A stretch of DNA of 64,000 nt from Ottowia testudinis. GTDB lineage: Bacteria; Pseudomonadota; Gammaproteobacteria; Burkholderiales; Burkholderiaceae_C. This document shows positions 1 through 64,000 of this stretch, piece by piece. The notes beneath the pieces are model-generated. The model was not told where the DNA came from. It saw nothing but the letters and a program-made list of their open reading frames with translations, and made no database searches. Location: the NCBI RefSeq assembly GCF_017498525.1, contig NZ_CP071796.1, forward strand, positions 4,224,041-4,288,040. Direction: 5' to 3'. How positions within the stretch are numbered: position 1 is the first letter of the stretch; each line of letters starts with the position of its first letter. A program made the position numbers and the translations under genes.

Positions 1-33
1 CAAACCCCACACAAAAAGTTACAGGGGGATTGC

Positions 34-945
34 ATGCATACGCTGACCAACAAATTAAATGGATATTTGATCAATTTTTTGACCGGGATATTCTTAACGC
101 TCTTTGCATCCCAAGCGTGGGCGGACCGAATACTGATCATTGATTATCAACTTGGCCCAAACTTCAATGCAATGCCCGGCAACTTACCGACCCTGCTGGA
201 GGGATTCGGACACACCGTCACTACTCAGACAGCGGCGCCACTTGCACTTTCAACCACCGATTATGACCAAGTCTGGGTATTCCGTGGCAACTCAGCACTC
301 AACCCCATTCTGACACCCTATCTTGCACAAGGCGGCGCTGTTTACTACCAAAGCGAAGTGGGTTGCTGCGACAATTCAGCCGCCGGCGCTCAAGCGCTGA
401 TGTCCTCCGTCGGCAATAGCCAAGCCTTGCAGAGCGGTTTTTCACACACAGTCAGTGTGGGCGGCGTTCATCCTTTAGCCACCGGATCCGCATTGCCAGC
501 CGTAGAACAGGCGTGCGTCCCCACCAGCTCGAACCGATACAGCTTTTTTGCCTATCGACGAACCGACAACATCAATCCAAGCAACGTGTTGCTGACTGCG
601 TCAGGGGATCCGGCGACGGTTTTCTTGCGAGCCTCTGACATGACCAGCGGCAAGGGTGCTCTAATAGTCAATGGTGATCGGAACTTGTTCTCAAACTATT
701 TGTCAGGGTCAACTGTATTGAATAGGGGCGGAATGAGTCTGCCGGTTGAGCCTTATAGCGAGGTGTGGGTGAAGTTTTTTGTTGATGCACTTCGCGGTAT
801 CAGCCAGACCAATCCGGCCAGCAACTCGGTATGCGGCCCGGTGGCAACGGCTTTAGCTCCGGTGCCAAGCCTGACGCCACTCATGACCATATTGTTGGCT
901 GGCATCGTTAGCTTGGTCGGATGGCGTGCGCGCAAATCGAGTTGA
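34..945 (+). CDS. Exported protein with IPTL-CTERM-like C-terminus, function unknown
   Basis: A 303-residue protein with a signal peptide at residues 1 to about 30 (hydrophobic core, then SQAWA before Asp). The body starts RILIIDYQLG and reads like a class I amidotransferase or ThuA-like flavodoxin fold, but I see no catalytic signature. The C-terminus is a short Pro-containing motif (VPSLTPLM), a hydrophobic stretch (ILLAGIVSLVG) and an Arg-rich end (WRARKSS). That is the layout of IPTL-CTERM sorting signals, in which an exosortase-like system processes the tail; here the motif is degenerate. An AGGGGG-type ribosome site lies just upstream. The gene is more AT-rich than its neighbours. Its function is not known. 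Confidence 0.75.
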   Translation: MHTLTNKLNGYLINFLTGIFLTLFASQAWADRILIIDYQLGPNFNAMPGNLPTLLEGFGHTVTTQTAAPLALSTTDYDQVWVFRGNSALNPILTPYLAQGGAVYYQSEVGCCDNSAAGAQALMSSVGNSQALQSGFSHTVSVGGVHPLATGSALPAVEQACVPTSSNRYSFFAYRRTDNINPSNVLLTASGDPATVFLRASDMTSGKGALIVNGDRNLFSNYLSGSTVLNRGGMSLPVEPYSEVWVKFFVDALRGISQTNPASNSVCGPVATALAPVPSLTPLMTILLAGIVSLVGWRARKSS

Positions 946-1047
946 TTCAGCTTGAGCGACTAATCGGGTCAAAGTGACACGCCGCCGCTATAGTCGCTTC
1001 CGGTTTACGTTGACCGAGCGAGCTGTCAATCGACTCTGATTCTCAGC

Positions 1048-1692
1048 CTAGTTCGACACTGTCAGCCCGTTCACCCAGGCCACGATTTGCCGCACCGCCT
1101 CGTCGCTGGCGGCGCGCAGCGCGGCCACACCGCCGGCCGCATCGGCCGTGGGCGCGGGCTGGCGCACGGTGAAGGTGCGCTGGCCCAGCAGGCGCTGGGT
1201 GCGCGAAGCGGGCGCGGTGACGGTCACGCGCAGGCGCACCACGCCTTCGCTGGCGCCGGGGCTGCTGAAGATCTGCGCGAATTCGTCGATCTCGGTGCGC
1301 AGCTCGATGGGCGCCAGGCCGGCGCCAGGCTCGACCACCGGGCGCGTGGCGGAAAACGCCTCGCGCAGGCGCTGGCTGAGCAGCTGCGGCGGCGCCATGG
1401 TCCAGCGCGCCTGCGCGTAGGGGCGCGGCTGCTGGCCGGCGTCGGTGTACATCAGCCGGTAGACGATGTGGCTGCCGTCGATGGCGGCCGGCGCCTCAAC
1501 GCGGCCGAGCGCCAGCGCCGGGCCGCTGGGCGCGGCGTCGGCGGCCAGCGCCAGCGCCGGCCCGAGGTCGTAGGGTTGCGGCCGCACGGGCTTGTCGGGC
1601 AAGGGCAAAGCACAGCCGCCGAGCAGCAGGAATATTGAAAGAAAACCGGCCTTTGCGCGGGCGGGACAAGCGCGAGCAGCTATCAATTTCAT
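1048..1692 (-). CDS. ABC-type transport auxiliary lipoprotein (PqiC/ABC_trans_aux family)
   Basis: A 214-residue predicted lipoprotein. The signal peptide ends in a lipobox (LLLGGC), so Cys at about position 27 would be acylated. The body matches the ABC-type transport auxiliary component family, periplasmic outer-membrane-anchored partners of MCE/Mla transporters. It is the last gene of a permease-ATPase-MCE-lipoprotein operon; the upstream MCE stop codon sits just before this gene's GAGG ribosome site. The start codon and first 15 or so residues (MKLIAARACPARA) are encoded by a copy of the dispersed hairpin repeat found across this window, so the n-region of the signal peptide was apparently recruited from the repeat. 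Confidence 0.85.
   Translation of the reverse strand: MKLIAARACPARAKAGFLSIFLLLGGCALPLPDKPVRPQPYDLGPALALAADAAPSGPALALGRVEAPAAIDGSHIVYRLMYTDAGQQPRPYAQARWTMAPPQLLSQRLREAFSATRPVVEPGAGLAPIELRTEIDEFAQIFSSPGASEGVVRLRVTVTAPASRTQRLLGQRTFTVRQPAPTADAAGGVAALRAASDEAVRQIVAWVNGLTVSN
1642..1692 (-). repeat. Dispersed hairpin repeat, copy 1 (supplies a start codon)
   Basis: On the minus strand it reads TTGATAGCTGCTCGCGCTTG, then a variable part and AAGGCCGGTTTTC. It lies wholly inside the 5' end of the auxiliary lipoprotein gene and includes its ATG. Confidence 0.7.
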
Positions 1693-1701
1693 ATCAAACC
1701 T

Positions 1702-2739
1702 CTAGCGGGTGACGGCCGGCACGGGGGGCGGGGCGGCGGGCGCGGGGGCTTCGGACGCCGCATGGCCGCTGGCGGCAGCCTGGCCAAAGCCGGGCTCGCC
1801 CGGGCCAGGCGGGATGGTGCCGGTGCCGTAGATGAAGGATTGCGGGTTCTCGCCCAGCGTGTTGGCGATGCGGTCGAGCCGGCGGATGGTGCGGCTGGCG
1901 TCGTCGGTCAGGTTCTGGATGCGCGGCAGCGTGTTGGTGGTGACGGTGCCGGCGCTTTCGCTCAGCTGGTCGATCACGCCGCCCTTGCCCGCCACCTGGC
2001 CGACGGCGCGCTGAACGTCGCTCGCCACGGTGTTGACGTTGGCGAGCGTCTGGCGGGTTTGCTGGGCCGCCGCCTGCACCGACTGGAGCGAGGCGCTGGC
2101 CTGCTCGGCCAGGCGCGGGATGTTGAGGCGCGACGGGTCGAGCTGGGTCTGGATTGTCTTGTCGGCGGTTTGCGCGAGCTGCTTGGTGCTTTTGGCGGCC
2201 TCGCCCATTTCGCGCAGCGCGCTGGAGAAGGCGGCCTGGTTTTGGTCGCTCAGCACGTGGTTGACGCGGTCGGCGATCTGGCCGACTTTTTCGGCCAGTT
2301 CACCGGCCATGTCCTGCAGCTGGCCCAGGGCGTTGGGCTTGAGCGGGATGCGCGGCGCGCCATTGGGGCCGGGCGGCAGCGGGCCGTTGGCGGCGCCCGC
2401 GTCGTCCAGCTGCACGAAGGACAGGCCGGTGACCCCCTGGTAGGTGAGCGTGGCGAAGGTCGAGCTGTTGACCGGCGCTTCGGGCGAGACGGCGATGCGC
2501 ACCAGCACATTGCCGCGGTCGTCCGGGTCGAAGCCGATGCTGGTCACCTTGCCGACGGCCACGCCCTTGTAGCGCACGGCGGCTTGCGGCTGCAGCCCGG
2601 TGACGGCTTCCTTGGTGACCATCTCGTAAGGCACGGTGTTGGCGACATCGCGCAGCAGCCACATGGCCATGCCGATGAGCAGCGCGGTGACCACCAGCAC
2701 GAAGGCGCCGGCGGCCAGGGCGTGGGCCTTGTTTTCCAT
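1702..2739 (-). CDS. MlaD family MCE-domain protein (lipid ABC transporter substrate-binding subunit)
   Basis: A 345-residue protein with one N-terminal membrane anchor (residues about 8-30) followed by an MCE domain that includes VRYKGVAVGKVTSIGFDP and a ...YQGVTGLSFVQLDD strand. The C-terminal half is a long helical region rich in Gln, Ala and Thr (about 150-290), then a Pro/Ala-rich tail. MCE proteins form hexameric lipid-binding rings in the periplasm and work with an MlaE permease and MlaF ATPase, which are the two genes directly upstream. The long C-terminal helix suggests a needle- or PqiB-like extension rather than a short MlaD. Its substrate is presumably phospholipid or another hydrophobic molecule; that is inference from the family. 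Confidence 0.88.
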   Translation of the reverse strand: MENKAHALAAGAFVLVVTALLIGMAMWLLRDVANTVPYEMVTKEAVTGLQPQAAVRYKGVAVGKVTSIGFDPDDRGNVLVRIAVSPEAPVNSSTFATLTYQGVTGLSFVQLDDAGAANGPLPPGPNGAPRIPLKPNALGQLQDMAGELAEKVGQIADRVNHVLSDQNQAAFSSALREMGEAAKSTKQLAQTADKTIQTQLDPSRLNIPRLAEQASASLQSVQAAAQQTRQTLANVNTVASDVQRAVGQVAGKGGVIDQLSESAGTVTTNTLPRIQNLTDDASRTIRRLDRIANTLGENPQSFIYGTGTIPPGPGEPGFGQAAASGHAASEAPAPAAPPPVPAVTR

Positions 2740-2745
2740 GGTGGG

Positions 2746-3654
2746 TCAATCTCCTTTCGGGGCCGGCACGGCCGCCGGCGGCGCCGGCGCGCGGCGCTGG
2801 CGCAACAGTTCCATGGCGCGCTGACCGCGTTCGCCCAGGAAAAAATGGTGGATGAAGGGGTGGTCGAACGCCAGCACGCTGGTCACCGGCGCGGCGATGA
2901 TGACGTGCTGGTCGGCCAGCACGGCGACGCGGGTGGACAGCTCGAACAGGGTGTCGAGGTCGTGCGTGACCATCACCACCGTCAGCCCCAGCTCCTGGTG
3001 CAACGCGCGCAGCAGGGTGACGAAGGCGTCGGAGCTGTCCGGGTCGAGCCCGGCGGTGGGCTCGTCGAGCATGAGCAGCGGCGGGTCCATGATGAGCGCG
3101 CGCGCCAGCGCCACGCGCTTGATCATGCCGCCAGAGAGTTCAGAGGGCATCTTGTAGGCATCGGTGGCCTTCAGGCCCACCATCTGCAGCTTGAGCAGCG
3201 CGGCCTCGCGCACCAGCGCATCGGGCAGCGTGCCGGCCTCGCGCAGCGGAAAGGCGATGTTGTCCAGCACGCTGAAGGCCGAAAACAGCGCGCCCTGCTG
3301 AAACAGCATGCCCACGCGCGCGGCGGCGCCGTCGCGCGCCAGCTCGGACACCGGGTGGCCAAGCACCTCGACGCTGCCCTTGTAAGGCGTGTTCAGGCCC
3401 AGCATCTGGCGCAGCAGCACTGTCTTGCCGGTGCCCGAGCCGCCCACCAGCGTCAACACTTCGCCGCGATACACCGTCAGGTCGAGATCCTTGTGCACCA
3501 CCACCTGTCCGCCGCCCGGCACGGGGAACGCGCTCCACAGCCCGCGCACCTCGATGATGGGATCGCCCGGCGGCGGCAAGGGCGCCGAGGCGCCTTCGGG
3601 CGGCACGGCAACCGTGACTTCCGCGGGCTCTGACATCGTCATGCCGGTGCTCAT
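2746..3654 (-). CDS. MlaF-like ABC transporter ATP-binding protein
   Basis: An ABC ATPase with Walker A (GGSGTGKT), a Q-loop region (MLFQQGALFSAFSVLDN), signature motif LSGGM and Walker B followed by LLMLDEPTAGLDPD. The LSGGM signature and the FSAFSV stretch are typical of the MlaF/Ttg2A group. I chose the ATG at 3654 (MSTGMTMSEP, 302 residues) because GGGAGC lies upstream; the reading frame is open a further 17 codons. A downstream ATG at MSEP is also possible. The gene sits between the MlaE permease and the MCE protein, 6 bases from the latter, so the three are clearly one transporter. Confidence 0.9.
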   Translation of the reverse strand: MSTGMTMSEPAEVTVAVPPEGASAPLPPPGDPIIEVRGLWSAFPVPGGGQVVVHKDLDLTVYRGEVLTLVGGSGTGKTVLLRQMLGLNTPYKGSVEVLGHPVSELARDGAAARVGMLFQQGALFSAFSVLDNIAFPLREAGTLPDALVREAALLKLQMVGLKATDAYKMPSELSGGMIKRVALARALIMDPPLLMLDEPTAGLDPDSSDAFVTLLRALHQELGLTVVMVTHDLDTLFELSTRVAVLADQHVIIAAPVTSVLAFDHPFIHHFFLGERGQRAMELLRQRRAPAPPAAVPAPKGD

Positions 3655-3724
3655 GCCGCGCTCCCGCGGGGGGCGCGCCCGCGATGGGCGGACACGCTGG
3701 CACATGGGTGCACGCGGCGCGCCT

Positions 3725-4849
3725 TCATCTCCACATCCCCACGCTCTTGAACAGCACCGCGAACAGCGCGTCGATCAGGATCACCGCCGTGATCGACGCC
3801 ACCACCGACGCCGTGGTGCCCTGCCCCAAGCTCTCGGTGTTGGGCTTGACGCGCAGGCCGTAATGGCAGCCGATGAGCGCGATCGACACGCCGAACACCG
3901 CCGCCTTGGCGCATGCCAGCGTCAGGTTGGCCAGTGGCACCACCTTGGGCAGCGCCTCGTAAAAATAGGCCGGCGTGATGCCCAGCGTGATGTCGGCCGC
4001 CAGCATGCCGCCGATCAGCGATGCCAGCGTGGTCCACACCGACAGCAGCGGCATGGCGATGGCCAGTGCCAGCGCGCGCGGCAGCACCAGCCGAAAGCCC
4101 GCCGGAATGCCCAGCACGCGCATCGCGTCCAGCTCCTCGGTCACCCGCATGACGCCGATCTGCGCCGTGATGGCCGAGCCCGAACGACCGGCAATCAGCA
4201 CCGCCGCCAACAGCGGCCCCAGCTCGCGGATCAGCGCCAGGCCCAGGATGTTGACGATGTAGGTTTCGGCGCCGAACTGCCGCAGCACCTGGCTCATCAG
4301 GTAGGCCAGCACCACGCCAATCAAAAAACCCACCAGCGCGGTGATGGGCAGCGCCTGCGCGCCGATGCGGAACAGGTGGCCCGAGAAATCACGCCACGGC
4401 CCGCGCCGCGGGTTGGCCAGCAGGCGCAGAAAGTCCAGCAGCAGCTGGCCCATCAGGGTGACGAAGTCGCGCATCTGCCGCAGGACCCCGATCACGGCCA
4501 GGCCCAGCGCGTCCAGCCGCTGGCCCAGGCTGGGCGGCGGGCGGCGCGGCGCCTCGGGCGGGAAGGCGGCCACGCGCTCCAGCAGCGCGCGCTGCTCGTC
4601 GCTGGCCTCGAGCGCGGCCGGCCATTGGCGCCCCCAGTGGTCCCACAGCGTCAGCGCGCCCAGGTGGTCGAGCGCCTGCACGCGGCGCAAATCCCAGCCG
4701 CTGGTGCCGCCCGCGCCGCGCAGCGCCGCCTGCACGCCGCGCCAGACCCGCGCGGCGCTGAGCTGCCCGGCCGTCCATTGGCCGAGCGGCAGCGCGCGCA
4801 GACCTTGGTCGGTGCGCTCGGTCTCGATACGGGGCAATTCGTCGGGCAT
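3725..4849 (-). CDS. MlaE family lipid ABC transporter permease with N-terminal STAS-like domain
   Basis: A 374-residue protein. Residues about 1-115 look like a soluble STAS-like domain (WDLRRVQALDHLGALTLWDHWG). The remainder is an MlaE permease with five or six membrane segments and the conserved block ELGPLLAAVLIAGRSGSAI followed by EELDAMRVLGIP. This fused layout is common in beta- and gammaproteobacterial MlaE relatives encoded away from the classic mla cluster. It is the first gene of the four-gene minus-strand operon, and the roughly 270-base divergent region before bactofilin should hold its promoter. Confidence 0.9.
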   Translation of the reverse strand: MPDELPRIETERTDQGLRALPLGQWTAGQLSAARVWRGVQAALRGAGGTSGWDLRRVQALDHLGALTLWDHWGRQWPAALEASDEQRALLERVAAFPPEAPRRPPPSLGQRLDALGLAVIGVLRQMRDFVTLMGQLLLDFLRLLANPRRGPWRDFSGHLFRIGAQALPITALVGFLIGVVLAYLMSQVLRQFGAETYIVNILGLALIRELGPLLAAVLIAGRSGSAITAQIGVMRVTEELDAMRVLGIPAGFRLVLPRALALAIAMPLLSVWTTLASLIGGMLAADITLGITPAYFYEALPKVVPLANLTLACAKAAVFGVSIALIGCHYGLRVKPNTESLGQGTTASVVASITAVILIDALFAVLFKSVGMWR

Positions 4850-5117
4850 GCAAGCTCAAGGGGAGAAACGCCGCCGCCCGCGCCAAGACAAGGACGGAAA
4901 CAAGACGTTGCCGATGCCGCGATGCGGCGCGCGGGAACAGGCAAGGATATTAATGCGTTGCCAGGCCGCGCCGGGACGGCTTGACCGCGCCTGCGTGTAG
5001 GCCACCGGCTTGCCTTGTCGCCGCCGGCGGCCGGGCGCTTGGTTACGATTCTTTCGTCTTGTTCGTGCGGTAGTTCACATGCACCGTTAGGATCAGCGGT
5101 TGTCAAAAGGAGAAAGC

Positions 5118-5684
5118 ATGGCACTGCAAGGACCGTTTTTCGGCAAACGCGACGACCCCGCGCCCGCCACCTCACCGCGCGGCGGTCAAACGTCGCTCGG
5201 CGGCACCAGCTCGCTCGGCTCGGCCGGCGGCGCCGCGCAGCCGTTCGCGGCCTCGCCTTCCGCCCTTCCGGCCACCCCCGCCGCCCCGGCCACCGAAAGC
5301 GGCGCCAAGCTCACCGTCGGCCCCAACATCAAGCTCAAGGGCGTCGAAATCACCGATTGCGACACGCTGGTGGTCGAGGGCACGGTGGAAGCCACCATGA
5401 ACTCGCGCGTCATCCAGATCGCCGAGCAGGGCGCCTTCAAGGGCTCGGCCGAGATCGACATCGCCGAAGTGCGCGGCGAATTCGACGGCAGCCTCACGGT
5501 GCGGCAAAAGTTGGTGATCTTCTCCACTGGCAAGGTCACCGGCAAGATCCGCTATGGCAAGATCGTGATCGAAGAAGGGGGCCAGCTTTCCGGTGAGATC
5601 ACATTCGGCACGTCGGGCACCGACAGCAAGTCGTCGGCGTCCAGCAACAGCACCAAGGGCGACCAGGCAGCGCTGGCGGCCTGA
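5118..5684 (+). CDS. Bactofilin family cytoskeletal protein
   Basis: A 188-residue bactofilin (polymer-forming cytoskeletal family). The N-terminus is low complexity and Ala/Gly/Ser/Pro-rich (about 1-65). The core beta-helix domain carries the expected repeats (VGPNIKLKGVEITDCDTLVVEGTV split over two turns, then GAFKGSAEIDIAEV, GEFDGSLTV, GKVTGKIRYGKI). Bactofilins self-assemble into filaments that organise cell-wall or envelope machinery. The ATG at 5118 follows AAAGGAGAAAGC; an in-frame TTG at 5100 is less likely. A strong intrinsic terminator follows about 60 bases after the stop. Confidence 0.93.
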   Translation: MALQGPFFGKRDDPAPATSPRGGQTSLGGTSSLGSAGGAAQPFAASPSALPATPAAPATESGAKLTVGPNIKLKGVEITDCDTLVVEGTVEATMNSRVIQIAEQGAFKGSAEIDIAEVRGEFDGSLTVRQKLVIFSTGKVTGKIRYGKIVIEEGGQLSGEITFGTSGTDSKSSASSNSTKGDQAALAA

Positions 5685-5744
5685 GCATGCTTTTTTGACC
5701 GCTGACGCGGCCGCTGCCGATGCGGCGGGCAGCGGGCCACCCTC

Positions 5745-5770
5745 AGGGGCCGTTTCGACGGCCCCTTTGC
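5745..5770 (+). terminator. Rho-independent terminator after bactofilin gene
   Basis: A perfect 9-bp stem AGGGGCCGT / ACGGCCCCT closed by a TTCG tetraloop, followed by TTTGCTTT. It lies 61 bases past the bactofilin stop and just before the next gene on the same strand. Confidence 0.85.
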
Positions 5771-5802
5771 TTTGGCCGGCGCTGGCCGCGGCGCGTGCGC
5801 TG

Positions 5803-6504
5803 ATGCTGGGCTTGGCGGTGTTCGCCGCCGGGTGCGCCAGCGACGCGCCGACCACGCGGGGCGAGGTCAAGGGCCAGGAATTCAACGCCGCCGAGCTGCT
5901 GCAAAGCGAGGCCAACCGCACGGCCAAGAACGCCATGCTGGCCAACCAGCGCAGCCTGCTGCTGCTGGCCGACAAGCTGTACCGCCGCAACCCGGCCGAA
6001 TGGCGCAAGACCGCCGCCTCGCGCGAGGCGGCGCTGGCCGAGGTCGAAAAAGCGCTGTCCGCCGAGCAGCGTTGGGCGCCACTGGCCGGCAAGCGCGACG
6101 TGGCGGCGCTGACGCTGGCGCTGTCGGGCGATTTCTCCGGCGACCGCGTGGCGGCTTTCATCATCGCGTGCAACGACACCATCGTCACCGCGCATGGCGG
6201 CAAGCGCGATTTTTACTACCTTGACAGCATCGACCCGCAGCACATCTTCAACGCCGCGCGCAACATGGAAACCGCGCTGTGGGTGCTGAACACGCGGCGC
6301 GACGCGCGCGGCCAGCCGCTGTTGCTGTCGAACGAGATCACCGCCGATCAGCGCAACCTGAGCTTCGAGCGCGAGTTCGGCAAGATCATCGGCCGCCTTG
6401 ACCTGCTGGCCAGCACCATGACCGAGCGCTACCGCCGCGCCGCCATCGGCTACGTGCAGGGGCTGGCGCTGGCGCCGGTGCTGGCGTTTTTGCCAGTGAA
6501 ATAA
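5803..6504 (+). CDS. Predicted lipoprotein, function unknown
   Basis: A protein of about 233 residues with a short hydrophobic N-terminus and a lipobox (MLGLAVFAAGC). The mature part is Ala/Leu/Arg-rich and mostly helical, with no family signature I recognise. The reading frame is open upstream through the bactofilin 3' end, so the start is uncertain. The ATG at 5803 gives an unusually short signal peptide. A TTG at 5767 would give a better one (LLWPALAAARALM...) but falls in the T tract of the bactofilin terminator. It may be exported as an outer-membrane lipoprotein. Confidence 0.6.
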   Translation: MLGLAVFAAGCASDAPTTRGEVKGQEFNAAELLQSEANRTAKNAMLANQRSLLLLADKLYRRNPAEWRKTAASREAALAEVEKALSAEQRWAPLAGKRDVAALTLALSGDFSGDRVAAFIIACNDTIVTAHGGKRDFYYLDSIDPQHIFNAARNMETALWVLNTRRDARGQPLLLSNEITADQRNLSFEREFGKIIGRLDLLASTMTERYRRAAIGYVQGLALAPVLAFLPVK

Positions 6505-6620
6505 CTCCCCCTGAGTCGGCCTGCGGCCGCCTTCCCCCTGAGGGGCACAACGCTGGCGCTCGGGGGGACCCAGAACGCGGCGTTCCAGCGGGGCCTGCTG
6601 CGCGGCGCCGAGGATTCCTG

Positions 6621-6655
6621 ATTTGATAGCTGCTTGCGCTGACTGGGCGGGAGCG
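6621..6655 (+). repeat. Dispersed hairpin repeat, copy 2 (partial)
   Basis: It reads ATTTGATAGCTGCTTGCGCT, then diverges. The upstream flank ATTCCTG is the same as at copy 11 after fabB, which extends the repeat consensus to the left. Confidence 0.6.
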
Positions 6656-6820
6656 AGGAGCTTTTTTCTTGGTAAGGCTGACGTGCACTGGCTGCGACGG
6701 GCGGAATCCCGCGAGGCAACGAACGCATGTCATGCACGCAGCGCCGGCCCGCCTTGTGGGCGAAGCCGCCCCCGTGGCGATGACTGAAGGTGCTGCATGG
6801 CGCAAAGCGGCGGCGGAGAC

Positions 6821-6869
6821 GGCGTTCGGCGTTCGGCGTTCGGCGTTCGGCGTTCGGCGTTCGGCGTTT
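6821..6869. repeat. Seven-base tandem repeat (GGCGTTC)
   Basis: Six perfect tandem copies of GGCGTTC followed by a seventh, GGCGTTT. The repeat is intergenic and not a multiple of three, so it would be prone to slippage. Confidence 0.95.
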
Positions 6870-6882
6870 TCACTATTCATTT

Positions 6883-6920
6883 CATAGCTTCTCGCGCTTG
6901 TTCAACAAGGGCCAGGTGCT
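6883..6920 (+). repeat. Dispersed hairpin repeat, copy 3
   Basis: It reads CATAGCTTCTCGCGCTTG, TTCAA, CAAGGGC. The hairpin GCGCTTG/CAAGGGC has one mismatch to the consensus. Confidence 0.6.
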
Positions 6921-6930
6921 TTAAACACAC

Positions 6931-8622
6931 CTAATCGCCGCCGCAGCCGCCGCACCCGCTGCTGCTATCGCTGCTGCCGCCGTCACCGTCGCCACCGCAG
7001 CCGGTGGCGCCGCCGCAGCCGCTGCCGCCGTTGTCGGCGCGGTTCATGGGCGCGATGGCGTCGCGGAAGGGCTGCATGTCGATCGCCAGCGCGCCCGTGC
7101 CGACCAGCGCCAGGGCCAGCGGCATCAGCGGGTCGGTGGCGCCCAGGTTGCTGCGCCGGCGCAAGGCCAGCGTGGCGCGGCGCACCACTTCGCGGCCTTC
7201 GCGGGTGCGGCGATTGGGCAGGCTGGCGCGAAAGAAGGCCAGCAGCACACCGCTCAGCACCGTCAGCACGATCAACAGCCCCACCGGGCGCCCGTGCTGC
7301 AGGCCGTGGATGATGCGCAGCACGCCCCACACCAGCAGCCCGGCCCAAAGCAGCTGGTGCGCGCGGTCGACCGGGTCGCGCAGCCGCTGGCCGCGCCCGG
7401 GCGAGCTGAGTAGGCCGCGCGCGTGAATCTCTTCGTGCAACGAGTCCAGCGCGGGCCGCACATCTTGCGGCAACCGGTCGGCCGCCACGCCGCGCCGCAC
7501 AGCGTCGAACAAGGCGTGTTCGAGCGGGTGCGCGCCGGCCGATGGCGGCGCCAGCGCGCGCCAGACGCCCAAGGCCGCTGGCGCGCCCGGCGTGCTGTCG
7601 AACAACGCGCCGGGCGATGGCGCTGCACGGCCGTGCTGTGGCGGCTGGCGCCGCTGCAGCCAGCCGGACAAGGCATTCAACTCGCGCGGCGAGAGCACGC
7701 CCTGGCCGTCGTTGATGCCGATCGCGCCGCGCTGCAGCAGGCTGGCCAGCCCGGTCTGCACGGCGCGCAGGGCGCCGCCGGCCAGATAGGCGTGTTCGAC
7801 CGGCACCAGCCCGGCGCTGCGCACCGGGCCCCCGCTGGCCGGCTGTCCACGCGCCGCGCGCCAGATGCCGAACACCACCACGGCCACCAGCGCCGCCAGG
7901 TACAGCTTGAGAAAGTCCGCGCCCGATGTGCCGGGCTGGATGGTCACGCGCCCCTGCGCGCAGCCGATGGTCAGGAGCGCCGGCAGGCTGAGCGCGACCG
8001 CCCACACGCGCAGCGTACGGCCGTGCCGCTCGAGCGCGGGCCCCCACTCGGCCGGCTTGGGCACGGCCCAGTGCGTGCGGCTGCTCAGGTGGCGCGTGCG
8101 CTCGTCAAAGCGCGTGGCCGAATCGGGCCAGATGTCGGCCGGCGGCGGCTCGCCGAACACATGGCTGTAGGCCAGCAGCGTGGCGCGGTAGCGGCCGGCG
8201 TGGCGCGCGCCTTCGTCGGCGCCACCACGGCTGGGCACGTGGTGCAGCGTGTACTGCAGCACGCGTGGGCAGAAGTCGCCAAAGTAGCGGCTCGAGTCGA
8301 GCAAGTGCGCGTGCCAGGCCTCGTCCACCGCCTCGCTGGGGCACACGCGGCCTTGCAGGCGCACGGCCAGGTACAAAAAGCGGCGGTATTCGTGCAGCAC
8401 CCGCTGCGTGTGCGCGGCGCTCCAGCCGGTGCATTGCGCCAGGCGCACGCTCAAGGGACGGGCGTCGCGCGGGTCGTCAAGGCTGTGCCCCTTCAGCCGC
8501 TGCCAGAGCGGGTGAGCCGGCCCGCTGGCGGCGAGGCGCGAGAGTTCGAAATCCGGCGCGGCGGTGGCGGCGGGCGCTCCGTCCACGCTTTGGGGGCGGT
8601 TGTCTTCGGTGGGTTGTGGCAT
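6931..8622 (-). CDS. TIGR04222-domain membrane protein with N-terminal glycine-rich-domain-like module
   Basis: A 563-residue protein. Residues about 35-175 resemble the GRDP module (VDEAWHAHLLDSSRYF, then LHHVPSRGG, then diWPD). The middle has two or more membrane segments and the TIGR04222 signature (AYLAGGALRAVQTGLASLL), in which a membrane protein carries a paired winged-helix-like region. Two further membrane segments precede a tail very rich in Gly, Cys, Ser and Asp (ending GCGGCGGD). Cys-rich tails like this occur at the end of related proteins; their role is unknown. The protein is probably in the inner membrane. The promoter lies in the divergent 8623-8757 gap. Confidence 0.8.
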   Translation of the reverse strand: MPQPTEDNRPQSVDGAPAATAAPDFELSRLAASGPAHPLWQRLKGHSLDDPRDARPLSVRLAQCTGWSAAHTQRVLHEYRRFLYLAVRLQGRVCPSEAVDEAWHAHLLDSSRYFGDFCPRVLQYTLHHVPSRGGADEGARHAGRYRATLLAYSHVFGEPPPADIWPDSATRFDERTRHLSSRTHWAVPKPAEWGPALERHGRTLRVWAVALSLPALLTIGCAQGRVTIQPGTSGADFLKLYLAALVAVVVFGIWRAARGQPASGGPVRSAGLVPVEHAYLAGGALRAVQTGLASLLQRGAIGINDGQGVLSPRELNALSGWLQRRQPPQHGRAAPSPGALFDSTPGAPAALGVWRALAPPSAGAHPLEHALFDAVRRGVAADRLPQDVRPALDSLHEEIHARGLLSSPGRGQRLRDPVDRAHQLLWAGLLVWGVLRIIHGLQHGRPVGLLIVLTVLSGVLLAFFRASLPNRRTREGREVVRRATLALRRRSNLGATDPLMPLALALVGTGALAIDMQPFRDAIAPMNRADNGGSGCGGATGCGGDGDGGSSDSSSGCGGCGGD

Positions 8623-8757
8623 GCTGCCTTCTCCTTTCTTGTTGTTGTTCTGATCTACTTCTTCTTATTGCTGGTGAGATTAGGGCTGAAATATGACGAA
8701 ATCGTGAACGTCAAATTTTTGCCTTGATGACGCGGCACGCAGCCCCGCTGGGCATCC

Positions 8758-10485
8758 ATGAGCGATCCCACCTTTGACTTCATCATCGTCGGCGCCGGCA
8801 CCGCCGGCTGCCTGCTGGCCAACCGCCTCTCGCGCGACAAAACCAAGCGCGTGCTGCTGATCGAGGCTGGCCACAAGGACAACTACCACTGGGTGCACAT
8901 CCCCGTGGGTTACCTGTACTGCATCGGCAACCCGCGCACCGACTGGCTGTACCAGACCGAACCCGCCGCCGGCCTGAACGGCCGCACGCTGCGCTACCCG
9001 CGCGGCAAGGTGCTGGGCGGCTGCAGCAGCATCAACGGCATGATTTACATGCGCGGCCAGGCGCGCGACTACGACCAGTGGGCGCAAATCACGGGCGAGG
9101 ACGAATGGCGCTGGGAACATTGCCTGCCCGACTTCAAGCAGCACCAGGATTACTACAAATTGGATAGCTGCTCGCGCTTGCCAGACAAGCGGCAGAGCCC
9201 GATTTCATCGAACCTCCCGGCCTTGACCAGCCACGGCGGCCAAGCCCACGGCAGCGCCGCGTGGCACGGCCATGGCGGCGAGTGGCGCGTCGAGAAGCAG
9301 CGCCTGCGCTGGGACGTGCTCGACGCCTTCGCCGCCGCCGCGCAAGAGGCCGGCATTCCCGCCACCGGCGACTTCAACCGCGGCAACAACGAGGGCGTGG
9401 GCTATTTCGAGGTCAACCAGAAGGCCGGCTGGCGCTGGAACACCGCCAAGGCCTTTCTGCGCCCGGCGCTGAACCGCCCCAACCTCACGGTGTGGACCGG
9501 CGCGCACGCCCAGCGCCTGTTGCTGGAGCGCGGCGATGCCGGCCTGCGCTGCGTGGGGCTAGCGCTGGCGCTGGTGCGGGGCGGCCAGGCCGTGACCGTT
9601 CGCGCGGCGCAAGAGGTGGTGCTGTCGGCCGGCAGCATCGGCTCGCCGCAGCTGCTGCAGCTGTCGGGCATCGGCCCGGCGGCGCTGCTGCATCAGCACG
9701 GCATCCCGGTGCTGGCCGACCTGCCCGGCGTCGGCGCCAACCTACAAGACCATTTGCAGATCCGCAGCGTCTACAAGATCGCCGGCGGCAAGACGCTGAA
9801 CCAACTGGCCAGCACGCTGTGGGGCAAGGGCCTGATCGGGCTCGAATACGCCTGGCGCCGCAGCGGGCCGATGAGCATGGCGCCCAGCCAGCTCGGCGCC
9901 TTCACGCGATCGTCGCCCGCCTTCGAGTGGCCCAACATCGAATACCACGTGCAGCCGCTCAGCCTGGACGCGTTTGGCGAACCGCTGCACGCCTTCCCGG
10001 CCATTACCGCCAGCGTGTGCAACCTCAACCCCACCAGCCGCGGCAGCGTGCAGATCAAAAGCCGGCGCTTTGAAGACGCACCGGCGATTGCCCCCAACTA
10101 CCTGGCCACCGATGAAGACCGCCAGGTCGCCGCCGACAGCCTGCGCGTCACGCGCCGCATCATGGCGCAGCCCGCCATGGCGCGTTTCAAGCCGGAGGAG
10201 TTCAAGCCCGGCGCGCAGTACCAGAGCGATGAAGAGCTGACCCGCCTGGCCGGCGACATCGCCAGCACCATCTTCCACCCCGTCGGCACCACCAAGATGG
10301 GGCGGGGCGATGATCCGCTGGCCGTGCTGACCCCGCGCCTGCAAGTGCGCGACGGCGCCGGCGGCCTGATCGCCGGCCTGCGCGTGGTCGACGCCGGCGC
10401 CATGCCGACGATCACCAGCGGCAACACCAACAGCCCCACGCTGATGATGGCGGAGAAGGCGGCGCGCTGGATGGTGGGCGGCTGA
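8758..10485 (+). CDS. GMC family FAD-dependent oxidoreductase (choline/alcohol dehydrogenase-like)
   Basis: A 575-residue GMC enzyme. It has the N-terminal dinucleotide-binding motif GAGTAGCLLANRLS, GMC signature 1 (RGKVLGGCSSINGMIYMRG), signature 2 (SAGSIGSPQLLQLSGIG) and the C-terminal active-site region HPVGTTKMG ... SGNTNSPT with the catalytic His. Such enzymes oxidise alcohols or polyols using FAD; the substrate cannot be read from sequence. At residues about 134-153 the reading frame runs through a copy of the dispersed hairpin repeat (encoding LDSCSRLPDKRQSP), an in-frame insertion where relatives have a loop after LPDFKQ. Catalytic motifs are intact, so it is probably functional. Confidence 0.9.
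   Translation: MSDPTFDFIIVGAGTAGCLLANRLSRDKTKRVLLIEAGHKDNYHWVHIPVGYLYCIGNPRTDWLYQTEPAAGLNGRTLRYPRGKVLGGCSSINGMIYMRGQARDYDQWAQITGEDEWRWEHCLPDFKQHQDYYKLDSCSRLPDKRQSPISSNLPALTSHGGQAHGSAAWHGHGGEWRVEKQRLRWDVLDAFAAAAQEAGIPATGDFNRGNNEGVGYFEVNQKAGWRWNTAKAFLRPALNRPNLTVWTGAHAQRLLLERGDAGLRCVGLALALVRGGQAVTVRAAQEVVLSAGSIGSPQLLQLSGIGPAALLHQHGIPVLADLPGVGANLQDHLQIRSVYKIAGGKTLNQLASTLWGKGLIGLEYAWRRSGPMSMAPSQLGAFTRSSPAFEWPNIEYHVQPLSLDAFGEPLHAFPAITASVCNLNPTSRGSVQIKSRRFEDAPAIAPNYLATDEDRQVAADSLRVTRRIMAQPAMARFKPEEFKPGAQYQSDEELTRLAGDIASTIFHPVGTTKMGRGDDPLAVLTPRLQVRDGAGGLIAGLRVVDAGAMPTITSGNTNSPTLMMAEKAARWMVGG
9161..9208 (+). repeat. Dispersed hairpin repeat, copy 4 (inside GMC oxidoreductase gene)
   Basis: It reads GGATAGCTGCTCGCGCTTG, CCAGA, CAAGCGG, then CAGAGCCCGATTT. 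It is a near-consensus copy that lies in frame inside the GMC coding sequence. Confidence 0.8.
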
Positions 10486-10516
10486 GCCGCCGTGACCGAA
10501 CCGAATTCAAGAGAAA

Positions 10517-10565
10517 AAGGCCGCCAGCGCCCGATTAGCAAGCGCGAGCAGCTATCGTTTTTGAT
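10517..10565 (-). repeat. Dispersed hairpin repeat, copy 5
   Basis: On the minus strand GATAGCTGCTCGCGCTTG is followed by a truncated hairpin. It sits in the 301-base gap after the GMC gene, where I see no gene or other clear signal. Confidence 0.6.
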
Positions 10566-10786
10566 CTAACCCATCCTCCCCGCAGCCAAGGCCCAGGGCC
10601 GGGCGCGGCGATGGCCCGGTTGCGCCTTCAACCGCCCCTGCATGCCAGGCCGTGCCGCCAAGCGGCCGCTCTGGGGATGCGATGGATGTCGAGTGTTTTT
10701 GCCAGATCCAAATTGGATTGGCCATCAACGCGGTGCTTCAAGAGGCAAACGTCCTGCAACAACATGGTCACGGTGAAATATCCAGG

Positions 10787-11554
10787 CTAGCGCGGGCAAA
10801 TGGCCGGCGGCACCAGCATGGCCACGGGCAGGCCGCCGGTCGGCGGCGCGGGGTTGACGATGACGATGGGGTCCGAGATCGGCGGCGCGCCGCCGGGCCG
10901 TACGCCGGACGGGTGCGCTGGCGCGCGGGTGGACGGCTTGGCCGGCGCAAGCGGCGTGGACACATCGGCCGCGCCGATCTCCCGCCCGGTGGCCACGCGC
11001 ACCAGGCGCAGCGCCGCCAGCGCGCGCCGGTCGGTGCCTTGCGCCTGCCCGCGGGCGAAATCGACCGTCCAGGCGGCGTCGGTGGCGGCGTCGCCATCGA
11101 CAAAGGGGGTTTCAGTCCAGAACGGCTGCGACGGCGTGCGCGGAAACTGCGTCTGGTTGATCGCCGGCTCGCCGCAGCCCGGCTCGACCAGCCAGCGCAG
11201 CTCGTGCAGGCGCGGCAGGCGCCAGCTGGTCTGGCCAGCGTTTTCGGTTCCGGGGGCGCTGGCGTTGACGGCGGTGGCGCGGCCGGCCGCCGCGGGCGCC
11301 GTCCACATCTGGGCATCGCCGATGCAGCTGTCGCGCACCCAGCGCTGGCCCTCGGCGCAGCGCTTCCACACGGTCTGGCTGGGCAGGTGGCGCACCAGGC
11401 CGTCACCGGCGTCAACGAACGGCCCCTGCGGCAGGTGCGGGTAACCGCCGCCCCCGCAGACTGCCGCGGCGGCCCCCTGCCCACCCAAGGCCAGAACGAC
11501 CCATGCGGCGTGGCGTGCGCCACCGCCCAGGGTCTGCCAAATCGCGTTGCTCAT
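10787..11554 (-). CDS. DUF1566 domain-containing exported protein
   Basis: About 255 residues with an N-terminal signal-like hydrophobic segment (WVVLALGGQGAAAA). The centre has the DUF1566 (Lcl C-terminal) hallmarks: WRLPRLHELRWLV...C ... PFWTETP ... AWTVDFARGQ ... ALRLVR. The C-terminal tail is Pro/Ala-rich and disordered. DUF1566 domains occur in secreted or surface proteins; no enzymatic role is established. I chose the ATG at 11554 (MSNAIWQ) because AGGAGGGCACG precedes it; the frame is open 17 codons further. Confidence 0.78.
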   Translation of the reverse strand: MSNAIWQTLGGGARHAAWVVLALGGQGAAAAVCGGGGYPHLPQGPFVDAGDGLVRHLPSQTVWKRCAEGQRWVRDSCIGDAQMWTAPAAAGRATAVNASAPGTENAGQTSWRLPRLHELRWLVEPGCGEPAINQTQFPRTPSQPFWTETPFVDGDAATDAAWTVDFARGQAQGTDRRALAALRLVRVATGREIGAADVSTPLAPAKPSTRAPAHPSGVRPGGAPPISDPIVIVNPAPPTGGLPVAMLVPPAICPR

Positions 11555-11744
11555 CGTGCCCTCCTTTGCCGCGCCTGCCTGGGCAGAAAGTCGCGGCGTG
11601 CACACGCTGTGGCCCTTGACCGAGCCCAGCCGATCTCTTTCAACGCAATGTAATCTTTTGTGAGCAGCCGCGACATCACGTCAACGGGGTACCCCGTTTC
11701 GTACCGGCCGCCGCCCGGGCGTGCGGCGCCGCGCCCATGCCGCG

Positions 11745-12626
11745 CTAAGGCGCAACGCCCGTGCGCTCCAGCTCGATGGGGGGGAAGCGCTGCACCAGCC
11801 AGTCGCGCAGGGCCTCGAACACCGGCGCATTGTCGAGTTCGTTGAACAGTTCGTGGTAGTGCATGGGAAACGCCTGCACGGTCATCCATTCAGGCGGCGC
11901 GGCCGCCGCGAAGGCGTGGCTGCCGGCTGGGTTGACCAGCTTGTCCTGACCGGCGTAGAGCAGCAAGGTCGGCACCTTCCAGCGCGGCGCGCGCTTGAGC
12001 ACGGCCGCGCCCGCTTGATCCATGAAGCGCGCCAGCCGCGCGCTGATGCGGTCGTGCACCAGCGGATCGGCGCGGTAGGCGTCAACCACCGCCAGATCGT
12101 GCGACAGATAGCGCGCGTCAATCCCGCTGCCCACGCGCACGCACGGCGCGAGGCGGTGGAGCGTGTTCATCAACGCCCGCTGCAGCACGCTGAGTCCCAG
12201 GTTCAGCGCGGGCGACGACAGCACCAGCGCATCGACCCGGCGCAACTTGAGCGACACCAGCCGCGCCGCCACCAGGCCGCCCATCGAGTGGCCCAGCAGA
12301 ATCAGCGGCAGGCGGTCGTCCATGCGCGCGCGCGTGTCGTCGATGACGCTGGCCAGGTCGGCCAGCAGCCGGTCGTCGGCAGGCAACTCGCCGCGCAGGC
12401 CGGCCGTTTCGCCGTGGCCGTATTGGTCGTAGCCACGCACGGAAAAACCCCATTCATTGAGGCGATCCGCCACGTGCGCGTAGCGCCCGACGTGCTCGCC
12501 CAAGCCATGCACCAGCACCACCATGCCCCGCGTCGGCCAGCCGGCCGACAGCGGCCAGTCGTGCAGTGCCAGCGCGTCGCCCTGGGCGCCGCCAACGCTG
12601 AACAACTTGGGATCGCCCGCCATCAC
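11745..12626 (-). CDS. Alpha/beta hydrolase (monoacylglycerol lipase/lysophospholipase-like)
   Basis: A 293-residue serine hydrolase of the S33 or lysophospholipase type. It has an oxyanion region (VLVHGLGEHVGRY), nucleophile elbow GHSMGGL, an acid residue in YAGQDKLVNP and the catalytic His in FPMHYHELFNE. That combination is typical of monoacylglycerol lipase-like enzymes. It overlaps the upstream M20 peptidase gene by four bases (ATGA), so the two are translated together. I see no signal peptide; it is probably cytoplasmic. Confidence 0.87.
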   Translation of the reverse strand: MMAGDPKLFSVGGAQGDALALHDWPLSAGWPTRGMVVLVHGLGEHVGRYAHVADRLNEWGFSVRGYDQYGHGETAGLRGELPADDRLLADLASVIDDTRARMDDRLPLILLGHSMGGLVAARLVSLKLRRVDALVLSSPALNLGLSVLQRALMNTLHRLAPCVRVGSGIDARYLSHDLAVVDAYRADPLVHDRISARLARFMDQAGAAVLKRAPRWKVPTLLLYAGQDKLVNPAGSHAFAAAAPPEWMTVQAFPMHYHELFNELDNAPVFEALRDWLVQRFPPIELERTGVAP

Positions 12627-14098
12627 GGCATGCGGGCGATGACTTCGGCCACCGCCGCCGTCAGGCGCTTGGCGTAGGGCACATGCAGGAATTCGTTCGG
12701 CCCGTGCGCGTTGCTGCGCGGGCCCAGCACGCCGCAGACCATCATCTGCGACGTGGGAAAGCCCTCGCTCAGCTGGTTCATCAGCGGGATCGTGCCGCCC
12801 TGGCCGATGTAGCCGCAGGGCGCGCCGAAGTGCGCCTGCGACGCGGCGTTCAGCGCCTGCTCAAACCACGGCGCCGAGGCCGGCGCGTTCCAGCCGGTGG
12901 CGCCGCCTGAATGCTCGAACGTCACCTTCGCTTGATACGGCGCGTTGTCTTCCAGCAGGCGCTTCACGTCCTGCACGGCTTGCGCGGCATCGACCAGCGG
13001 GGGCAGGCGCAGACTCAGCTTGAAGGCGGTGCAGGGGCGCAGCACGTTGCCCGCATCTTGCGGCGCCGGGAAGCCCTCGGCCCCGGTGACGGAGAGCGTG
13101 GGCCGCCAGGTGCGCGCCAGCAGTGCATCGACCGGATCGCCCGTCATCGGCAGCACGCTGCGCGATTCGCCGCCGCAGTCGTAATGCACCCACGGGTAGC
13201 GCTTGAACAAATCGTCGCCCAGGATGGCCGCCGTGGCCTTGGCCTGCGCGATGCGCTCGGGCGGAATCTCGCAATGGAACTGCGCCGGCAGCAGGCGGCC
13301 GGTGGCGGAATCTTCCAGCCGGTCCAGCACATGCCGCAGCACGCGGAAGCTGCTGGGCACAAGCCCCGAGGCATCGCCCGAATGCACGCCCTCGGTCAGC
13401 ACCTCGACCTTGAGCGTGCCGGCCGCCATGCCGCGCAGACTGGTGGTGAGCCACAGCTGGTCGTAGTTGCCGGCGCCCGAATCCAGGCACACTACCAGGC
13501 CGACGCTTCCTAAGCGCGGGCGCAGCGCGTCGATGTAGTGCAGCAAATCGGGCGAGCCGCTTTCCTCGCTGGTCTCGATCAGGCCGACGATGCGCGGGTG
13601 CGGCACGTTCTGCGCTTTCAAGGCCTGCACGGCGGCAATGGCGGCATACACCGCGTAGCCGTCGTCGGCGCCACCGCGGCCGTAGAGCTTGCCGTCTTCG
13701 TACTTGGGCGTCCACGGACCCAGGTCCGAGCGCCAGCCGGTGAATTCGGGCTGCTTGTCGAGGTGGCCGTACATCAAGACCGTCTGGGCGGCGCCGGCTT
13801 TCGTGCCCTCGATCTCGAAAAAGATCACCGGCGTGCGCGCGCCGATGCGCACCACCTCCAGCTTCAGGCCCGGCACCTTTTGCGCCAGCACCCAATCGGC
13901 GGCATCGCGCACCACGCGGTCGATGAAGCCGTGCGCCGCCCAGTCGGGGTCAAAGGCCAGCGACTTGGCGGGTATGGCGATGTAGTCGGCGAGGCGCCGC
14001 ACGATGTCGCCGTCCCACTGGCGCGTGATTTGGTTGAGAGCGGCGGCGGCGTCCCAAGCGGGCGCGCGGGCCATTTCGCGGTGCAGCGGGGCGTTCAT
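12623..14098 (-). CDS. M20 family metallopeptidase (dipeptidase-like)
   Basis: A 491-residue protein from the ATG at 14098. M20 di-zinc motifs are visible: VLMYGHLDKQPEF (metal His and Asp), GRGGADDGYAVYAA (metal Asp), then the catalytic Glu and metal Glu in ETSEESGSPDL, and a dimerisation domain with HSG. The closest group is the carnosinase-like or dapE-like M20 dipeptidases. The frame stays open 23 codons upstream of the chosen start, but that extension (MRWCRTPRC...) does not look like protein. It is translationally coupled to the downstream hydrolase. Confidence 0.87.
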   Translation of the reverse strand: MNAPLHREMARAPAWDAAAALNQITRQWDGDIVRRLADYIAIPAKSLAFDPDWAAHGFIDRVVRDAADWVLAQKVPGLKLEVVRIGARTPVIFFEIEGTKAGAAQTVLMYGHLDKQPEFTGWRSDLGPWTPKYEDGKLYGRGGADDGYAVYAAIAAVQALKAQNVPHPRIVGLIETSEESGSPDLLHYIDALRPRLGSVGLVVCLDSGAGNYDQLWLTTSLRGMAAGTLKVEVLTEGVHSGDASGLVPSSFRVLRHVLDRLEDSATGRLLPAQFHCEIPPERIAQAKATAAILGDDLFKRYPWVHYDCGGESRSVLPMTGDPVDALLARTWRPTLSVTGAEGFPAPQDAGNVLRPCTAFKLSLRLPPLVDAAQAVQDVKRLLEDNAPYQAKVTFEHSGGATGWNAPASAPWFEQALNAASQAHFGAPCGYIGQGGTIPLMNQLSEGFPTSQMMVCGVLGPRSNAHGPNEFLHVPYAKRLTAAVAEVIARMP

Positions 14099-14273
14099 GG
14101 CGGCGATCCTTGACAGAGAGCAAAAAACGAAACGACGTGCGCAACGGGGCGTTCGGCACCACCGCATGCCGCTCGCGCACGTCCGGTGGAAACGTCACTG
14201 TACGTCGTCACGCACGACCGCACTGTCACCACGGTCATCGCGGCGACAACGGCCGGCGCGTATATTGGGTTGC

Positions 14274-14975
14274 ATGAATACCCTCGAAAACTTTCCCATC
14301 ACGCGCAAGTGGCCGGCGCGCCACCCCGACCGCTTGCAACTCTATTCGCTGGCCACGCCCAACGGCGTGAAGGTGTCGATCATGCTGGAGGAAACCGGCC
14401 TGCCCTACGAGGCGCACCGCGTGGACTTTGTGACAAACGACCAGACCTCGCCCGAGTTTTTGTCGCTCAACCCGAACAACAAGATCCCCGCCATCATCGA
14501 CCCCGACGGCCCGGGCGGCCAGCCGCTGGCGCTGTTCGAGTCGGGCGCCATCCTGATCTACCTGGCCGAAAAGACCGGCCAGCTGCTGCCCAAGTACCCG
14601 GCCGCGCGCTACCACGCGCTGCAATGGCTGATGTTCCAGATGGGCGGTGTCGGGCCGATGTTCGGCCAGCTCGGCTTCTTCCACAAATTCGCCGGCAAGG
14701 ACTTTGAGGACAAGCGCCCGCGCGATCGCTACGTGCATGAGAGCGCGCGCCTGCTCGGCGTGCTGAACAGCCACCTGAAGGGCCGCGCCTGGATGCTGGG
14801 CGACGGCTACAGCATCGCCGACATCGCCATCTTTCCGTGGGTGCGCAACCTGGTGGGTTTTTACGAGGCGGGCGATCTGGTGCAGTTCGACCGTTTCGCT
14901 GAAGTGCAGCGCGTGCTCGATGCCTTCGTCGCGCGCCCTGCCGTGCAGCGCGGGCTGCAGGTGCCGGTGGCGTGA
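14274..14975 (+). CDS. Glutathione S-transferase (YghU/nu-class-like)
   Basis: A 233-residue glutathione transferase. The N-terminal thioredoxin-like half has LQLYSLATPNGVKVSIMLEE, SLNPNNKIPAIIDPDG and LFESGAILIYLAEKTG, which includes the glutathione-binding Glu-Ser pair. The TPNG motif in place of a catalytic Ser/Tyr/Cys is typical of YghU/YfcG nu-class enzymes, which bind two glutathiones and reduce disulfides or peroxides. The ATG at 14274 begins MNTLENFPITRKWPA; the longer upstream frame is not conserved-looking. It is divergent from the M20 peptidase gene. Confidence 0.9.
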   Translation: MNTLENFPITRKWPARHPDRLQLYSLATPNGVKVSIMLEETGLPYEAHRVDFVTNDQTSPEFLSLNPNNKIPAIIDPDGPGGQPLALFESGAILIYLAEKTGQLLPKYPAARYHALQWLMFQMGGVGPMFGQLGFFHKFAGKDFEDKRPRDRYVHESARLLGVLNSHLKGRAWMLGDGYSIADIAIFPWVRNLVGFYEAGDLVQFDRFAEVQRVLDAFVARPAVQRGLQVPVA

Positions 14976-15062
14976 TTTTTGAGCCAAATCGCCGGCGAGT
15001 CGTGGCAAAATCCGTGTCGATAGCTATTATTTGGATAGCAATCATGGCGCCTCGCATTCGCC

Positions 15063-15524
15063 TCAGATAACTGGTCTGATCCGATCCGCCGCAGGCAGGG
15101 TCTGGGATGCTAGGCGCTTGGGCGGCGTCAGCGCTTCCTGCGTAAAGCCGTCGGCCTCAAACTCGATCCGCCCGGAAGGCCAATTGACGCGCAACAGCCA
15201 CCTGAACGATGGCGCTCCGTGGCGCCTCGTCACGGCTGTCCGCTCAATGCCATCGAGGGTGAATGCGCTCATGCCGGCCGACATGACTGCGTAGTCCAGT
15301 TGCATGCTCAGGTCGAACACGCCGTGAAAGACCAACTTGGCTTGTGCGACATCGAACTCGAGACGATGTTGAATCCGATGCCAACGCACGATGAAGTCGA
15401 TGTCCAGCGCCAAATTGGCGGTGCCATTCGATGGGTCGAATTGAGACAAGCCGAGGCCGTAGACCGTCGCGTCGTGCCAGCTCAGCGCGTTGTAGTCCAC
15501 CGTCGTCCACCGAGGCAATGACAT
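15063..15524 (-). CDS. Hypothetical protein
   Basis: About 153 residues, no signal peptide or membrane segment. It has repeated hydrophobic and aromatic beta-like strands (SWHDATVYGLGL, LALDIDFIVRWHR, KLVFHGVFDLSM). I do not recognise a named family, though small proteins starting with a W-H-D-A motif are common hypothetical proteins in proteobacteria. The ATG at 15524 follows AAGTAGGTG; a GTG three codons upstream is an alternative. It ends only about 15 bases from an ORF-free gap after the glutathione transferase. Confidence 0.6.
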   Translation of the reverse strand: MSLPRWTTVDYNALSWHDATVYGLGLSQFDPSNGTANLALDIDFIVRWHRIQHRLEFDVAQAKLVFHGVFDLSMQLDYAVMSAGMSAFTLDGIERTAVTRRHGAPSFRWLLRVNWPSGRIEFEADGFTQEALTPPKRLASQTLPAADRIRPVI

Positions 15525-15605
15525 GGCTTTCACCTACTTTCTTCGGAGTGCTCGACCAACGCCTATGATGCCCGTGCGCCGCTGAGGTCTTACCGAAGCG
15601 GTGCA

Positions 15606-15761
15606 GCGTTCTCAGGGCGGGGTGAAAGTCCCCACCGGCGGTATCTGCTCCAGCGATGGGGCAGCAGCCCGCGAGCGCTCCGGCCGCCGCGCGGTGGCCG
15701 GAGGTCAGCAGACCTGGTGCGATGCCAGGGCCGACGGTCACAGTCCGGATGAAAGAGAGCG
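15606..15761 (+). promoter_or_regulatory. FMN riboswitch (RFN element)
   Basis: It shows the conserved RFN blocks: CTCAGGGCGGGGTGAAAGTC, CCCACCGGCGGTA, then a variable stem, then AGCAGACCTGGTG ... GCCGACGGTCACAGTCCGGAT and GAAAGAGAGC. The closing stem pairs CGTTCTC with GAGAGCG through one G-T pair. It lies 120 bases before the lumazine synthase gene and would repress it when FMN is abundant. Confidence 0.95.
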
Positions 15762-15880
15762 TGCGAAGCCGCGTCGCGGCGTGCTGGCCGTGCCTGTGTC
15801 CGCGGGCGCGCCCGCGCATGCCCGCGCGCGGCCTCGTGTGCGCCCTGATTCCTGGTCCCTTCCCTTCAACGGAGTTTTCC

Positions 15881-16396
15881 ATGAATCAGTCTGATACTTC
15901 ACATTCCATAGCAAACAAGGCATATTCCGCCACGACTCGCGGCCAGAAAGGCTTGAGATTCGCCTTCGTGCGCGCCGTCTGGCATGCCGACATCGTGCAA
16001 CAGGGCCAAGCCGGCTTCGTGGCCGAATGCGCGCGCCTGTGGCCCGGCGCGCCGCCCGACATCGAGGTACACGCCGTGCCCGGCGCCTTGGAGATCCCGC
16101 TGCTCGCGCAATCGCTGGCGCGACGCGGCGGCGTGGACGCCATCGTCGCCTGCGCGCTGGTGGTCGATGGCGGCATCTACCGCCACGACTTCGTCGCCCA
16201 CGCCGTCATCGACGGCCTGATGCGCGTGCAGCTGGACTCGGGCGTGCCAGTGTTTTCGGTGGTGCTCACGCCCAAGGACTTTCACGAACACGCCACGCAC
16301 CGCGACTTCTTCACCCAGCACTTCGTGACCAAGGGCGCCGAAGCCGCGCGCGCCTGCCAGCAGACGCTGGCGGCGCATGCGGCGTTGGTGGGTTGA
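15881..16396 (+). CDS. ribH: 6,7-dimethyl-8-ribityllumazine synthase, RibH2 type
   Basis: A 171-residue lumazine synthase, which condenses 5-amino-6-ribitylamino-uracil with dihydroxybutanone phosphate in riboflavin synthesis. The motifs VPGALEIPLLAQ and VVDGGIYRHDFVAHAVIDGL (catalytic His) match the RibH2 (Brucella-like, decameric) type rather than the common RibH1 with GxVIRG(E/D)T. The ATG at 15881 begins MNQSDTSHSIANKAYS. The FMN riboswitch upstream shows that this paralogue is the flavin-responsive copy; a second, housekeeping RibH would be expected elsewhere in the genome. Confidence 0.92.
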   Translation: MNQSDTSHSIANKAYSATTRGQKGLRFAFVRAVWHADIVQQGQAGFVAECARLWPGAPPDIEVHAVPGALEIPLLAQSLARRGGVDAIVACALVVDGGIYRHDFVAHAVIDGLMRVQLDSGVPVFSVVLTPKDFHEHATHRDFFTQHFVTKGAEAARACQQTLAAHAALVG

Positions 16397-16445
16397 ACCC
16401 ACCGAGCTGGCAGTGCGAGGGATCGGCAAGCCAGCCGCCTCGCAC

Positions 16446-16967
16446 TCAAAGCGTCAATTCACCATCCACCCCGCCGTCGTCCATCTTGCTGCCGGTGATG
16501 GCCGACAGCGTCATCTTGGCCAGGGCGATGACCTTGCCGGACTGCGTTTCCCAGTAGTGCCCGCGCTCGGGCTTGACGCGGAGGATGGTCACGCGCGGGT
16601 CGTCCTTGCCGTCGAACCAAGCCTTGGCGAAGGCCGTCCAGTACTTGTCGATGGTGGCGCGGTCGGTGTGAATGCTGGCCTGGCCGGACAGGCTGAGGTA
16701 GCTCGACTTGTCGTCGTTCTGGAACGTCAGCAGCACGCGCGGGTCGCGCGCAATGTCGCGGTTCTTCTCGCTCTCGCTGGAGCTGATGAACCAGAGCGTG
16801 CCGTCATCGTCCACGGCCTGGATCGCCATGGGCCGCGTGTCACCAGGGAACCGCGTCACGTCGGTCGAGAACATGCAGGTGCGGGCGTCGCCGGCGATGT
16901 CTTTGATCTTCTGGCCGGCTTCAGTGCCGCTCAGGTCATTCTGCGGTTGTTGGTCAATATCGGCCAT
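16446..16967 (-). CDS. Pyridoxamine 5'-phosphate oxidase family protein (general stress protein 26-like)
   Basis: About 173 residues of split-barrel flavin-binding fold. It has the GSP26-like pattern: LWFISSSESEKNRDIARDPRVLLTFQNDD, SYLSLSGQASI (read as separate strands), then KAWFDGKDDPRVTILRVKPE and HYWET. Members bind FMN or F420 and are linked to general stress; the substrate is unknown. The ATG at 16967 follows AGGACCG. It is convergent with ribH, about 50 bases apart. Confidence 0.85.
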   Translation of the reverse strand: MADIDQQPQNDLSGTEAGQKIKDIAGDARTCMFSTDVTRFPGDTRPMAIQAVDDDGTLWFISSSESEKNRDIARDPRVLLTFQNDDKSSYLSLSGQASIHTDRATIDKYWTAFAKAWFDGKDDPRVTILRVKPERGHYWETQSGKVIALAKMTLSAITGSKMDDGGVDGELTL

Positions 16968-17069
16968 GGGTCGGTCCTGAATTTTTAGAAAGGCACCAGC
17001 TTGGCGCTGGCAGGGCAATGCGCTCTTCAGCCATCCAACTTTTTTGGCGCTGCCAACGCATGTGAACGG

Positions 17070-17240
17070 TCAGGCAGGCACCACGTCGTCAATCTGCGCC
17101 AATGTGCGCCGAAAGTCATTGAGGGTGATGCACACGGTGTGAACGCTGGCATTCGCCGCCAGCATCATGCGCGCTTGATGGCGTTCGTCGGCGGTCAAAT
17201 AACCCAGAGCCAATTCCACAATTTTCAATTTGCTGTCCAT
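17070..17240 (-). CDS. Small hypothetical protein
   Basis: About 56 residues from the ATG at 17240 (MDSKLKIVELALG). It looks helical, with a conserved-looking LTADERHQARMMLAANA segment. It could be a small regulator, but I do not recognise a family. The ribosome site is weak and the frame is open upstream for 32 more codons that do not look like protein. Moderate to low confidence that it is real. Confidence 0.4.
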   Translation of the reverse strand: MDSKLKIVELALGYLTADERHQARMMLAANASVHTVCITLNDFRRTLAQIDDVVPA

Positions 17241-17381
17241 GATGTTCACTCGTGTTGCATTGGACGCAAGTATGGAATTGGCGGCCGCGCAGGAGCGTAG
17301 GAGCCGGCCCACGCGCCACGCCAGCAAGCTACCCACGTCTGCGCCAGCGGCACGGCGGGCGACGCGTGGATGCAGTGGCCT

Positions 17382-18146
17382 TCAGGCGGCCACGCCGGAC
17401 AGGAACTTCTCGACCGCAGTGGCCAGCGCGATCGGCGTCTCGTCCATCGGGTAGTGGCCGGCGTTGCGCACCACTTGCAATTCAGCCTGCGGATAGTGCT
17501 GCAGCCAGGTGGCGCGGCAGGCGTCTTCGCCCAGGGCCGGGTCGTGTTCGCCGGGCAATACCAGCACGGGCAGCGACTGGCCTTTGATCCTGTCAACAAA
17601 GCTGGCCTTGGCCCATGAGTTCAGGTAGGCCGCCACGGCCTCGTCGTCGGAATGCTTTTGCGTGCTGGCCACCATGGCGTCGAGCCAGGTGCCCGTCAGG
17701 CGGTTGCCGGTGGTGAAGTCAAGGATGTTGCGGCGCGCGGCCGGGTCGCTGCCCGCAGCGCTGAACAGCTGCCAGCCCTGCTCGTCAAACGGCACGCCGG
17801 CGGCGGACACGGGCGTCATCGCCACCAGCGCGCGCACGCGGTCGGGCGCGGCCGCCAGCACCTGCTGGATCGACACGCCGCCCATCGAATGGCCGATGAG
17901 CGAAAAGCGCTGCCAGCCAAGCGAATCGGCCAGCGCCAGCGCGTCCTGCGCGATCTGCTCCACGGTGTACGGCCCGCCTTGTCCTTTCATGCCGCCGTAG
18001 CCGCGCTGGTCCATGAAGGCGTAGCTGAATTCCTGGCCGTTCAGGTGCTGCGTGAATGGCCCCCAGCCGTGCGCGTGGCCGAACCAGCCGTGCAGGCCGA
18101 TGACTTTGTGGGGGCCGTGGCCGATGAGAAGGTGGGTGTTGGGCAT
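17382..18146 (-). CDS. Alpha/beta fold hydrolase
   Basis: A 254-residue alpha/beta hydrolase with HGWFGHAHGWGPF near the N-terminus, nucleophile elbow GHSMGG (Ser), acid residue in VLPGEHDPALG and the C-terminal His in NAGHYPMDETP. It resembles the esterase or haloperoxidase-like group; the substrate is unknown. The ATG at 18146 is preceded by AGGAGACACC, which decides the start over an in-frame codon 12 residues upstream. Confidence 0.87.
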   Translation of the reverse strand: MPNTHLLIGHGPHKVIGLHGWFGHAHGWGPFTQHLNGQEFSYAFMDQRGYGGMKGQGGPYTVEQIAQDALALADSLGWQRFSLIGHSMGGVSIQQVLAAAPDRVRALVAMTPVSAAGVPFDEQGWQLFSAAGSDPAARRNILDFTTGNRLTGTWLDAMVASTQKHSDDEAVAAYLNSWAKASFVDRIKGQSLPVLVLPGEHDPALGEDACRATWLQHYPQAELQVVRNAGHYPMDETPIALATAVEKFLSGVAA

Positions 18147-18226
18147 GGTGTCTCCTGTGGATGGCGATGCAAAGGCCATCATACGAAGTCCAGCGCCATG
18201 CTGACAAATTCGCGCCGGCAGCTACA

Positions 18227-18265
18227 TATTTGATAGCTGCTCACGCTTTTCCCTAGGGCGCTGGC
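18227..18265 (+). repeat. Dispersed hairpin repeat, copy 6 (degenerate)
   Basis: It reads TTGATAGCTGCTCACGCTTT, then CCCTAGGGCGC. It lies in the gap between two minus-strand genes, and the right arm of the hairpin is lost. Confidence 0.5.
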
Positions 18266-18282
18266 AGCGTATTTCATACAAA

Positions 18283-18873
18283 TCAGCGCACGCCGGGCGG
18301 CGCCATGTCGATGCGCAGGCCGTCCGGCAGCACGCGCAGCGCCGCCGCGCCCCAGCCCAGGTTGCGCGCCAGCGCCAGCTGCTCGCTGGGCAGGCGGTAC
18401 AGCACCATGTCGGACAGCAGGCGGCCGGCGATGTCGGGCGCGTACTGCGACACCAGTTGCTGCTGCGCGCGCGGCAGCTGGTCGATGGTCAGGCGGTTGA
18501 CGCGCACGTCGGTCATGCGCACCGCGCCTTCCTGCAGATCCAGCCGCACGCCGTAGTCGAGGTCCATGCCGCCGCTGTAGCGGGTGCCGGCGATGCGCTC
18601 GGTCAAACCCAGATCGAACATGGTCGCTATGCGATTGGATGCCGGCAGCAGACCCAGGCGGGGCGACGACAAGGTCAGATCGGCCAGCCCGCCCCACAAA
18701 TTGCGGGTGACGGGAAACTGGCGCGCCAGCAGCTCGTTGAGCCGCTGCTGCGACACGGTGTAGCCCGGCGCCCCACCCCCGCCCGCCGCGCAGGCGGACA
18801 GGCCCGGAAACAGGACAGTGAGCGCGGCGGCGCCCAGCAGGCGGTGGCAGTGGCGGCGGTGGGGCAAGGTCAT
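18283..18873 (-). CDS. DUF1439 domain-containing lipoprotein (YceB-like)
   Basis: A 196-residue predicted lipoprotein. The signal peptide ends LFPGLSAC, with Cys at about 28. The body matches the DUF1439 or YceB family (LNELLARQFPVTRNLWGGLADLTLSSPRL split by turns, then MDLDYGVRL and MTDVRVNRLTID). Such proteins are thought to be inner- or outer-membrane lipoproteins that bind hydrophobic ligands. The ATG at 18873 (MTLPHRRHCHR) gives a proper positively charged n-region. Confidence 0.82.
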   Translation of the reverse strand: MTLPHRRHCHRLLGAAALTVLFPGLSACAAGGGGAPGYTVSQQRLNELLARQFPVTRNLWGGLADLTLSSPRLGLLPASNRIATMFDLGLTERIAGTRYSGGMDLDYGVRLDLQEGAVRMTDVRVNRLTIDQLPRAQQQLVSQYAPDIAGRLLSDMVLYRLPSEQLALARNLGWGAAALRVLPDGLRIDMAPPGVR

Positions 18874-18928
18874 GGTCAGGCGATTCTCGGTCAGTCGCAG
18901 CGTGGCTGCGGCCAGCGGCTCCATGGAA

Positions 18929-19525
18929 TCAAAGGATCCTGCCCAGGTCGGTGATCGCATCCACCACCATGCGCGTGCCGATGACCATGAGCAGGATGTC
19001 GTTGGCGACGCGCACGTAACGGTAGCCGGCCGGCGGCGGGCCGATCTGCACCAGCACCGGCTGCGGCACCGGGTAGACCACCACGCCCGCCGGCAGCGGA
19101 TGGCCGACGTGCCACTTCTTGGCCTGGCCGGGCGGCAGGCAGCCGTTATTCTTTTTGGCCAGGCCAGGCGGGCAGTGGCCGGCTCGGTATTGCGTGCTGT
19201 ACCACTGGCGTACTTGGCTGCGCTGGCCATCGTTGAAGTGGCTGCCAGGCTGCGCCGCGGCCACGGGCGCGCGCCGCTCGCGACGGTCGCGATCATCGCG
19301 GGACTTGCGGCCCTGATCGTGCTCGCCACGCCATTGGCGCTGGCGATCGTCGCGTTGGGCGCGGTGCTTTTTCATCTGCCCGGGTGGGCCGTCGCTCTGT
19401 GCTTTGCTGTTGCCACGCCCGGCCCATTCAGGCTTTTCGGCCCACGCGGTGCCGGTAAACAGGGTGACGGCCAGCAGGCCGATGGCCAGTCGGGCGCCGG
19501 GGCGATGTAACGCATGGCTTGCCAT
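18929..19525 (-). CDS. CigR/RcnB-like exported protein
   Basis: A 198-residue protein with a cleavable signal peptide (LAVTLFTGTAWA). A strongly charged Arg/Asp/Gln-rich linker follows (residues about 45-90). The C-terminal domain has LPPGQAKKWHVGHPLPAGV, then VPQPVLVQIGPPPAGYRYVR and a final hydrophobic segment DILLMVIGTRMVVDAI. That end is characteristic of the CigR anti-virulence regulator/RcnB family. In Salmonella CigR is a membrane protein that restrains a secretion effector; here the role is unknown. The ATG at 19525 follows AAGGAAG. Confidence 0.8.
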   Translation of the reverse strand: MASHALHRPGARLAIGLLAVTLFTGTAWAEKPEWAGRGNSKAQSDGPPGQMKKHRAQRDDRQRQWRGEHDQGRKSRDDRDRRERRAPVAAAQPGSHFNDGQRSQVRQWYSTQYRAGHCPPGLAKKNNGCLPPGQAKKWHVGHPLPAGVVVYPVPQPVLVQIGPPPAGYRYVRVANDILLMVIGTRMVVDAITDLGRIL

Positions 19526-19631
19526 GTTCTTCCTTTCGTGCGCGCCCGTGGCGCGTGATGCAGCAAACAGGGTAAACAGCGCGCTGTCCGTGCCCTGTAG
19601 GAGGAGGGCGCATCGGCGTGCGGGCGATGCC

Positions 19632-20480
19632 TCAAGCCGCGCGCGGCCGCCAGCCGAGCCCGCGCGAGGTGCCGCCCAGCACGCTGCCCAGGCGCGGGCG
19701 GTATTCGCAGCCGACCCAGCCAGACCAGCCGCATTGCGCGGCGACCTCGTCGATGACGTCGAACAGATAGGCGTAGTTCAGCTCGCCCACGTCGGGCTCG
19801 TGCCGCTCGGGCACGCCGGCGATCTGCAGGTGGCCGACGCGGCCGGTGGGCAGGTAGTGACGCAGCTTGGCCGCCACGTCGCCCTCGACGATCTGGCAGT
19901 GGTACAGGTCCATCTGCACCTGCAAATTGGGCGCGCCGACTTCCTGCACGATGGCATGCGCGTCGTCCTGGCGGTTGAGGAAGAAGCGCGGCATGTCGCG
20001 CGGGTTGATCGGCTCGATCAGGATGTCGCACCCGGCCTTCGCGGCTTGCGCCGCGGCCCAGCGCAGGTTGCTCACATAAACAGAGCGCGCTGCGCTGATT
20101 TCACCACGGCTCGACGGCGATTCGGCCAACAAGCCGGCCATGCAGTGGATGCGCGGGCAATCCAGCGCGCCGGCCCAGCGCAGGGCCAGCTCGACGCCGG
20201 CGCGGAACTCCGCCTCGCGCCCCGGCACGCAGGCGGTGCCGCGCCAGCCGGCGGCCCAGGCCGCGTCGATGGCCGCTGCATCGGTGCCGCCGGGCGGCGC
20301 GTTGAACAGCACCTGCTGCAGGCCGTTGGCGCGCAGGCGGGCGGCGATCTCGGCGGGGTCGAAGGCGTAGGGGAACAGGTATTCCACCGCCTCGAAGCCA
20401 TCGCGCGCGGCGGCTTCGAAGCGGTCCATGAAAGGCAGCTCCGGATACAGCAGGCTCAGGTTGGCGGCAAAGCGGGGCAT
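19632..20480 (-). CDS. hyi: Hydroxypyruvate isomerase (TIM-barrel family)
   Basis: A 282-residue AP-endonuclease-2-fold TIM barrel. It matches the hydroxypyruvate isomerase family: [45 protein letters not shown], then [17 protein letters not shown] and a metal-binding [16 protein letters not shown] ... [14 protein letters not shown] ... WVGCEY. It interconverts hydroxypyruvate and tartronate semialdehyde in glyoxylate metabolism. No glyoxylate carboligase is next to it here. A copy of the dispersed repeat lies just upstream of the start. Confidence 0.88.
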
Positions 20481-20500
20481 GAGGATTTGAATGAAAACAG

Positions 20501-20547
20501 GCGCCAGCGCTTGTGCATCAAGCGCAAGCAGCTACTAAATTCATAGC
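20501..20547 (-). repeat. Dispersed hairpin repeat, copy 7
   Basis: On the minus strand it reads TAGCTGCTTGCGCTTG, ATGCA, CAAGCGC, with an intact hairpin. It lies between ugd and hyi. Confidence 0.75.
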
Positions 20548-20548
20548 T

Positions 20549-21889
20549 TCATGGCGCTGGCGCCACACCGGGCCGGCCAATCGATTCATAGCCCAACCCG
20601 TGCCGCGCCAGCACCGCCGGCTCGTACAGGTTGCGGCCGTCGAACACCATGCGGTCTTTCAAGAGGCGCGCCATCTGGTCGAAATCGGGCACGCGGAAGA
20701 TCTTCCATTCGGTGACGATGGCCAGGCAGTCGGCGCCTTGCAGCGCCTCAAGCGGCGTGTCGCACAGCACCAGATCATCGCGCTCGCCGAAAAGGCGGCG
20801 CGCCTCGTCCATCGCCACCGGGTCGTGCGCGCGCACCTGGGCGCCGGCGGCCCACAGCGCCTGCAGCAGCGCGCGGCTGGGCGCCTCGCGCATGTCGTCG
20901 GTCTCGGGCTTGAAGGCCAGGCCCCACACGGCCACCGTCTTGCCGCGCACATCGCCGCCGTAGTGCGCCACGATGCGCTCGGCCAGCACGCGGCGCTGCG
21001 CGCCGTTGCGCTGCTCCACCGCCAGCAGCACGTCGGGCGTGAAGCCGACGCCCTTGGCGGTGTGGATCAGCGCCTTCACGTCCTTCGGAAAGCAGCTGCC
21101 GCCGTAGCCCACGCCGGGGTAGATGAAGTGGTAGCCGATGCGCGGGTCGCTGCCGATGCCGCGGCGCACCGCTTCGATGTCGGCGCCCAGGCGTTCGGCC
21201 AGGTTGGCGATCTCATTGATGAAGCTGATCTTGGTCGCCAGCATGGCGTTGGCGGCGTACTTGGTCAGCTCGGCGCTCTTCACATCCATCACCACGATCT
21301 TGTCGTGGTTGCGGTTGAATGGGGCGTACAGCTCGCGCAGCTGCGCCTCGGCCGCGGCACTGCCGGTGCCGATGACGATGCGGTCGGGCCGCTTGCAGTC
21401 GGCCACGGCGGCGCCCTCTTTCAGGAATTCGGGGTTGCTGACCACCTCGAACGCGATGGGCGCGCCGCGCTGCTGCAACACGGCGCGCACCGCCTCGGCC
21501 ACCTGGTCGGCGGTGCCCACGGGCACGGTGGATTTGTTGACGATGGTCTTGGGCGCGGCCATGTGCGTGGCGATGGTGCGCGCCACCGCCAGCACGTGCT
21601 GCAAGTCGGCGCTGCCGTCTTCGTCGGGCGGCGTGCCGACGGCCAGAAAGATCAGCTCGCCATGCGCCACGCCCTCGGCCGCGCCGGTAGTGAAGCGCAG
21701 GCGCCCAGCGGCCTGGTTGGCCTGCACGATGGGCGCCAGGCCCGGCTCGTGGATGGGAACGCGGCCTGCTTGCAGCGCGGCCACCTTGGCGGCGTCGATG
21801 TCGACGCACACCACGTCGTGGCCCACATCGGCCAGCACGGCGCCCTGGACCAGACCGACATAGCCGGTGCCGAAAACGGTGACTTTCAT
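20549..21889 (-). CDS. ugd: UDP-glucose 6-dehydrogenase
   Basis: A 446-residue UDP-glucose dehydrogenase of the UDPGDH family. The N-terminal NAD domain starts [25 protein letters not shown]. The active-site region has [18 protein letters not shown] with catalytic Cys, and the C-terminal domain has [15 protein letters not shown]. It oxidises UDP-glucose to UDP-glucuronate using NAD. It overlaps the upstream epimerase by four bases (ATGA), and that enzyme would use its product. The frame continues far upstream, but the start is clear from the conserved N-terminus. Confidence 0.95.
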
Positions 21890-22899
21890 GGTTTGTAGAA
21901 CCCCCGATACCAATCCACGAAGCGTGCCACGCCTTCTTGAACCGGCGTTGACGGCGCAAAACCCACCCACGCCTGCAGCGCCGACATGTCGGCTGCGGTG
22001 GTGTGCATGTCGCCGGGTTGGATGGGCAGCATGTTCTTGCGCGCGGTGATGCCGAGCGCGGATTCCAGCGCGGTGATGTAGTCGATCAGCAGCGTCGGCT
22101 GGTTGTTGCCGATGTTCAAGATGCGGTAAGGCGCGCTGCTGGTGCCTGGGCCGGGCGCGGCGGGGTTGTGGGCGGCATCGGACGCGGCGGGTTTGTCGAG
22201 CACGCGCAGCACGCCTTCGACGATGTCGTCGATGTAGGTGAAGTCGCGCACCAACTGGCCGTGGCCATAGACGTCGATCGGCTCGCCGGCCAGCAGGGCG
22301 CGGGTGAACTTGAACAGCGCCATGTCGGGCCGGCCCCACGGGCCGTAGACGGTGAAAAAACGCAGGCCCGTGGTCGGCAGGCCGTACAGGTGGGCGTAGC
22401 TGTGCGCCATCACCTCGTTGGCCTTCTTGGTGGCGGCGTAGTAGCTGATGGGGTGGTCGACGGCATCGCGCTCGGCAAACGGCACGTTGGTGTTGCCGCC
22501 GTACACGCTGGAGCTGCTGGCGAACACCAGGTGATCGACCCGCGCCGCGCGGCAGCCTTGCAGCACGTGGGCGAAGCCGAGCAGGTTGCTGTCGGTGTAA
22601 TCGTCGGGCGCGTCGATGGAGTAGCGCACGCCGGCCTGCGCGGCCAAGTGCAGCACGCGGCTCGGCTGGATGCGCGCGAACAGATCGGCCATGGCGGCGC
22701 GGTCGGCGACGTCGATTTTCTCGAAGCTGAAATGGGCGTGCGGCTGCAGGCGCGCCAGCCGTGCTTTTTTCAATGCCGGGTCGTAGTAGGCGTTCAGGTT
22801 GTCGATACCGGCCACGCGGTCGCCGCGCGCCAGCAGGCGTTCGGCGGCGTGCATGCCGATGAACCCGGCGCAGCCGGTGACCAGGGTGATGTCGCTCAT
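21886..22899 (-). CDS. NAD-dependent epimerase (UDP-glucuronate 4-epimerase-like)
   Basis: A 337-residue extended SDR epimerase. It has [15 protein letters not shown], the catalytic [10 protein letters not shown] segment with [12 protein letters not shown] (YxxxK), and the [15 protein letters not shown] block typical of UDP-glucuronate or UDP-glucose 4-epimerases with [11 protein letters not shown]. The likely reaction is UDP-glucuronate to UDP-galacturonate, given the overlap with ugd downstream. It also overlaps the upstream glycosyltransferase gene by four bases, so three genes are coupled. Confidence 0.9.
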
Positions 22900-24416
22900 G
22901 GTGTTGTGCTGGTGGCGTGCCAGACGTAGCGGTAGTGCGCCGGCGCCACATCGTCGCGCACCATGTGAAAGGGCAGCTCGATGCTGTGCGCATCCTGCGG
23001 CGCGATGTTGGCCTGGGCCTGCGCCCACCAGCGCGGCTCCACGCGGTCTTCGCGCGAGATCAGCAGCCAGCCGCGGCCGGCCGCCCGCGCGCGCGCCACG
23101 TTGCCGGCCACGCAGGCGGCCACGTCTTCCTTCTCGCCCGTCCTGCACGAATCGACCGGCGCGCGCGGAAAGCGCGTGCGCAGCATGCCAGCCAGCATGT
23201 GGTCGGCGGCCACGATGACGCCCTGGCCGTCATAGCCGCTCTGCCGCAGCGCGGTTTCGAGTTCGGCGCCGGGGTGGTTCAGCTCGTCGACTTGGCCGCG
23301 TAGCCCGCTGAACCAAGGGCGCACGCCAGCCGCCGTCAAAAACAGCAGGCCGATGATCACGATCGCCGCCGTATAGCGTCCACCGCGCGGGTGCTGCTGC
23401 AGCTCGGGCCGGGCGGCAAACGCCGCGAGCGGTGCCACGCACAGCAGCGGCAGCATCCAGCGCCCCTTGAAGCTGCCCACGCCGGCCAGCAGCACCATGC
23501 CCAGCAGCGCCAGCAGCACCAGCGCCAGGTAGCGCGCAAACAGCCGCTGCGCCCACGGCAGGGCCGGCCGTATGGGGCTGCGCCACCACGCGGCGCGAAA
23601 CGCCCACAGCGCGATCAGCAGCCACGGCAGCAAGGTTGCGCTCAGGCCTTCCAGCAGGCTCAGCAGCCCCTGCAGCCGCTGGGGTTCGGGCTGGATGTGC
23701 AGCTTGCCTAGCGTTTCAGCAGTGGCCGCGTCCAGGTGGCCGCGCAGCCAGACGGCGTGCGGCAGCACCACCAGCGCGCCCACCAGCGGTGCCCACCACC
23801 AGCCGCGCGACAGCAGGGCGCGCCGCGTTGGCGGCACCGACAGCGCCGCCACCAGCAGGGCGCCAGCCGACAACCCAAAGCTGTACTTGGCCAGCATGCC
23901 CAGTCCGCAGACCAGGCCGAGCCAGGCAAAGTCCACCGGCCGCGGGCGCCGCGCCAGGCGCAGCAGCAGCCACCAGGCGGCGCAAGTCAGGGCGGTGACC
24001 AGCACGCTGTGCGTCTGGTCGCGCACCGAATACCAGCCCAGCGGCGGCAGCAGCAGCATGCTGGCCGACGCCCACCAGGCGCCGCGCGGGCCCAGCAACT
24101 CGCGCCCAGTCAGCCACATGAAAAGAAATGCCGCGGCCAGCAAAGCGTGCTTGAGCACGGCCAACGCCAGCACGCTGGGACCGAACACTTGGTTGACCAT
24201 CCACTGCAGCCAGGTGTAGAGCGGCGGCTGCGGGCCATAACCCAGCCGCAGCTGCTGCGACCACAGGACCTGCTCCGCCTCGTCCCACTTGAGCGCCGGC
24301 GACACCGCCACCCGCACCGCCACATGGGCGATGGCCAGCGCCAGCAGCCAGACCAGCGGATGGGCGATGGGCGAGCGGCGCGACAGAGCGCCGGACGTGG
24401 CGGCGAAGACGTTCAT
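22896..24416 (-). CDS. Glycosyltransferase family 39 membrane protein (ArnT/PMT-like)
   Basis: A 506-residue integral membrane protein with about ten hydrophobic segments. The first periplasmic loop has the conserved acidic motif [31 protein letters not shown] (shown in two parts of a GT39 signature: KWDEAEQ and PPLYTWL). GT39 enzymes transfer a sugar from a polyprenyl-phosphate carrier to a lipid or protein acceptor in the periplasm. The start at 24416 (MNVFAATSG) is preceded by a long open frame that is not conserved. It is first in a coupled operon with the epimerase and ugd. Confidence 0.88.
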
Positions 24417-24503
24417 GAAGGCTGGGGAAGGCCGCCCGCGGCAGGGGCGGCGGCGGCGCGAGGCACAATCGATGCCATTATCCCGCCAGCCCCCGCGCCC
24501 CTG

Positions 24504-25535
24504 ATGACGAGCCCCCGCACCCCGGCGCCCGATGTTTCCATCGTGGTGCCGATCTACAACGAGGTCGGCAACCTGCCCGACCTGGTGGCGCGCATCGGCG
24601 GCGCCATGGCGGCGCAGCCGCTGACTTTCGAGCTGCTGGCGGTGGACGACGGCTCCACAGATGGCAGCCGCGCCCAACTGCGCGAACTGGCCGCCGCCAC
24701 GCCCTGGCTGCGTCCGGTGCTGCTGGCGCGCAACTACGGCCAGTCGAGCGCATTGCAGGCCGGCTTTGACCGCGTGCGCGGGCGCTACGTGGTCACGCTG
24801 GACGCCGATTTGCAGAACGAGCCGGACGACATTCCCCTGCTGCTGCAGCGGCTTCAGACCGACCCCGGCGTCGACATGGTCAGCGGCTGGCGCAAGGATC
24901 GTCAAGACGCCGAAATCTCGCGCAAGCTGCCGTCCCGCATCGCCAACAAGCTGATCTCCAGCGCCACCGGCGTGCACCTGCACGACTACGGCTGCGCGCT
25001 CAAGGCCTACCGCCGCCCGATCATCGACCGCATCCGCCTGTACGGCGAGCTGCACCGCTTCATCCCGTCGCTGGCCAAGGAGGCCGGCGCGCGCATCACC
25101 GAGGTGCCGGTGCGCCACCACGCGCGCACGCGCGGCGTGAGCAAATACGGCATCGACCGCACCTTCCGCGTCATCCTCGATTTGATCCTGATCGTCTTCT
25201 TCATGCGCTACCGCCAGCGCCCGCTGCACGCCTTTGGCGGCCTGGGGCTGTGGCTGGCGGCGCCGGGCGGGCTGATCCTGCTGTGGCTGCTGGTGCTCAA
25301 GCTGTTCGGCCACGACATTGGCGGGCGCCCGCTCTTGCTGGTGGGCGTGATGCTGGTGCTGATGGGCGCGCAGATGATCGTCGCCGGGCTGATCGGCGAG
25401 CTGCTGACGCGCATCTATCACGAATCGGGCGGCGCGCCGCAGTTCCATGCCGAGGAGTACATGCCGGAACATTCATTAAAAACGGCTCCAGCGCCCGCCC
25501 ATCAAGCGCGAGAAGCTACTGAAATTGTAGCGTGA
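24504..25535 (+). CDS. Polyprenyl-phosphate glycosyltransferase, family 2 (ArnC/GtrB-like)
   Basis: A 343-residue GT2 enzyme. The N-terminal GT-A domain has VSIVVPIYNEVGNLPDLV, VDDGSTDGS and LDADLQNEPDDIP (DxD-like). Two C-terminal membrane segments follow (about 240-260, 270-295), as in ArnC, GtrB and DPM1-like enzymes, which load a sugar onto undecaprenyl phosphate. It is divergent from the GT39 gene and fits as the source of its donor. The last 18 or so residues (LKTAPAPAHQAREATEIVA in part) are encoded by a dispersed repeat copy. It overlaps the next gene by four bases. Confidence 0.9.
   Translation: MTSPRTPAPDVSIVVPIYNEVGNLPDLVARIGGAMAAQPLTFELLAVDDGSTDGSRAQLRELAAATPWLRPVLLARNYGQSSALQAGFDRVRGRYVVTLDADLQNEPDDIPLLLQRLQTDPGVDMVSGWRKDRQDAEISRKLPSRIANKLISSATGVHLHDYGCALKAYRRPIIDRIRLYGELHRFIPSLAKEAGARITEVPVRHHARTRGVSKYGIDRTFRVILDLILIVFFMRYRQRPLHAFGGLGLWLAAPGGLILLWLLVLKLFGHDIGGRPLLLVGVMLVLMGAQMIVAGLIGELLTRIYHESGGAPQFHAEEYMPEHSLKTAPAPAHQAREATEIVA
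25481..25530 (-). repeat. Dispersed hairpin repeat, copy 8 (encodes a protein C-terminus)
   Basis: On the minus strand TAGCTTCTCGCGCTTG is followed by a variable part and GCGCTGGAGCC. It lies inside the 3' end of the GT2 gene and supplies its last codons. Confidence 0.6.
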
Positions 25536-26452
25536 GGCGCGCGCGCAAGGCCTTGCCGCGCAGCCTGCTCGGGCTGGCGCTGCTGACCGCGGTGCTGCTG
25601 CTGGCCGACCCCGCGCGCGTACTGGCGCTGCTGCGGCAAGCGCACCCCGGCTGGCTGGGGGCCGGGCTGGCGGCAGGCATTGCATCCAACTTGGTGTCGG
25701 CGCTGCGCTGGCGCGCGCTGGCGCGCTGGCTGGGCGCCGGCCTAGGCACGCGCGACGCCACGCGCTGGTACTTCCAGGCCATCGGTCTGAACGCGCTGCT
25801 GCCCGGCGCCGTGGTGGGCGGCGACCTGTACCGCGCCATGGTGTTGCGCCGCACCGGGCACGACACCGCCGCGTCGAGCTGGTCGGTGGTGCTCGACCGC
25901 GTGAGCGGGCTGTGGATGCTGTGCGCTATCGGCGGCGTGGGCGCGGCCGCCTGCGCAGACGTGCTGGCGCCGTGGCTGCACTTGGCCGCCGCACCGTTTG
26001 CGGCGCTGATGTTGGTCGGCACCGCGCTCTGGCTGGCGCTGCCTTGGGCGCTGCCGCGGCTGCTGGCGCACAGCCGCCGCGCCTGGCTGGCGCCGCTGCG
26101 CGCGGCGGCGGCGCGACCCGGCTTTCGGCGTCAGCTGCTCGCGCAGGCGCTGGCGTCGGCGGCGGTGCAGGTGCTGTCGGCCGCCGCGCTGGCCAGCGGC
26201 GGCCTGGCGCTCGGCGTTTCGCTGCCCGCCGCCGCGTGGGCCTGGGCCATCGCGCCGGTCTTTCTGATGGCGGCGCTGCCCGTCAGCGTCGGCGGCTGGG
26301 GAACGCGCGAAGCGGCCGCCGTGGCTGCCCTCGCGCCGTTTGGCGTGGCCGCACCGGCGGCGGTGGGGGTCGGCATGATTTACGGTGTCTATGGGCTGGT
26401 GCAGGGGGCGCTGGGGGCGCTGGCGTTTGGGTTGCCCAGGGACAGGCGGTGA
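25532..26452 (+). CDS. Flippase-like/lysylphosphatidylglycerol synthase TM-region family protein
   Basis: A 306-residue integral membrane protein with seven or eight hydrophobic helices. It matches the UPF0104/AglD-like flippase-like domain (GLNALLPGAVVGGDLYRAMVL-type block, then RVSGLWML, and SVGGWGTREAAAV near the C-terminus). It starts with GTG at 25532, overlapping the GT2 stop (GTGA). With GT2 and GT39 next to it, a role in lipid-linked sugar handling is likely, but that is inference. Two known groups share this domain: MprF synthases, which carry an extra synthase domain absent here, and putative flippases. Confidence 0.82.
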   Translation: MRRARKALPRSLLGLALLTAVLLLADPARVLALLRQAHPGWLGAGLAAGIASNLVSALRWRALARWLGAGLGTRDATRWYFQAIGLNALLPGAVVGGDLYRAMVLRRTGHDTAASSWSVVLDRVSGLWMLCAIGGVGAAACADVLAPWLHLAAAPFAALMLVGTALWLALPWALPRLLAHSRRAWLAPLRAAAARPGFRRQLLAQALASAAVQVLSAAALASGGLALGVSLPAAAWAWAIAPVFLMAALPVSVGGWGTREAAAVAALAPFGVAAPAAVGVGMIYGVYGLVQGALGALAFGLPRDRR

Positions 26453-26500
26453 TCGTTGGAGAACTGGGTTTTCAGGACACTTGGGTGGCCCTCGCCCCAA

Positions 26501-26521
26501 CCCTCTCCCAGAGGGAGAGGG
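26501..26521. repeat. REP-like palindrome
   Basis: CCCTCTCCC, AGA, GGGAGAGGG: a perfect 9-bp hairpin of a kind common between proteobacterial genes. It is followed by AGTAAAAC. Confidence 0.8.
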
Positions 26522-26751
26522 AGTAAAACCCAGGCCGAGCGCAGCGATGGCCCGTGTGGAAGTCCCCACCCCTTCTGGCCGTGCCGAGAAGCGTGGGGCG
26601 GGCGCAGCGAAGCATGCGCTTCGTGCTCTGACTCGCTGCCGCTGTTTGAGCGAAGAGAACGCAGTGAACGAAGCGAGTTCGGCAGCGCCGCCCCACGACC
26701 GAGCATCGCAGGTTGCCCGAAGAGCCACGGCCAGTGGGTCGCCTTTCTTTG

Positions 26752-26783
26752 CCTACTTTCTTTGGCGAGACAAAGAAAGTAGG
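26752..26783. repeat. Perfect 13-bp hairpin (possible bidirectional terminator)
   Basis: CCTACTTTCTTTG, GCGAGA, CAAAGAAAGTAGG. The stem is perfect and the gap lies between convergent genes. The surrounding sequence is part of a longer element often repeated in related genomes. Confidence 0.7.
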
Positions 26784-26844
26784 TCGTCCGCCGGGGCGAA
26801 CTCCCGGCCGACCGCGCATCCACAACACGTCAGCCAATACAAAA

Positions 26845-26892
26845 ACCATAGCTGCCCGCGCCCGCTCATCAAGCGCCACAGCCCGATTCGCC
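26845..26892 (+). repeat. Dispersed hairpin repeat, copy 9
   Basis: It reads CATAGCTGCCCGCGCCCGCTC, ATCAAGCGCC, then ACAGCCCGATT. It abuts the 3' end of hppD. Confidence 0.6.
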
Positions 26893-28045
26893 TTATTTTT
26901 CCACCACCGAAGCGGCCGGCGCCTGCAACACCCCGCGCCGCATCTGATCCAGCTCCATGGTCTCGAACAGCGCCTTGAAGTTGCCTTCGCCAAAGCCTTC
27001 GTTGCCTTTGCGCTGGATGAACTCGAAGAAGATGGGGCCGAGCTGGTTCTCGCTGAAGATCTGCAGCAGCAGCTCGCCCGGCTGGCCGTCGACCAGGATG
27101 TTGCGCGACTGCAGCTCGCCGATCGGCTCTTTCAACCCCGGAATGCGTTTGGGCAGCAGCTCGTAATAAGTCTCGCTGGTGTTCAGCAGCTTCACGCCCG
27201 CCATCTGCAGCGCGTCCACCGTGTTGTAGATGTCGGTCGTCGCCAGCGCGATGTGCTGCACGCCTTCGCCAGCGTAGCTGTCCAGGTATTCCTGGATCTG
27301 GCCCTTCTGGTCGTTGCCCTCTTCGTTGATGGGGATGCGGATCTTGCCGCAGGGGCTGGTCATGGCCTTGCTCTTGACGCCGGTGGTCTGGCCCTCGATG
27401 TCGAAGTAGCGCACCTCGCGGAAGTTGAACAGCCGCTCGTAGAAGCTCGACCACTCGTCCATGCGGCCCTTGTGCACGTTGTGCGTCAGGTGGTCGATCA
27501 CGGTCATGCCGTAGCCCTCGGGGCTGATGGCGGCCGAGCCCTTGACGCCCGGCAGCGGCTCGAAGTCGACGTCGTAGAAGCCGATGTTGCCGATGTCCCC
27601 CTCCTGCGCGCCGCCCTTGCCGCGCCAGCGGTCGATCAGGTAGATGATCGAGTCGCCAATACCCTTGATGGCCGGGATGTTGAGCTCGCCCGGGCCGGCC
27701 TGGCCGGCGTAGCCCCAGGCGCCCAGGCTCAGGGCGCGCTCGTAGGCTTGTTTGGCGTTCTCGACGCGAAACGCGATGGCGCAGATGCTGGGGCCGTGCA
27801 GCTTGGCAAATCGCTGGGCAAAGCTGTCGGGTTCGGCGTTGATGATGAAGTTGATCTCGCCCTGGCGGTACAGCGTCACGTTCTTGTGGCGGTGCCTGGC
27901 GACGGCGGCAAAGCCCATGCGCTCGAACAGCGCGCCCATGGCCTTGGGGTCGGGGGCGGCGTATTCGATGAACTCGAAGCCGTCGGTGCCCATGGGGTTG
28001 TCCCAGGTGGTGCCTGGCTGGGCGGTGGCGGGGGGTGGCGGTCAT
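26893..28045 (-). CDS. hppD: 4-hydroxyphenylpyruvate dioxygenase (apparent 5' frameshift)
   Basis: HPPD converts 4-hydroxyphenylpyruvate to homogentisate in tyrosine breakdown. The 366-residue body from 27993 (MGTDGFEFIEYAAPD) contains the iron ligands in VIDHLTHNV, GVQHIALAT and FFEFIQRKG and is complete for catalysis. The likely true start is the ATG at 28045, because GGAG precedes it and because removing one C from a six-C run at 28030-28035 would give MTATPATAQPGTTWDNP joined to MGTDG. As written, the ATG at 28045 is out of frame with the body. Either a sequence error or a real one-base insertion; if real, the ATG at 27993 lacks a ribosome site. Confidence 0.93.
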
Positions 28046-28239
28046 GGCGGTGTCTCCTTTTTGGGTCCGTGCGGACGAATCCGCCACTTTAGAGCCGGGG
28101 GACACGCGTTTTTCGGCGTCTTGCGGGCGCAGAGCGCCTGTCGGCGCTGAATTAATGCGCGCTATCATGGCTTTGCGGCGATTTTGGGCGTTTGCGACGG
28201 CAATGCGCCTGCTGCACCGCGTTTCACTTTGGCGCCACC

Positions 28240-28716
28240 ATGAACCACCCTCTCGATCGCCTTGACCGCGCCATCCTGGCCCGCCTGCAGGTTGACGGAC
28301 GCGAACCGCACGAGGCGATCGGCGCGCGCATCGGCTTGTCGGCCAGTGCCGTGCTGCGGCGCATCAAAAAGCTCGAGGAATCGGGCGTCATCGCCCGCTA
28401 CGTGGCCCTGCTCGACCCACCCTCGGTGGGGCTCGGATTGAGTGCCTACGTCAACGTGCGGCTGGAAAAGCGCGCCGAACACGCCAAGCGCAACCCAATG
28501 GACGAGTTTCGCGCCAGCGTGCAGAGCTGGCCCGAGGTGGTCGACTGCGTGGCGTTGACGGGCGAGATGGATTTTTTGTTGCGCCTCATGGTGCAGGACA
28601 TGAGTGCGTACTCACGCTTCATGATGGACACCCTGCTGCGTCACCCCTCGGTGCAGGATTGCAAGACCAGCTTTGTGATGGATCATGTGAAAGCGACCAC
28701 CGCGTTACCGATTTAG
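28240..28716 (+). CDS. Lrp/AsnC family transcriptional regulator
   Basis: A 158-residue Lrp/AsnC protein. The N-terminal winged helix-turn-helix is LDRLDRAILARLQVDGREPHEAIGARIGLSASAVLRRIKKLEESGVI (seen in parts), and the C-terminal RAM domain has WPEVVDCVALTGEMDFLLRLMVQDMSAYSRFMM. The ATG at 28240 begins MNHPLDRL. It is divergent from hppD with about 190 bases between, so it may control tyrosine catabolism, as related Lrp proteins do; that is inference from position. Confidence 0.92.
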   Translation: MNHPLDRLDRAILARLQVDGREPHEAIGARIGLSASAVLRRIKKLEESGVIARYVALLDPPSVGLGLSAYVNVRLEKRAEHAKRNPMDEFRASVQSWPEVVDCVALTGEMDFLLRLMVQDMSAYSRFMMDTLLRHPSVQDCKTSFVMDHVKATTALPI

Positions 28717-28740
28717 GTATGTTTTGGCGCACTGACGCTT

Positions 28741-28774
28741 ATGTATCAAGCGCGAGCAGCTATAAATAGCATAG
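28741..28774 (-). repeat. Dispersed hairpin repeat, copy 10 (partial)
   Basis: On the minus strand it reads TATAGCTGCTCGCGCTTG and then ends. It lies between the Lrp gene and the GNAT gene. Confidence 0.55.
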
Positions 28775-28907
28775 TGATCCGCCCCGTGCCCACAGACGTC
28801 TCCTGGGGCCGTCCGCAGACGCTGCCGTGAAATCCTTCGTAGCGCATTGCTGCAAAGCAGCATTTTTCGCCTGATTGGAGTTTTCTCTCTAGGCGTGCGG
28901 CCCTACC

Positions 28908-29594
28908 ATGGCTGGCATGGAACCTCGTCAATCCCTCTCCGAGTCGGTCGCCCCCGCGGCCCGGCGCTCGGCCATCGTGCCGATCCGCGAGGTCGGCGCG
29001 CGTTACCGCCCGCAAATCGCTCAGCATCTGCTGGCGCTGGGCGGGCACGACCGCTACCTGCGCTTCGGCTACGCCGCCAACGAGCGCCAAATCCGCCACT
29101 ACGTCGATCAGCTGGATTTCGAGCGCGATCAGGTGTTTGGCATCTTCAACCGCAAGCTGGACCTGATCGCCATGGCGCACGTGGCCTATCCGGCCGACAT
29201 GGCTCAGTTGGGCTTTGCAGAGTTCGGTGTCTCGGTGGCGCCGCAAGCGCGCGGGCGCGGCTATGGCTCACGCCTGTTCGAGCGCGCGGCCATGCATGCC
29301 GTCAACGACGGTGTGAAAACGCTCTACATCCACGCCTTGAGCGAAAACACCGCCATGCTGCGCATCGCCCGCAGGGCCGGTGCCACGGTGGAGCGCCAGG
29401 GCAGCGAGAGCGAAGCGCACCTGACGCTGCCCGAGGCCAGCTTTTCCAGCCGCGTGGGCGAGCTGCTGGCCGATCAGGTCGGCCAGGTCGACTACTGGCT
29501 GAAGACCGAGGCCTCGCTGGCGCGCGAGGTGCTGGCCACCGTGCAGGAAGTGCGCGAGGCGGTGCGCGAAGGGCGCCACAAATCGGCCAGCTGA
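28908..29594 (+). CDS. GNAT family N-acetyltransferase
   Basis: A 228-residue GNAT protein. The acetyl-CoA pocket is in VSVAPQARGRGYGSRLFERAAMHA (Q/RxxGxG/A) and the next strand is TLYIHALSENTAMLRIARRAGATVE. A C-terminal helical extension of about 60 residues follows. Substrate unknown. ATG at 28908 (MAGMEPRQ); a second ATG four codons on is possible. Downstream is corC, same strand, about 90 bases away. Confidence 0.87.
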   Translation: MAGMEPRQSLSESVAPAARRSAIVPIREVGARYRPQIAQHLLALGGHDRYLRFGYAANERQIRHYVDQLDFERDQVFGIFNRKLDLIAMAHVAYPADMAQLGFAEFGVSVAPQARGRGYGSRLFERAAMHAVNDGVKTLYIHALSENTAMLRIARRAGATVERQGSESEAHLTLPEASFSSRVGELLADQVGQVDYWLKTEASLAREVLATVQEVREAVREGRHKSAS

Positions 29595-29687
29595 GGCGGC
29601 GCGCCGCCGGGGTTCGCGGGGATGCGCGGCGCGCTTGGGCTATCCTTGTCCTCTTCACAACCACCGCACGTCCTGCACCCGAAAACC

Positions 29688-30574
29688 GTGGCTGACCCCA
29701 CCCCGCCCGCCCAGGCGAGCGCCCTGCCGAGCGCGAAGACCGGCGCAGCCTGTTCCAGAAGCTGGTCGAATTCATCCGGCCCGGCCCCGATTCCACCGAC
29801 GAGCTGATCGACGCCCTGGCCGACGCCGAGGACAACGAGGTCATCGACGCCGAAAGCCGCGTGATGCTCGAAGGCGTGCTGCGCATGGCCGACATGACCG
29901 CCGGCGACGCCATGGTGGCCGCGCCGCGCATGGACTTGCTGGACATCGACGCGCCCTACGAGGATTTGCTGCTGGAGGTGATCCGCACCGCGCACTCGCG
30001 CTTTCCGGTCTATCAGGGCGAACGCGAGAACATCATCGGCATCCTGCTGGCCAAGGACTTGCTCAAGCTGCAGCGCGCGCCCGAGCTGAACATCCGCACC
30101 CTGCTGCGCCCGGCGGTGTTCGTGCCCGAGAGCAAGGGGCTGAACGAATTGCTGCGCTCGTTTCGCGTCAACCGCAACCACCTGGCCATGGTGGTCGACG
30201 AGTTCGGCCGCACCGCGGGCCTCATCACCATCGAGGACGTGCTGGAAGAGATCGTCGGCGAGATCGAGGACGAGTTCGACATCGACGAGGGCGACGAGGG
30301 CGACATCTTCGCCCTGGCCGACAACACCTGGCGCGTGGCCGGCGACACGCCGCTCGAGCGCGTCAACGAATCGTTCGGCGTGCACCTTGGGGCCGACCCG
30401 GAGGGCGATCTGGACGTCGACTTCGACACCATTGGCGGCTTGATCGCGCACGAGATGGGCCACGTGCCCAAGCGGGGCGAGCATTTCCGCATGGGCGGGC
30501 TGGATTTCCGCGTGCTGCACACCAAGGGCGGCGCGGTGCGCTGGTTCAAGGTAGAAAGAGTTGATCCCCCCTGA
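29688..30574 (+). CDS. corC: CorC/HlyC family transporter-associated CBS protein (apparent N-terminal frameshift)
   Basis: The body has two CBS domains (MTAGDAMVAAPRMD; SRFPVYQGERENIIGILLAKDLL; NRNHLAMVVDEFGRTAGLITIEDVLEEIVGEI) and the C-terminal CorC_HlyC domain. It is linked to magnesium/cobalt efflux. The expected start is GTG at 29688 (VADPTPPA), but the body is in another frame. Adding one C in GCCCGCCCAGG near 29707 would join VADPTPPA to PGERPAEREDRRSLFQKL. In the body frame no ATG, GTG or TTG occurs between a stop at 29693 and 29861. So there is a one-base deletion, either real or in the assembly. lnt follows, as is usual for corC. Confidence 0.85.
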
Positions 30575-30724
30575 AGCGCCTGCGGTGCCACCCCCCAGGG
30601 TGACAACGATGACAGCCGGGATTAGCCCGGCTGCGGCGTTTCCAAACGGCTTGCCCCGCTGCCTGCCGGTTCGAGGCAGGCTGGCGCGGGCAGTCCAGCC
30701 ATCAACGTAGATTAAAGTTCGCGC
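30575..30724. other. corC-lnt intergenic hairpins
   Basis: A 150-base gap with a hairpin AGCCGGG, ATTAG, CCCGGCT (30614-30632) and a second, GCCTGCC/GGCAGGC, near 30662-30683. No T run follows either, so they may be repeats or weak terminators rather than classical ones. Confidence 0.45.
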
Positions 30725-32350
30725 ATGCGACTCATCCACTGGCTGGCCTCTCCCCCCATGGCGCTGGTGGCCGGTGTGGCGCAGGCGCTGTCGATCGCCG
30801 ACTCGTGGAGCGGGCAGCCGCACTGGTGGCTGCAAGGCTTGAGCCTGGCCTGGTTGGTGTGGCAACTGGCGCACCGCGCCGAGCGCCAAGCTTCGTGGAG
30901 CGCCAGCACTTGGGCGCGGCCAGAAACCGGCACCGCCTGGCGCCGCGCGCTGCTGTTGGGCTGGCTGTTCGGCCTGGGCTGGCTGGCCGGCACGTTCTGG
31001 TGGCTGTTCATTTCCATGCACACCTACGGCGGGCTGAACCCGGTGCTGGCGGTATTGGCGGTGCTGGGGTTGGCGGGTTTTCTGGCGCTGTATTACGCCG
31101 TGGCGAGCGGCCTGTTCATCGCCTTGGCATCGGCGCGGGTGCTGACGCGCCAGCCGGTGCTGGCGGCGCTGCTGTTTGCCGCGCTGTGGACGCTGGCCGA
31201 GTTGGCACGTGGCAGCTGGCTGACCGGCTTTCCGTGGGGTGCGGGCGGCTATGCGCATGTCGATGGGCCGCTGGCGTTTCTGGCGCGCTATGGGGGCGTG
31301 TACGGCATCGGCTTCGTGGCGGCGGCGCTGGCCGCGCTGCTGACGCTGGCCCCGCGCGTGCGCTGGCGCAGCGCCCGCACGGCGGTGACGCTGGCTGCGC
31401 TGCTGGCGCTGGCGGCCTGGGGCTGGGGCGAGCGCTTTTGCGACGTGAACCTGTGCTACACGCCGCCGTCCACGCACAAGCGGCTGGTGACCCAGGTCGC
31501 GCTGATGCAGGGCAACATTCCACAAGACCAGAAATTCGTGCCCGGCACCGGCGTGGTCGATTCGCTGCGTTGGTACGGCGAGCAATTGCAGGCCAACCGC
31601 GCGCCGCTGATCGTGGGCCCTGAAACCGCCATTCCGCTGCTGCCGCGCCAGTTGCCCGAGGGCTATTGGCCTGCCCTGCTGGAACGCTTCGCGCAGCCAG
31701 ACCAGGCCGCGCTGCTGGGCGTGCCGCTGGGCGACATGGAGGCGGGCTACACCAATTCCGTGGTGGGCCTGAAAGCCGGCCAGGCCGCGCCCTACCGCTA
31801 CGACAAGCACCACCTGGTGCCTTTTGGCGAGTTCATTCCGCCTTTCTTCAAGTGGTTCACGCAGATGATGAACATCCCGCTGGGCGACTTCGCGCGCGGC
31901 AGCGTGGGCCAGCCCTCTTTCGAGTGGCAGGGCCAGCGGCTGGCGCCCAACGTCTGCTACGAAGACCTGTTCGGCGAAGAACTGGCGGCGCGCTTTGCCG
32001 ACCCGGCCACGTCGCCCACGGCCTTCGTCAACGTCAGCAACATCGGCTGGTTTGGCGACAGCGTGGCGATCGACCAGCACCTGCACATCAGCCGCATGCG
32101 GGCGCTGGAGTTCGAGCGCCCCATGCTGCGGGCCACCAACACCGGCGCCACCGCCATCATCGACCACCACGGCCAGGTCACGCACCTGCTGCCGCGGCTG
32201 ACGCGCGGCGTGCTGCACGGCCAGTTCGAGGGCCGCGACACGCCGCTGACGCCTTTTGCGCGCTGGGCGGCGCGCTGGAGCCTGTGGCCGCTGTGGATCG
32301 GCTGCCTGCTGCTGGCCGTGATCTGCGTCGCGCTGCGGCGCCAGCGCTGA
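30725..32350 (+). CDS. lnt: Apolipoprotein N-acyltransferase
   Basis: A 541-residue inner-membrane enzyme that adds the third acyl chain to lipoproteins. About six N-terminal membrane segments precede a periplasmic nitrilase-like domain. The catalytic triad is visible: Glu in GPETAIPLL, Lys in YDKHHLVPFGEFIP and Cys in PNVCYEDLFG. A last membrane helix lies at the C-terminus. Several lipoproteins in this window would be substrates. corC-lnt gene order is conserved in proteobacteria and supports both calls. Confidence 0.95.
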   Translation: MRLIHWLASPPMALVAGVAQALSIADSWSGQPHWWLQGLSLAWLVWQLAHRAERQASWSASTWARPETGTAWRRALLLGWLFGLGWLAGTFWWLFISMHTYGGLNPVLAVLAVLGLAGFLALYYAVASGLFIALASARVLTRQPVLAALLFAALWTLAELARGSWLTGFPWGAGGYAHVDGPLAFLARYGGVYGIGFVAAALAALLTLAPRVRWRSARTAVTLAALLALAAWGWGERFCDVNLCYTPPSTHKRLVTQVALMQGNIPQDQKFVPGTGVVDSLRWYGEQLQANRAPLIVGPETAIPLLPRQLPEGYWPALLERFAQPDQAALLGVPLGDMEAGYTNSVVGLKAGQAAPYRYDKHHLVPFGEFIPPFFKWFTQMMNIPLGDFARGSVGQPSFEWQGQRLAPNVCYEDLFGEELAARFADPATSPTAFVNVSNIGWFGDSVAIDQHLHISRMRALEFERPMLRATNTGATAIIDHHGQVTHLLPRLTRGVLHGQFEGRDTPLTPFARWAARWSLWPLWIGCLLLAVICVALRRQR

Positions 32351-32386
32351 CGCGCCCAGGGCCACTGGTCAGGCACAATTGCCGCC

Positions 32387-32911
32387 ATGGCCGAATCCTT
32401 TTCCTACGACCAACTCATCGCATCGGGCGAAGGCCGCCTGTTCGGCCCCGACGCCGGCCGCCTGCCGCTGCCGCCGATGCTGATGTTCGACCGCATCACC
32501 CACATCGACGCCGATGGCGGCGCCCACGGACTGGGCCGCATCGAGGCCGAGCTGGACGTCAAGCCCGACCTGTGGTTCTTCGCCTGCCACTTCCAGGGCG
32601 ACCCGGTGATGCCCGGCTGCCTGGGCCTGGACGCCATGTGGCAGCTGATCGGCTTTTACCTGACCTGGCTGCGCCTGCCCGGGCGCGGGCGTGCGCTGGG
32701 CGCGGGCGAGGTCAAGTTCACCGGCGAAGTCGGCCCCGATGTCAAACGCGTGACATACCAGATTGATATCAAGCGGGTCATCAAACGCAAGCTGAACATG
32801 GCCATCGGCGACGCGCGCCTGCTGGCCGACGGCAAGGAGATCTACGTGGCCAGCGACCTGCGCGTGGGCTTGTTCCTGCGCGAGGGCAACGGCCAGGAAA
32901 GCAAGTCATGA
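32387..32911 (+). CDS. fabA: 3-hydroxydecanoyl-ACP dehydratase/isomerase
   Basis: A 174-residue FabA hot-dog-fold enzyme. The catalytic His is in [23 protein letters not shown] (read as [11 protein letters not shown]) and the Asp in GLDAMW, matching the FabA group rather than FabZ. It dehydrates 3-hydroxyacyl-ACP and isomerises the C10 product, opening the anaerobic unsaturated fatty acid route. It overlaps fabB by four bases (ATGA), the usual fabAB pairing. Confidence 0.95.
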
Positions 32912-34128
32912 CCAAGCAACGGGTGGTGATCACGGGCGCCGGCATCGTCTCGTGCATCGGCAACGATCTGCAAACGGTGGAGCAATCCCTGCGCGAAGGG
33001 CGCAGCGGCATTCGCGCCATCCCCGAGTTCACGCAACTGGGCCTGCGCAGCCAGGTTGGCGGCCAGCCCAACATCGACATCGAGTCGCGCATCGACCGCA
33101 AGCAACTGCGCTTCATGGGCGATGCGGCGGCGTATGCGCAGATCGCGCTGGAAGATGCGATTCAACAGGCGGGCCTGAGCCCAAACCAAGTCAGCCACCC
33201 GCGCACCGGGCTCATCATGGGCTCGGGCGGCGGCTCGCCGGCCAACCAGATCGAGGCGGCCGACACGCTGCGCGAAAAAGGCATCCGCCGCGTCGGGCCG
33301 TACCAGGTCACGCGCTGCATGAGCAGCACCGTGTCGGCGTGCCTGGCGACCAACTTCAAGATCAAGGGCATCAACTACTCGATCACCTCGGCGTGCAGCA
33401 CGTCGGCGCACTGCATCGGCGCCGCCGCGCAGCAGATTGCCTGGGGCATGCAGGACGTGATGTTCGCCGGCGGCGGGGAGGAACTCAGCTGGGGCATGTC
33501 GCTGCTGTTCGACGGCATGGGCGCCATGTCCGCCAAGTACAACGCCACGCCCCAAAAAGCCTCGCGCGCCTACGACGCCCACCGTGACGGCTTCGTCATC
33601 GCCGGCGGCGGCGGCGCGGTGGTGCTGGAATCGCTGGAACATGCGCAAAAGCGCGGCGCCACCATCCTGGCCGAGGTGGTCGGCTTCGGCGCCACCAGCG
33701 ACGGCGAGGACATGGTTGCGCCCTCGGGCGACGGCGCCATCGCGTGCATGCGGCAGGCGCTCGAAGGCGTCGAGGGCGGCGTGGATTACATCAACACGCA
33801 CGGCACCTCGACCCCCGTGGGCGACATGCAGGAAGTGCGCGCCATGCGGGCCGTGTTTGGCGACGCGGTGCCGCCGTTCTCGTCCACCAAATCGCTCACC
33901 GGCCATTCGCTGGGCGCCACCGGCGTGCAAGAGGCGATCTACTGCCTGATCATGCTGCAAAAGGGCTTCATCGCCGGCTCGGTCAACGTCGACACGCCCG
34001 ATGAGTCGCTGGGCGACATGCCGCTGGTCACCGCCACGCGCGATGCTGGCCTGCGCACCGCGCTGTCCAACAGCTTCGGGTTTGGCGGCACCAACGCCAG
34101 CCTGCTGCTGCGGCGGTGGAATTCCTGA
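32908..34128 (+). CDS. fabB: 3-oxoacyl-ACP synthase I
   Basis: A 406-residue beta-ketoacyl-ACP synthase. Catalytic Cys in [11 protein letters not shown], His in [11 protein letters not shown] and His in [11 protein letters not shown] are all present. It elongates the cis-3-decenoyl-ACP made by FabA. The last codons and stop (WNS, then TGA) come from the left flank ATTCCTGATTTGATAG of a dispersed repeat copy, the same flank as at copy 2. Confidence 0.95.
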
Positions 34129-34178
34129 TTTGATAGCTGCTCGCGCTTGCAGGGCAAGCGCCAGAGGCCGATTGGGTC
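34127..34178 (+). repeat. Dispersed hairpin repeat, copy 11 (abuts fabB stop)
   Basis: It reads TTTGATAGCTGCTCGCGCTTG in two parts, then CAGGG, CAAGCGC, CAGAGGCCGATT. One of the best copies; the fabB stop codon sits in its left flank. Confidence 0.85.
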
Positions 34179-34204
34179 TTAATTTCAGCTGGCCCGAATA
34201 CCTT

Positions 34205-34300
34205 TGAACGCAAAGGGCGCAGAGGTTTTGCAAAGGTCGCAAAAAAGTTTTCCCATGATTTTTTGCCGCTTCTGCGAGATCTTTGCGCCCTTTGCGTTCA
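34205..34300. repeat. Long inverted repeat (TGAACGCAAAGGGCGCA arms)
   Basis: A perfect 17-bp arm at 34205-34221 is matched by its complement at 34284-34300. The loop is AT-rich with GCAAAGGTCGC and TTTTTTGCCGC. A related element occurs at 44533-44735. Confidence 0.85.
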
Positions 34301-34310
34301 GAAAAATGTC

Positions 34311-34358
34311 AAAAACCATAGCTGCCCGCGCTTGCTGCACAAGCGCCAGCAGCCGTTC
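34311..34358 (+). repeat. Dispersed hairpin repeat, copy 12
   Basis: It reads CATAGCTGCCCGCGCTTG, CTGCA, CAAGCGC, CAGCAGCC, with an intact hairpin. It lies about 45 bases before glyQ and may be in its leader. Confidence 0.8.
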
Positions 34359-34402
34359 CAATGCTTAAAATGCCGGATTGCCCCCGATTCCGGCGCGCCG
34401 AC

Positions 34403-35308
<906 letters not shown>

Positions 35309-35311
<3 letters not shown>

Positions 35312-35334
35312 TGTAGATACACGTATCTACATTA
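35309..35334. promoter_or_regulatory. Perfect palindrome, probable toxin-antitoxin operator
   Basis: TAATGTAGATAC, AC, GTATCTACATTA: 12-bp perfect arms, 11 bases before the antitoxin start. It overlaps the glyQ stop. Autorepression by an AbrB-type antitoxin is the likely role. Confidence 0.8.
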
Positions 35335-35345
35335 GGAGTTTTGAC

Positions 35346-35639
35346 ATGGGTGCATTCAGCCACGAGACGCAGCAATCGCTGGAACTCAGCGTCGGTCGCT
35401 GGGGCAACAGTCTAGCGGTGCGCTTGCCAGCCGAGCTGGCGCGGCAGTTGGGTGTGGTGGAAGGCAGCACGCTGCACGCGCGCCGCAACGACGAGGCCAA
35501 CACGCTCACCTTGTCGGCCAAACCCGCCAAAAAACCATTCGACAAAGCCAAGTGGATGGCGCAGGCCCAGCAGCACCTGGCCACCATGGCGCCTTCGCCC
35601 TCGGTGATGGATGAGGTGCGCGGCAACGCGCGCTATTGA
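35346..35639 (+). CDS. AbrB/MazE-type antitoxin
   Basis: A 97-residue protein with an N-terminal swapped-hairpin AbrB domain (LELSVGRWGNSLAVRLPAELARQLGVVEGSTL, seen in parts) and a C-terminal toxin-binding tail. It should bind the palindrome just upstream and neutralise the PIN-domain protein encoded 10 bases downstream. The pair lies between glyQ and glyS, all on one strand. Confidence 0.88.
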   Translation: MGAFSHETQQSLELSVGRWGNSLAVRLPAELARQLGVVEGSTLHARRNDEANTLTLSAKPAKKPFDKAKWMAQAQQHLATMAPSPSVMDEVRGNARY

Positions 35640-35649
35640 GCGGGTGCCT

Positions 35650-36096
35650 GTGACGTCCTGGCCCGTCTACATCGACACCAGCCTTTGGTGCGCCTATTGC
35701 TTCAACGAGCCCGAGCAGCCCGCTGCCGTCGCCTGGCTGGCGCAGGCCGAACTCGACAAGGCCGCCACCTCAATCTGGACGCGTACCGAGTTCGCCAGCG
35801 CGGTGGGCGTCAAGCTGCGGGCAAAAGCGCAAGGCAAGCCACCGGTTGACACGGCCGCTGGCGAGCGACAGTTTGCATCCGCCCTCGACATGACGCCCGA
35901 ATTGACCGTGATCCAGGATGACTTCCTGTACGCCGCCAGGCTGTGCGTGGATCACCAGATCGCGGGCCTTCGCGCGGGCGACGCGCTGCACCTGGCGGTG
36001 GCCTTGCGCCACGGCTGCAAGGCGCTGGCTTCGCTGGACAAAGTGATGAACACGTGCGCCCAGGCGCTGGGCCTGAAATTGGTGAACCTGAATTGA
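35650..36096 (+). CDS. PIN-domain (VapC-like) toxin
   Basis: About 148 residues of PIN ribonuclease fold. Acidic residues are in VYIDTSLWCAYCF (Asp), a central TEF region (IWTRTEFASAVG), then AGDALHLAV and LASLDKVMN near the end. It begins at GTG 35650 (alternative GTG at 35644), right after the antitoxin stop. VapC proteins cut tRNA or rRNA; the target here is not known. It ends 8 bases before glyS, so glyS is likely translated from this transcript. Confidence 0.85.
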   Translation: MTSWPVYIDTSLWCAYCFNEPEQPAAVAWLAQAELDKAATSIWTRTEFASAVGVKLRAKAQGKPPVDTAAGERQFASALDMTPELTVIQDDFLYAARLCVDHQIAGLRAGDALHLAVALRHGCKALASLDKVMNTCAQALGLKLVNLN

Positions 36097-36104
36097 ACGA
36101 CGCG

Positions 36105-38243
36105 ATGCCTGCCGAAAACCTTCTCATCGAACTCTTCGTCGAAGAACTCCCGCCCAAGGCGCTCAAGAAACTGGGCGAAGCCTTTGCCGGCACGCTGTTC
36201 GATCAGCTCAAAGCCCAGGGCCTGACCGCGCCCGACTCGCACGTCACGCCCTACGCCACCCCGCGCCGGCTGGCCGCGCACATCACGCACGTGGCGGCCA
36301 AGGCGGCCGACAAGGCGGTGCAGGTCAAGCTGATGCCGGTCAGCGTGGCGCTGGATGCCACAGGCAACCCGACGCCCGCGTTGGTCAAAAAACTTCAGGC
36401 CGTGGGCGCCGGCCCGTCTGTCGTACCCACGCTCAAGCGCGCCATGGACGGCAAAGCCGAGGCACTGTTTCTCGACACCCTGATCACCGGCGCCACACTT
36501 GACGTGGCGTTGCAGAAGGCGCTGCACGAAGCCATTGCCAAGCTCCCCATCCCCAAGGTGATGACGTATCAGCTGCAAGAGGGCACGCCGCTGCCCGGCT
36601 GGGACAGCGTGCAGTTTGTGCGCCCGGCGCACGGATTGGTGGCGCTGCACGGCGACAAGGTCGTGCCGGTGACGGCGCTGGGCCTGACGGCGGGGCGCGC
36701 CACGCACGGCCACCGCTTCGAGGCCGTGGCCGACCCCATTGCTATCGTCGATGCCGACCGCTACGCCACCACGCTGCACGAAAAAGGCGCCGTCATCGCC
36801 AGCTTCGACGAGCGGCGCGCGGTCATCGAATCACAGCTGAAAACGGCAGCCGCGCAAGCAGGGCAAGCGCTGACAGCTATCGAAGATGAAGCGCTGCTGG
36901 ATGAGGTGACAGCGCTGGTCGAGCGTCCCAACGTGCTGGTGTGCCAGTTCGAGCAAGCGTTTCTCGACGTGCCTCAGGAATGCCTGATCCTGACCATGAA
37001 GGCCAACCAGAAGTACTTTCCCCTGCTGGATGCCACAGGCAAGTTGACGAACAAATTTTTGATCGTCAGCAACATCAGCCCCAAGGACCCCAGCGCCGTG
37101 ATCGAAGGCAACGAGCGCGTGGTGCGCCCGCGCCTGGCCGATGCCAAGTTCTTTTTCGACCAGGATCGCAAGAAAAAACTCAGCGACCGGGTCGAAGGCC
37201 TGGGCAAGGTCGTCTACCACAACAAGCTCGGCACGCAAGGCGAACGCACCGAGCGCGTGCGGGCCATTGCCAAGGCCATCGGCCAGCAACTCGGCGGCGA
37301 CGTGCTGGCCCAGGCGGCCGACCAGGCGGCGATGCTGGCCAAGGCTGATCTGTTGACCGACATGGTGGGCGAATTCCCCGAGCTGCAGGGCGTCATGGGC
37401 GGCTACTACGCGCGCCACGACGGCTTGAGCGAAGACATCGCCTTCGCCATCGAAGACCATTACAAACCGCGCTTTGCGGGCGACGCGCTGCCGCGCGGCC
37501 CGGTCGGCACCGTGGTGGCGCTGGCCGACAAGCTGGAAACGCTGGCCGGCATGTTCGGCATCGGCAACCTGCCCACTGGCGACAAGGATCCGTTTGCGCT
37601 CAGGCGGCATGCGCTGGGGGTGATCCGCATGCTGGTCGAAAAAGACCTGCGGCTCGACATGCCCGCCGTGGTGGCGCAGGCCGCGCAGGCCTTTGGTGCG
37701 CTGCTGCCCGATGCCGCGCGCAGCAACGAACAGTTGCTGAATTTCTTCTACGAGCGCGTCAACGGCTACCTGCGCGAGCGCGGCGCCAGCGCGCAAGAAG
37801 CCGACGCCGTGATCGCCGCGCGGCCGCTGTGGGGCGAGTTTCCGAAAGCACTCGACGCCGTGCGCGCCTTCGCCCAACTGCCCGAGGCGCCCGCCCTGGC
37901 CGCGGCCAACAAGCGCATCGGCAACATCCTCAAGAAAGCCGGCGATGCCGAACAGGTGGTGGACGCGCACGTGAGCGAGCTGCTGCTGCAAGAGCCCGCC
38001 GAGCAAGCGTTGTACGCCGCCATGCAGCGCATCGTGCCCCAGGCCGACGCACAGTTCAACGCCGGTGACTACACCGCCAGCCTGCAAACCCTGGCCGCGT
38101 TGCGTGCGCCGGTCGATGCGTTCTTTGACGGCGTCATGGTCAACGCCGAGCAGATGGATTTGCGCCTGAACCGCCAGGGTTTGCTCAAGACGCTGCACCA
38201 GGCCATGAACCGCGTGGCCGATTTGTCGAGGCTGGCCGCATGA
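36105..38243 (+). CDS. glyS: Glycyl-tRNA synthetase beta subunit
   Basis: A 712-residue beta subunit (usual length about 690-700). It begins MPAENLLIELFVEELPPKALKK, carries the typical MKANQKYFPLLD, VRPRLADAKFFFDQDRK and GEFPELQGVMGGYYA blocks, and has a DALR-like C-terminal domain. It binds tRNA and supports GlyQ. Residues about 245-262 (LKTAAAQAGQALTAIEDEA) are encoded by a weak copy of the dispersed repeat. It overlaps the next gene by four bases. Confidence 0.95.
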   Translation: MPAENLLIELFVEELPPKALKKLGEAFAGTLFDQLKAQGLTAPDSHVTPYATPRRLAAHITHVAAKAADKAVQVKLMPVSVALDATGNPTPALVKKLQAVGAGPSVVPTLKRAMDGKAEALFLDTLITGATLDVALQKALHEAIAKLPIPKVMTYQLQEGTPLPGWDSVQFVRPAHGLVALHGDKVVPVTALGLTAGRATHGHRFEAVADPIAIVDADRYATTLHEKGAVIASFDERRAVIESQLKTAAAQAGQALTAIEDEALLDEVTALVERPNVLVCQFEQAFLDVPQECLILTMKANQKYFPLLDATGKLTNKFLIVSNISPKDPSAVIEGNERVVRPRLADAKFFFDQDRKKKLSDRVEGLGKVVYHNKLGTQGERTERVRAIAKAIGQQLGGDVLAQAADQAAMLAKADLLTDMVGEFPELQGVMGGYYARHDGLSEDIAFAIEDHYKPRFAGDALPRGPVGTVVALADKLETLAGMFGIGNLPTGDKDPFALRRHALGVIRMLVEKDLRLDMPAVVAQAAQAFGALLPDAARSNEQLLNFFYERVNGYLRERGASAQEADAVIAARPLWGEFPKALDAVRAFAQLPEAPALAAANKRIGNILKKAGDAEQVVDAHVSELLLQEPAEQALYAAMQRIVPQADAQFNAGDYTASLQTLAALRAPVDAFFDGVMVNAEQMDLRLNRQGLLKTLHQAMNRVADLSRLAA
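36841..36884 (-). repeat. Dispersed hairpin repeat, copy 15 (inside glyS)
   Basis: On the minus strand GATAGCTGTCAGCGCTTG is followed by CCCTG and CTTGCGC, then GGCTGCCGTTTT. Divergent but it keeps both ends; it is in frame within glyS. Confidence 0.5.
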
Positions 38244-38884
38244 CCACCCCTGCCCCGCTGCCCGCGCCGGATTCATCGGCCGCCATCGACTGGCGCATCT
38301 TCGCGTGGGCCGCGCTGCCGCCTCTGGCGGTGCTGATGCTGCGCGTGGTGCTGCCCGGTCAGGTCGAGGGCGGCGAATTGCAGCGGCTGCAAACCGCCAC
38401 GCTGGTGTCCGACCCGGCCGAGGCGTTCTGGATGGCGGCGCGGCCACTGCTGCTGACTTTGCTGACCGTGTCGGCCGTGGCTGGGGTGTTTTATGCCGCG
38501 CTGCGGCGCCTGGGCTGGGCGCGCATGCGGCCTGGCGTATTGACGCTGTGGGTGCTGCTGTGGCTGGCCATGGGCGCGTGGCTGATGGCCAGCGATATGA
38601 ACCGTGCGCAGCGCCAGCCACTGCCCGATCAAGCCGCCAAGGTGCTGCTGGCGCGCGAGATCCTGCCCAACAAGCGCACCGGGCCCGGCGGCACCGAGGT
38701 CTATTTCGAGCTGCCCGGCGAACCCGAGCCGCTGCGCCTGTTCGCCCAGGGCCAGCCCACGCAGGCCTTCGTGCCCGGCAGCACGGCGGTGCTGCACGCC
38801 GAATCGGGGCGCTGGTGGGGCCGCTGGGGCCGGCTCACCTCGCGCCTAAACCCAGCGCCCACACCGACGCCGGCCGCCCGATAA
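38240..38884 (+). CDS. Hypothetical membrane protein
   Basis: A 214-residue protein with three hydrophobic segments (about 14-35, 58-80, 96-117) and a soluble C-terminal part that contains TEVYFELPGEPEPLRLFAQ. I do not recognise a family. It is coupled to glyS by an ATGA overlap and followed 8 bases later by gmhB, so it is probably in the same operon. Confidence 0.7.
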   Translation: MTTPAPLPAPDSSAAIDWRIFAWAALPPLAVLMLRVVLPGQVEGGELQRLQTATLVSDPAEAFWMAARPLLLTLLTVSAVAGVFYAALRRLGWARMRPGVLTLWVLLWLAMGAWLMASDMNRAQRQPLPDQAAKVLLAREILPNKRTGPGGTEVYFELPGEPEPLRLFAQGQPTQAFVPGSTAVLHAESGRWWGRWGRLTSRLNPAPTPTPAAR

Positions 38885-38892
38885 TCCAGCCC

Positions 38893-39516
38893 ATGAAGCT
38901 CATCATCGTCGACCGCGACGGGACGCTGTGCGTGGAGCGCGAAGGCTATCTGCAAACGCCCGACGATTGGGAGCCGCTGCCGGGCGCGCTCGACGCCATC
39001 GCGCGGCTCAATCAGGCTGGCTATCAGGTGGTGATTGCCGCCAACATGCCGGGCCTGGGCCGCGGGCTGTTCGACATGGCGGCGCTCAACGCCATCCACG
39101 CCAAGATGAACAAGCAACTGGCGGCCGCCGGCGGCCGCATCGAGGCGGTGTTCTACTGTCCCCATTCGCCCGACGAGGGCTGCCACTGCCGCAAGCCGCT
39201 GCCGGGGCTGTTTCAGCAGATCGGCGAGCGCTACAAGCTCGACCTGACGCAGGTGCACGCCGTGGGCGACAGCGAACGCGACGTGCAGGCCGCCGTAGCC
39301 GCCGGCTGCGTGCCGCACCTGGTGCTGACGGGCAGGGCGCCGCCGGTGCAAACCGATCCGCTGCCACCCGAATTTCCGCCCAGCACGCGCGTGCACGCCG
39401 ATCTGGCCGCCTTTGCCACCGCCTTCATCGCCGGGATGCAAGCCGCCGGAGCCGCCCGCGCCGAGACCGAGGCACGCGCACGTGCGGACAAGACACAACC
39501 CCCCAGCGCGCACTGA
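38893..39516 (+). CDS. gmhB: D-glycero-beta-D-manno-heptose-1,7-bisphosphate 7-phosphatase
   Basis: A 207-residue HAD-superfamily phosphatase for LPS heptose synthesis. Motif I is IIVDRDGTL. A zinc-binding cluster CPHSPDEGCHCRKP marks the GmhB/HisB-N type. Motif III-IV is VGDSERDVQAAVAAGC. In many GmhB proteins the segment after motif I is VINxDS; here it is LCVEREGYL. The last 25 residues form a charged tail. gmhB-plsC order is common in betaproteobacteria. Confidence 0.9.
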   Translation: MKLIIVDRDGTLCVEREGYLQTPDDWEPLPGALDAIARLNQAGYQVVIAANMPGLGRGLFDMAALNAIHAKMNKQLAAAGGRIEAVFYCPHSPDEGCHCRKPLPGLFQQIGERYKLDLTQVHAVGDSERDVQAAVAAGCVPHLVLTGRAPPVQTDPLPPEFPPSTRVHADLAAFATAFIAGMQAAGAARAETEARARADKTQPPSAH

Positions 39517-39520
39517 TCAA

Positions 39521-39569
39521 GCTATAAAATGTGCAGCTGCCTGCGCTTGCCAGACAAGCGCTACCCGCC
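39521..39569 (+). repeat. Dispersed hairpin repeat, copy 13
   Basis: It reads AGCTGCCTGCGCTTG, CCAGA, CAAGCGC, then TACCCGCC. The hairpin is perfect. It lies in the 62-base gmhB-plsC gap and ends 9 bases before the plsC start. Confidence 0.85.
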
Positions 39570-39578
39570 TAAAAGACC

Positions 39579-40355
39579 ATGAACCTGATCCGCTCGACGC
39601 TGCACATGCTGTGGATGATCGTCACGGTGATTCCGTGGGCGCTCGCGGTGCTGATCGTCTCGCCGTTTGTCAACAGCACGCGCGTGTACTGGATGTGCGC
39701 GCGCTGGCTCAAGCTGGCGGTGGACAGCGGCACGGTGATCATGGGCATCCGCAACCGCGTCACCGGCATGGAAAATCTGCCGCTCGGCGCCCAGGATGGC
39801 GCGGTGCTGCTGGTCAAGCACCAGTCGGCCTGGGAGACCTTCACCCTGCCGGCGATCATGCCGCACCCGCTGGCCTACGTGTTCAAGAAGGAGCTGCTGT
39901 ACGTGCCCTTCTTTGGCTGGGCCATGGGCCGGCTCGACATGATCCACATCGACCGCAGCCGGCGCGCCGAGGCCTTCAACAAGGTGGTGGCGCAAGGCCG
40001 CCGGCTGATGGACCAGGGCGTGTGGGTCATCATGTTTCCCGAAGGCACGCGCATCCCGCGCGGCGAGAAGGGCAAGTACCGATCGGGCGGCACGCGGCTG
40101 GCCATCGAATGCGGCGCGCCCGTGATCCCGATCGCCGTCACCAGCGCCAAATGCTGGCCGCGCAAGGCCTTCGTCAAAAAGCCAGGCATCGTCGACATCT
40201 CCATCGGCCCGGCCATCCCGAGCGTAGGCCGCAAGCCCGATGAGTTGATGCGCGAGGTCGAGGCCTGGATCGAGGCCGAGATGCTGCGCCTGGACCCCGA
40301 GGCGTACCCCAGCGGCGAGGCGCGCCCGTCGCGCCTGAAACCCGGCGAGGGCTGA
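39579..40355 (+). CDS. plsC: 1-acyl-sn-glycerol-3-phosphate acyltransferase
   Basis: A 258-residue PlsC-family membrane acyltransferase making phosphatidic acid. The first motif is KHQSAWETF, so the usual HX4D is HX4E here, a variant I associate with betaproteobacterial homologues. The second is FPEGTRIPRGEKGKYRSGG, which binds glycerol phosphate, and a third is GAPVIPIAVTSAK. One N-terminal membrane helix is visible. Its short tail is Pro/Arg-rich. Confidence 0.92.
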   Translation: MNLIRSTLHMLWMIVTVIPWALAVLIVSPFVNSTRVYWMCARWLKLAVDSGTVIMGIRNRVTGMENLPLGAQDGAVLLVKHQSAWETFTLPAIMPHPLAYVFKKELLYVPFFGWAMGRLDMIHIDRSRRAEAFNKVVAQGRRLMDQGVWVIMFPEGTRIPRGEKGKYRSGGTRLAIECGAPVIPIAVTSAKCWPRKAFVKKPGIVDISIGPAIPSVGRKPDELMREVEAWIEAEMLRLDPEAYPSGEARPSRLKPGEG

Positions 40356-40356
40356 A

Positions 40357-40590
40357 CCTAGAAACGGCAGTTGACCGCTTGTTTCCTTTACCAAGGTCTC
40401 ATGGTGCTTGAGTTTTTTGGCTTCGTTGCCGCTCACCTGTGGGGTGAGCGCGCTATGCACCCGATCGCACCACTGCGGCCGCGCCATGCCGCGTTGCTCG
40501 TTCTTGCAGGCAGTAGCCTGCGGCGTCCTAGCGCCTTGCCTGGCACGGCCGCAGTGGCACGCTCGGGCGCATTCAACCGCCGTTTCTAGG
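40357..40590. repeat. Palindromic MITE-like element with 18-bp inverted ends
   Basis: The ends are CCTAGAAACGGCAGTTGA (40357-40374) and TCAACCGCCGTTTCTAGG (40573-40590), matching at 17 of 18 positions when inverted. Inside, CACTGCGGCCG and CGGCCGCAGTG are again paired, and GCAGGC, AGTA, GCCTGC forms a hairpin near the centre. The unit would fold into one long imperfect stem and carries no gene. Confidence 0.8.
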
Positions 40591-40602
40591 CTGAAGCCGC
40601 GC

Positions 40603-41511
40603 ATGACCATGCTGCAGCTGGTGCTGGATCTGTTCGGCGTCGCGCCGGCAGCACAGCAATCCGAAGCAAAAGCGACGCCAGCGCTTGATGGGTGCGCGCA
40701 AGCAGCTCCTCAATTAATAGCAAAAGAGCCCGCCGTATCGCTGGATGATGCGCTCGCGCCGGCGCAGTTCACGCACCCACGCGCCAACCGCGCCATCCAC
40801 TTCGCGCATGCGCGCGTGCACTACGAGTTTCAGCGCGGCCAGCGGCGCACCATCGGCTTTTCGGTCGGCGCCGACGGGCTGGCCGTGCGTGCCCCGCGCT
40901 GGACGCCGCTGCACGAGGTTGAGGCCGCCCTGCGCGAAAAAGAGCGCTGGATCGTCGCCAAGCTGGGCGAAGCGCGCGCACGGCATGAGCGCATCGAGTC
41001 GAACCGCATCGCGTGGCGGGATGGCGCCACCCTGCCCTTTCTGGGCCAGCCGGTAACGCTGGTGCTCGATCCGCGCCAGCGCCATGGACGTGGGGGCGCG
41101 GTGCTGGCCGAGAGCGACGGCGCTCGCGTGTTGCACATCGGCCTGCCGCACAGCGCCACGCCCGATCAGCTGCGCGACACGGCACAAGCCTGGCTGATGC
41201 GCCAGGCGCGCCGCGTGTTCACCGCGCGGCTCGACCACTTCGCGCCGCGCTTGAGTGTGCGCTGGCAGCGCCTGAGCCTGTCGTCCGCCGGCACGCGCTG
41301 GGGATCGGCCAGCGCCGACGGCTCGATCCGCCTGAACTGGCGGCTGATTCATTTTCGCGAACCCATCATCGACTACGTGGTGGTGCACGAACTGGCCCAC
41401 CTGCGCGAGATGAACCACGGCCCGCGCTTCTGGCAGCACGTGCAAAGCGTGCTGCCCGACTATGCCGAGCGGCGCGTGCAGCTTAAGGACGAGGCGGTGC
41501 CGCGCTGGTGA
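40603..41511 (+). CDS. YgjP-like/SprT-like zinc metallopeptidase (M48 family, DUF45)
   Basis: A 302-residue protein. The N-terminal 60 residues are poorly conserved and partly encoded by a dispersed repeat copy. The core has the YgjP (DUF45) pattern: RRTIGFSVGADGLAVRAPRWTP, KERWIVAKL, then RWGSASADGSIRLNWRLIHF and the zinc site VVHELAHLREMNHGPRFW (HELAH plus a downstream His). Members are predicted zinc proteases, often annotated as M48 metallopeptidases. The ATG at 40603 was chosen; the ATG two codons later is possible. Confidence 0.88.
   Translation: MTMLQLVLDLFGVAPAAQQSEAKATPALDGCAQAAPQLIAKEPAVSLDDALAPAQFTHPRANRAIHFAHARVHYEFQRGQRRTIGFSVGADGLAVRAPRWTPLHEVEAALREKERWIVAKLGEARARHERIESNRIAWRDGATLPFLGQPVTLVLDPRQRHGRGGAVLAESDGARVLHIGLPHSATPDQLRDTAQAWLMRQARRVFTARLDHFAPRLSVRWQRLSLSSAGTRWGSASADGSIRLNWRLIHFREPIIDYVVVHELAHLREMNHGPRFWQHVQSVLPDYAERRVQLKDEAVPRW
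40676..40720 (-). repeat. Dispersed hairpin repeat, copy 14 (inside metallopeptidase gene)
   Basis: On the minus strand GAGCTGCTTGCGCGC is followed by ACCCAT and CAAGCGC, then TGGCGTC. It is in frame in the N-terminal variable region of the gene. Confidence 0.6.
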
Positions 41512-41573
41512 CAGCCTGGGCCAAGCGCTTGCGTCAGCATCGACCGCCACGGCCCAACCCCACCAGCCCTGCC

Positions 41574-42677
41574 ATGCTCACCACCGAATTGCTCGTCCAA
41601 AAAAACAATCTCGCTACCACGCGCGTGCGCAAGCGGCCCAATGCGCCGCTGCAACCTGGCCAGGTGCGTGCGCGTGTGGACCGCTTTGCGCTCACGGCCA
41701 ACAACATCACCTATGCCGCCTTCGGCAGCGCCATGCACTACTGGGATTTCTACCCGGTGCAAGACCTTACCGATGCGGGCGCCGAATGGGGCATCGTGCC
41801 CGTGTGGGGCTTTGGCACGGTGGTCGAATCGGCCTGCGCCGAGGTGCCGGTGGGCGAGCGCCTGTATGGCTTCTGGCCGATGGCCAGCCATGCGGTGCTT
41901 GCGCCGGCCCACGTCACCCATGGCGGCTGGAGCGACGGCGCCGCGCACCGCTCGCCGCTGCCCGCCATCTACAACCAGTACCTGCGCACCAGCGCCGACC
42001 CGTTCTACACTGAAGGCACCGAAGATCTGCAAGCACTGCTGCGCCCGCTGTTCGCCACCTCATGGCTGATCGACGACTTCATGGCCGACAACGGCTTTTT
42101 TGGCGCCAGCACGCTGCTGCTGTCCAGCGCCTCCAGCAAGACCGCGTACGCCACCGCGTTCTGCCTGGCGCAGCGGCCGGGCATCGAGGTGATCGGCCTC
42201 ACCTCGCCCGGCAACATGGCGTTTTGCGAGCAGCTGGGCTGCTACAGCCGCGTGCTGGCCTACGACGCGCTGCCCACGCTGGACGGCACCACGCCCACCG
42301 TGTACATCGACTTCGCGGGCAACGCCGGCCTGCGCAAAAGCGTGCACGGGCATTTCACCCAGCTGCGCTACAGCTGCTCGGTGGGCGGCGCGCACGTGGG
42401 CGCGCTGGGTCATGCCAAGGATTTGCCCGGCCCGCGCGCCACGCTGTTCTTCGCGCCCGCGCAAGGCCAAAAGCGCGCGGCCGAATGGGGGCAGGCGGTG
42501 TTCGGTCAACGGCTGTTGGATGGGTGGAACGGCTTTCTAGAGGCGGTGCAGCGCCAGGCTTGGGTGCGAGTAGCACAAGCCAACGGGCCCGCCGCGGCGC
42601 AGGCCGCGTATGCGCAGATGCTGGCCGGCCACACCGACCCGGGCGTGGGCACGATGGTGAGTCTGAGCAGCGCATGA
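41574..42677 (+). CDS. DUF2855 family protein
   Basis: A 367-residue protein of the DUF2855 family, which is related to medium-chain dehydrogenases (NNITYAAFGSAMHYWDFYP, GIVPVWGFGTVVESAC, SSASSKTAYATAF as the nucleotide-binding loop, then VYIDFAGNAGLRKSVHGHF). I see no zinc-ligand set. Its function is unknown. The start MLTTELLVQKN at 41574 fits the family; the frame is open 22 codons upstream, overlapping the metallopeptidase gene. Confidence 0.87.
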   Translation: MLTTELLVQKNNLATTRVRKRPNAPLQPGQVRARVDRFALTANNITYAAFGSAMHYWDFYPVQDLTDAGAEWGIVPVWGFGTVVESACAEVPVGERLYGFWPMASHAVLAPAHVTHGGWSDGAAHRSPLPAIYNQYLRTSADPFYTEGTEDLQALLRPLFATSWLIDDFMADNGFFGASTLLLSSASSKTAYATAFCLAQRPGIEVIGLTSPGNMAFCEQLGCYSRVLAYDALPTLDGTTPTVYIDFAGNAGLRKSVHGHFTQLRYSCSVGGAHVGALGHAKDLPGPRATLFFAPAQGQKRAAEWGQAVFGQRLLDGWNGFLEAVQRQAWVRVAQANGPAAAQAAYAQMLAGHTDPGVGTMVSLSSA

Positions 42678-42681
42678 GCCT

Positions 42682-42800
42682 TCAGCGCGGTACGTCACGC
42701 CGATCCACGATCAGCGTTGAACCGGCCACGTCATCGCCAGCGCGCGATGCCAAGTAGATCGCCGCGCCCGCCACGTGCTGCGGCGTGCCAATGCTTGCGA
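42682..42800 (-). pseudogene. Remnant of a short-chain dehydrogenase/reductase gene (C-terminal fragment)
   Basis: On the minus strand a 35-codon stretch reads GTPQHVAGAAIYLASRAGD and then DVAGSTLIVDRRDVPR before a stop, which is the C-terminal end of an SDR (normally ...ASxxaxxvtGqtlxVDGG). Upstream the frame breaks and meets a dispersed repeat copy. A decayed gene fragment is the simplest reading. Confidence 0.65.
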
Positions 42801-42848
42801 GAACAGCTGGCCAGTGTCGATCAAGGTCATTTCAGCCTTTTGATATCA

Positions 42849-42895
42849 ATTTAATAGCTGCCCGCGCTTGCCAGACAAGCGCGAAAACCCGATTT
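42849..42895 (+). repeat. Dispersed hairpin repeat, copy 16
   Basis: It reads TTTAATAGCTGCCCGCGCTTG in two parts, CCAGA, CAAGCGC, GAAAACCCGATTT. The hairpin is perfect. It lies between the SDR remnant and the MBL gene. Confidence 0.85.
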
Positions 42896-42908
42896 AGCTT
42901 GCAATCGG

Positions 42909-43973
42909 TCAAACCGGCGCAAACCGCCAGACCCCTTCGCCATCACGTGCGCGCCGCAGTTGTCCGGCGTGCCACAGCCGGTGCAGGTGTGCCACCGCCT
43001 CCCCCAGCGCAAAGGTGGTCTGGTGCAGATCGAGCGGGCGCTTGAACAGCACGGGCAGCATGTCGTAGGCGCACACCGGGCGCTCGCGCGCCGCGTCCAT
43101 CACCTCATTCAGCCGGTCGCGGTGGTGCTCGTGCAGCTGGCGGATGCGCGTGTGCAAGCCGACGAAGGGTTTGCCGTGCGATGGCAGCACCAGCACATCT
43201 CCGGGCAGCGGCGCAAAGCGGTCGATCGAGCCGAGGAACAGCGTCAGCGCATCGGCCTCGGGCTCCATCTCGTAGACGCTCACGTTGGTGGAGATGCGCG
43301 GCAGCACCATGTCGCCGCTGATGAGGATGCCCGCCGCCTCGCAATACAGGGCCATGTGCTCCGGCGCGTGGCCGTAGCCGGCAATGCAGCGCCAGGCCTG
43401 GCCACCAATCGTCACGCTACAGCCATCCATCAGCCGCGCATAGCTGGGCGGCACGGCCGGAACCAGGCCGCGGTAGTAGCTCTTGCGGTGGCGGATTTTC
43501 TCCAGGTCGCCCACGCCGGTCATGCCGTGGCTGTGGAAGAAGTCCGCCAGCCGCTCGCCACCAAAGCTGTTGACCACTTCGCAGGCGTAGCGCGCGGCCA
43601 TGTAGTCGGTGCCGCTCATCCACAGTGGGGCTTGCCAGCGCTCGCACAGCCAGTGCGCCAGACCCACGTGGTCGGGGTGCATGTGGGTGGCGATGACGCG
43701 CAGGATCGGCAGGCCGTCCAGTTCGTTGGCAAACACCTGTTCCCAATCGGCGCGCGACTGCGGGTGGTCGATGCAGGTGTCCACCACGGTCCAGCCTTCG
43801 CGGCCGTCCAGGCGGTCGCGCAGCAGCCAGAGGTTGATGTGGTCCAGCGCAAACGGCAGTTGCATGCGCAGCCACTTCACGCCCGGCGCCAGCGCGATGG
43901 CGCCGCCCGGCGGCGGCAGTGCATCGGCCAGCGGGTAGTGCAGGGCGCGTTCAAGTTCGGCGGCAATCGACAT
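42909..43973 (-). CDS. MBL-fold metallo-hydrolase
   Basis: A 354-residue metallo-beta-lactamase-fold hydrolase. The main metal motif is ATHMHPDHVGLA (HxHxDH), with further ligands in GYGHAPEHMALY, LISGDMVL and LPSHGKPF. The C-terminal helical extension (about 290-354) is of the kind seen in MBL proteins of acyl-CoA and thioester metabolism. It is divergent from liuR and shares with it the palindrome at 44013, which suggests LiuR control and a link to branched-chain acyl-CoA metabolism. Confidence 0.87.
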   Translation of the reverse strand: MSIAAELERALHYPLADALPPPGGAIALAPGVKWLRMQLPFALDHINLWLLRDRLDGREGWTVVDTCIDHPQSRADWEQVFANELDGLPILRVIATHMHPDHVGLAHWLCERWQAPLWMSGTDYMAARYACEVVNSFGGERLADFFHSHGMTGVGDLEKIRHRKSYYRGLVPAVPPSYARLMDGCSVTIGGQAWRCIAGYGHAPEHMALYCEAAGILISGDMVLPRISTNVSVYEMEPEADALTLFLGSIDRFAPLPGDVLVLPSHGKPFVGLHTRIRQLHEHHRDRLNEVMDAARERPVCAYDMLPVLFKRPLDLHQTTFALGEAVAHLHRLWHAGQLRRARDGEGVWRFAPV

Positions 43974-44012
43974 GGGCTTGTGTTTGGGTGGCGGTGCGGT
44001 AGGATGGGCGAA

Positions 44013-44028
44013 TTGACGTTAACGTCAA
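44013..44028. promoter_or_regulatory. LiuR-type operator (perfect palindrome)
   Basis: TTGACGTTAACGTCAA, a 16-bp perfect palindrome between divergent MBL and liuR genes. Nearly the same box (TTGACGTAAACGTCAA) precedes the isovaleryl-CoA cluster at 53905. Confidence 0.85.
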
Positions 44029-44096
44029 CCTTGCAGCCCATTCTATGAAGCCGCCGCGCGCCGTGCCGGTACTTGCGCGACAGCCATTCACCCCGC

Positions 44097-44525
44097 ATGG
44101 CCACCACCTATTCCATCAGCGACCTGGCGCGTGAGTTCGATTTGACGCCGCGCGCCATGCGCTTTTATGAAGACATGGGCCTGCTCGAGCCCGCCCGCAG
44201 CGGCCCCGGCGGCCGTCAGCGCGTGTACAGCAGCCGCGACCGCACGCGCCTGAAGCTCACGCTGCGTGCCAAGCGCCTGGGCCTGTCATTGACCGAGGCC
44301 AAGCAGCTGATCGACATGTACGACAGCCCGCGCGACACCGGGCCACAGCTGCGCAAGTTTTTGGAAGTGCTTGGCCAGCACCGCGCGCAACTGGAGGCTC
44401 AGCTGGCCGACTTGCAGGCCACCCTGAAGGAGGTGGCCGAGCATGAAAAAGATGCGCGGGCGCTGCTGGCGGGTGTGGATGGCAAGGCGGGCGCTAAACG
44501 CGGGCGAGGTGTGAGGGGCGCCTGA
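44097..44525 (+). CDS. liuR: MerR family transcriptional regulator, LiuR-like
   Basis: A 142-residue MerR protein. The winged helix is TTYSISDLAREFDLTPRAMRFYEDMGLLEPARSG (in parts), followed by a dimerisation coiled coil (about 80-125). No metal-binding Cys is present, as expected for the LiuR group, which senses branched-chain acyl-CoA and controls leucine/isovalerate degradation. The palindrome at 44013 and the matching box before the ivd cluster support the LiuR call. The C-terminal tail is Lys/Arg-rich. Confidence 0.87.
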   Translation: MATTYSISDLAREFDLTPRAMRFYEDMGLLEPARSGPGGRQRVYSSRDRTRLKLTLRAKRLGLSLTEAKQLIDMYDSPRDTGPQLRKFLEVLGQHRAQLEAQLADLQATLKEVAEHEKDARALLAGVDGKAGAKRGRGVRGA

Positions 44526-44532
44526 AAACAGC

Positions 44533-44735
44533 CAGACGCGAAGGACGCAAAGGATTCGCGAAGGTCGCGAAAGAAAACAAAAATTTTTGTTTTCTTGTTT
44601 CTGATACGACATGCGCAAAAAGGCACCTGGCGGGGCGATGGAGCCAAGGCCAAGCGCCCAGCCTCCTCGTGATCTGCGTCAGTCCTATCTGTTTTTTTTG
44701 CGTCCTTCGCGGAATCTTCGCGTCCTTCGCGTCCG
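44533..44735. repeat. Imperfect inverted repeat with central palindrome
   Basis: Outer arms GACGCGAAGGACGC (from 44535) and GCGTCCTTCGCGTC (to 44734) pair; a central perfect palindrome GAAAACAAAAA/TTTTTGTTTTC spans 44573-44594. It lies between convergent liuR and rtcA and could serve both as a terminator. It is related in style to the element at 34205-34300. Confidence 0.75.
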
Positions 44736-44748
44736 ATATTCCGGCCCA

Positions 44749-45819
44749 TCAAACCCGACGCCGCACCAGCACCTCCGCCACCGCCCCGCCCTGCGCGATC
44801 GACCACGCCAGCGGCAGAAAGCGCGCGATCACCTCGGTGTTGGTGCGCAGGTGCTCGGTCACTTCACTGCACGTGAAGCGCGCCTGGCCACCGCGCTGCC
44901 ACACCGCCAGCGCCAGCAGCAGCGCCCACTGATCCGCCAGGTGCGGGCCCAGCGCGGCGCCGCCGCCGTCATCGCCCACGCTGCGCTGGTAATCGCGCAG
45001 CTGCGTGGTCAGCCGTGCAGCCACCTCCTCGGCGCTCACGCCGCGCGCGCCGTATTCGGTGAACACTTCCGTCACGTGTTCATGCGCCAGCGTGGCGATC
45101 AGCGCATTGCCCGGCCCTTCGTCCTGCCGCGCGCTGCCATAGCGCTGCTGCTCGGGCGCCCAGCCCATAGCCTGCGCCAGCGCTTGCAGCTCGCGCGTGG
45201 CCACGGTGCGCGGCAGGCCGGGGCTCAGCGCCTCGGCGTGGGCACTGCGCGGCGCGCCTCGCGCCATCAAGTCGAACGCTTGCAAAGGTTGCGCGGGCGG
45301 CGTGATGTGCACCTGCACCTGGCCGCCCCCGGCGGGGTAGAAACCGTGGCGCTTTAGCGTCAGGGCCAGCGGCGCCGGCTGCCCTGCCGCCAGGCGCGCC
45401 AGCAAGGGCGCGTAGGCGTCGCGCAAGAAATGAAAGCACGGCGCCATCGGGTTGTGCGTGCCGCCGGTCAGTGTGATGTCGCTCGGCGCATCGGCCAGCA
45501 ACAGCGGCGGCAACACCGTTTGCAGCACCAGCATGGCGCTGCCTGCGCTGGCGATGCTGAAGGTGTAGTCGCCCGCACGCACCGGCCCGGGCGCAAAGCG
45601 CAACTGTTGCGAGCCCAATTCGGCCCCTGTCACCTGCGCCCCGCTGATGGCTTGCGCCGCCTGCACGCACGCCAGGTGCTGGCGCATCAGGCCCGGCTTG
45701 GGGCGCTTGGCGCGGATGCGGTCAATGCCCATCGGCTGGCCCGTGACCACCGACAGCGCCAGCGCCGTGCGCAGAATTTGCCCGCCGCCCTCGCCCTGCG
45801 AGCCGTCGAGTTCGATCAT
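44749..45819 (-). CDS. rtcA: RNA 3'-terminal phosphate cyclase
   Basis: A 356-residue RtcA. It begins MIELDGSQGEGGGQILRTALALS, and has the RxKRPKPGLMRQHLACVQAA block, the GGGQVQ turn and the adenylation site EHVTEVFTEYGARGVSAEEV. In relatives the nucleophilic His of this region forms the AMP link; here EHVTEVF carries the expected His. It converts 3'-phosphate ends to 2',3'-cyclic phosphates. It overlaps rlaP by four bases and is the last gene of the RNA-repair operon. Confidence 0.95.
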   Translation of the reverse strand: MIELDGSQGEGGGQILRTALALSVVTGQPMGIDRIRAKRPKPGLMRQHLACVQAAQAISGAQVTGAELGSQQLRFAPGPVRAGDYTFSIASAGSAMLVLQTVLPPLLLADAPSDITLTGGTHNPMAPCFHFLRDAYAPLLARLAAGQPAPLALTLKRHGFYPAGGGQVQVHITPPAQPLQAFDLMARGAPRSAHAEALSPGLPRTVATRELQALAQAMGWAPEQQRYGSARQDEGPGNALIATLAHEHVTEVFTEYGARGVSAEEVAARLTTQLRDYQRSVGDDGGGAALGPHLADQWALLLALAVWQRGGQARFTCSEVTEHLRTNTEVIARFLPLAWSIAQGGAVAEVLVRRRV

Positions 45820-46637
45820 GCGCGCTCCTGGTTGAAGCGCTGCACCGTGTCCAGCAAATACGCATCCAGCTCTCGCACGTCGGCGCGCGGCGCGGGCGCT
45901 TGCAGCGGGTGGTCGGCGTGGTGCGCCAGCTCGCGCGTGATGAACTCGTGCAGGCCCGTCCAGCGCGCGCTGGTGGCGGCTTCGCCGGCGCGCATCTTCA
46001 CTTCAAGCAAGCGGTTGATCTCGTCAATCAAGGCGGCGTCACGCCCAGCATCCAGCACCTGCTCGGCCAGTTCGGCAAAGCGCATCGGCGGCGCGCCCGC
46101 ATCATGAGCCGCGATCCAGCGCGCGGCCAGCAGCGGGCGCAGCACGTACAGGTATTTCTTGTAGCGCACAGCGTCGCCTTGCAGGTACTCGCGAAAGTTC
46201 TTTTTCGCCATGGCCGCGTAGTGGTGCCATGCGCGCACGCGCGAGAAATGCGCCTGCGCCAGCGTGGCGAAAGTGCCCATCGCCGCGTCATCCTGCCGGT
46301 ACACGATGGGCGAGCGCAGCCATTCCAGCAGCGTCGGGTTGGATTCGCGCAGCAGCCCCAGCGCCTTGCGCAAGTCCCAGCCGTTGATGTCCAGCACGTC
46401 GCTGATCGGCAGCTCTATCACGTCGCGCTGCGGCAGCGCCGTGAGGTACCACGGCAGGCGATTGACGTAGATGAAGCGCACGTCGTAGTCGCTGTCGGGC
46501 GAAGCGAAGCCCCAGCCCCGGCTGCCGGATTCGCAGGCAAACAGTACGGTGACATGGTGCTGGTGCTCAATGTCGGTCAGCGCAGCCAGGATGCGCTGGC
46601 GCACGTGCGGCTCGACAGGGTGGGAACTGTAGATCAT
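45816..46637 (-). CDS. RlaP-like nucleotidyltransferase of RNA-repair operon
   Basis: About 273 residues. The N-terminal nucleotidyltransferase fold has FACESGSRGWGFASPDSDYDVRFIYV (the GSRGWG and DSDYDVRF parts are the active site, with two Asp). The rest is helical. This matches the PF10127 RNA ligase-adjacent protein (RlaP) family, which is linked to RtcB or RNA ligases by gene neighbourhood; its reaction has not been settled. The ATG at 46637 gives a 4-base gap from the upstream gene; the frame is open 20 codons further, into that gene. Confidence 0.88.
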   Translation of the reverse strand: MIYSSHPVEPHVRQRILAALTDIEHQHHVTVLFACESGSRGWGFASPDSDYDVRFIYVNRLPWYLTALPQRDVIELPISDVLDINGWDLRKALGLLRESNPTLLEWLRSPIVYRQDDAAMGTFATLAQAHFSRVRAWHHYAAMAKKNFREYLQGDAVRYKKYLYVLRPLLAARWIAAHDAGAPPMRFAELAEQVLDAGRDAALIDEINRLLEVKMRAGEAATSARWTGLHEFITRELAHHADHPLQAPAPRADVRELDAYLLDTVQRFNQERA

Positions 46638-46641
46638 GACT

Positions 46642-47580
46642 TCATAGCTCAATAGAAGCGTCTTTTCTGGGGCCAACGACTTGGCATATTTCATCAATCA
46701 ACGCGTCGCAAGCGTGCATAACGTCGCGAGCGACCCGCAACTGATGCAAGTTCAAGTCAGAAGCGGTGGCGTAAGGAATCGCGTCTCGACCACCATAGTC
46801 ATAGGCAACAGAAAATTTGTCTTTATGTGTTTCGAAACGAGCCCTTCCATCGGGCTGGTCAACAAGCTCCTGTCGAAAACAAATACTTCTTCGCCACAAG
46901 TGCGTCATTCCGACATTGATATGCGAAGGAATGGAGTGGGCCGATTCGTTGCGCCAATCGCGGCTCGCAATCCTGTGGTTTTCGTCGTCAAGCTGTTCTA
47001 GACGGTGAATGAGATGCAAGGCCTTTGACCATGCAGCGGAAATATTTTTCAGCTGCCTCTCCTTTTCTTGCCTAGACCAAGAGACTTTGTTTGGATTTGA
47101 AGCGCCTCTCAAGAGCCGTCTCTTCTTTTTGTCATCCTCGGGCAGCCAGTCTGCGGTATAGCCCGAAGCTACGTTTGCGGCATGGACCACATGTGTGGCA
47201 TACCGCACCATTGCGTCCCTAAAACTCGTGGGCTGATGGAAGCAGAAGAACACCACGGGCTCGACGAACTCCAAATAGACGGACCAACCATCCTCCTCAC
47301 CCACCGATGCCAGCACGTTATTCCATGCCAGCAACGACGCTGTGTGCCTGACCCAAGCGTTGAATCGGTTGACAACCTCTCCATAGTCGGAGCGCGCGAT
47401 TTCGCCACTCAGTCCGAGGTGTGCTTGGCTGAGCAGGTCGCGCTTTTCGTACGGGTGATACGACACAAACTCTGGCGCCAACCAGTCCATGCTGTAGAGC
47501 ACATCCAGCATCGCCTTGTTCGCATCGACCAGGATGGTGCGGTGTCGCAAGACCTCCTGTTCACGTTCTGCCGCGTTCAT
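46642..47580 (-). CDS. Unknown protein in rtc operon with HEPN-like RNESAH motif
   Basis: A 312-residue protein that I cannot assign to a named family. It is predicted to be mostly helical, without signal peptide or membrane segments. Residues 210-215 read RNESAH, the RX4H pattern of HEPN ribonucleases, in a helical context (ENHRIASRDWRNESAHSIPS). The gene is visibly more AT-rich than rtcB and rtcA yet is tightly packed between them: 4 bases from the rtcB stop and 4 bases before rlaP. Its ribosome site AGGGGTGAAGGA overlaps the end of rtcB. A role in cutting or binding damaged RNA is my inference. Confidence 0.75.
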   Translation of the reverse strand: MNAAEREQEVLRHRTILVDANKAMLDVLYSMDWLAPEFVSYHPYEKRDLLSQAHLGLSGEIARSDYGEVVNRFNAWVRHTASLLAWNNVLASVGEEDGWSVYLEFVEPVVFFCFHQPTSFRDAMVRYATHVVHAANVASGYTADWLPEDDKKKRRLLRGASNPNKVSWSRQEKERQLKNISAAWSKALHLIHRLEQLDDENHRIASRDWRNESAHSIPSHINVGMTHLWRRSICFRQELVDQPDGRARFETHKDKFSVAYDYGGRDAIPYATASDLNLHQLRVARDVMHACDALIDEICQVVGPRKDASIEL

Positions 47581-47584
47581 TCCT

Positions 47585-48802
47585 TCACCCCTTCACACAC
47601 ACCACCTGCTTCAGCGTATACACCACCTCCACCAGATCTTTTTGCGCTTCCATCACGGCGTCGATGTCCTTGTAAGCCATCGGGATTTCGTCGATCACGT
47701 CGGCGTCTTTTCGGCATTCCACGCCTTCGGTGGCCTTGATCTGATCTTGGATGCTGAACAGCTTCTTGGCCTTGGTGCGGCTCATTTTTCGGCCAGCGCC
47801 GTGGCTGCAACTCATGAAGCTGTCGGGGTTGCCTTTCCCGCGCACGATGTAGCTCTTGGCGCCCATGCTGCCGGGGATGATGCCCAGCTCGCCCGCCTTG
47901 GCGCTCACCGCGCCCTTGCGCGTGACGAACACGTCGTGCCCGAAATGCGTTTCGCGCTGCACGTAGTTGTGGTGGCAATTCACGGCTTCCAGGTGCGTGC
48001 TGAACGGCTTGGTGATCACCTGGCGCATGGCCTCGATCACGCGCAGCATCATCACCTCGCGGTTGGCGCGGGCAAACTTTTGCGCCCAGCCCACGCCCTG
48101 CACGTAGTCGCCGAAATATTGGCTGCCTTCTTCGAAATAAGCCAAATCTTTATCGGGCAACTGCACGTTGTTGCGTTCGGCGTCTTTCTTCGCCAATTCA
48201 ATGAAATGCGTGCCCATGGCGTTACCCACGCCGCGTGAGCCGGAGTGCAGCATCACCCACACCGCCTGCGCCTCGTCCAGGCAGATTTCGATGAAGTGGT
48301 TGCCCGTCCCCAGCGTTCCCAGTTGCTTGTAGTTGTTGGTGTTTTTCAGGCGCGGGTATTTCTCGCAAATCTGCTCGAATTCATCCACCAGTTGCGTCCA
48401 CGCGGCATCGGTTTCAGGCGGCGGTGTGTCCCACGAACCCTTGTCGCGCCCATAACGGCGCGGCGACATGCCGTGCGGCACGGCTTTTTCAATCGCCGCG
48501 CGCAGCGGGCCGAGTGAATCGGGCAAATCGCTCGCCATCAGCGTGGTTTTGCACGCCATCATTCCGCAGCCAATATCCACGCCCACGGCCGCCGGAATGA
48601 TGGCCTTGAAGGTGGGAATAACCGAGCCCACGGTGGCGCCAATGCCGTAATGCACATCGGGCATGGCGGCCACGTGCTTGAACACGATGGGCAGGCGCGA
48701 GACGTTCTGCAATTGCTGCATGGCTTCGTCTTCGACCGGCACGCCTTTCGTCCACATCTTGATGGGCAGGGCGTTGTCGTTTTGGATTTCGTTGTAGTTC
48801 AT
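47585..48802 (-). CDS. rtcB: RNA-splicing ligase
   Basis: A 405-residue RtcB, which joins RNA 2',3'-cyclic phosphate or 3'-phosphate ends to 5'-OH ends using GTP and Mn. Metal and active-site motifs are present: PDVHYGIGATVGSV, VGVDIGCGMMACKT, GTGNHFIEI, HSGSRGVG and the guanylated His in MSCSHGAGRKMSRTKA. It starts at 48802 (MNYNEIQNDNALPIKMW), overlapping the preceding gene by four bases. Homologues of this type sit in sigma-54/RtcR-controlled operons. Confidence 0.96.
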   Translation of the reverse strand: MNYNEIQNDNALPIKMWTKGVPVEDEAMQQLQNVSRLPIVFKHVAAMPDVHYGIGATVGSVIPTFKAIIPAAVGVDIGCGMMACKTTLMASDLPDSLGPLRAAIEKAVPHGMSPRRYGRDKGSWDTPPPETDAAWTQLVDEFEQICEKYPRLKNTNNYKQLGTLGTGNHFIEICLDEAQAVWVMLHSGSRGVGNAMGTHFIELAKKDAERNNVQLPDKDLAYFEEGSQYFGDYVQGVGWAQKFARANREVMMLRVIEAMRQVITKPFSTHLEAVNCHHNYVQRETHFGHDVFVTRKGAVSAKAGELGIIPGSMGAKSYIVRGKGNPDSFMSCSHGAGRKMSRTKAKKLFSIQDQIKATEGVECRKDADVIDEIPMAYKDIDAVMEAQKDLVEVVYTLKQVVCVKG

Positions 48803-49398
48803 AGTGGATTGAGGAAAAGTATCTTTCTGTTTTTTATGAATTCGCTCATGGTCGCTTGGCATTCATCGAATCTTGTCTGCCATTCTGCTTGCTGCATTAA
48901 TAGACCGCGATCGCCTACGATAGTGCTGAATAATATTTTTCTACCATTTAATTCAACTGACACCGGAGATTTTATATTAATTCCTTTAAACTCCTGCGTC
49001 GTTAGTATGCCTGCATACATTGCGGGAAGTAGATTTTCGGTGATTGCGGGTATGTCTTGATGGTCACGAGAGCGAAAATCAATAGGAAAATAACCCTCGT
49101 GCAGTCCGTTGCATCTGAATAGCTCATAGAATGCTGTCGACAATTTAGTGCTTTTGCTGTCATAAGTGACATAAATGTCATCGTGTGGCACGAAATTTCC
49201 CTCTGTCGCCATAAACCAAATTGTTGACATCTCATCATTTAAAAATTTGGTGTAACGAGCTTTGTTGCTTTCCTCCGCAGGGTATCTCCTTTTTGCTGCC
49301 GCGTCTATTAATATGCAGAGATTGATGCAGGCAAGTTCCGACTCATTTTGCGACAGCTTCCATAACGCATCCTCGATGAGCTTGGAAATAATATTCAT
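48799..49398 (-). CDS. Hypothetical protein in rtc operon
   Basis: A 199-residue protein, AT-rich and unlike its neighbours in codon use. It begins MNIISKLIEDALWKLSQNES and includes LACINLCILIDAAAKRRYP, an amphipathic helical pair of the sort seen in small HEPN-like or unknown helical families, but no catalytic motif is clear. The C-terminal half looks mixed alpha/beta. It is the first protein gene after the structured-RNA array (start 9 bases past the CCA of the tRNA-like 3' end) and overlaps rtcB by four bases. Function unknown. Confidence 0.75.
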   Translation of the reverse strand: MNIISKLIEDALWKLSQNESELACINLCILIDAAAKRRYPAEESNKARYTKFLNDEMSTIWFMATEGNFVPHDDIYVTYDSKSTKLSTAFYELFRCNGLHEGYFPIDFRSRDHQDIPAITENLLPAMYAGILTTQEFKGINIKSPVSVELNGRKILFSTIVGDRGLLMQQAEWQTRFDECQATMSEFIKNRKILFLNPL

Positions 49399-49407
49399 AA
49401 TATTCTC

Positions 49408-49440
49408 ATAGTGGTGGACACGACGGGATTCGAACCCGCA
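49408..49440 (-). other. tRNA-like 3' end (T-arm plus CCA)
   Basis: On the minus strand TGCGGGTTCGAATCCCGT is followed by CGTGTCCACCA. It has a full T-arm and an encoded CCA, but I find no matching D-arm or 5' acceptor strand in the 240 bases before it. Either a tRNA-gene remnant or the end of a further unusual RNA. Confidence 0.6.
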
Positions 49441-49655
49441 TCAATGCAGCAACCGGGGTGTTTGAATCCGCCGGCCCCGTCGATGGTTGGAAACGCGCGC
49501 CAGTGACAGACCCGTCATCGGAGCCAGCACCTGCATCCTCAACCGCACCCATCGACCGACTTGCCTGCTGCACCTGGTATTACCCAGACTGCCGGCAATT
49601 TCAACATTTATGGCAGTGGCGCTCCCTTCTGTGCCTGCGTGCCCGTAAAAAGAGA
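49441..49655 (-). other. Unassigned structured region of the rtc RNA array
   Basis: About 215 bases with no gene between the third Y-like RNA and the CCA-bearing end. GTCGATGG and CCATCGAC (plus-strand 49489-49496 and 49549-49556) form an 8-bp stem, with a smaller TGACAG...GTCA hairpin inside. A T5 tract at 49647-49651 follows the preceding RNA. Confidence 0.5.
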
Positions 49656-49782
49656 GATGATTAAATCGGCAGGTTGTTTTTCCTGAGCTATCGGCATGAA
49701 GCCGACCGGGGATTGAACCCGGGACCTCCGCAGCCATTCAAGGCATGCGGCACTCTGACCTGTAAACCTACCAGCATTCATC
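49656..49782 (-). ncRNA. YrlA-like Y RNA, unit 3 (degenerate D-arm)
   Basis: The outer stem pairs GATGA with TCATC and GGTAGGTT with AACCTGCC (one G-T pair). Inside, a T-arm (CCCGGGTTCAATCCCCGG) is followed by a short acceptor hairpin TCGGC, TTCAT, GCCGA and a D-arm start TAGCTCAGGA, which then lacks a clear D-stem partner. A T5 tract follows within a few bases. It has the same order of parts as units 1 and 2. Confidence 0.7.
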
Positions 49783-49796
49783 TCGCAACTGAAGAT

Positions 49797-49944
49797 GAAG
49801 CGTGATCGCAACCAGGTTTTGGTGAAACATTTCCATCGCTCTATCCTGACTGAGCTACACGCACTGCACCTGGCAGGCGTGGCGGGATTCGAACCCGCGA
49901 CCCATGGATTACTGTAGTTCCACCGGCATTTGCGATCGCGCTTC
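49797..49944 (-). ncRNA. YrlA-like Y RNA, unit 2
   Basis: The outer stem pairs GAAGCG with CGCTTC, GATCGCAA with TTGCGATC, and GGTGGAAC with GTTTCACC. Between lie T-arm GCGGGTTCGAATCCCGC, acceptor strands ACGCCTGC and GCAGTGCGT (one bulge), and a D-arm GTAGCTCAGTCAGGATAGAGC. This is a circularly permuted tRNA with ends in a Y-RNA stem, as described for Salmonella YrlA. Confidence 0.82.
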
Positions 49945-49952
49945 AAAAAAAT

Positions 49953-50106
49953 GCAGCGACAAGGTTTGACGAAACGTTCGTGCTCTATCCCCTGAGCTAC
50001 GGTGCTGCGATGAACACGGGGCTGACCCATGCCCATCGCAGCACCGGCGGGACTCGAACCCGCGACCACGATCTGTGCAAGATGTAGTTTCGTCCGCATT
50101 CGCTGC
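49953..50106 (-). ncRNA. YrlA-like Y RNA, unit 1
   Basis: The outer stem pairs GCAGCGA with TCGCTGC, and GACGAAAC with GTTTCGTC. Inside lie T-arm GCGGGTTCGAGTCCCGC, a perfect 12-bp acceptor GGTGCTGCGATG/CATCGCAGCACC closed by a 21-base loop, and D-arm GTAGCTCAGGGGATAGAGCAC. GACGAA resembles the bacterial Ro-binding motif GNCGAAN(0-1)G. A T7 tract follows at 49945-49951. The best-formed unit of the array. Confidence 0.85.
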
Positions 50107-50121
50107 GCAATCATTGGCCCC

Positions 50122-50191
50122 CGCCGGGCGACAAACGTCAGGTGTGAGGGAGACATTTCACAGATGTACTCACACCGGCATTCGTCCGGCG
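50122..50191 (-). ncRNA. Short Y RNA-like stem (YrlB-like), unit 0
   Basis: A 70-base hairpin without a tRNA-like part. It pairs CGCCGG with CCGGCG and GGTGTGAG with CTCACACC, separated by an internal loop. Its 5' strand has GACGAATG (50179-50186), which fits GNCGAAN(0-1)G. It lies directly before unit 1. Confidence 0.7.
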
Positions 50192-50218
50192 ACGACGCAT
50201 TCATAACTCCTAAGCCTC

Positions 50219-50310
50219 GTAGGTTGAGGTAAGCGCAGCGCACCTCAACATGGGCGTCGCCATGCGATCCGGCGCTTCGTTGGGGTTCACTGCGTTCACC
50301 CCAACCTACC
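50219..50310. repeat. REP-like doublet of hairpins between rsr and the RNA array
   Basis: Two hairpins: GTTGAGGT/ACCTCAAC (50223-50249) and GTTGGGGT/ACCCCAAC (50279-50305), framed by GTAGGTTG and CAACCTAC. Their style is that of common intergenic repeats, so they may not be part of the RNA system. Confidence 0.75.
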
Positions 50311-50320
50311 CAACTCCCGT

Positions 50321-50366
50321 ATTGATAGCTGCCTGCGCTTGCCAGGCAAGCGCAAACTCCTGTTTT
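50321..50366 (+). repeat. Dispersed hairpin repeat, copy 17
   Basis: It reads TTGATAGCTGCCTGCGCTTG, CCAGG, CAAGCGC, then AAACTCCTGTTTTC. The hairpin is perfect. It lies 4 bases past the 3' end of rsr. Confidence 0.85.
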
Positions 50367-50369
50367 CGT

Positions 50370-51923
50370 TCATAAAACCTCCTGCTCGATCACGCCCACC
50401 CAGTGCCCGGCGCCCAGGACGTCGGCAGCAAACAGGGCCAGCAGCTTGAACACCTCATCACTGAAGCCACCGATGTTCAGCACATCGGTACGCTCCGCCG
50501 CAGGCGTGGTGGCATACGGCTGGATGTCCAGGCAAACCAGCTTGGCACGCGGGTTGCGCTGCTTGAACGCTTCCCAGGCCTGCATGGTCGCCGTGCCACG
50601 GCCGCGGGCGCGGTCAGCCCACGATTCGTTGTCGGACACCAGCAGCACCACGTCGGCCTGTGCCTTGCGGCGGTCCAGCCATTCCAGCGGCGCGCTGCAC
50701 GCCGTGCCACCGCCGCCCACGGCGGCCAGCTTGGCGGCGTTGGTCAGCACACTGTCGCGCGGGTTCAGTGCCACATCCACCACGCGCTGCTCAAACGGCA
50801 GCACGATGGCGTCGCGGCTCTTGCGCAGCACGGCGGCGGCCACCAGCGCGGCGACGTCGATGCAGCGCACGGCCGAGGTCGCGCCGGGGCGGTAACCCGT
50901 CACGGGCGAGCTCATCGAGCCCGACACGTCGGGGCACACCACCACGCGGCCTTCGATTTGCGGCACGTTGGCCAGCGCGTGCTCCATGGCGTCTTGCAGG
51001 GCCTCCTTCACCACATGCGGCACGTCGGCGCCGGTGGCGGTGTAGGCGGCCATCAACTGGTACGGCAGCACGCGCGCCTTGGCCACGGCTTTGGCATCGC
51101 GCAGCTTGGCGGCCACAGCTTGCGCCACACCCGGCAGCTTGAACACGCCGTGGCGCGCAAAGGTGTTCAGGTTCTGGCGCACCATCTGCCATGAGCCTTG
51201 GCGGGCAATCTGCGCCCAGTTGTTGGCCGTCAACTCCAGCGCGGTCAGCATCTGGAACGGCACGTCGGGTATATCCAACGTGCGATCAGATTTGTAGCGC
51301 TCAAACGCCTGCGTCAGCGGCGGCAGCTCTTCCAGCTTGAAAGGGCGGCCAATCAGCCATGCGAACCACGCGGCGCGCCAAGCCTCTTGCGGCTTGGGAT
51401 GCACCATCTTCACCACATCGGCCAGGGAGGGCGCGTTGCCCACGGCGGCGTGCAACAGTTGCGCCTCGGTCGCAGTGCACAGCCATTGCTGCACCAGCTT
51501 CTTGGGGCGCGTTCCCAGCGACTTGCGGCCCACGGCGCCGCTTCGCACGATTTGCACGAAGTTGCGCAGCATCTTGCCGTTGTCGACCACGCGCGGGAAC
51601 ACCTGCGCCAGCAGCGCCACATCGCGCACCGCCAGCGTGGCGGCCAGCACGGCGGGCATGTCTTTCATATGGCCGCGTTGGCGGGCATACAAGGCAGTCT
51701 TGGCGACAAAGGCCGGCTCGACCTGCATGGCCAGCGCTTGCACCTGCGCCAACTGGTCTTGCGCGCTGGCGTAAAACGTCTGGTTCAGGCAGCCGGTGGC
51801 CGCCAGTTGCGCCAGCTGATGCTTTGGGCTCAGGCGATAGGCGGCGCCACCGGCTTCGTTGCGGGCGTTGGCGGCAGGCAGCAAGGCGCCCTTGGCGGTG
51901 TGGAACAGTTGGGTGTTGACCAT
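50370..51923 (-). CDS. rsr: Rsr, Ro60-like TROVE domain protein
   Basis: A 517-residue Ro60 orthologue. The N-terminal two thirds is the HEAT-repeat ring of the TROVE domain (LALYARQRGHMKDMPAVLAA, LRNFVQIVRSGAVGRKSLG); the C-terminal third is a von Willebrand A-like domain with MIDAS motif DVSGSMSS and later LLVSDNESW. Ro proteins bind Y RNAs and misfolded RNA and in bacteria work with PNPase. The ATG at 51923 (MVNTQLFHTAKGALL) follows AAGGAG. It is the first gene after the sigma-54 promoter and precedes the RNA array that probably encodes its partner RNAs. Confidence 0.94.
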   Translation of the reverse strand: MVNTQLFHTAKGALLPAANARNEAGGAAYRLSPKHQLAQLAATGCLNQTFYASAQDQLAQVQALAMQVEPAFVAKTALYARQRGHMKDMPAVLAATLAVRDVALLAQVFPRVVDNGKMLRNFVQIVRSGAVGRKSLGTRPKKLVQQWLCTATEAQLLHAAVGNAPSLADVVKMVHPKPQEAWRAAWFAWLIGRPFKLEELPPLTQAFERYKSDRTLDIPDVPFQMLTALELTANNWAQIARQGSWQMVRQNLNTFARHGVFKLPGVAQAVAAKLRDAKAVAKARVLPYQLMAAYTATGADVPHVVKEALQDAMEHALANVPQIEGRVVVCPDVSGSMSSPVTGYRPGATSAVRCIDVAALVAAAVLRKSRDAIVLPFEQRVVDVALNPRDSVLTNAAKLAAVGGGGTACSAPLEWLDRRKAQADVVLLVSDNESWADRARGRGTATMQAWEAFKQRNPRAKLVCLDIQPYATTPAAERTDVLNIGGFSDEVFKLLALFAADVLGAGHWVGVIEQEVL

Positions 51924-51969
51924 GATTTCAACTCCTTGTTTTGATTCGTGTGTTGAGTGCCTTATGTAT

Positions 51970-51985
51970 TGCAGGGGGCGTGCCA
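51970..51985 (-). promoter_or_regulatory. Sigma-54 promoter of the rsr-rtc operon
   Basis: On the minus strand TGGCACG, CCCC, CTGCA matches the -24/-12 consensus TGGCACGNNNNTTGCA with one mismatch. It would start transcription near 51958, about 35 bases before the rsr start codon. RtcR, encoded divergently, is a sigma-54 activator. Confidence 0.87.
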
Positions 51986-52122
51986 GGCCCTGGGTAAGCA
52001 CGGGCGAAATCTGTCTAAGCGATTGATTTATCAAGAGAAAAAACTTTTCCACGGGTTGGCGATGCGGTTGGCACGACGCATAGAATCGTGGCGTTCTTAT
52101 TTATTTATCTAATTTTTTATCC

Positions 52123-53742
52123 ATGGCCAAGCCCATCGTCGTCATCGGCTTTCTCGGCACGCAACTGGACGCCGGTCTGGGCACCGGCCGCTGGGAGAAG
52201 TGGCGCCCTACCGTGGCGCTGGGCCAGCACGACGACCGCGTGATCACGCGGTTGGAGCTGCTGGTCACGCCCCACCCCAAGCACGCCGCGCTGGCGCAGC
52301 GCGTGAAAGACGACCTGGCCACGGTGTCGCACGACACGCAGGTGAACCTGGTAGAGCTGCCCATTCACGACCCCTGGGACTTCGGCGAGGTCTACGGCGC
52401 GCTGTACGACTGGGCGCGCAGCTATGCTTTTGACACCGCGCGCGAGCAGTACTGGGCGCACATCACCACCGGCACGCACGTGGCGCAGATCTGCCTGTTT
52501 CTGCTGGCCGAGTCGCGCCACCTGCCGGGGGTGCTGGCGCAAACCTCTCCCCCTAAGCGCTGGGGCGCGGGCGATGCGGGGCAGATCACGCTGATCGACT
52601 TGGACTTGTCGCGTTACGACGCGATTGCGCAGCGTTTTTCAGCAGCGCAGCAAGACGCGGTGAGCTACCTGAAAAGCGGCATCGCCACCCGCAACGCGCG
52701 CTTCAACGCGCTGATTGACGAGATCGAGCGCGTGGCCGTGCACTCCACCGCGCCCATCCTGCTGGTGGGGCCCACGGGCGCGGGCAAGTCGTTTCTGGCG
52801 CGGCGCATGGTCGAGGTCAAGAAGGCGCGCAACCAGGTCAGCGGCCCCTTCGTCGAAGTGAACTGCGCCACGCTGCACGGCGACGGCGCCATGTCCACCT
52901 TGTTTGGCCATAAGAAGGGCGCTTTTACCGGCGCGGCGGCCGACCGCGCCGGTCTGCTGAAAAGTGCGCACGAGGGCGTGCTGTTTCTGGATGAAATCGG
53001 CGAGCTGGGCCTGGACGAGCAGGCCATGCTGCTCAAAGCCGTAGAAGAAAAGCGCTTTTACCCGCTGGGCAGCGACCGCGAGGTGGAAAGCAGCTTTCAG
53101 CTCATCGCCGGCACGCACCGCGACCTGCGGCGCGAGGTGGCGGCCGGGCGCTTTCGCGAAGACCTGTTCGCGCGCATCAACCTGTGGACGTATGACCTGC
53201 CGGGCCTGGCCGAGCGGCGCGAAGACATTGAGCCCAACATCGACCACCTGCTGGCGCTGCACGCGCGAGCGCACCGCGTGGTGCGCTTTCACCCCGAGGC
53301 GCGGCGCGACTATCTGCGCTTTGCGCAAAGCGACGCCGCGCCCTGGTGCGGCAACTTCCGCGACCTGTCAGCCAGCATCACGCGCCTGGCGACGCTGGCC
53401 GAAGGCGGGCGCATTTCGCAAGAGCTGGTGGCGGCTGAAGTCGCGCGCCTGCGCTGGCTGTGGCAGCGCGACACGCCAGCCGATGCGCCGCAGGCCGATG
53501 GGCTGGCGCTGGTCGAGCAACTGCTGGGCGCCGAGAAAAGCGCCGCGCTGGATTTGTTCGACCGCCTGCAACTGGCCGCCGTGCTGCCGGTGTGCGCGGC
53601 CAGCCGCACGCTGTCGGACGCCGGGCGCCAGCTGTTCGCCGCCTCGCGCGAGCAGCGCAAGGCCGTGAACGATGCGGATCGGCTGCGCAAGTATTTGATG
53701 AAGTTCGGGCTGGGCTGGGAGCAAATACGTCGCGCGCTGTAG
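52123..53742 (+). CDS. rtcR: RtcR, sigma-54-dependent transcriptional activator of RNA repair
   Basis: A 539-residue activator. Residues 1 to about 180 are the RtcR sensor domain (CARF-like; MAKPIVVIGFLGTQLDAG), which senses RNA ends. The AAA+ domain has Walker A GPTGAGKSF, the sigma-54-contacting GAFTGA loop and Walker B LFLDEIGELG. The C-terminus is helical with a recognition-helix-like end. In other bacteria RtcR responds to damaged tRNA fragments. It is divergent from rsr with about 200 bases between and would act on the sigma-54 promoter found there. Confidence 0.95.
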   Translation: MAKPIVVIGFLGTQLDAGLGTGRWEKWRPTVALGQHDDRVITRLELLVTPHPKHAALAQRVKDDLATVSHDTQVNLVELPIHDPWDFGEVYGALYDWARSYAFDTAREQYWAHITTGTHVAQICLFLLAESRHLPGVLAQTSPPKRWGAGDAGQITLIDLDLSRYDAIAQRFSAAQQDAVSYLKSGIATRNARFNALIDEIERVAVHSTAPILLVGPTGAGKSFLARRMVEVKKARNQVSGPFVEVNCATLHGDGAMSTLFGHKKGAFTGAAADRAGLLKSAHEGVLFLDEIGELGLDEQAMLLKAVEEKRFYPLGSDREVESSFQLIAGTHRDLRREVAAGRFREDLFARINLWTYDLPGLAERREDIEPNIDHLLALHARAHRVVRFHPEARRDYLRFAQSDAAPWCGNFRDLSASITRLATLAEGGRISQELVAAEVARLRWLWQRDTPADAPQADGLALVEQLLGAEKSAALDLFDRLQLAAVLPVCAASRTLSDAGRQLFAASREQRKAVNDADRLRKYLMKFGLGWEQIRRAL

Positions 53743-53756
53743 ATTGCTACGCTAAC

Positions 53757-53793
53757 GATAGCTGTGTGCGCTTGCCCAGAAAGCGCCAGCGCA
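53757..53793 (+). repeat. Dispersed hairpin repeat, copy 18
   Basis: It reads CGATAGCTGTGTGCGCTTG, CCCAG, AAAGCGC. It lies just after rtcR; the right arm has one mismatch. Confidence 0.6.
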
Positions 53794-53904
53794 TCAAATG
53801 ACCCTGAATGCCGGATGGCGCGATTCAGTGGCTCGCCCTGCGCAAAAGGGCCATCACGGCGACGCGATCACGCGCTAAAGTCAGGGCAGCATGCTAAAGT
53901 GACG

Positions 53905-53920
53905 TTGACGTAAACGTCAA
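53905..53920. promoter_or_regulatory. LiuR-type operator of the leucine/isovalerate cluster
   Basis: TTGACGTAAACGTCAA, palindromic except at the centre, 35 bases before the thioesterase start. It matches the perfect palindrome next to liuR. Confidence 0.85.
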
Positions 53921-53954
53921 TCCCACGTACTTCCTCATTCAAGGCTGCCGCAAC

Positions 53955-54398
53955 ATGGGCGACTCCCCCGACTTCGCTGCCCTCCATGCCCGCGTGGCCG
54001 ACAGCTTTGCCCGCCAGGGCATGATGCAGCACCTGGGGGCGCAGCTGCGGCGCGTGGAGCCGGGGCTGGTCGAAATCTGGCTGCCCTATTCCGACAAGGT
54101 GACGCAGCAGCAGGACGGTTTTCACGGTGGCGCCATGGGCGCGGTGGCCGACATTGCGGGCGGCTACGCGGGCCTGACGATTGCGCCCGAAGGCATGGAA
54201 GTCGTCACCGCCGAATACAAGATCAACTTTCTGGGCAGCTACCAGGGCGGCGCGCTGCGCGCTATCGGCCGCGTGGTCAAGCCCGGCAAGCGCCTCATCG
54301 TCTGCACCGCCGAAGTCACGCATGTGGATGATCACGGCAAGGAAGGCCCGTGCGCGCTGATGCAGCAGACGCTGGTGCCCGTGCCCAAGACTTACTGA
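53955..54398 (+). CDS. PaaI family thioesterase
   Basis: A 147-residue hot-dog-fold thioesterase. The pattern [24 protein letters not shown] contains the HGG motif of PaaI-type acyl-CoA thioesterases. It is the first gene after the LiuR box and is followed 29 bases later by isovaleryl-CoA dehydrogenase, so it probably handles an acyl-CoA of branched-chain breakdown. Confidence 0.9.
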
Positions 54399-54427
54399 CA
54401 CTTTTTCAATTCAAGGAGACAAGAACC

Positions 54428-55609
54428 ATGAGCAACCTGCCCGGCCTGAACTTCCAGCTTGGCGAAGACATCGACGCCCTGCGCGATGCCGTGCGCGACT
54501 TTGCGCAAGCCGAGATCGCCCCGCGCGCGGCCGAGGTCGACAAGAGCGACCAGTTCCCGATGGACCTGTGGCCCAAGATGGGCGAGTTGGGCGTGCTGGG
54601 CATCACCGTGCCCGAGGCCTACGGCGGCGCCGACATGGGCTATCTGGCGCACATGATTGCCATGGAAGAAATCAGCCGCGCCAGCGCGTCGATTGGCCTC
54701 AGCTACGGCGCGCACAGCAACCTGTGCGTGAACCAGATCAATCGCAACGGCAGCGAGGCGCAAAAGCAGAAATACCTGCCCAAGCTGATCAGCGGCGAAC
54801 ACGTGGGCGCGCTGGCCATGAGCGAGCCCGGCGCCGGCAGCGACGTCATCAGCATGAAGCTGCGAGCCGAAGACAAGGGCGGCTATTACCTGCTGAACGG
54901 CACCAAGATGTGGATCACCAACGGCCCCGACGCCGACACCATGGTGGTCTACGCCAAGACCGAGCCCGAGCTGGGCGCGCGCGGCGTGACGGCCTTCATT
55001 GTCGAAAAGGGCATGAAGGGTTTCAGCACCGCGCAAAAGCTCGACAAGCTCGGCATGCGCGGCAGCCACACCGGCGAGATGGTGTTCAACAACGTCGAAG
55101 TACCCGCCGACCATATTCTGGGTGGCCTGAACATGGGCGCCAAGGTGCTGATGAGCGGCCTGGACTACGAGCGCGCCGTGCTGGCCGGCGGCCCCATCGG
55201 CATCATGCAGGCCGTGATGGACAACGTGATCCCCTACATCCACGACCGCAAGCAGTTCGGCCAGAGCATTGGCGAATTCCAGCTGGTGCAGGGCAAGGTG
55301 GCCGACATGTACACCGTGCTGCAGGCCGGTCGCGCGTTTCTGTACACCATCGGCAAGAACCTGGATGCGCTGGGCAGCGCGCACGTGCGTCAGGTGCGCA
55401 AGGACTGCGCCAGCGTCATCCTTTGGACGGCCGAGATGGCGACCAAGATGGCGGGCGACGGCATCCAGCTGTTCGGCGGTAACGGCTACATCAACGAATA
55501 CCCGCTGGGGCGTCTGTGGCGCGATGCCAAGCTGTATGAGATCGGCGCTGGCACCAGCGAGATCCGGCGCATGCTGATCGGGCGGGAGCTGTTTGCGGAG
55601 ACGATGTGA
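54428..55609 (+). CDS. ivd: Isovaleryl-CoA dehydrogenase
   Basis: A 393-residue acyl-CoA dehydrogenase (LiuA). It has [24 protein letters not shown], and the isovaleryl-type catalytic Glu region [16 protein letters not shown], where the base lies on helix G as in isovaleryl-CoA dehydrogenases rather than at the usual position. C-terminal [19 protein letters not shown] binds FAD. It oxidises isovaleryl-CoA to 3-methylcrotonyl-CoA in leucine breakdown. The ATG at 54428 follows AAGGAGAC. Confidence 0.93.
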
Positions 55610-55640
55610 CGCCTGCCGGCGCGTGCACTCAAAGCGTCGT

Positions 55641-55661
55641 TGATGTACATTCAATACATCA
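55641..55661. promoter_or_regulatory. Inverted repeat at antitoxin start, probable operator
   Basis: TGATGTA, CATTCAA, TACATCA, whose last base is the first of the antitoxin ATG. Autorepression by the ribbon-helix-helix antitoxin is likely. Confidence 0.65.
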
Positions 55662-55960
55662 TGAAACCTGTCTTGTCCCCTGCTCACACTGAAGCTGCGG
55701 TGCGCACGCAGATTTATCTGTCGGCTTCGCAACAGCGACGGCTGGATCAGCTGGCGCGTCGCTCGGCGCAAAGCAAAAGCAGCCTGATTCGGGCCGCCAT
55801 CGATCGCATGCTCGAGGCCGAGGAGCAGGCTGCCGCAGGCACACGGGCGCGCAAGCAGCGCCTGCTGGGTCTTGCCGGTGCGTGGGCGAACAAACCCGCC
55901 GACGAGTTGCTCGATGTTCGCGCGCTGCGCGATGGCTGGTCTCAGCGGTCGGCAATCTGA
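55661..55960 (+). CDS. Ribbon-helix-helix antitoxin
   Basis: A 99-residue protein with an RHH core (VRTQIYLSASQQRRLDQLARRSAQSKSSLIRAAIDRML, in parts) and a C-terminal tail for toxin binding. It is 13 bases before a VapC-like toxin gene, so the pair forms a type II module. It sits inside the leucine-degradation cluster between ivd and can. Confidence 0.87.
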   Translation: MKPVLSPAHTEAAVRTQIYLSASQQRRLDQLARRSAQSKSSLIRAAIDRMLEAEEQAAAGTRARKQRLLGLAGAWANKPADELLDVRALRDGWSQRSAI

Positions 55961-55973
55961 AAAACAGCTTGTC

Positions 55974-56366
55974 ATGGCGCAACGCGTGCTGGTGGATACC
56001 GATGTGCTGATCGATCACCTGCGTGGTGTGGAGCAGGCCACACAGGCGCTGCTGGTGCATGATCGGCTGGCCATCAGCGTGATTACGCTGGCCGAGTTGC
56101 TGGCAGGCGCCAAGGGCGCACGCGAGCAGGCCGACATCGATGCGTTGGCGGCCGATTGCGAGGTCTTGCCTGTCGATGAACCGACGGCGCGAGTGGCCGG
56201 AATCTTGCGCAAGCGTTATGGCCCCTCGCACGGCGTGCAATTGCCCGACGCCTTGATTGCCGCGGCGGCGCAGACGCATCAATTGCCCCTGTTGACATTG
56301 AATAGCAAGCATTACCCCATGTTGCCCGGGCTGCGTCCCGCCTACCGAAAATCAAGCGGCGCGTAA
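55974..56366 (+). CDS. VapC-like PIN-domain toxin
   Basis: A 130-residue PIN ribonuclease. It begins MAQRVLVDTDVLIDHLRG (Asp), has VITLAELLAGAKGA (Glu), and VQLPDALIAAAAQTHQLPLLTLNSKHY with the third and fourth acidic positions near the end. Its likely target is RNA, as for VapC proteins. It begins 13 bases after the antitoxin stop. Confidence 0.9.
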   Translation: MAQRVLVDTDVLIDHLRGVEQATQALLVHDRLAISVITLAELLAGAKGAREQADIDALAADCEVLPVDEPTARVAGILRKRYGPSHGVQLPDALIAAAAQTHQLPLLTLNSKHYPMLPGLRPAYRKSSGA

Positions 56367-56401
56367 CGCCATCGGCGCGCGGAACCGATACGCTTGCTAC
56401 C

Positions 56402-57088
56402 ATGCCCTCTACCCTGCAGCACCTGATCGACGCCAACCGCGCCTGGGCCGAGCGCGTGGAGCGCGAGCAGCCCGGCTTCTTCAAGGCGCTGGCGCAGCAG
56501 CAGACGCCCAAGTACCTGTGGGTCGGCTGTTCCGACAGCCGCGTGCCGGCCAATCAGGTCATCGGCCTGGCGCCGGGCGAGGTGTTCGTGCACCGCAACG
56601 TGGCCAATGTGGTGGTGCATTCCGACCTGAACGCGCTGTCGGTGATCCAGTTCGCCGTGGATGTGCTGAAGGTCGAGCACATCATGGTGGTTGGCCACTA
56701 CGGCTGCGGCGGCGTGCTGGCGGTGCTGCGCGAGCAGCGCGTGGGCCTGGCCGACAACTGGCTGCGCCACGTGCACGACGTGAAGATGCGCCACCGCGGC
56801 CGCCTCATGCACCTGTGCGCGCACGAGCAGGAAGACACCCTGTGCGAGATGAACGTCATCGAGCAGGTGGGCAACGTGGCGCAATCCAACGTGGTGCAGG
56901 ATGCCTGGTCGCGCGGCCAGCCGCTGGCGGTGCATGGCTGGTGCTATGGCCTGAAGGACGGGCACGTCAAGGACCTGGGCGTGACCATGACCAAGCCCGA
57001 CGAGGTGGTGGACGTGTTCCGCACCGCCATCAAACGCTACCCGCGCTCGCCCGACGCCAAGCCGGGCTCCAGCGACTTTCCCGTGTAG
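56402..57088 (+). CDS. can: Beta-class carbonic anhydrase
   Basis: A 228-residue beta carbonic anhydrase. Zinc ligands are Cys in [13 protein letters not shown], His and Cys in [10 protein letters not shown], and the Asp-Arg dyad is in DSR. It hydrates CO2 to bicarbonate, which supplies the biotin carboxylases that leucine breakdown needs. Four bases separate it from aceK. Confidence 0.95.
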
Positions 57089-57092
57089 CGCC

Positions 57093-58997
57093 ATGCTGCC
57101 GCGCCCGCTCGATTCACCGCTGGCGCGCGACGTGGCGCAGGCCATGATCGACGGCTTCAACCGCCACTACCGGCTTTTCCGCACCGAGAGCGCGCGCGCC
57201 AAGCACCGTTTTGAAACCTGCGACTGGCACGGCCAGCAGCGCGCGCAGCGCGAGCGCATCGAGTTCTACGACCTGCGCGTGCGCGAATGCCAGAAGCGCC
57301 TGGAGCGCGAATTCGAGGCGCACAAGCAGCCCATGGACGTGTGGCAGCAGGTCAAGCTGCACTACATCGGCATGCTGGTGGCGCACCCGCAGCCCGAACT
57401 GGCCGAAACTTTCTTCAACTCGGTCAGCACGCGCATCCTGCACCGCAGCTACTTCCACAACGATTTCATCTTTGTGCGTCCGGCCATCAGCACGGAATAC
57501 CTGGAAACCGACGACCCCCGGGCCAAGACGACGTATCAGGCCTTCTATCCCCAGCCCGGCGCGCTGTCCGACACGGTGCACGCGGTGCTGCAATCGTTCG
57601 ATTTGCGCTGCACGTTTGAAGACCTGGAGCGCGACTGTCATCGCGTGGCCCGCGCCATGCTGAACGAGTGGGGCGCCGACAAGCCGCGCCCCAACTTCCA
57701 GGTGCAGGTGCTGTCCAGCCTGTTCTACCGCAACAAGGGCGCCTACCTGGTCGGCAAGATCATCAACGGCTTTCGCGAACTGCCGTTTGCGCTGCCGCTG
57801 CTGCACCGCACGCCCGGCACGCTGTACGTTGACGCGGCGCTGTTCGGCGAAGAAGATCTGCTGATCCTGTTCAGCTTCTCGCGCGCCTATTTCATGGTCG
57901 ACATGGAGATTCCCTCGGCCACCGTGCAGTTCCTGCGCAGCCTGATGCCGCGCAAGCCGCGCGCCGAAATCTACAACGCCCTCGGCCTGGCCAAGCAGGG
58001 CAAGAACCTGTTCTACCGCGACCTGCTGTGGCACTTGCGCCATTCAACCGACAAGTTCCGCATCGCGCCCGGCATCAAGGGCATGGTGATGCTGGTGTTC
58101 GACCTGCCCAGCTTTCCCTACGTCTTCAAGATCATCAAGGACTGGTATCCGCCGCCCAAAGACACCACGCGCGAGCAGATCCGCGGCAAGTACCAGCTCG
58201 TCAAGCAGCACGACCGGGTGGGCCGCATGGCCGACACCATGGAGTTCTCGCTGCTCGCCTTTCCGCGCGCGCGCTTCGAGGACGACCTGATCGCCGAGAT
58301 TGAAAAGTTCGCCCCGAGCCAGCTCGAAATTTCAGACCGCGACGGCGACGGCCAGATCGAAGTCATCATCGCGCACGCCTACATCGAGCGGCGCATGATC
58401 CCGCTCAATCTCTATCTGCAAGAGGCCTTCGACGCCGGCCCCGATGACGCGGCGGCCAGCGCGCAACTGGAGCACGCCGTCATCGAATACGGCAACGCCA
58501 TCAAGGACCTGGTGGCCGCCAACATCTTTCCCGGCGACATGCTATGGAAGAACTTCGGTGTCACGCGGCACGGCAAGGTCGTGTTCTACGACTACGACGA
58601 GATCGAATACATCACCGACTGCAACTTCCGCCGCGTGCCCGCCCCGCGCAATGAAGAAGACGAGATGAGCGGCGAAATCTGGTATTCGGTCGCCAAGCAC
58701 GACGTGTTCCCCGAAACCTTCGGCCCCTTCCTGCTAGGCAACCCGCGCGTGCGCGAGGCTTTCATGCGGCACCACGCGGAATTGCTGGAGCCGGAGTTCT
58801 GGCAGCAGACCAAGGCGCGCATTCAGGGGGGCGAGGTGATCGATTTCTTTCCGTACGGAGTGCACAGACGCTTCGATGTGAACGGCGGGGTGAAAGGTGC
58901 GCCAGAGTTGCCTGATCCGTTTGCTGACATTAGCGAAGTGCCTGTCGAATCAAACGACAGTGGTGGTGCCCGCATAAACTCAGATTTAGGAGAATAG
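57093..58997 (+). CDS. aceK: Isocitrate dehydrogenase kinase/phosphatase
   Basis: A 634-residue AceK, somewhat longer than the usual 570-610. It has ATP-binding [19 protein letters not shown] and catalytic [17 protein letters not shown]. It phosphorylates and dephosphorylates isocitrate dehydrogenase to direct carbon to the glyoxylate bypass. The conserved part seems to end near [10 protein letters not shown]; the last 45 or so residues (through SDLGE) are not typical and end 4 bases before an AT-rich gene, suggesting that the 3' end was rebuilt when that gene arrived. Confidence 0.93.
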
Positions 58998-59001
58998 TTA
59001 T

Positions 59002-59922
59002 ATGCCTGGAGCGGTTGCCGCGAATGCGTATGAGGGAATTCGTAGCGAGGCGCTAGCTCAATACGCTTTGTCTGCATTTGGCACTGCCGCTCGAGTGCCA
59101 ATGTCGGATGATTCGGGAATAGATTTTCACTGCACGCTAGGGCGATTAATAGGTAAACGACTTTTGGTCGAAAATTACTATCTCGTCCAAGTTAAAAGTA
59201 GCAAATCCAAGGTGCGCTATGATAGTGCGGATGCCGTGAAGTGGCTACTAGGACATAAGTATCCAATTTTATTTATGGTGGTCGATAAGTCAAGCTCTCA
59301 GCTGTCCATTTATAAGACGACTGAGCTTGCTACTATTCCTTGGAGAAATTTTCCAAATACCATTGAAATTGAATTTGATGGTCAGAACAATTTTGATCTG
59401 AAAAGTTTTGAGCCCATAACTAACGTAAATGTGGGATTGCCAATTCTCGACTTTAATGTTACACAATTGGCTGACAAAGAATGGCGTGCAAACGTGGTAA
59501 AAACCTTGAGATCTTGGGTCGAGCTGGATCAGGGGAATATAGATTGGCGCACAATGGGGTTTGACGCGTATCAATTTCCCTCAGCCTATGTCACCAATAT
59601 GCCTGTTGGATCAAAAATTGAAATGAATGCAAGTTTTTCTACGCTTGGAAGTTCGGAGGTATCCCGGCTACCTAGCATGACCTTATTCGGTCTTGCGCAT
59701 ATGATCAATGTAGCGGCGGCCGAAAGTGATTTGGCTGCGCTAATGCAAATAAAGAGCTCTGCTGACCATATATTGAGGCGATACCGTTTTTCAGATAATG
59801 CCCCATACTACTATGCTTTCTGCTTCAATACTGCTTGCAGACATCTAAATATCAATATGCAAATGACGATTGATATTAGTGATGTTGGAGTGTTTTCCCC
59901 ATTTGGCACTATCGAAAATTAA
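59002..59922 (+). CDS. DUF4365 domain protein (predicted PD-(D/E)xK-like nuclease)
   Basis: A 306-residue protein. The N-terminal part has GIRSEALAQYALSAFG, SGIDFHC and YLVQVKSS, the E...GxDxxx...QVK arrangement of DUF4365 and related restriction-endonuclease-like folds. The remainder is unassigned. It is strikingly AT-rich against its neighbours and lies inside the leucine cluster: 4 bases after aceK and 10 bases before the thiolase. DUF4365 proteins are often found in mobile or defence settings. Whether it cuts DNA is unproven. Confidence 0.8.
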   Translation: MPGAVAANAYEGIRSEALAQYALSAFGTAARVPMSDDSGIDFHCTLGRLIGKRLLVENYYLVQVKSSKSKVRYDSADAVKWLLGHKYPILFMVVDKSSSQLSIYKTTELATIPWRNFPNTIEIEFDGQNNFDLKSFEPITNVNVGLPILDFNVTQLADKEWRANVVKTLRSWVELDQGNIDWRTMGFDAYQFPSAYVTNMPVGSKIEMNASFSTLGSSEVSRLPSMTLFGLAHMINVAAAESDLAALMQIKSSADHILRRYRFSDNAPYYYAFCFNTACRHLNINMQMTIDISDVGVFSPFGTIEN

Positions 59923-59932
59923 GGAGCTTCTC

Positions 59933-61114
59933 ATGTCCGACCCCATCGTCATCGTTTCCGCCGCCCGCACGCCCATGGGCAGTTTTCAGGGCGACTTCAC
60001 GCCCCTGGCCGCGCACGATCTGGGCGGCGCGGCGATCAAGGCCGCTGTGGAGCGCGCGGGCATCAAGCCGGAGCAGGTCACTGAAGTCATCTTCGGCAAC
60101 TGCCTGATGGCCGGCCAGGGCCAGGCGCCGGCGCGACAGGCGGCGTTCAAGGGCGGGCTGCCCAAGAGCGCGGGCGCGGTCACGCTCAGCAAGATGTGCG
60201 GCTCGGGCATGCGCGCGGCGATGTTCGCGCACGACATGCTCAAGGCGGGCAGCCACGACGTGCTGGTGGCCGGCGGCATGGAGAGCATGACCAACGCGCC
60301 CTACCTGCTGCAAAAAGGCCGCGGCGGCTACCGCATGGGGCACGACAAGGTGTACGACCACATGATGCTCGACGGCCTGGAAGACGCCTACGAGGCCGGC
60401 CGCAGCATGGGCACCTTTGGCGAAGACTGCGCCGCCAAGTACGGCTTCACGCGCGAGCAGCAAGACAAGTTCGCCATGGCCAGCGTGCAGCGGGCGCAGG
60501 CAGCTATCAAATCAGGTGCATTCAAGGACGAGATCACTCCCGTCACGGTGAAAGACCGCAAGGGCGAGCGCGTGGTGGATACCGATGAAGGGCCGGGCAA
60601 GATCAACGTGGACAAAATCCCCACGCTCAAGCCCGCCTTCAAGAAAGATGGCACGGTGACGGCCGCCGCCAGCTCCAGCATCAACGACGGCGCCGCCGCC
60701 ATGGTGCTGATGCGCGAGAGCACCGCCAAAGCGCTGGGCTGCAAGCCGCTGGCGCGCATCGTCAGCCACGCCACACACGCGCAGGAGCCGGAGTGGTTCA
60801 GCACCGCGCCCATCGGCGCCAGCGAGCAGGCACTTAAAAAAGCCGGCTGGAGGGTCGAAGACGTCGATCTGTGGGAAATCAACGAAGCCTTTGCCGTGGT
60901 GCCGATGGCGCTGATGCACGACTTGAAGGTGCCGCACGACAAGGTCAACGTCAACGGCGGCGCCTGCGCGCTGGGCCACCCGATTGGCGCCAGCGGCGCG
61001 CGCATCATGGTCACGCTGATCCATGCGTTGAAGGCGCGCGGGTTGAAGAAAGGCCTGGCCACGCTGTGCATCGGCGGTGGCGAGGCGACGGCGGTGGCGC
61101 TGGAGTTGGTATGA
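59933..61114 (+). CDS. Acetyl-CoA C-acyltransferase (thiolase)
   Basis: A 393-residue thiolase. It begins MSDPIVIVSAARTPMGSFQG; the acyl-binding Cys is in VTLSKMCGSGMRAAM, His in LWEINEAFAVVP...GACALGHPIGASGARIM and the second Cys in TLCIGGGEATA. It probably acts on acetoacetyl-CoA at the end of leucine breakdown, or is a general beta-ketothiolase. The start follows AAGGAGCTTCTC, and this ribosome site begins right after the DUF4365 stop. Its stop codon lies in a dispersed repeat. Confidence 0.93.
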   Translation: MSDPIVIVSAARTPMGSFQGDFTPLAAHDLGGAAIKAAVERAGIKPEQVTEVIFGNCLMAGQGQAPARQAAFKGGLPKSAGAVTLSKMCGSGMRAAMFAHDMLKAGSHDVLVAGGMESMTNAPYLLQKGRGGYRMGHDKVYDHMMLDGLEDAYEAGRSMGTFGEDCAAKYGFTREQQDKFAMASVQRAQAAIKSGAFKDEITPVTVKDRKGERVVDTDEGPGKINVDKIPTLKPAFKKDGTVTAAASSSINDGAAAMVLMRESTAKALGCKPLARIVSHATHAQEPEWFSTAPIGASEQALKKAGWRVEDVDLWEINEAFAVVPMALMHDLKVPHDKVNVNGGACALGHPIGASGARIMVTLIHALKARGLKKGLATLCIGGGEATAVALELV

Positions 61115-61166
61115 AAATGATAGCTTCTTGCGCTTGCCCATCAAGCGCAAGCGGCCGATTTGATTC
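61111..61166 (+). repeat. Dispersed hairpin repeat, copy 19 (overlaps thiolase stop)
   Basis: It reads AATGATAGCTTCTTGCGCTTG in two parts, CCCAT, CAAGCGC, AAGCGGCCGATTTGATTC. The hairpin is perfect; the thiolase TGA is in its left flank. Confidence 0.85.
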
Positions 61167-61188
61167 ATGAATTCGTGAGAGTGCCGAC

Positions 61189-61830
61189 ATGATCGAAACC
61201 GCTGACGCGCTGCGCCGCCTGTATCCGCAGGCCTCGCCACGCTCGCGCGCCAAGCAGCTGGACCGGCTGGACGACACCATGCGCCGCTTCATCGCGCACG
61301 CGCCGTTGTGCGTCATCGCCAGCGCGGGCGCGGCGGGCCATGGGCTCGATTCGTCGCCGCGCGGCGGCCGAGCAGGCTTCGTGCAAGTGGCTGACGACCA
61401 CACGCTGCTGATCCCCGACGTGACGGGCAACAACCGGCTCGACACGCTGGAGAACCTGCTGGTCGATCCGCGCATTGGCCTGCTGTTTGTGATCCCCGGT
61501 GTCGATGAGGTGCTGCGCGCCAACGGCACGGCGCGCCTGCGCGACGAGCCCGAGTTCACGCAACGCTTCGCCCACGCCGGCGCTCCCAAGCTGCCGCGCC
61601 TGGTGATCGAAGTCGCCGTGCGCGAGGCCTATCTGCACTGCCCCAAGGCGCTGCTGCGTTCGCAGGTCTGGTCGCCCGAGGCGCGCGTGGCGCCCGGCAC
61701 CTTCCCATCGATGAACGCCATGCTGCTGGCACAGTTGGGGCCGCAGGTGGTGACCGAGACCGACGCCCAGGCGCTGGACCGCTACCGCGCACAGCTGGCC
61801 GACGAGGGGCTGGCGCATCTGGTGCGCTGA
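61189..61830 (+). CDS. MSMEG_1061 family FMN-dependent PPOX-type flavoprotein
   Basis: A 213-residue split-barrel flavoprotein. The hallmark blocks are DSSPRGGRAGFVQVADDHTLLIPD, GNNRLDTLENLLVDPRIGLLFVIPG (in parts) and DEVLRANGTARL, then CPKALLRSQVW. Members bind FMN; no physiological reaction is established. It lies after the thiolase, separated by a repeat copy and 20 bases. Confidence 0.87.
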   Translation: MIETADALRRLYPQASPRSRAKQLDRLDDTMRRFIAHAPLCVIASAGAAGHGLDSSPRGGRAGFVQVADDHTLLIPDVTGNNRLDTLENLLVDPRIGLLFVIPGVDEVLRANGTARLRDEPEFTQRFAHAGAPKLPRLVIEVAVREAYLHCPKALLRSQVWSPEARVAPGTFPSMNAMLLAQLGPQVVTETDAQALDRYRAQLADEGLAHLVR

Positions 61831-61923
61831 TGGCGGCGGCACATCCCCCAAAGCGCCGCCATCCACGCGCCGTCGCGCGCTACATTGGACATCATTGATT
61901 CATCTATCCGTACAAGGCCGATC

Positions 61924-62379
61924 ATGAAAAATCTGTTCTCATCTCTCGCACTGGTGACGCTGTTGAGCGGTTGCGCGTCGGTGAACATGGCGAGCAAGGA
62001 GGCGTCCGACGCGGCCAAGACCTTCAAGACGCCGCCGCGCGATCAGTCGGCGCTCTATGTCTACCGCGACAGCGCGTTCGGACGTGCGCTGACCAAGGAC
62101 ATCTTCGTCAACGATGAATGCCTGGGCAAATCGGCGCCAGACGTGTTTTTCTACAAGGCGCTGAAGCCTAACCAGAAGTACAAGATTTCGAGCGAGTCGG
62201 AGTTTTCGCCCAACGATTTGATGCTGACGGCCGAGCCCGGCAAGAACCACTTCGTGCGTCAATACATCACGCTCGGGTTGTTTGTTGGTGGGGCCAGCCT
62301 GGAAGTGGTGCCAGAGGAAACCGGCAAGGCAGCGATCGCCAAACTGAGCATGGCCGAGCCCGGCAAGTGCGGGCGCTGA
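61924..62379 (+). CDS. DUF2846 domain-containing lipoprotein
   Basis: A 151-residue predicted lipoprotein: MKNLFSSLALVTLLSGC gives a clean lipobox. The mature part (SALYVYRDSAFGRAL, DIFVNDECLGKSAPDVFFY, EPGKNHFVRQYITLG) is a typical DUF2846 domain, a small beta-rich fold of unknown role in envelope proteins. It is probably outer-membrane or periplasmic. Confidence 0.87.
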   Translation: MKNLFSSLALVTLLSGCASVNMASKEASDAAKTFKTPPRDQSALYVYRDSAFGRALTKDIFVNDECLGKSAPDVFFYKALKPNQKYKISSESEFSPNDLMLTAEPGKNHFVRQYITLGLFVGGASLEVVPEETGKAAIAKLSMAEPGKCGR

Positions 62380-62400
62380 GCGGCTGGAACTTTCACCACC

Positions 62401-63072
62401 GTGGCTACGCTCCTGATCATCGGCGCCTCACGCGGCATCGGCTGGGAACTGGCGCGGCAATCGGTGGCGGCGGGCGACCGCGTGATCGCCACCGCGCGCG
62501 ACGCTGCGGGCCTGGCGGCGCTGCGTGATCTGGGTTGCCAGGCGCTGCAACTCGACGTGGCCGATGCGGCCAGCGTCAGCGGCCTGGCATGGCAACTGGA
62601 TGGCGAAAAGATCGACACCGCCTGGCACGTCGCCGGCGTGATGTGCAACCGCGCCGACGCCACGCAGCCGCCCACGCAGGCCGACTTTGACCGCGTGATG
62701 CACACCAACGTGCTGGGCGCGATGCAGGTCATCACGCAAGTGGCGCCGCTGGTGCAGGCGGCCGGCGGGCGCTTTGCGTTTCTCTCCAGCGCCATGGGGC
62801 AGATCGGCACCGTCAGCGGCTCTGGCGCGTGGTTGTACCGCGTCAGCAAGGCCGCGCTGAACATGGCGGTGGCGGCGGCACGGCACAGCTATCCGGGCGT
62901 GATCTTCACCGTTTTTCATCCAGGTTGGGTGCGGACCGACATGGGCGGCGCGGGCGCGCCGGTCACCCCAGAGCAAAGCGCTGCTGGGCTGCGCGCCACG
63001 CTGGCCGCCGCCACGGCAGCCGACAACGGCGCCTTTATGCAATTTGACGGCAGCCGCCTGAACGGATGGTGA
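62401..63072 (+). CDS. SDR family oxidoreductase
   Basis: A 223-residue short-chain dehydrogenase. It has IIGASRGIGWELARQ (NAD(P) binding), MHTNVLGAMQVI, the catalytic Ser in AFLSSAMGQIG and YRVSKAALNM (YxxxK). Its substrate is unknown. It begins with GTG at 62401. Confidence 0.9.
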   Translation: MATLLIIGASRGIGWELARQSVAAGDRVIATARDAAGLAALRDLGCQALQLDVADAASVSGLAWQLDGEKIDTAWHVAGVMCNRADATQPPTQADFDRVMHTNVLGAMQVITQVAPLVQAAGGRFAFLSSAMGQIGTVSGSGAWLYRVSKAALNMAVAAARHSYPGVIFTVFHPGWVRTDMGGAGAPVTPEQSAAGLRATLAAATAADNGAFMQFDGSRLNGW

Positions 63073-63081
63073 GCGCATTGC

Positions 63082-63600
63082 ATGGCTGCCGCTGCCCGCG
63101 TTGAACTTCGGCCCGTGCCCGAGGCGGCGCGGCCAGCCTTGCCCGCCGCCACCTTTGCCGACGCCTACGCGCGCGAAGACGCACCCGCAGCCATCACCGC
63201 GCACGCCGCCGCCATGGCCGTGCTCGGCGGGCCACCGCCGGCATTGTTTGCGGCGCTGATGAAGCTGCGCCATCGCATCGTCCAGCCGTTGGGGCTGAAG
63301 ACGGACGAGTTGCTGAGCGCGGCAAAGGTGGGCGCCCATTCGGTGGCGCGCATCGGTCCGTTCCCCGTGCTTCAGAAATCACCCACCCGGGTCGTGCTGG
63401 GCCTGAACGACAAGCATCTCGACTTTCGCATCGTCGTGCTGGCCGAACCATTGGGCGCTGCCAGCCGCGTCACGGTCAGCACATTGGTGCTTGAACACAA
63501 CGCGCTGGGCCGTGCCTACATGGCGATGGTCAAACCGTTTCACCGCTGGATTTCGCGCCACGTGCTGGCACGAGCGGATTTTTTCAAACACTCCAACTAA
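63082..63600 (+). CDS. DUF2867 domain-containing protein
   Basis: A 172-residue protein matching DUF2867 (LMKLRHRIVQPLGLKT, RIGPFPVLQKSPTRVVLGLNDKHLDFRIVVLAE in parts, ALGRAYMAMVKPFHRWISR). The family is a small START-like fold of unknown function. It follows the SDR gene by 9 bases. Confidence 0.85.
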   Translation: MAAAARVELRPVPEAARPALPAATFADAYAREDAPAAITAHAAAMAVLGGPPPALFAALMKLRHRIVQPLGLKTDELLSAAKVGAHSVARIGPFPVLQKSPTRVVLGLNDKHLDFRIVVLAEPLGAASRVTVSTLVLEHNALGRAYMAMVKPFHRWISRHVLARADFFKHSN

Positions 63601-63618
63601 ACACCCAAGGAGGCTCTC

Positions 63619-64000
63619 ATGCTGCTGACCCAAGACCAGGAAATGATCCGCGACGCCGTGCGCACGTTTGCGCAAGAGCAACTGTGGCCACACGCCGCCA
63701 AGTGGGACAAGGAACACAGTTTCCCCGAAGACGCGCACCGCGGCCTGGCCGAACTGGGCGCCTACGGCATTTGCGTGCCCGAGGAGTACGGCGGCGCCGG
63801 GCTCGATTACGTCACGCTGGCGCTGGTGCTGGAGGAAATCGCCGCGGGCGACGGCGGCACCAGCACGCCGATCAGCGTCACCAACTGCCCCTACAACGCC
63901 ATCTTGATGCGCTACGGCACCGAGGCGCAAAAGCAGAAATGGCTGGCCCCGGCCGCGCGCGGCGAGATGCTGGGCGCCTTTGCGCTGACCGAGCCGCACG
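63619..64000 (+). CDS. Acyl-CoA dehydrogenase, partial (runs off the window)
   Basis: The first 127 residues of an acyl-CoA dehydrogenase: MLLTQDQEMIRDAVRTFAQE, then GICVPEEYGGAGLDYVTLALVLEEI, and LGAFALTEPH, the start of the FAD-binding strand. It is a different paralogue from ivd. The ATG at 63619 follows AAGGAGGC. The substrate cannot be told from this part. Confidence 0.9.
   Translation, partial: MLLTQDQEMIRDAVRTFAQEQLWPHAAKWDKEHSFPEDAHRGLAELGAYGICVPEEYGGAGLDYVTLALVLEEIAAGDGGTSTPISVTNCPYNAILMRYGTEAQKQKWLAPAARGEMLGAFALTEPH

Follow-up and report, generated by a model that had tools for sequence, protein, structure and literature searches.

EL, a tRNA-like RNA encoded beside RNA-repair ligase genes

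The RNA-repair locus of Ottowia testudinis analysed here encodes, between its Y RNAs and the ligase gene rtcB, a further RNA, here designated EL, which is separate from the known Y RNAs and is found again next to genes for RNA-repair ligases in related bacteria. EL is a tRNA-like RNA of 233 nt with an encoded CCA end (49412..49644, minus strand; positions are those of the window, the whole stretch of 64,000 nucleotides analysed). It was defined by an alignment of related sequences (A4), by covariation, by its locus context and by model R2, which it matches with 276.7 bits. No Rfam family matched EL and Rfam 15 has no entry for it; a structured RNA present in some rtc operons is missing from that release.

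The operon and its Y RNAs

Most of the locus is an RNA-repair operon of an already known kind, controlled by RtcR and sigma-54. Opposite rtcR and starting from a sigma-54-type promoter are, in this order, rsr, the Y-RNA array, a gene termed X1, rtcB, a gene termed X2, rlaP and rtcA. The gene content had been proposed in a preliminary description of the sequence, and profile searches bear it out. rtcR (52123..53742, plus strand) codes for a sigma-54 activator with an RtcR-type N-terminal domain (Pfam RtcR, 254 bits, and Sigma54_activat; NCBIfam RNA_repair_RtcR, 793 bits). On the minus strand are rsr, coding for a Ro60 homologue (50370..51923; Pfam vWA_Ro60, 65.5 bits, and TROVE, 33.7 bits), the RNA ligase gene rtcB (47585..48802; Pfam RtcB, 431.8 bits), rlaP, for the DNA polymerase beta-type nucleotidyltransferase of RNA repair (45816..46640; Pfam RlaP, 307.6 bits), and rtcA, for the RNA 3'-phosphate cyclase (44749..45819; Pfam RTC, 252 bits). 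The divergent promoter and the tight packing also stand as first described. The promoter-like (-24/-12) site TGGCACGCCCCCTGCA (51970..51985, minus strand) is the sole match to TGGCACGN5TGCW in the window, where 0.22 matches are expected by shuffling and at least one occurs in 21/100 shuffles; the site is convincing because it lies 46 bases upstream of the rsr start (51923 being the start used here). X1 and rtcB overlap by 4 bases, as do rlaP and rtcA, and 4 bases separate rtcB from X2. The X1 region is AT-rich, again as described, with a GC content of 0.43 (48700-49299) versus about 0.65 in rsr and rtcR.

The locus thus has the features of an RtcR-controlled rsr-Y RNA-rtcBA operon: a divergent rtcR, a sigma-54-type promoter, and co-directional rsr, Y RNA, rtcB and rtcA. 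The rsr-yrlBA-rtcBA operon of Salmonella, in the sections of the report on which we draw (Hughes et al., 2020; PMC7790460), combines RtcR and sigma-54 control with Rsr, YrlA-type Y RNAs, RtcB and RtcA, all of which the window operon shares; relative to the operon described in those sections, the latter has three to four Y-like units, RlaP, EL and two unassigned proteins.

The region between rsr and X1 had been taken as a single multi-unit array of tRNA mimics. This holds for its larger part, which contains two YrlA RNAs, permuted tRNA mimics matching Rfam RF02553 (YrlA RNA 1, 49950..50106, 75.0 bits; YrlA RNA 2, 49802..49936, 72.8 bits; cut-off 69), a degenerate YrlA-like unit (49651..49784; family covariance model R1, 21.7 bits, E 0.0014; a partial Rfam match of 16.6 bits) and a weak candidate for a YrlB-like hairpin, that is, a Ro-binding-type stem without a tRNA-like domain (50122..50197), all on the minus strand. 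The hairpin is suggested by a minimum free energy stem and by an Rfam YrlB match at 50122-50191 whose score, 20.3 bits (E 0.43), is far below the cut-off of 97. The last third of the supposed array, 233 nt long, is a different RNA, EL. Nor is the array unusually large, as had been supposed: the order rsr, YrlA array, rtcB was found again in relatives, and a covariance search with model R1 gave 1-5 YrlA-like units in 22 family operons (counted by hand as hits with E <= 0.001 in the interval from rsr to rtcB), a range that includes the window, with two matches at that threshold and the third unit just outside it.

The termini of EL resemble those of tRNA(Ala) or tmRNA

EL has a 7-bp acceptor stem with a G3-U70 pair, A73 followed by CCA, a T-arm and a D-arm, and so ends like tRNA(Ala) or tmRNA. 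The 5' strand of the acceptor stem, GGGCACG (49638..49644, minus strand), pairs with CGTGTCC, in which U70 lies opposite G3 and which is followed by the ACCA end (49412..49422). G3-U70 is present in 31/31 aligned sequences and the ACCA end in 30/31, while acceptor pair 5:68 is A-U in 16/31 and G-C in 15/31. The T-arm (49423..49439), with the T-loop TTCGAAT, is found in all 31 sequences. The D-arm (49618..49635; D-loop AGAAGGGA) was assigned from the fold. Because the seed pattern used to find EL spans this arm, its constancy among the 31 sequences is in part built in; in one locus (L122) it is replaced by GCAT/ATGC with the loop AAACGGCA. A third arm is closed and anticodon-like with an enlarged loop of about 18 nt, and the molecule includes a large insert, which is folded and has a core that hardly varies. 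The G3-U70 pair is the alanine identity of tRNA. Together with A73 it was also found in tRNA-Ala of two relatives and in the tmRNA of the Ottowia genome itself; a control on array tRNAs (1/74 with G3-U70) was discarded, as the parse had missed the array tRNA-Ala genes, which carry the pair.

The single-sequence fold of EL is no more stable than that of shuffled sequences (z -0.14; 85/200 shuffles fold equally well). The alignment is more informative. In A4 (31 sequences, 67 pairs) 99.0% of the cells are paired, and double compensatory changes affect 20 of the 67 pairs, in 131 cells, against 35.7 cells in shuffles (0/500 as high), a control that does not keep the relatedness of the sequences, and 1-13 in slid controls. 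One of five covariation measures, the number of further pair types, was not above shuffles (39 versus 39.1). A4 excludes L114 and L119, which are truncated where the fetched locus ends, L074, L098 and L111, of 301 nt, L097 with its 22-nt insert, the degenerate L120, and L109 (see below). Six pairs of loci, in one genome each, appear to be the same locus (L103 and L046, L105 and L052, L097 and L059, L111 and L074, L120 and L075, L144 and L096).

EL is neither a further Y RNA nor a tRNA. Like YrlA (RF02553) it mimics a tRNA and lies between rsr and rtcB; YrlA, however, is permuted, with the T-arm before the D-arm, within an enclosing stem and has no free CCA end, whereas EL follows the tRNA order, has a free CCA end and no enclosing stem of the Ro-binding type, and occurs without rsr. 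Neither Rfam YrlA nor model R1 gave a match at EL. ARAGORN predicted no tRNA in the window or at the ELs of the scanned loci, Rfam found no tRNA match inside EL, and the third-arm loop contrasts with the 7-nt anticodon loop required of a tRNA. An ORF starting from an AUG in that loop was also rejected, because changes in loop length break the frame (few sequences, judged by eye).

Distribution of EL

A DNA pattern scan blind to gene context gathered 36 EL loci, 16 of them from Variovorax, so that the counts are not independent. rtcB and/or rtcR adjoin EL in 34 of the 36, and in a 35th (L085) EL lies upstream of a gene for a T4-type RNA ligase; L109 looks like a chance match to the pattern, with no T-arm, no CCA end and no rtc gene. 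Of the 34 loci, 13 have rsr and 21 a Band_7-like gene, the two never together, and EL also occurs without rsr or YrlA. EL is linked to RNA-repair ligases, RtcB and once a T4-type enzyme, whether or not rsr and Y RNAs are present. It is rare, being found in 7 of the 299 genomes of the family sample and in 4 of 23 rsr-rtcB intervals, and is therefore optional for RNA repair.

A covariance search gave matches at E <= 0.001 in 120/229 genomes. Among the matches listed, excluding those in the own genome, G282 and G281, scores did not exceed 32.8 bits, and most were 70-95 nt long (a tRNA-like length), some 110-230 nt. The match of 38.5 bits in G281 resembles EL in its core but is located where a contig begins, and no RNA-repair gene was found in the 9 kb read there. 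Of two other candidates, one (G135) is the end of a tRNA-Ser gene and the other (G425, 27.6 bits) looks by eye like the end of an ordinary tmRNA. The covariance search also found a diverged copy in another family, in which the D-arm and third arm are refolded from different letters, and one acceptor pair and several pairs of an 8-bp helix are non-standard in the model alignment. No EL was found in phages and E. coli, nor in viral contigs by an exact-pattern search.

Proposed role of EL

EL offers a direct handle on two open questions in the field, namely which RNAs are mended by RtcB in bacteria and how the cell senses that RNA has been broken, because it is a defined RNA with the ends of a tRNA and accompanies a ligase whether Rsr and Y RNAs are present or not. 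Our preferred reading, held tentatively and at somewhat less than even chances, is that EL is a noncoding tRNA(Ala) mimic within an RtcR/sigma-54 operon that serves as a decoy, sentinel or reporter substrate of RNA repair; its mechanism is inferred. EL would be cut from the operon transcript by tRNA-processing enzymes and may be alanylated. Damage of the anticodon-nuclease type would leave 2',3'-cyclic-phosphate ends, which RtcB and RtcA could reseal, and the 5' fragments of cut EL could feed RtcR, such that expression would track nuclease activity. A broader proposal, which we regard as rather unlikely, is that EL is the founding member of a new class of tRNA mimics with a regulatory role, alanylatable, with a conserved sensor or effector insert, and encoded with RNA ligases (RtcB or T4-type), which would act as sacrificial nuclease targets that report tRNA damage and are reset by the ligase.

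The position of EL also suggests a cis-acting leader of rtcB, that is, a tRNA-like fold in the mRNA that RtcB would bind, cut or reseal, or that Rsr or a tRNA-binding protein would bind, tuning expression of the ligase. EL and rtcB are on the same strand in all 29 pairs measured, and EL lies 21-67 nt upstream of rtcB in 15 of them; the diverged copy lies about 70 nt upstream of rtcB, and a plasmid-borne copy 21 nt upstream. However, in 13 of the 29, the window included, 560-2666 nt with cargo ORFs separate the two, in L085 the downstream gene codes for a different ligase, and a leader needs neither the encoded ACCA nor the conserved G3-U70 acceptor; we consider this explanation improbable.

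Still less probable is that EL is an unusual tmRNA that is alanylated, helps to rescue ribosomes when RNA is damaged and may bear a short internal tag. EL carries the tmRNA-type alanine identity (G3-U70 with A73) and shares with tmRNA (RF00023) the 7-bp acceptor, the A73-CCA end, the T-arm and a large insert between the 5' and 3' tRNA parts; ARAGORN calls two of about 36 distinct copies tmRNA (L102, and L105, apparently the same copy as L052), and the sections of a study in E. coli on which we draw report tmRNA as the most frequent ligation target of RtcB (PMC9650030). Unlike tmRNA, EL has a D-stem and a closed third arm, and it measures 233 nt versus the 376 nt of the ordinary tmRNA (197.5 bits) present in the same Ottowia genome. 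The Rfam tmRNA score of EL, 20.3 bits in the window and 22.8 in L144, is below the cut-off of 47. No conserved tag ORF was found in the alignment: the GCA frame lacks a stop in 18/31 sequences, and the core bears a 1-nt deletion in L085 and L092.

A view of EL as a tRNA-like relic, or as an attachment site, retained for reasons of DNA and with cargo genes inserting behind it, would fit its tRNA tail end and CCA, the varied genes downstream and the degenerate copy of L120/L075 (R2, 33.7 bits), yet is hardly credible given the compensatory changes in many helices, insert included, the lack of room for cargo before rtcB in 15/29 cases, and the lack of any integrase noticed next to EL in incidental reading.

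X1 and X2 are variable cargo

The two extra proteins belong to no known family. X1 (199 aa; 48799..49398, minus strand) has the motif RCNGLH (RxxxxH) and X2 (312 aa; 46642..47580, minus strand) the motif RNESAH (RNxxxH), both of them HEPN-like; the motif had been pointed out for X2, and a similar one is thus present in X1. R95 and H100 of X1 are kept in three sequences, X1 and two distant homologues, and R210, N211 and H215 of X2 are invariant in four homologues. Neither protein gave a significant match in Pfam (best E 0.036, below cut-off), NCBIfam or PADLOC, nor among solved structures, and single-sequence AlphaFold models (mean pLDDT 42.4 for X1 and 37.1 for X2) gave no usable fold. In PHROGs, X1 reached E 0.031 and its relative in L062 E 0.021, with no match for X2. 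Phages gave no match to either protein and viral contigs none that was confirmed; among plasmids, X1 was not found and X2 had one weak match.

The preliminary description saw in X1 and X2 parts of an expanded system, a view that their distribution contradicts. Relatives of X1 occur in 0/149 other genomes of the family and 2/320 others of the class sample, those of X2 in 2/149 and 1/320, and the neighbourhood survey suggested at the outset placed the relatives away from rtcB, none being beside it within the 2.7-8.8 kb read around each. Related genomes with the extra genes and array without rtcB or rsr had been named in advance as evidence against that view; such was the finding for the X1 and X2 families, though not for the RNA. 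X1 and X2 are thus variable cargo and not a conserved part of the operon, and some rtc operons have a cargo slot upstream of rtcB that collects uncharacterised proteins.

Judging from their motifs, the proteins of this exchangeable cargo would probably be RNases of the HEPN type, or accessories linked to defence, that have been put alongside the repair enzymes. HEPN RNases leave RNA ends of the kind that RtcB seals, and X1 and X2 appear translationally coupled to rtcB by the 4-base overlap and the 4-base gap; both points argue against the alternative that they are toxin or defence genes travelling as passengers in an operon induced by stress, with no part in the work of the repair enzymes. In the parts of the work on CoCoNuTs considered here (PMC11090510), HEPN RNases are linked to RtcR-type regulators. 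The window resembles the systems described there in having a HEPN-like motif near an RtcR-regulated system and in the idea of feedback through cyclic-phosphate fragments, but X1 and X2 are small, have no significant Pfam or PADLOC match and sit in a repair operon. We give the passenger explanation close to an even chance. In addition to the location of all relatives away from rtcB in the stretches read, one X2 relative (L035) adjoins AbiEii (118.8 bits) and an AbiEi-like gene just under the cut-off, another (L036) is near a recombinase, and the X1 relative in L062 follows what looks by eye like a RelE/XRE pair.

The RNA-repair operon and its Y-RNA array

The operon occupies 51923-44749 of the window on the minus strand, in the order rsr, an RNA-rich stretch, X1, rtcB, X2, rlaP and rtcA, and several of its genes are separated by 4-base overlaps or gaps. 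Pfam matches were obtained for Rsr, RtcB, RlaP and RtcA as well as for the divergent RtcR, and the window has a single sigma-54-type site (chance expectation 0.22), placed 46 bases ahead of the rsr start that we used. The layout set out in the preliminary description, with its gene order, tight packing, divergent rtcR and sigma-54-type site, was confirmed. Two YrlA RNAs in the array score above the Rfam cut-off, and weaker Rfam signs suggest one more YrlA and a hairpin resembling YrlB; YrlA was also found above the cut-off in 15 of 250 family genomes. With a covariance model (R1) trained on YrlA sequences, 17 from relatives and two from the window, the third YrlA-like unit of the window was detected at E 0.0014, with two units at E <= 0.001. 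From the best YrlA matches we took 25 operon regions, of which 22 span the whole rsr-rtcB interval; 20 of those 22 include rtcA as well. The 22 intervals carry one to five R1 units (median four; E <= 0.001, counted by hand) and a multi-unit Y-RNA array is therefore usual in this family. Hence, the earlier view of an array of several Y-like RNAs stands as regards YrlA and the multiple units, but the size of the array is ordinary for the family and its last 233 nt are not YrlA; in the operon comparison, the array end did not fit YrlA. Both operon and array are of already known kinds. Two imperfect palindromes, REP-like by eye (GTTGGGGTG..CCCCAAC and GTTGAGGTG..CCTCAAC; window 50204-50330), lie between rsr and the first Y-like unit.

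EL, a tRNA-like RNA at the end of the array

The last part of the array, termed EL (49412-49644, minus strand), has a 7-bp acceptor in which, across A4, our alignment of 31 EL sequences, pair 3:70 is G-U in all 31 and pair 5:68 is A-U in 16 and G-C in 15. It is followed by a D-arm (loop AGAAGGGA), by a third arm (CUGCC/GGCAG) whose loop has about 18 nt, by a short hairpin, and by a domain that has a near-invariant core and is closed by an 8-bp helix; the 3′ end consists of a T-arm with UUCGAAU and then ACCA (30 of 31). RNAalifold predicted 67 pairs for A4, and 20 show double compensatory changes. Double-change cells numbered 131, against a shuffle mean of 35.7 (none of 500 shuffles was as high) and 1-13 in slid-structure controls; further pair types, one of five covariation measures, were not above shuffles (39 against 39.1). 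Unconstrained folding of the window EL gave the same cloverleaf, the energy of which was not lower than that of shuffles (z -0.14).

The D-arm and the third arm are invariant across the 31 sequences, which for the D-arm is due in part to its lying within the seed pattern. A diverged copy in a genome of another family (G282), scoring 103.2 bits with R2, the covariance model of EL, rebuilds both arms in other letters (D-arm GCAT/ATGC with loop AAACGGCA, third arm CACCG/CGGTG), with one non-standard pair in the acceptor and several in the 8-bp helix; rtcB begins about 70 nt downstream of it. Among the matches listed, the next best R2 scores outside the own genome were 38.5, then 32.8 and below. 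The 38.5-bit match (G281 contig 186, 53-233; L123, L141), at a contig start, has a similar core and by eye adjoins fabH/plsX-like genes; it may be a remote relative of EL located away from rtcB. Acidovorax copies of EL are 301 nt long (L074:10070-10370, L111:1069-1369, L098:3391-3691), and in that of L074 the extra bases lie, by eye, within the T-loop.

ARAGORN called no tRNA at EL, and a tmRNA in two of about 36 distinct EL copies. As a tmRNA, EL scored 20.3-22.8 bits with the Rfam model (cut-off 47), within the 15.6-35.1 bits reached at other, mostly tRNA-sized, places in the genome, and no tag frame is conserved; as a permuted tmRNA it reached 21.1 bits (cut-off 47), in a stretch that extends into X1. 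Moreover, the Ottowia testudinis genome has a normal tmRNA besides EL, and at gathering scores nothing in Rfam matched EL in the window or at five other loci. EL is therefore tRNA-like but belongs to none of the Rfam families searched. No such RNA near rtcB or slipin genes appeared among the paper titles listed in the largely open-access literature searched.

EL is associated with RNA-repair genes

Three other rsr operons contain closely similar copies of the 233 nt of EL, and R2 confirmed EL in four of 23 rsr-rtcB intervals (the 22 and the window). BLAST against 250 family genomes and PLSDB found further copies in G187 and on an Eleftheria terrae plasmid, where rsr is absent from the stretch read around EL. 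At E <= 1e-8, R2 identified EL in 7 of 299 family genomes, all seven with rsr or a Band_7 gene and six with rtcB in the stretch read. When 84,980 species genomes were scanned for a 20-nt EL pattern irrespective of gene context, 36 loci came up, of which 34 belong to Burkholderiales judging by genus name. All 34 have rtcB and/or rtcR within the 8-kb locus: rtcB is present in 27, rsr in 13, and in 21 rsr is replaced by a homologue of one Band_7 (SPFH) protein (Pfam was run on a single one of these proteins); rsr and Band_7 occur together in none. At five of the seven loci lacking rtcB, the stretch ends at most 0.9 kb downstream of EL. In the 35th locus (L085, a Conchiformibius MAG), EL precedes a gene for a protein of unknown function, which is followed by one for a 504-aa protein carrying a T4-type RNA ligase domain (PF09511, 36.0 bits; cut-off 28.3), and the tie of EL may thus be with RNA repair at large; the 36th (L109) appears to match by chance. 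That EL is an unlisted structured RNA tied to RNA repair is well supported. Proteins of about 260-280 aa, alike by eye, follow EL at L086:5600-6442, L106:389-1216 and L085:3423-4202, before rtcB or before the T4-type ligase, and may co-travel with it as a partner.

The strongest rival explanation is that EL is a leader of rtcB. Measured to the start of the tblastn match, EL lies 21-67 nt before rtcB in 15 of 29 pairs, as a leader would, and 274 nt before it in one; in the other 13, however, the distance is 560-2666 nt and cargo ORFs intervene, which counts against a purely local leader. With regard to function, EL shares an alanine-type acceptor with the genome's tmRNA and the tRNA-Ala of two relatives, its elbow loops are like those of tRNA and its third-arm loop is open. 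On these grounds we hypothesize that EL could act towards nucleases that cleave tRNA as a decoy, sentinel or reporter, and that RtcB could reseal it. One study found tmRNA to be the RNA that RtcB ligated most often in E. coli (PMC9650030), and another suggested that YrlA competitively inhibits the nuclease (PMC7790460).

X1 and X2 are variable cargo

X1 (199 aa; 48799..49398, minus strand) and X2 (312 aa; 46642..47580, minus strand) had no meaningful match in Pfam, NCBIfam or PADLOC. The EL-rtcB gap holds various gene types, X1 in the window and proteins of 164-342 aa elsewhere, and none of the seven of these scanned had a Pfam match. The rtcB-rtcA gap carries other genes in four other operons (L045, L046, L048, L052), including those for a metallo-beta-lactamase-fold protein (tRNase Z-like at low score), HEAT-repeat proteins, DUF4275 and a treble-clef protein. 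Distant relatives of X1 and X2 sit in other contexts, one of them adjoining AbiEi/AbiEii-like genes. Thus, X1 and X2, initially proposed to be operon partners, are variable cargo. Both contain an RxxxxH motif, kept in distant relatives of each, which makes a HEPN-type RNase activity plausible. One paper reports that a HEPN-domain prophage gene of Salmonella is considered as a source of the RtcR signal (PMC9879122), and another proposes feedback between HEPN RNases and RtcR-like regulators (PMC11090510); X1 and X2 would fit such a loop.

Other features were seen at the loci read. Downstream of rtcR, L056 carries another rlaP-rtcB-like pair at 12004-14352 (45% and 31% identity). Arrays of up to 23 ordinary tRNA genes occur near the rsr/rtcB operons of relatives (L044:11374-13474, L060:12504-16397, L061:7785-9500, L099:1005-4147; also L042, L057, L038 and L039), in several loci upstream of rsr, Band_7 or rtcB, some of these with no rtcR seen. 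Lastly, the window carries an FMN riboswitch at 15604-15764 (98 bits).
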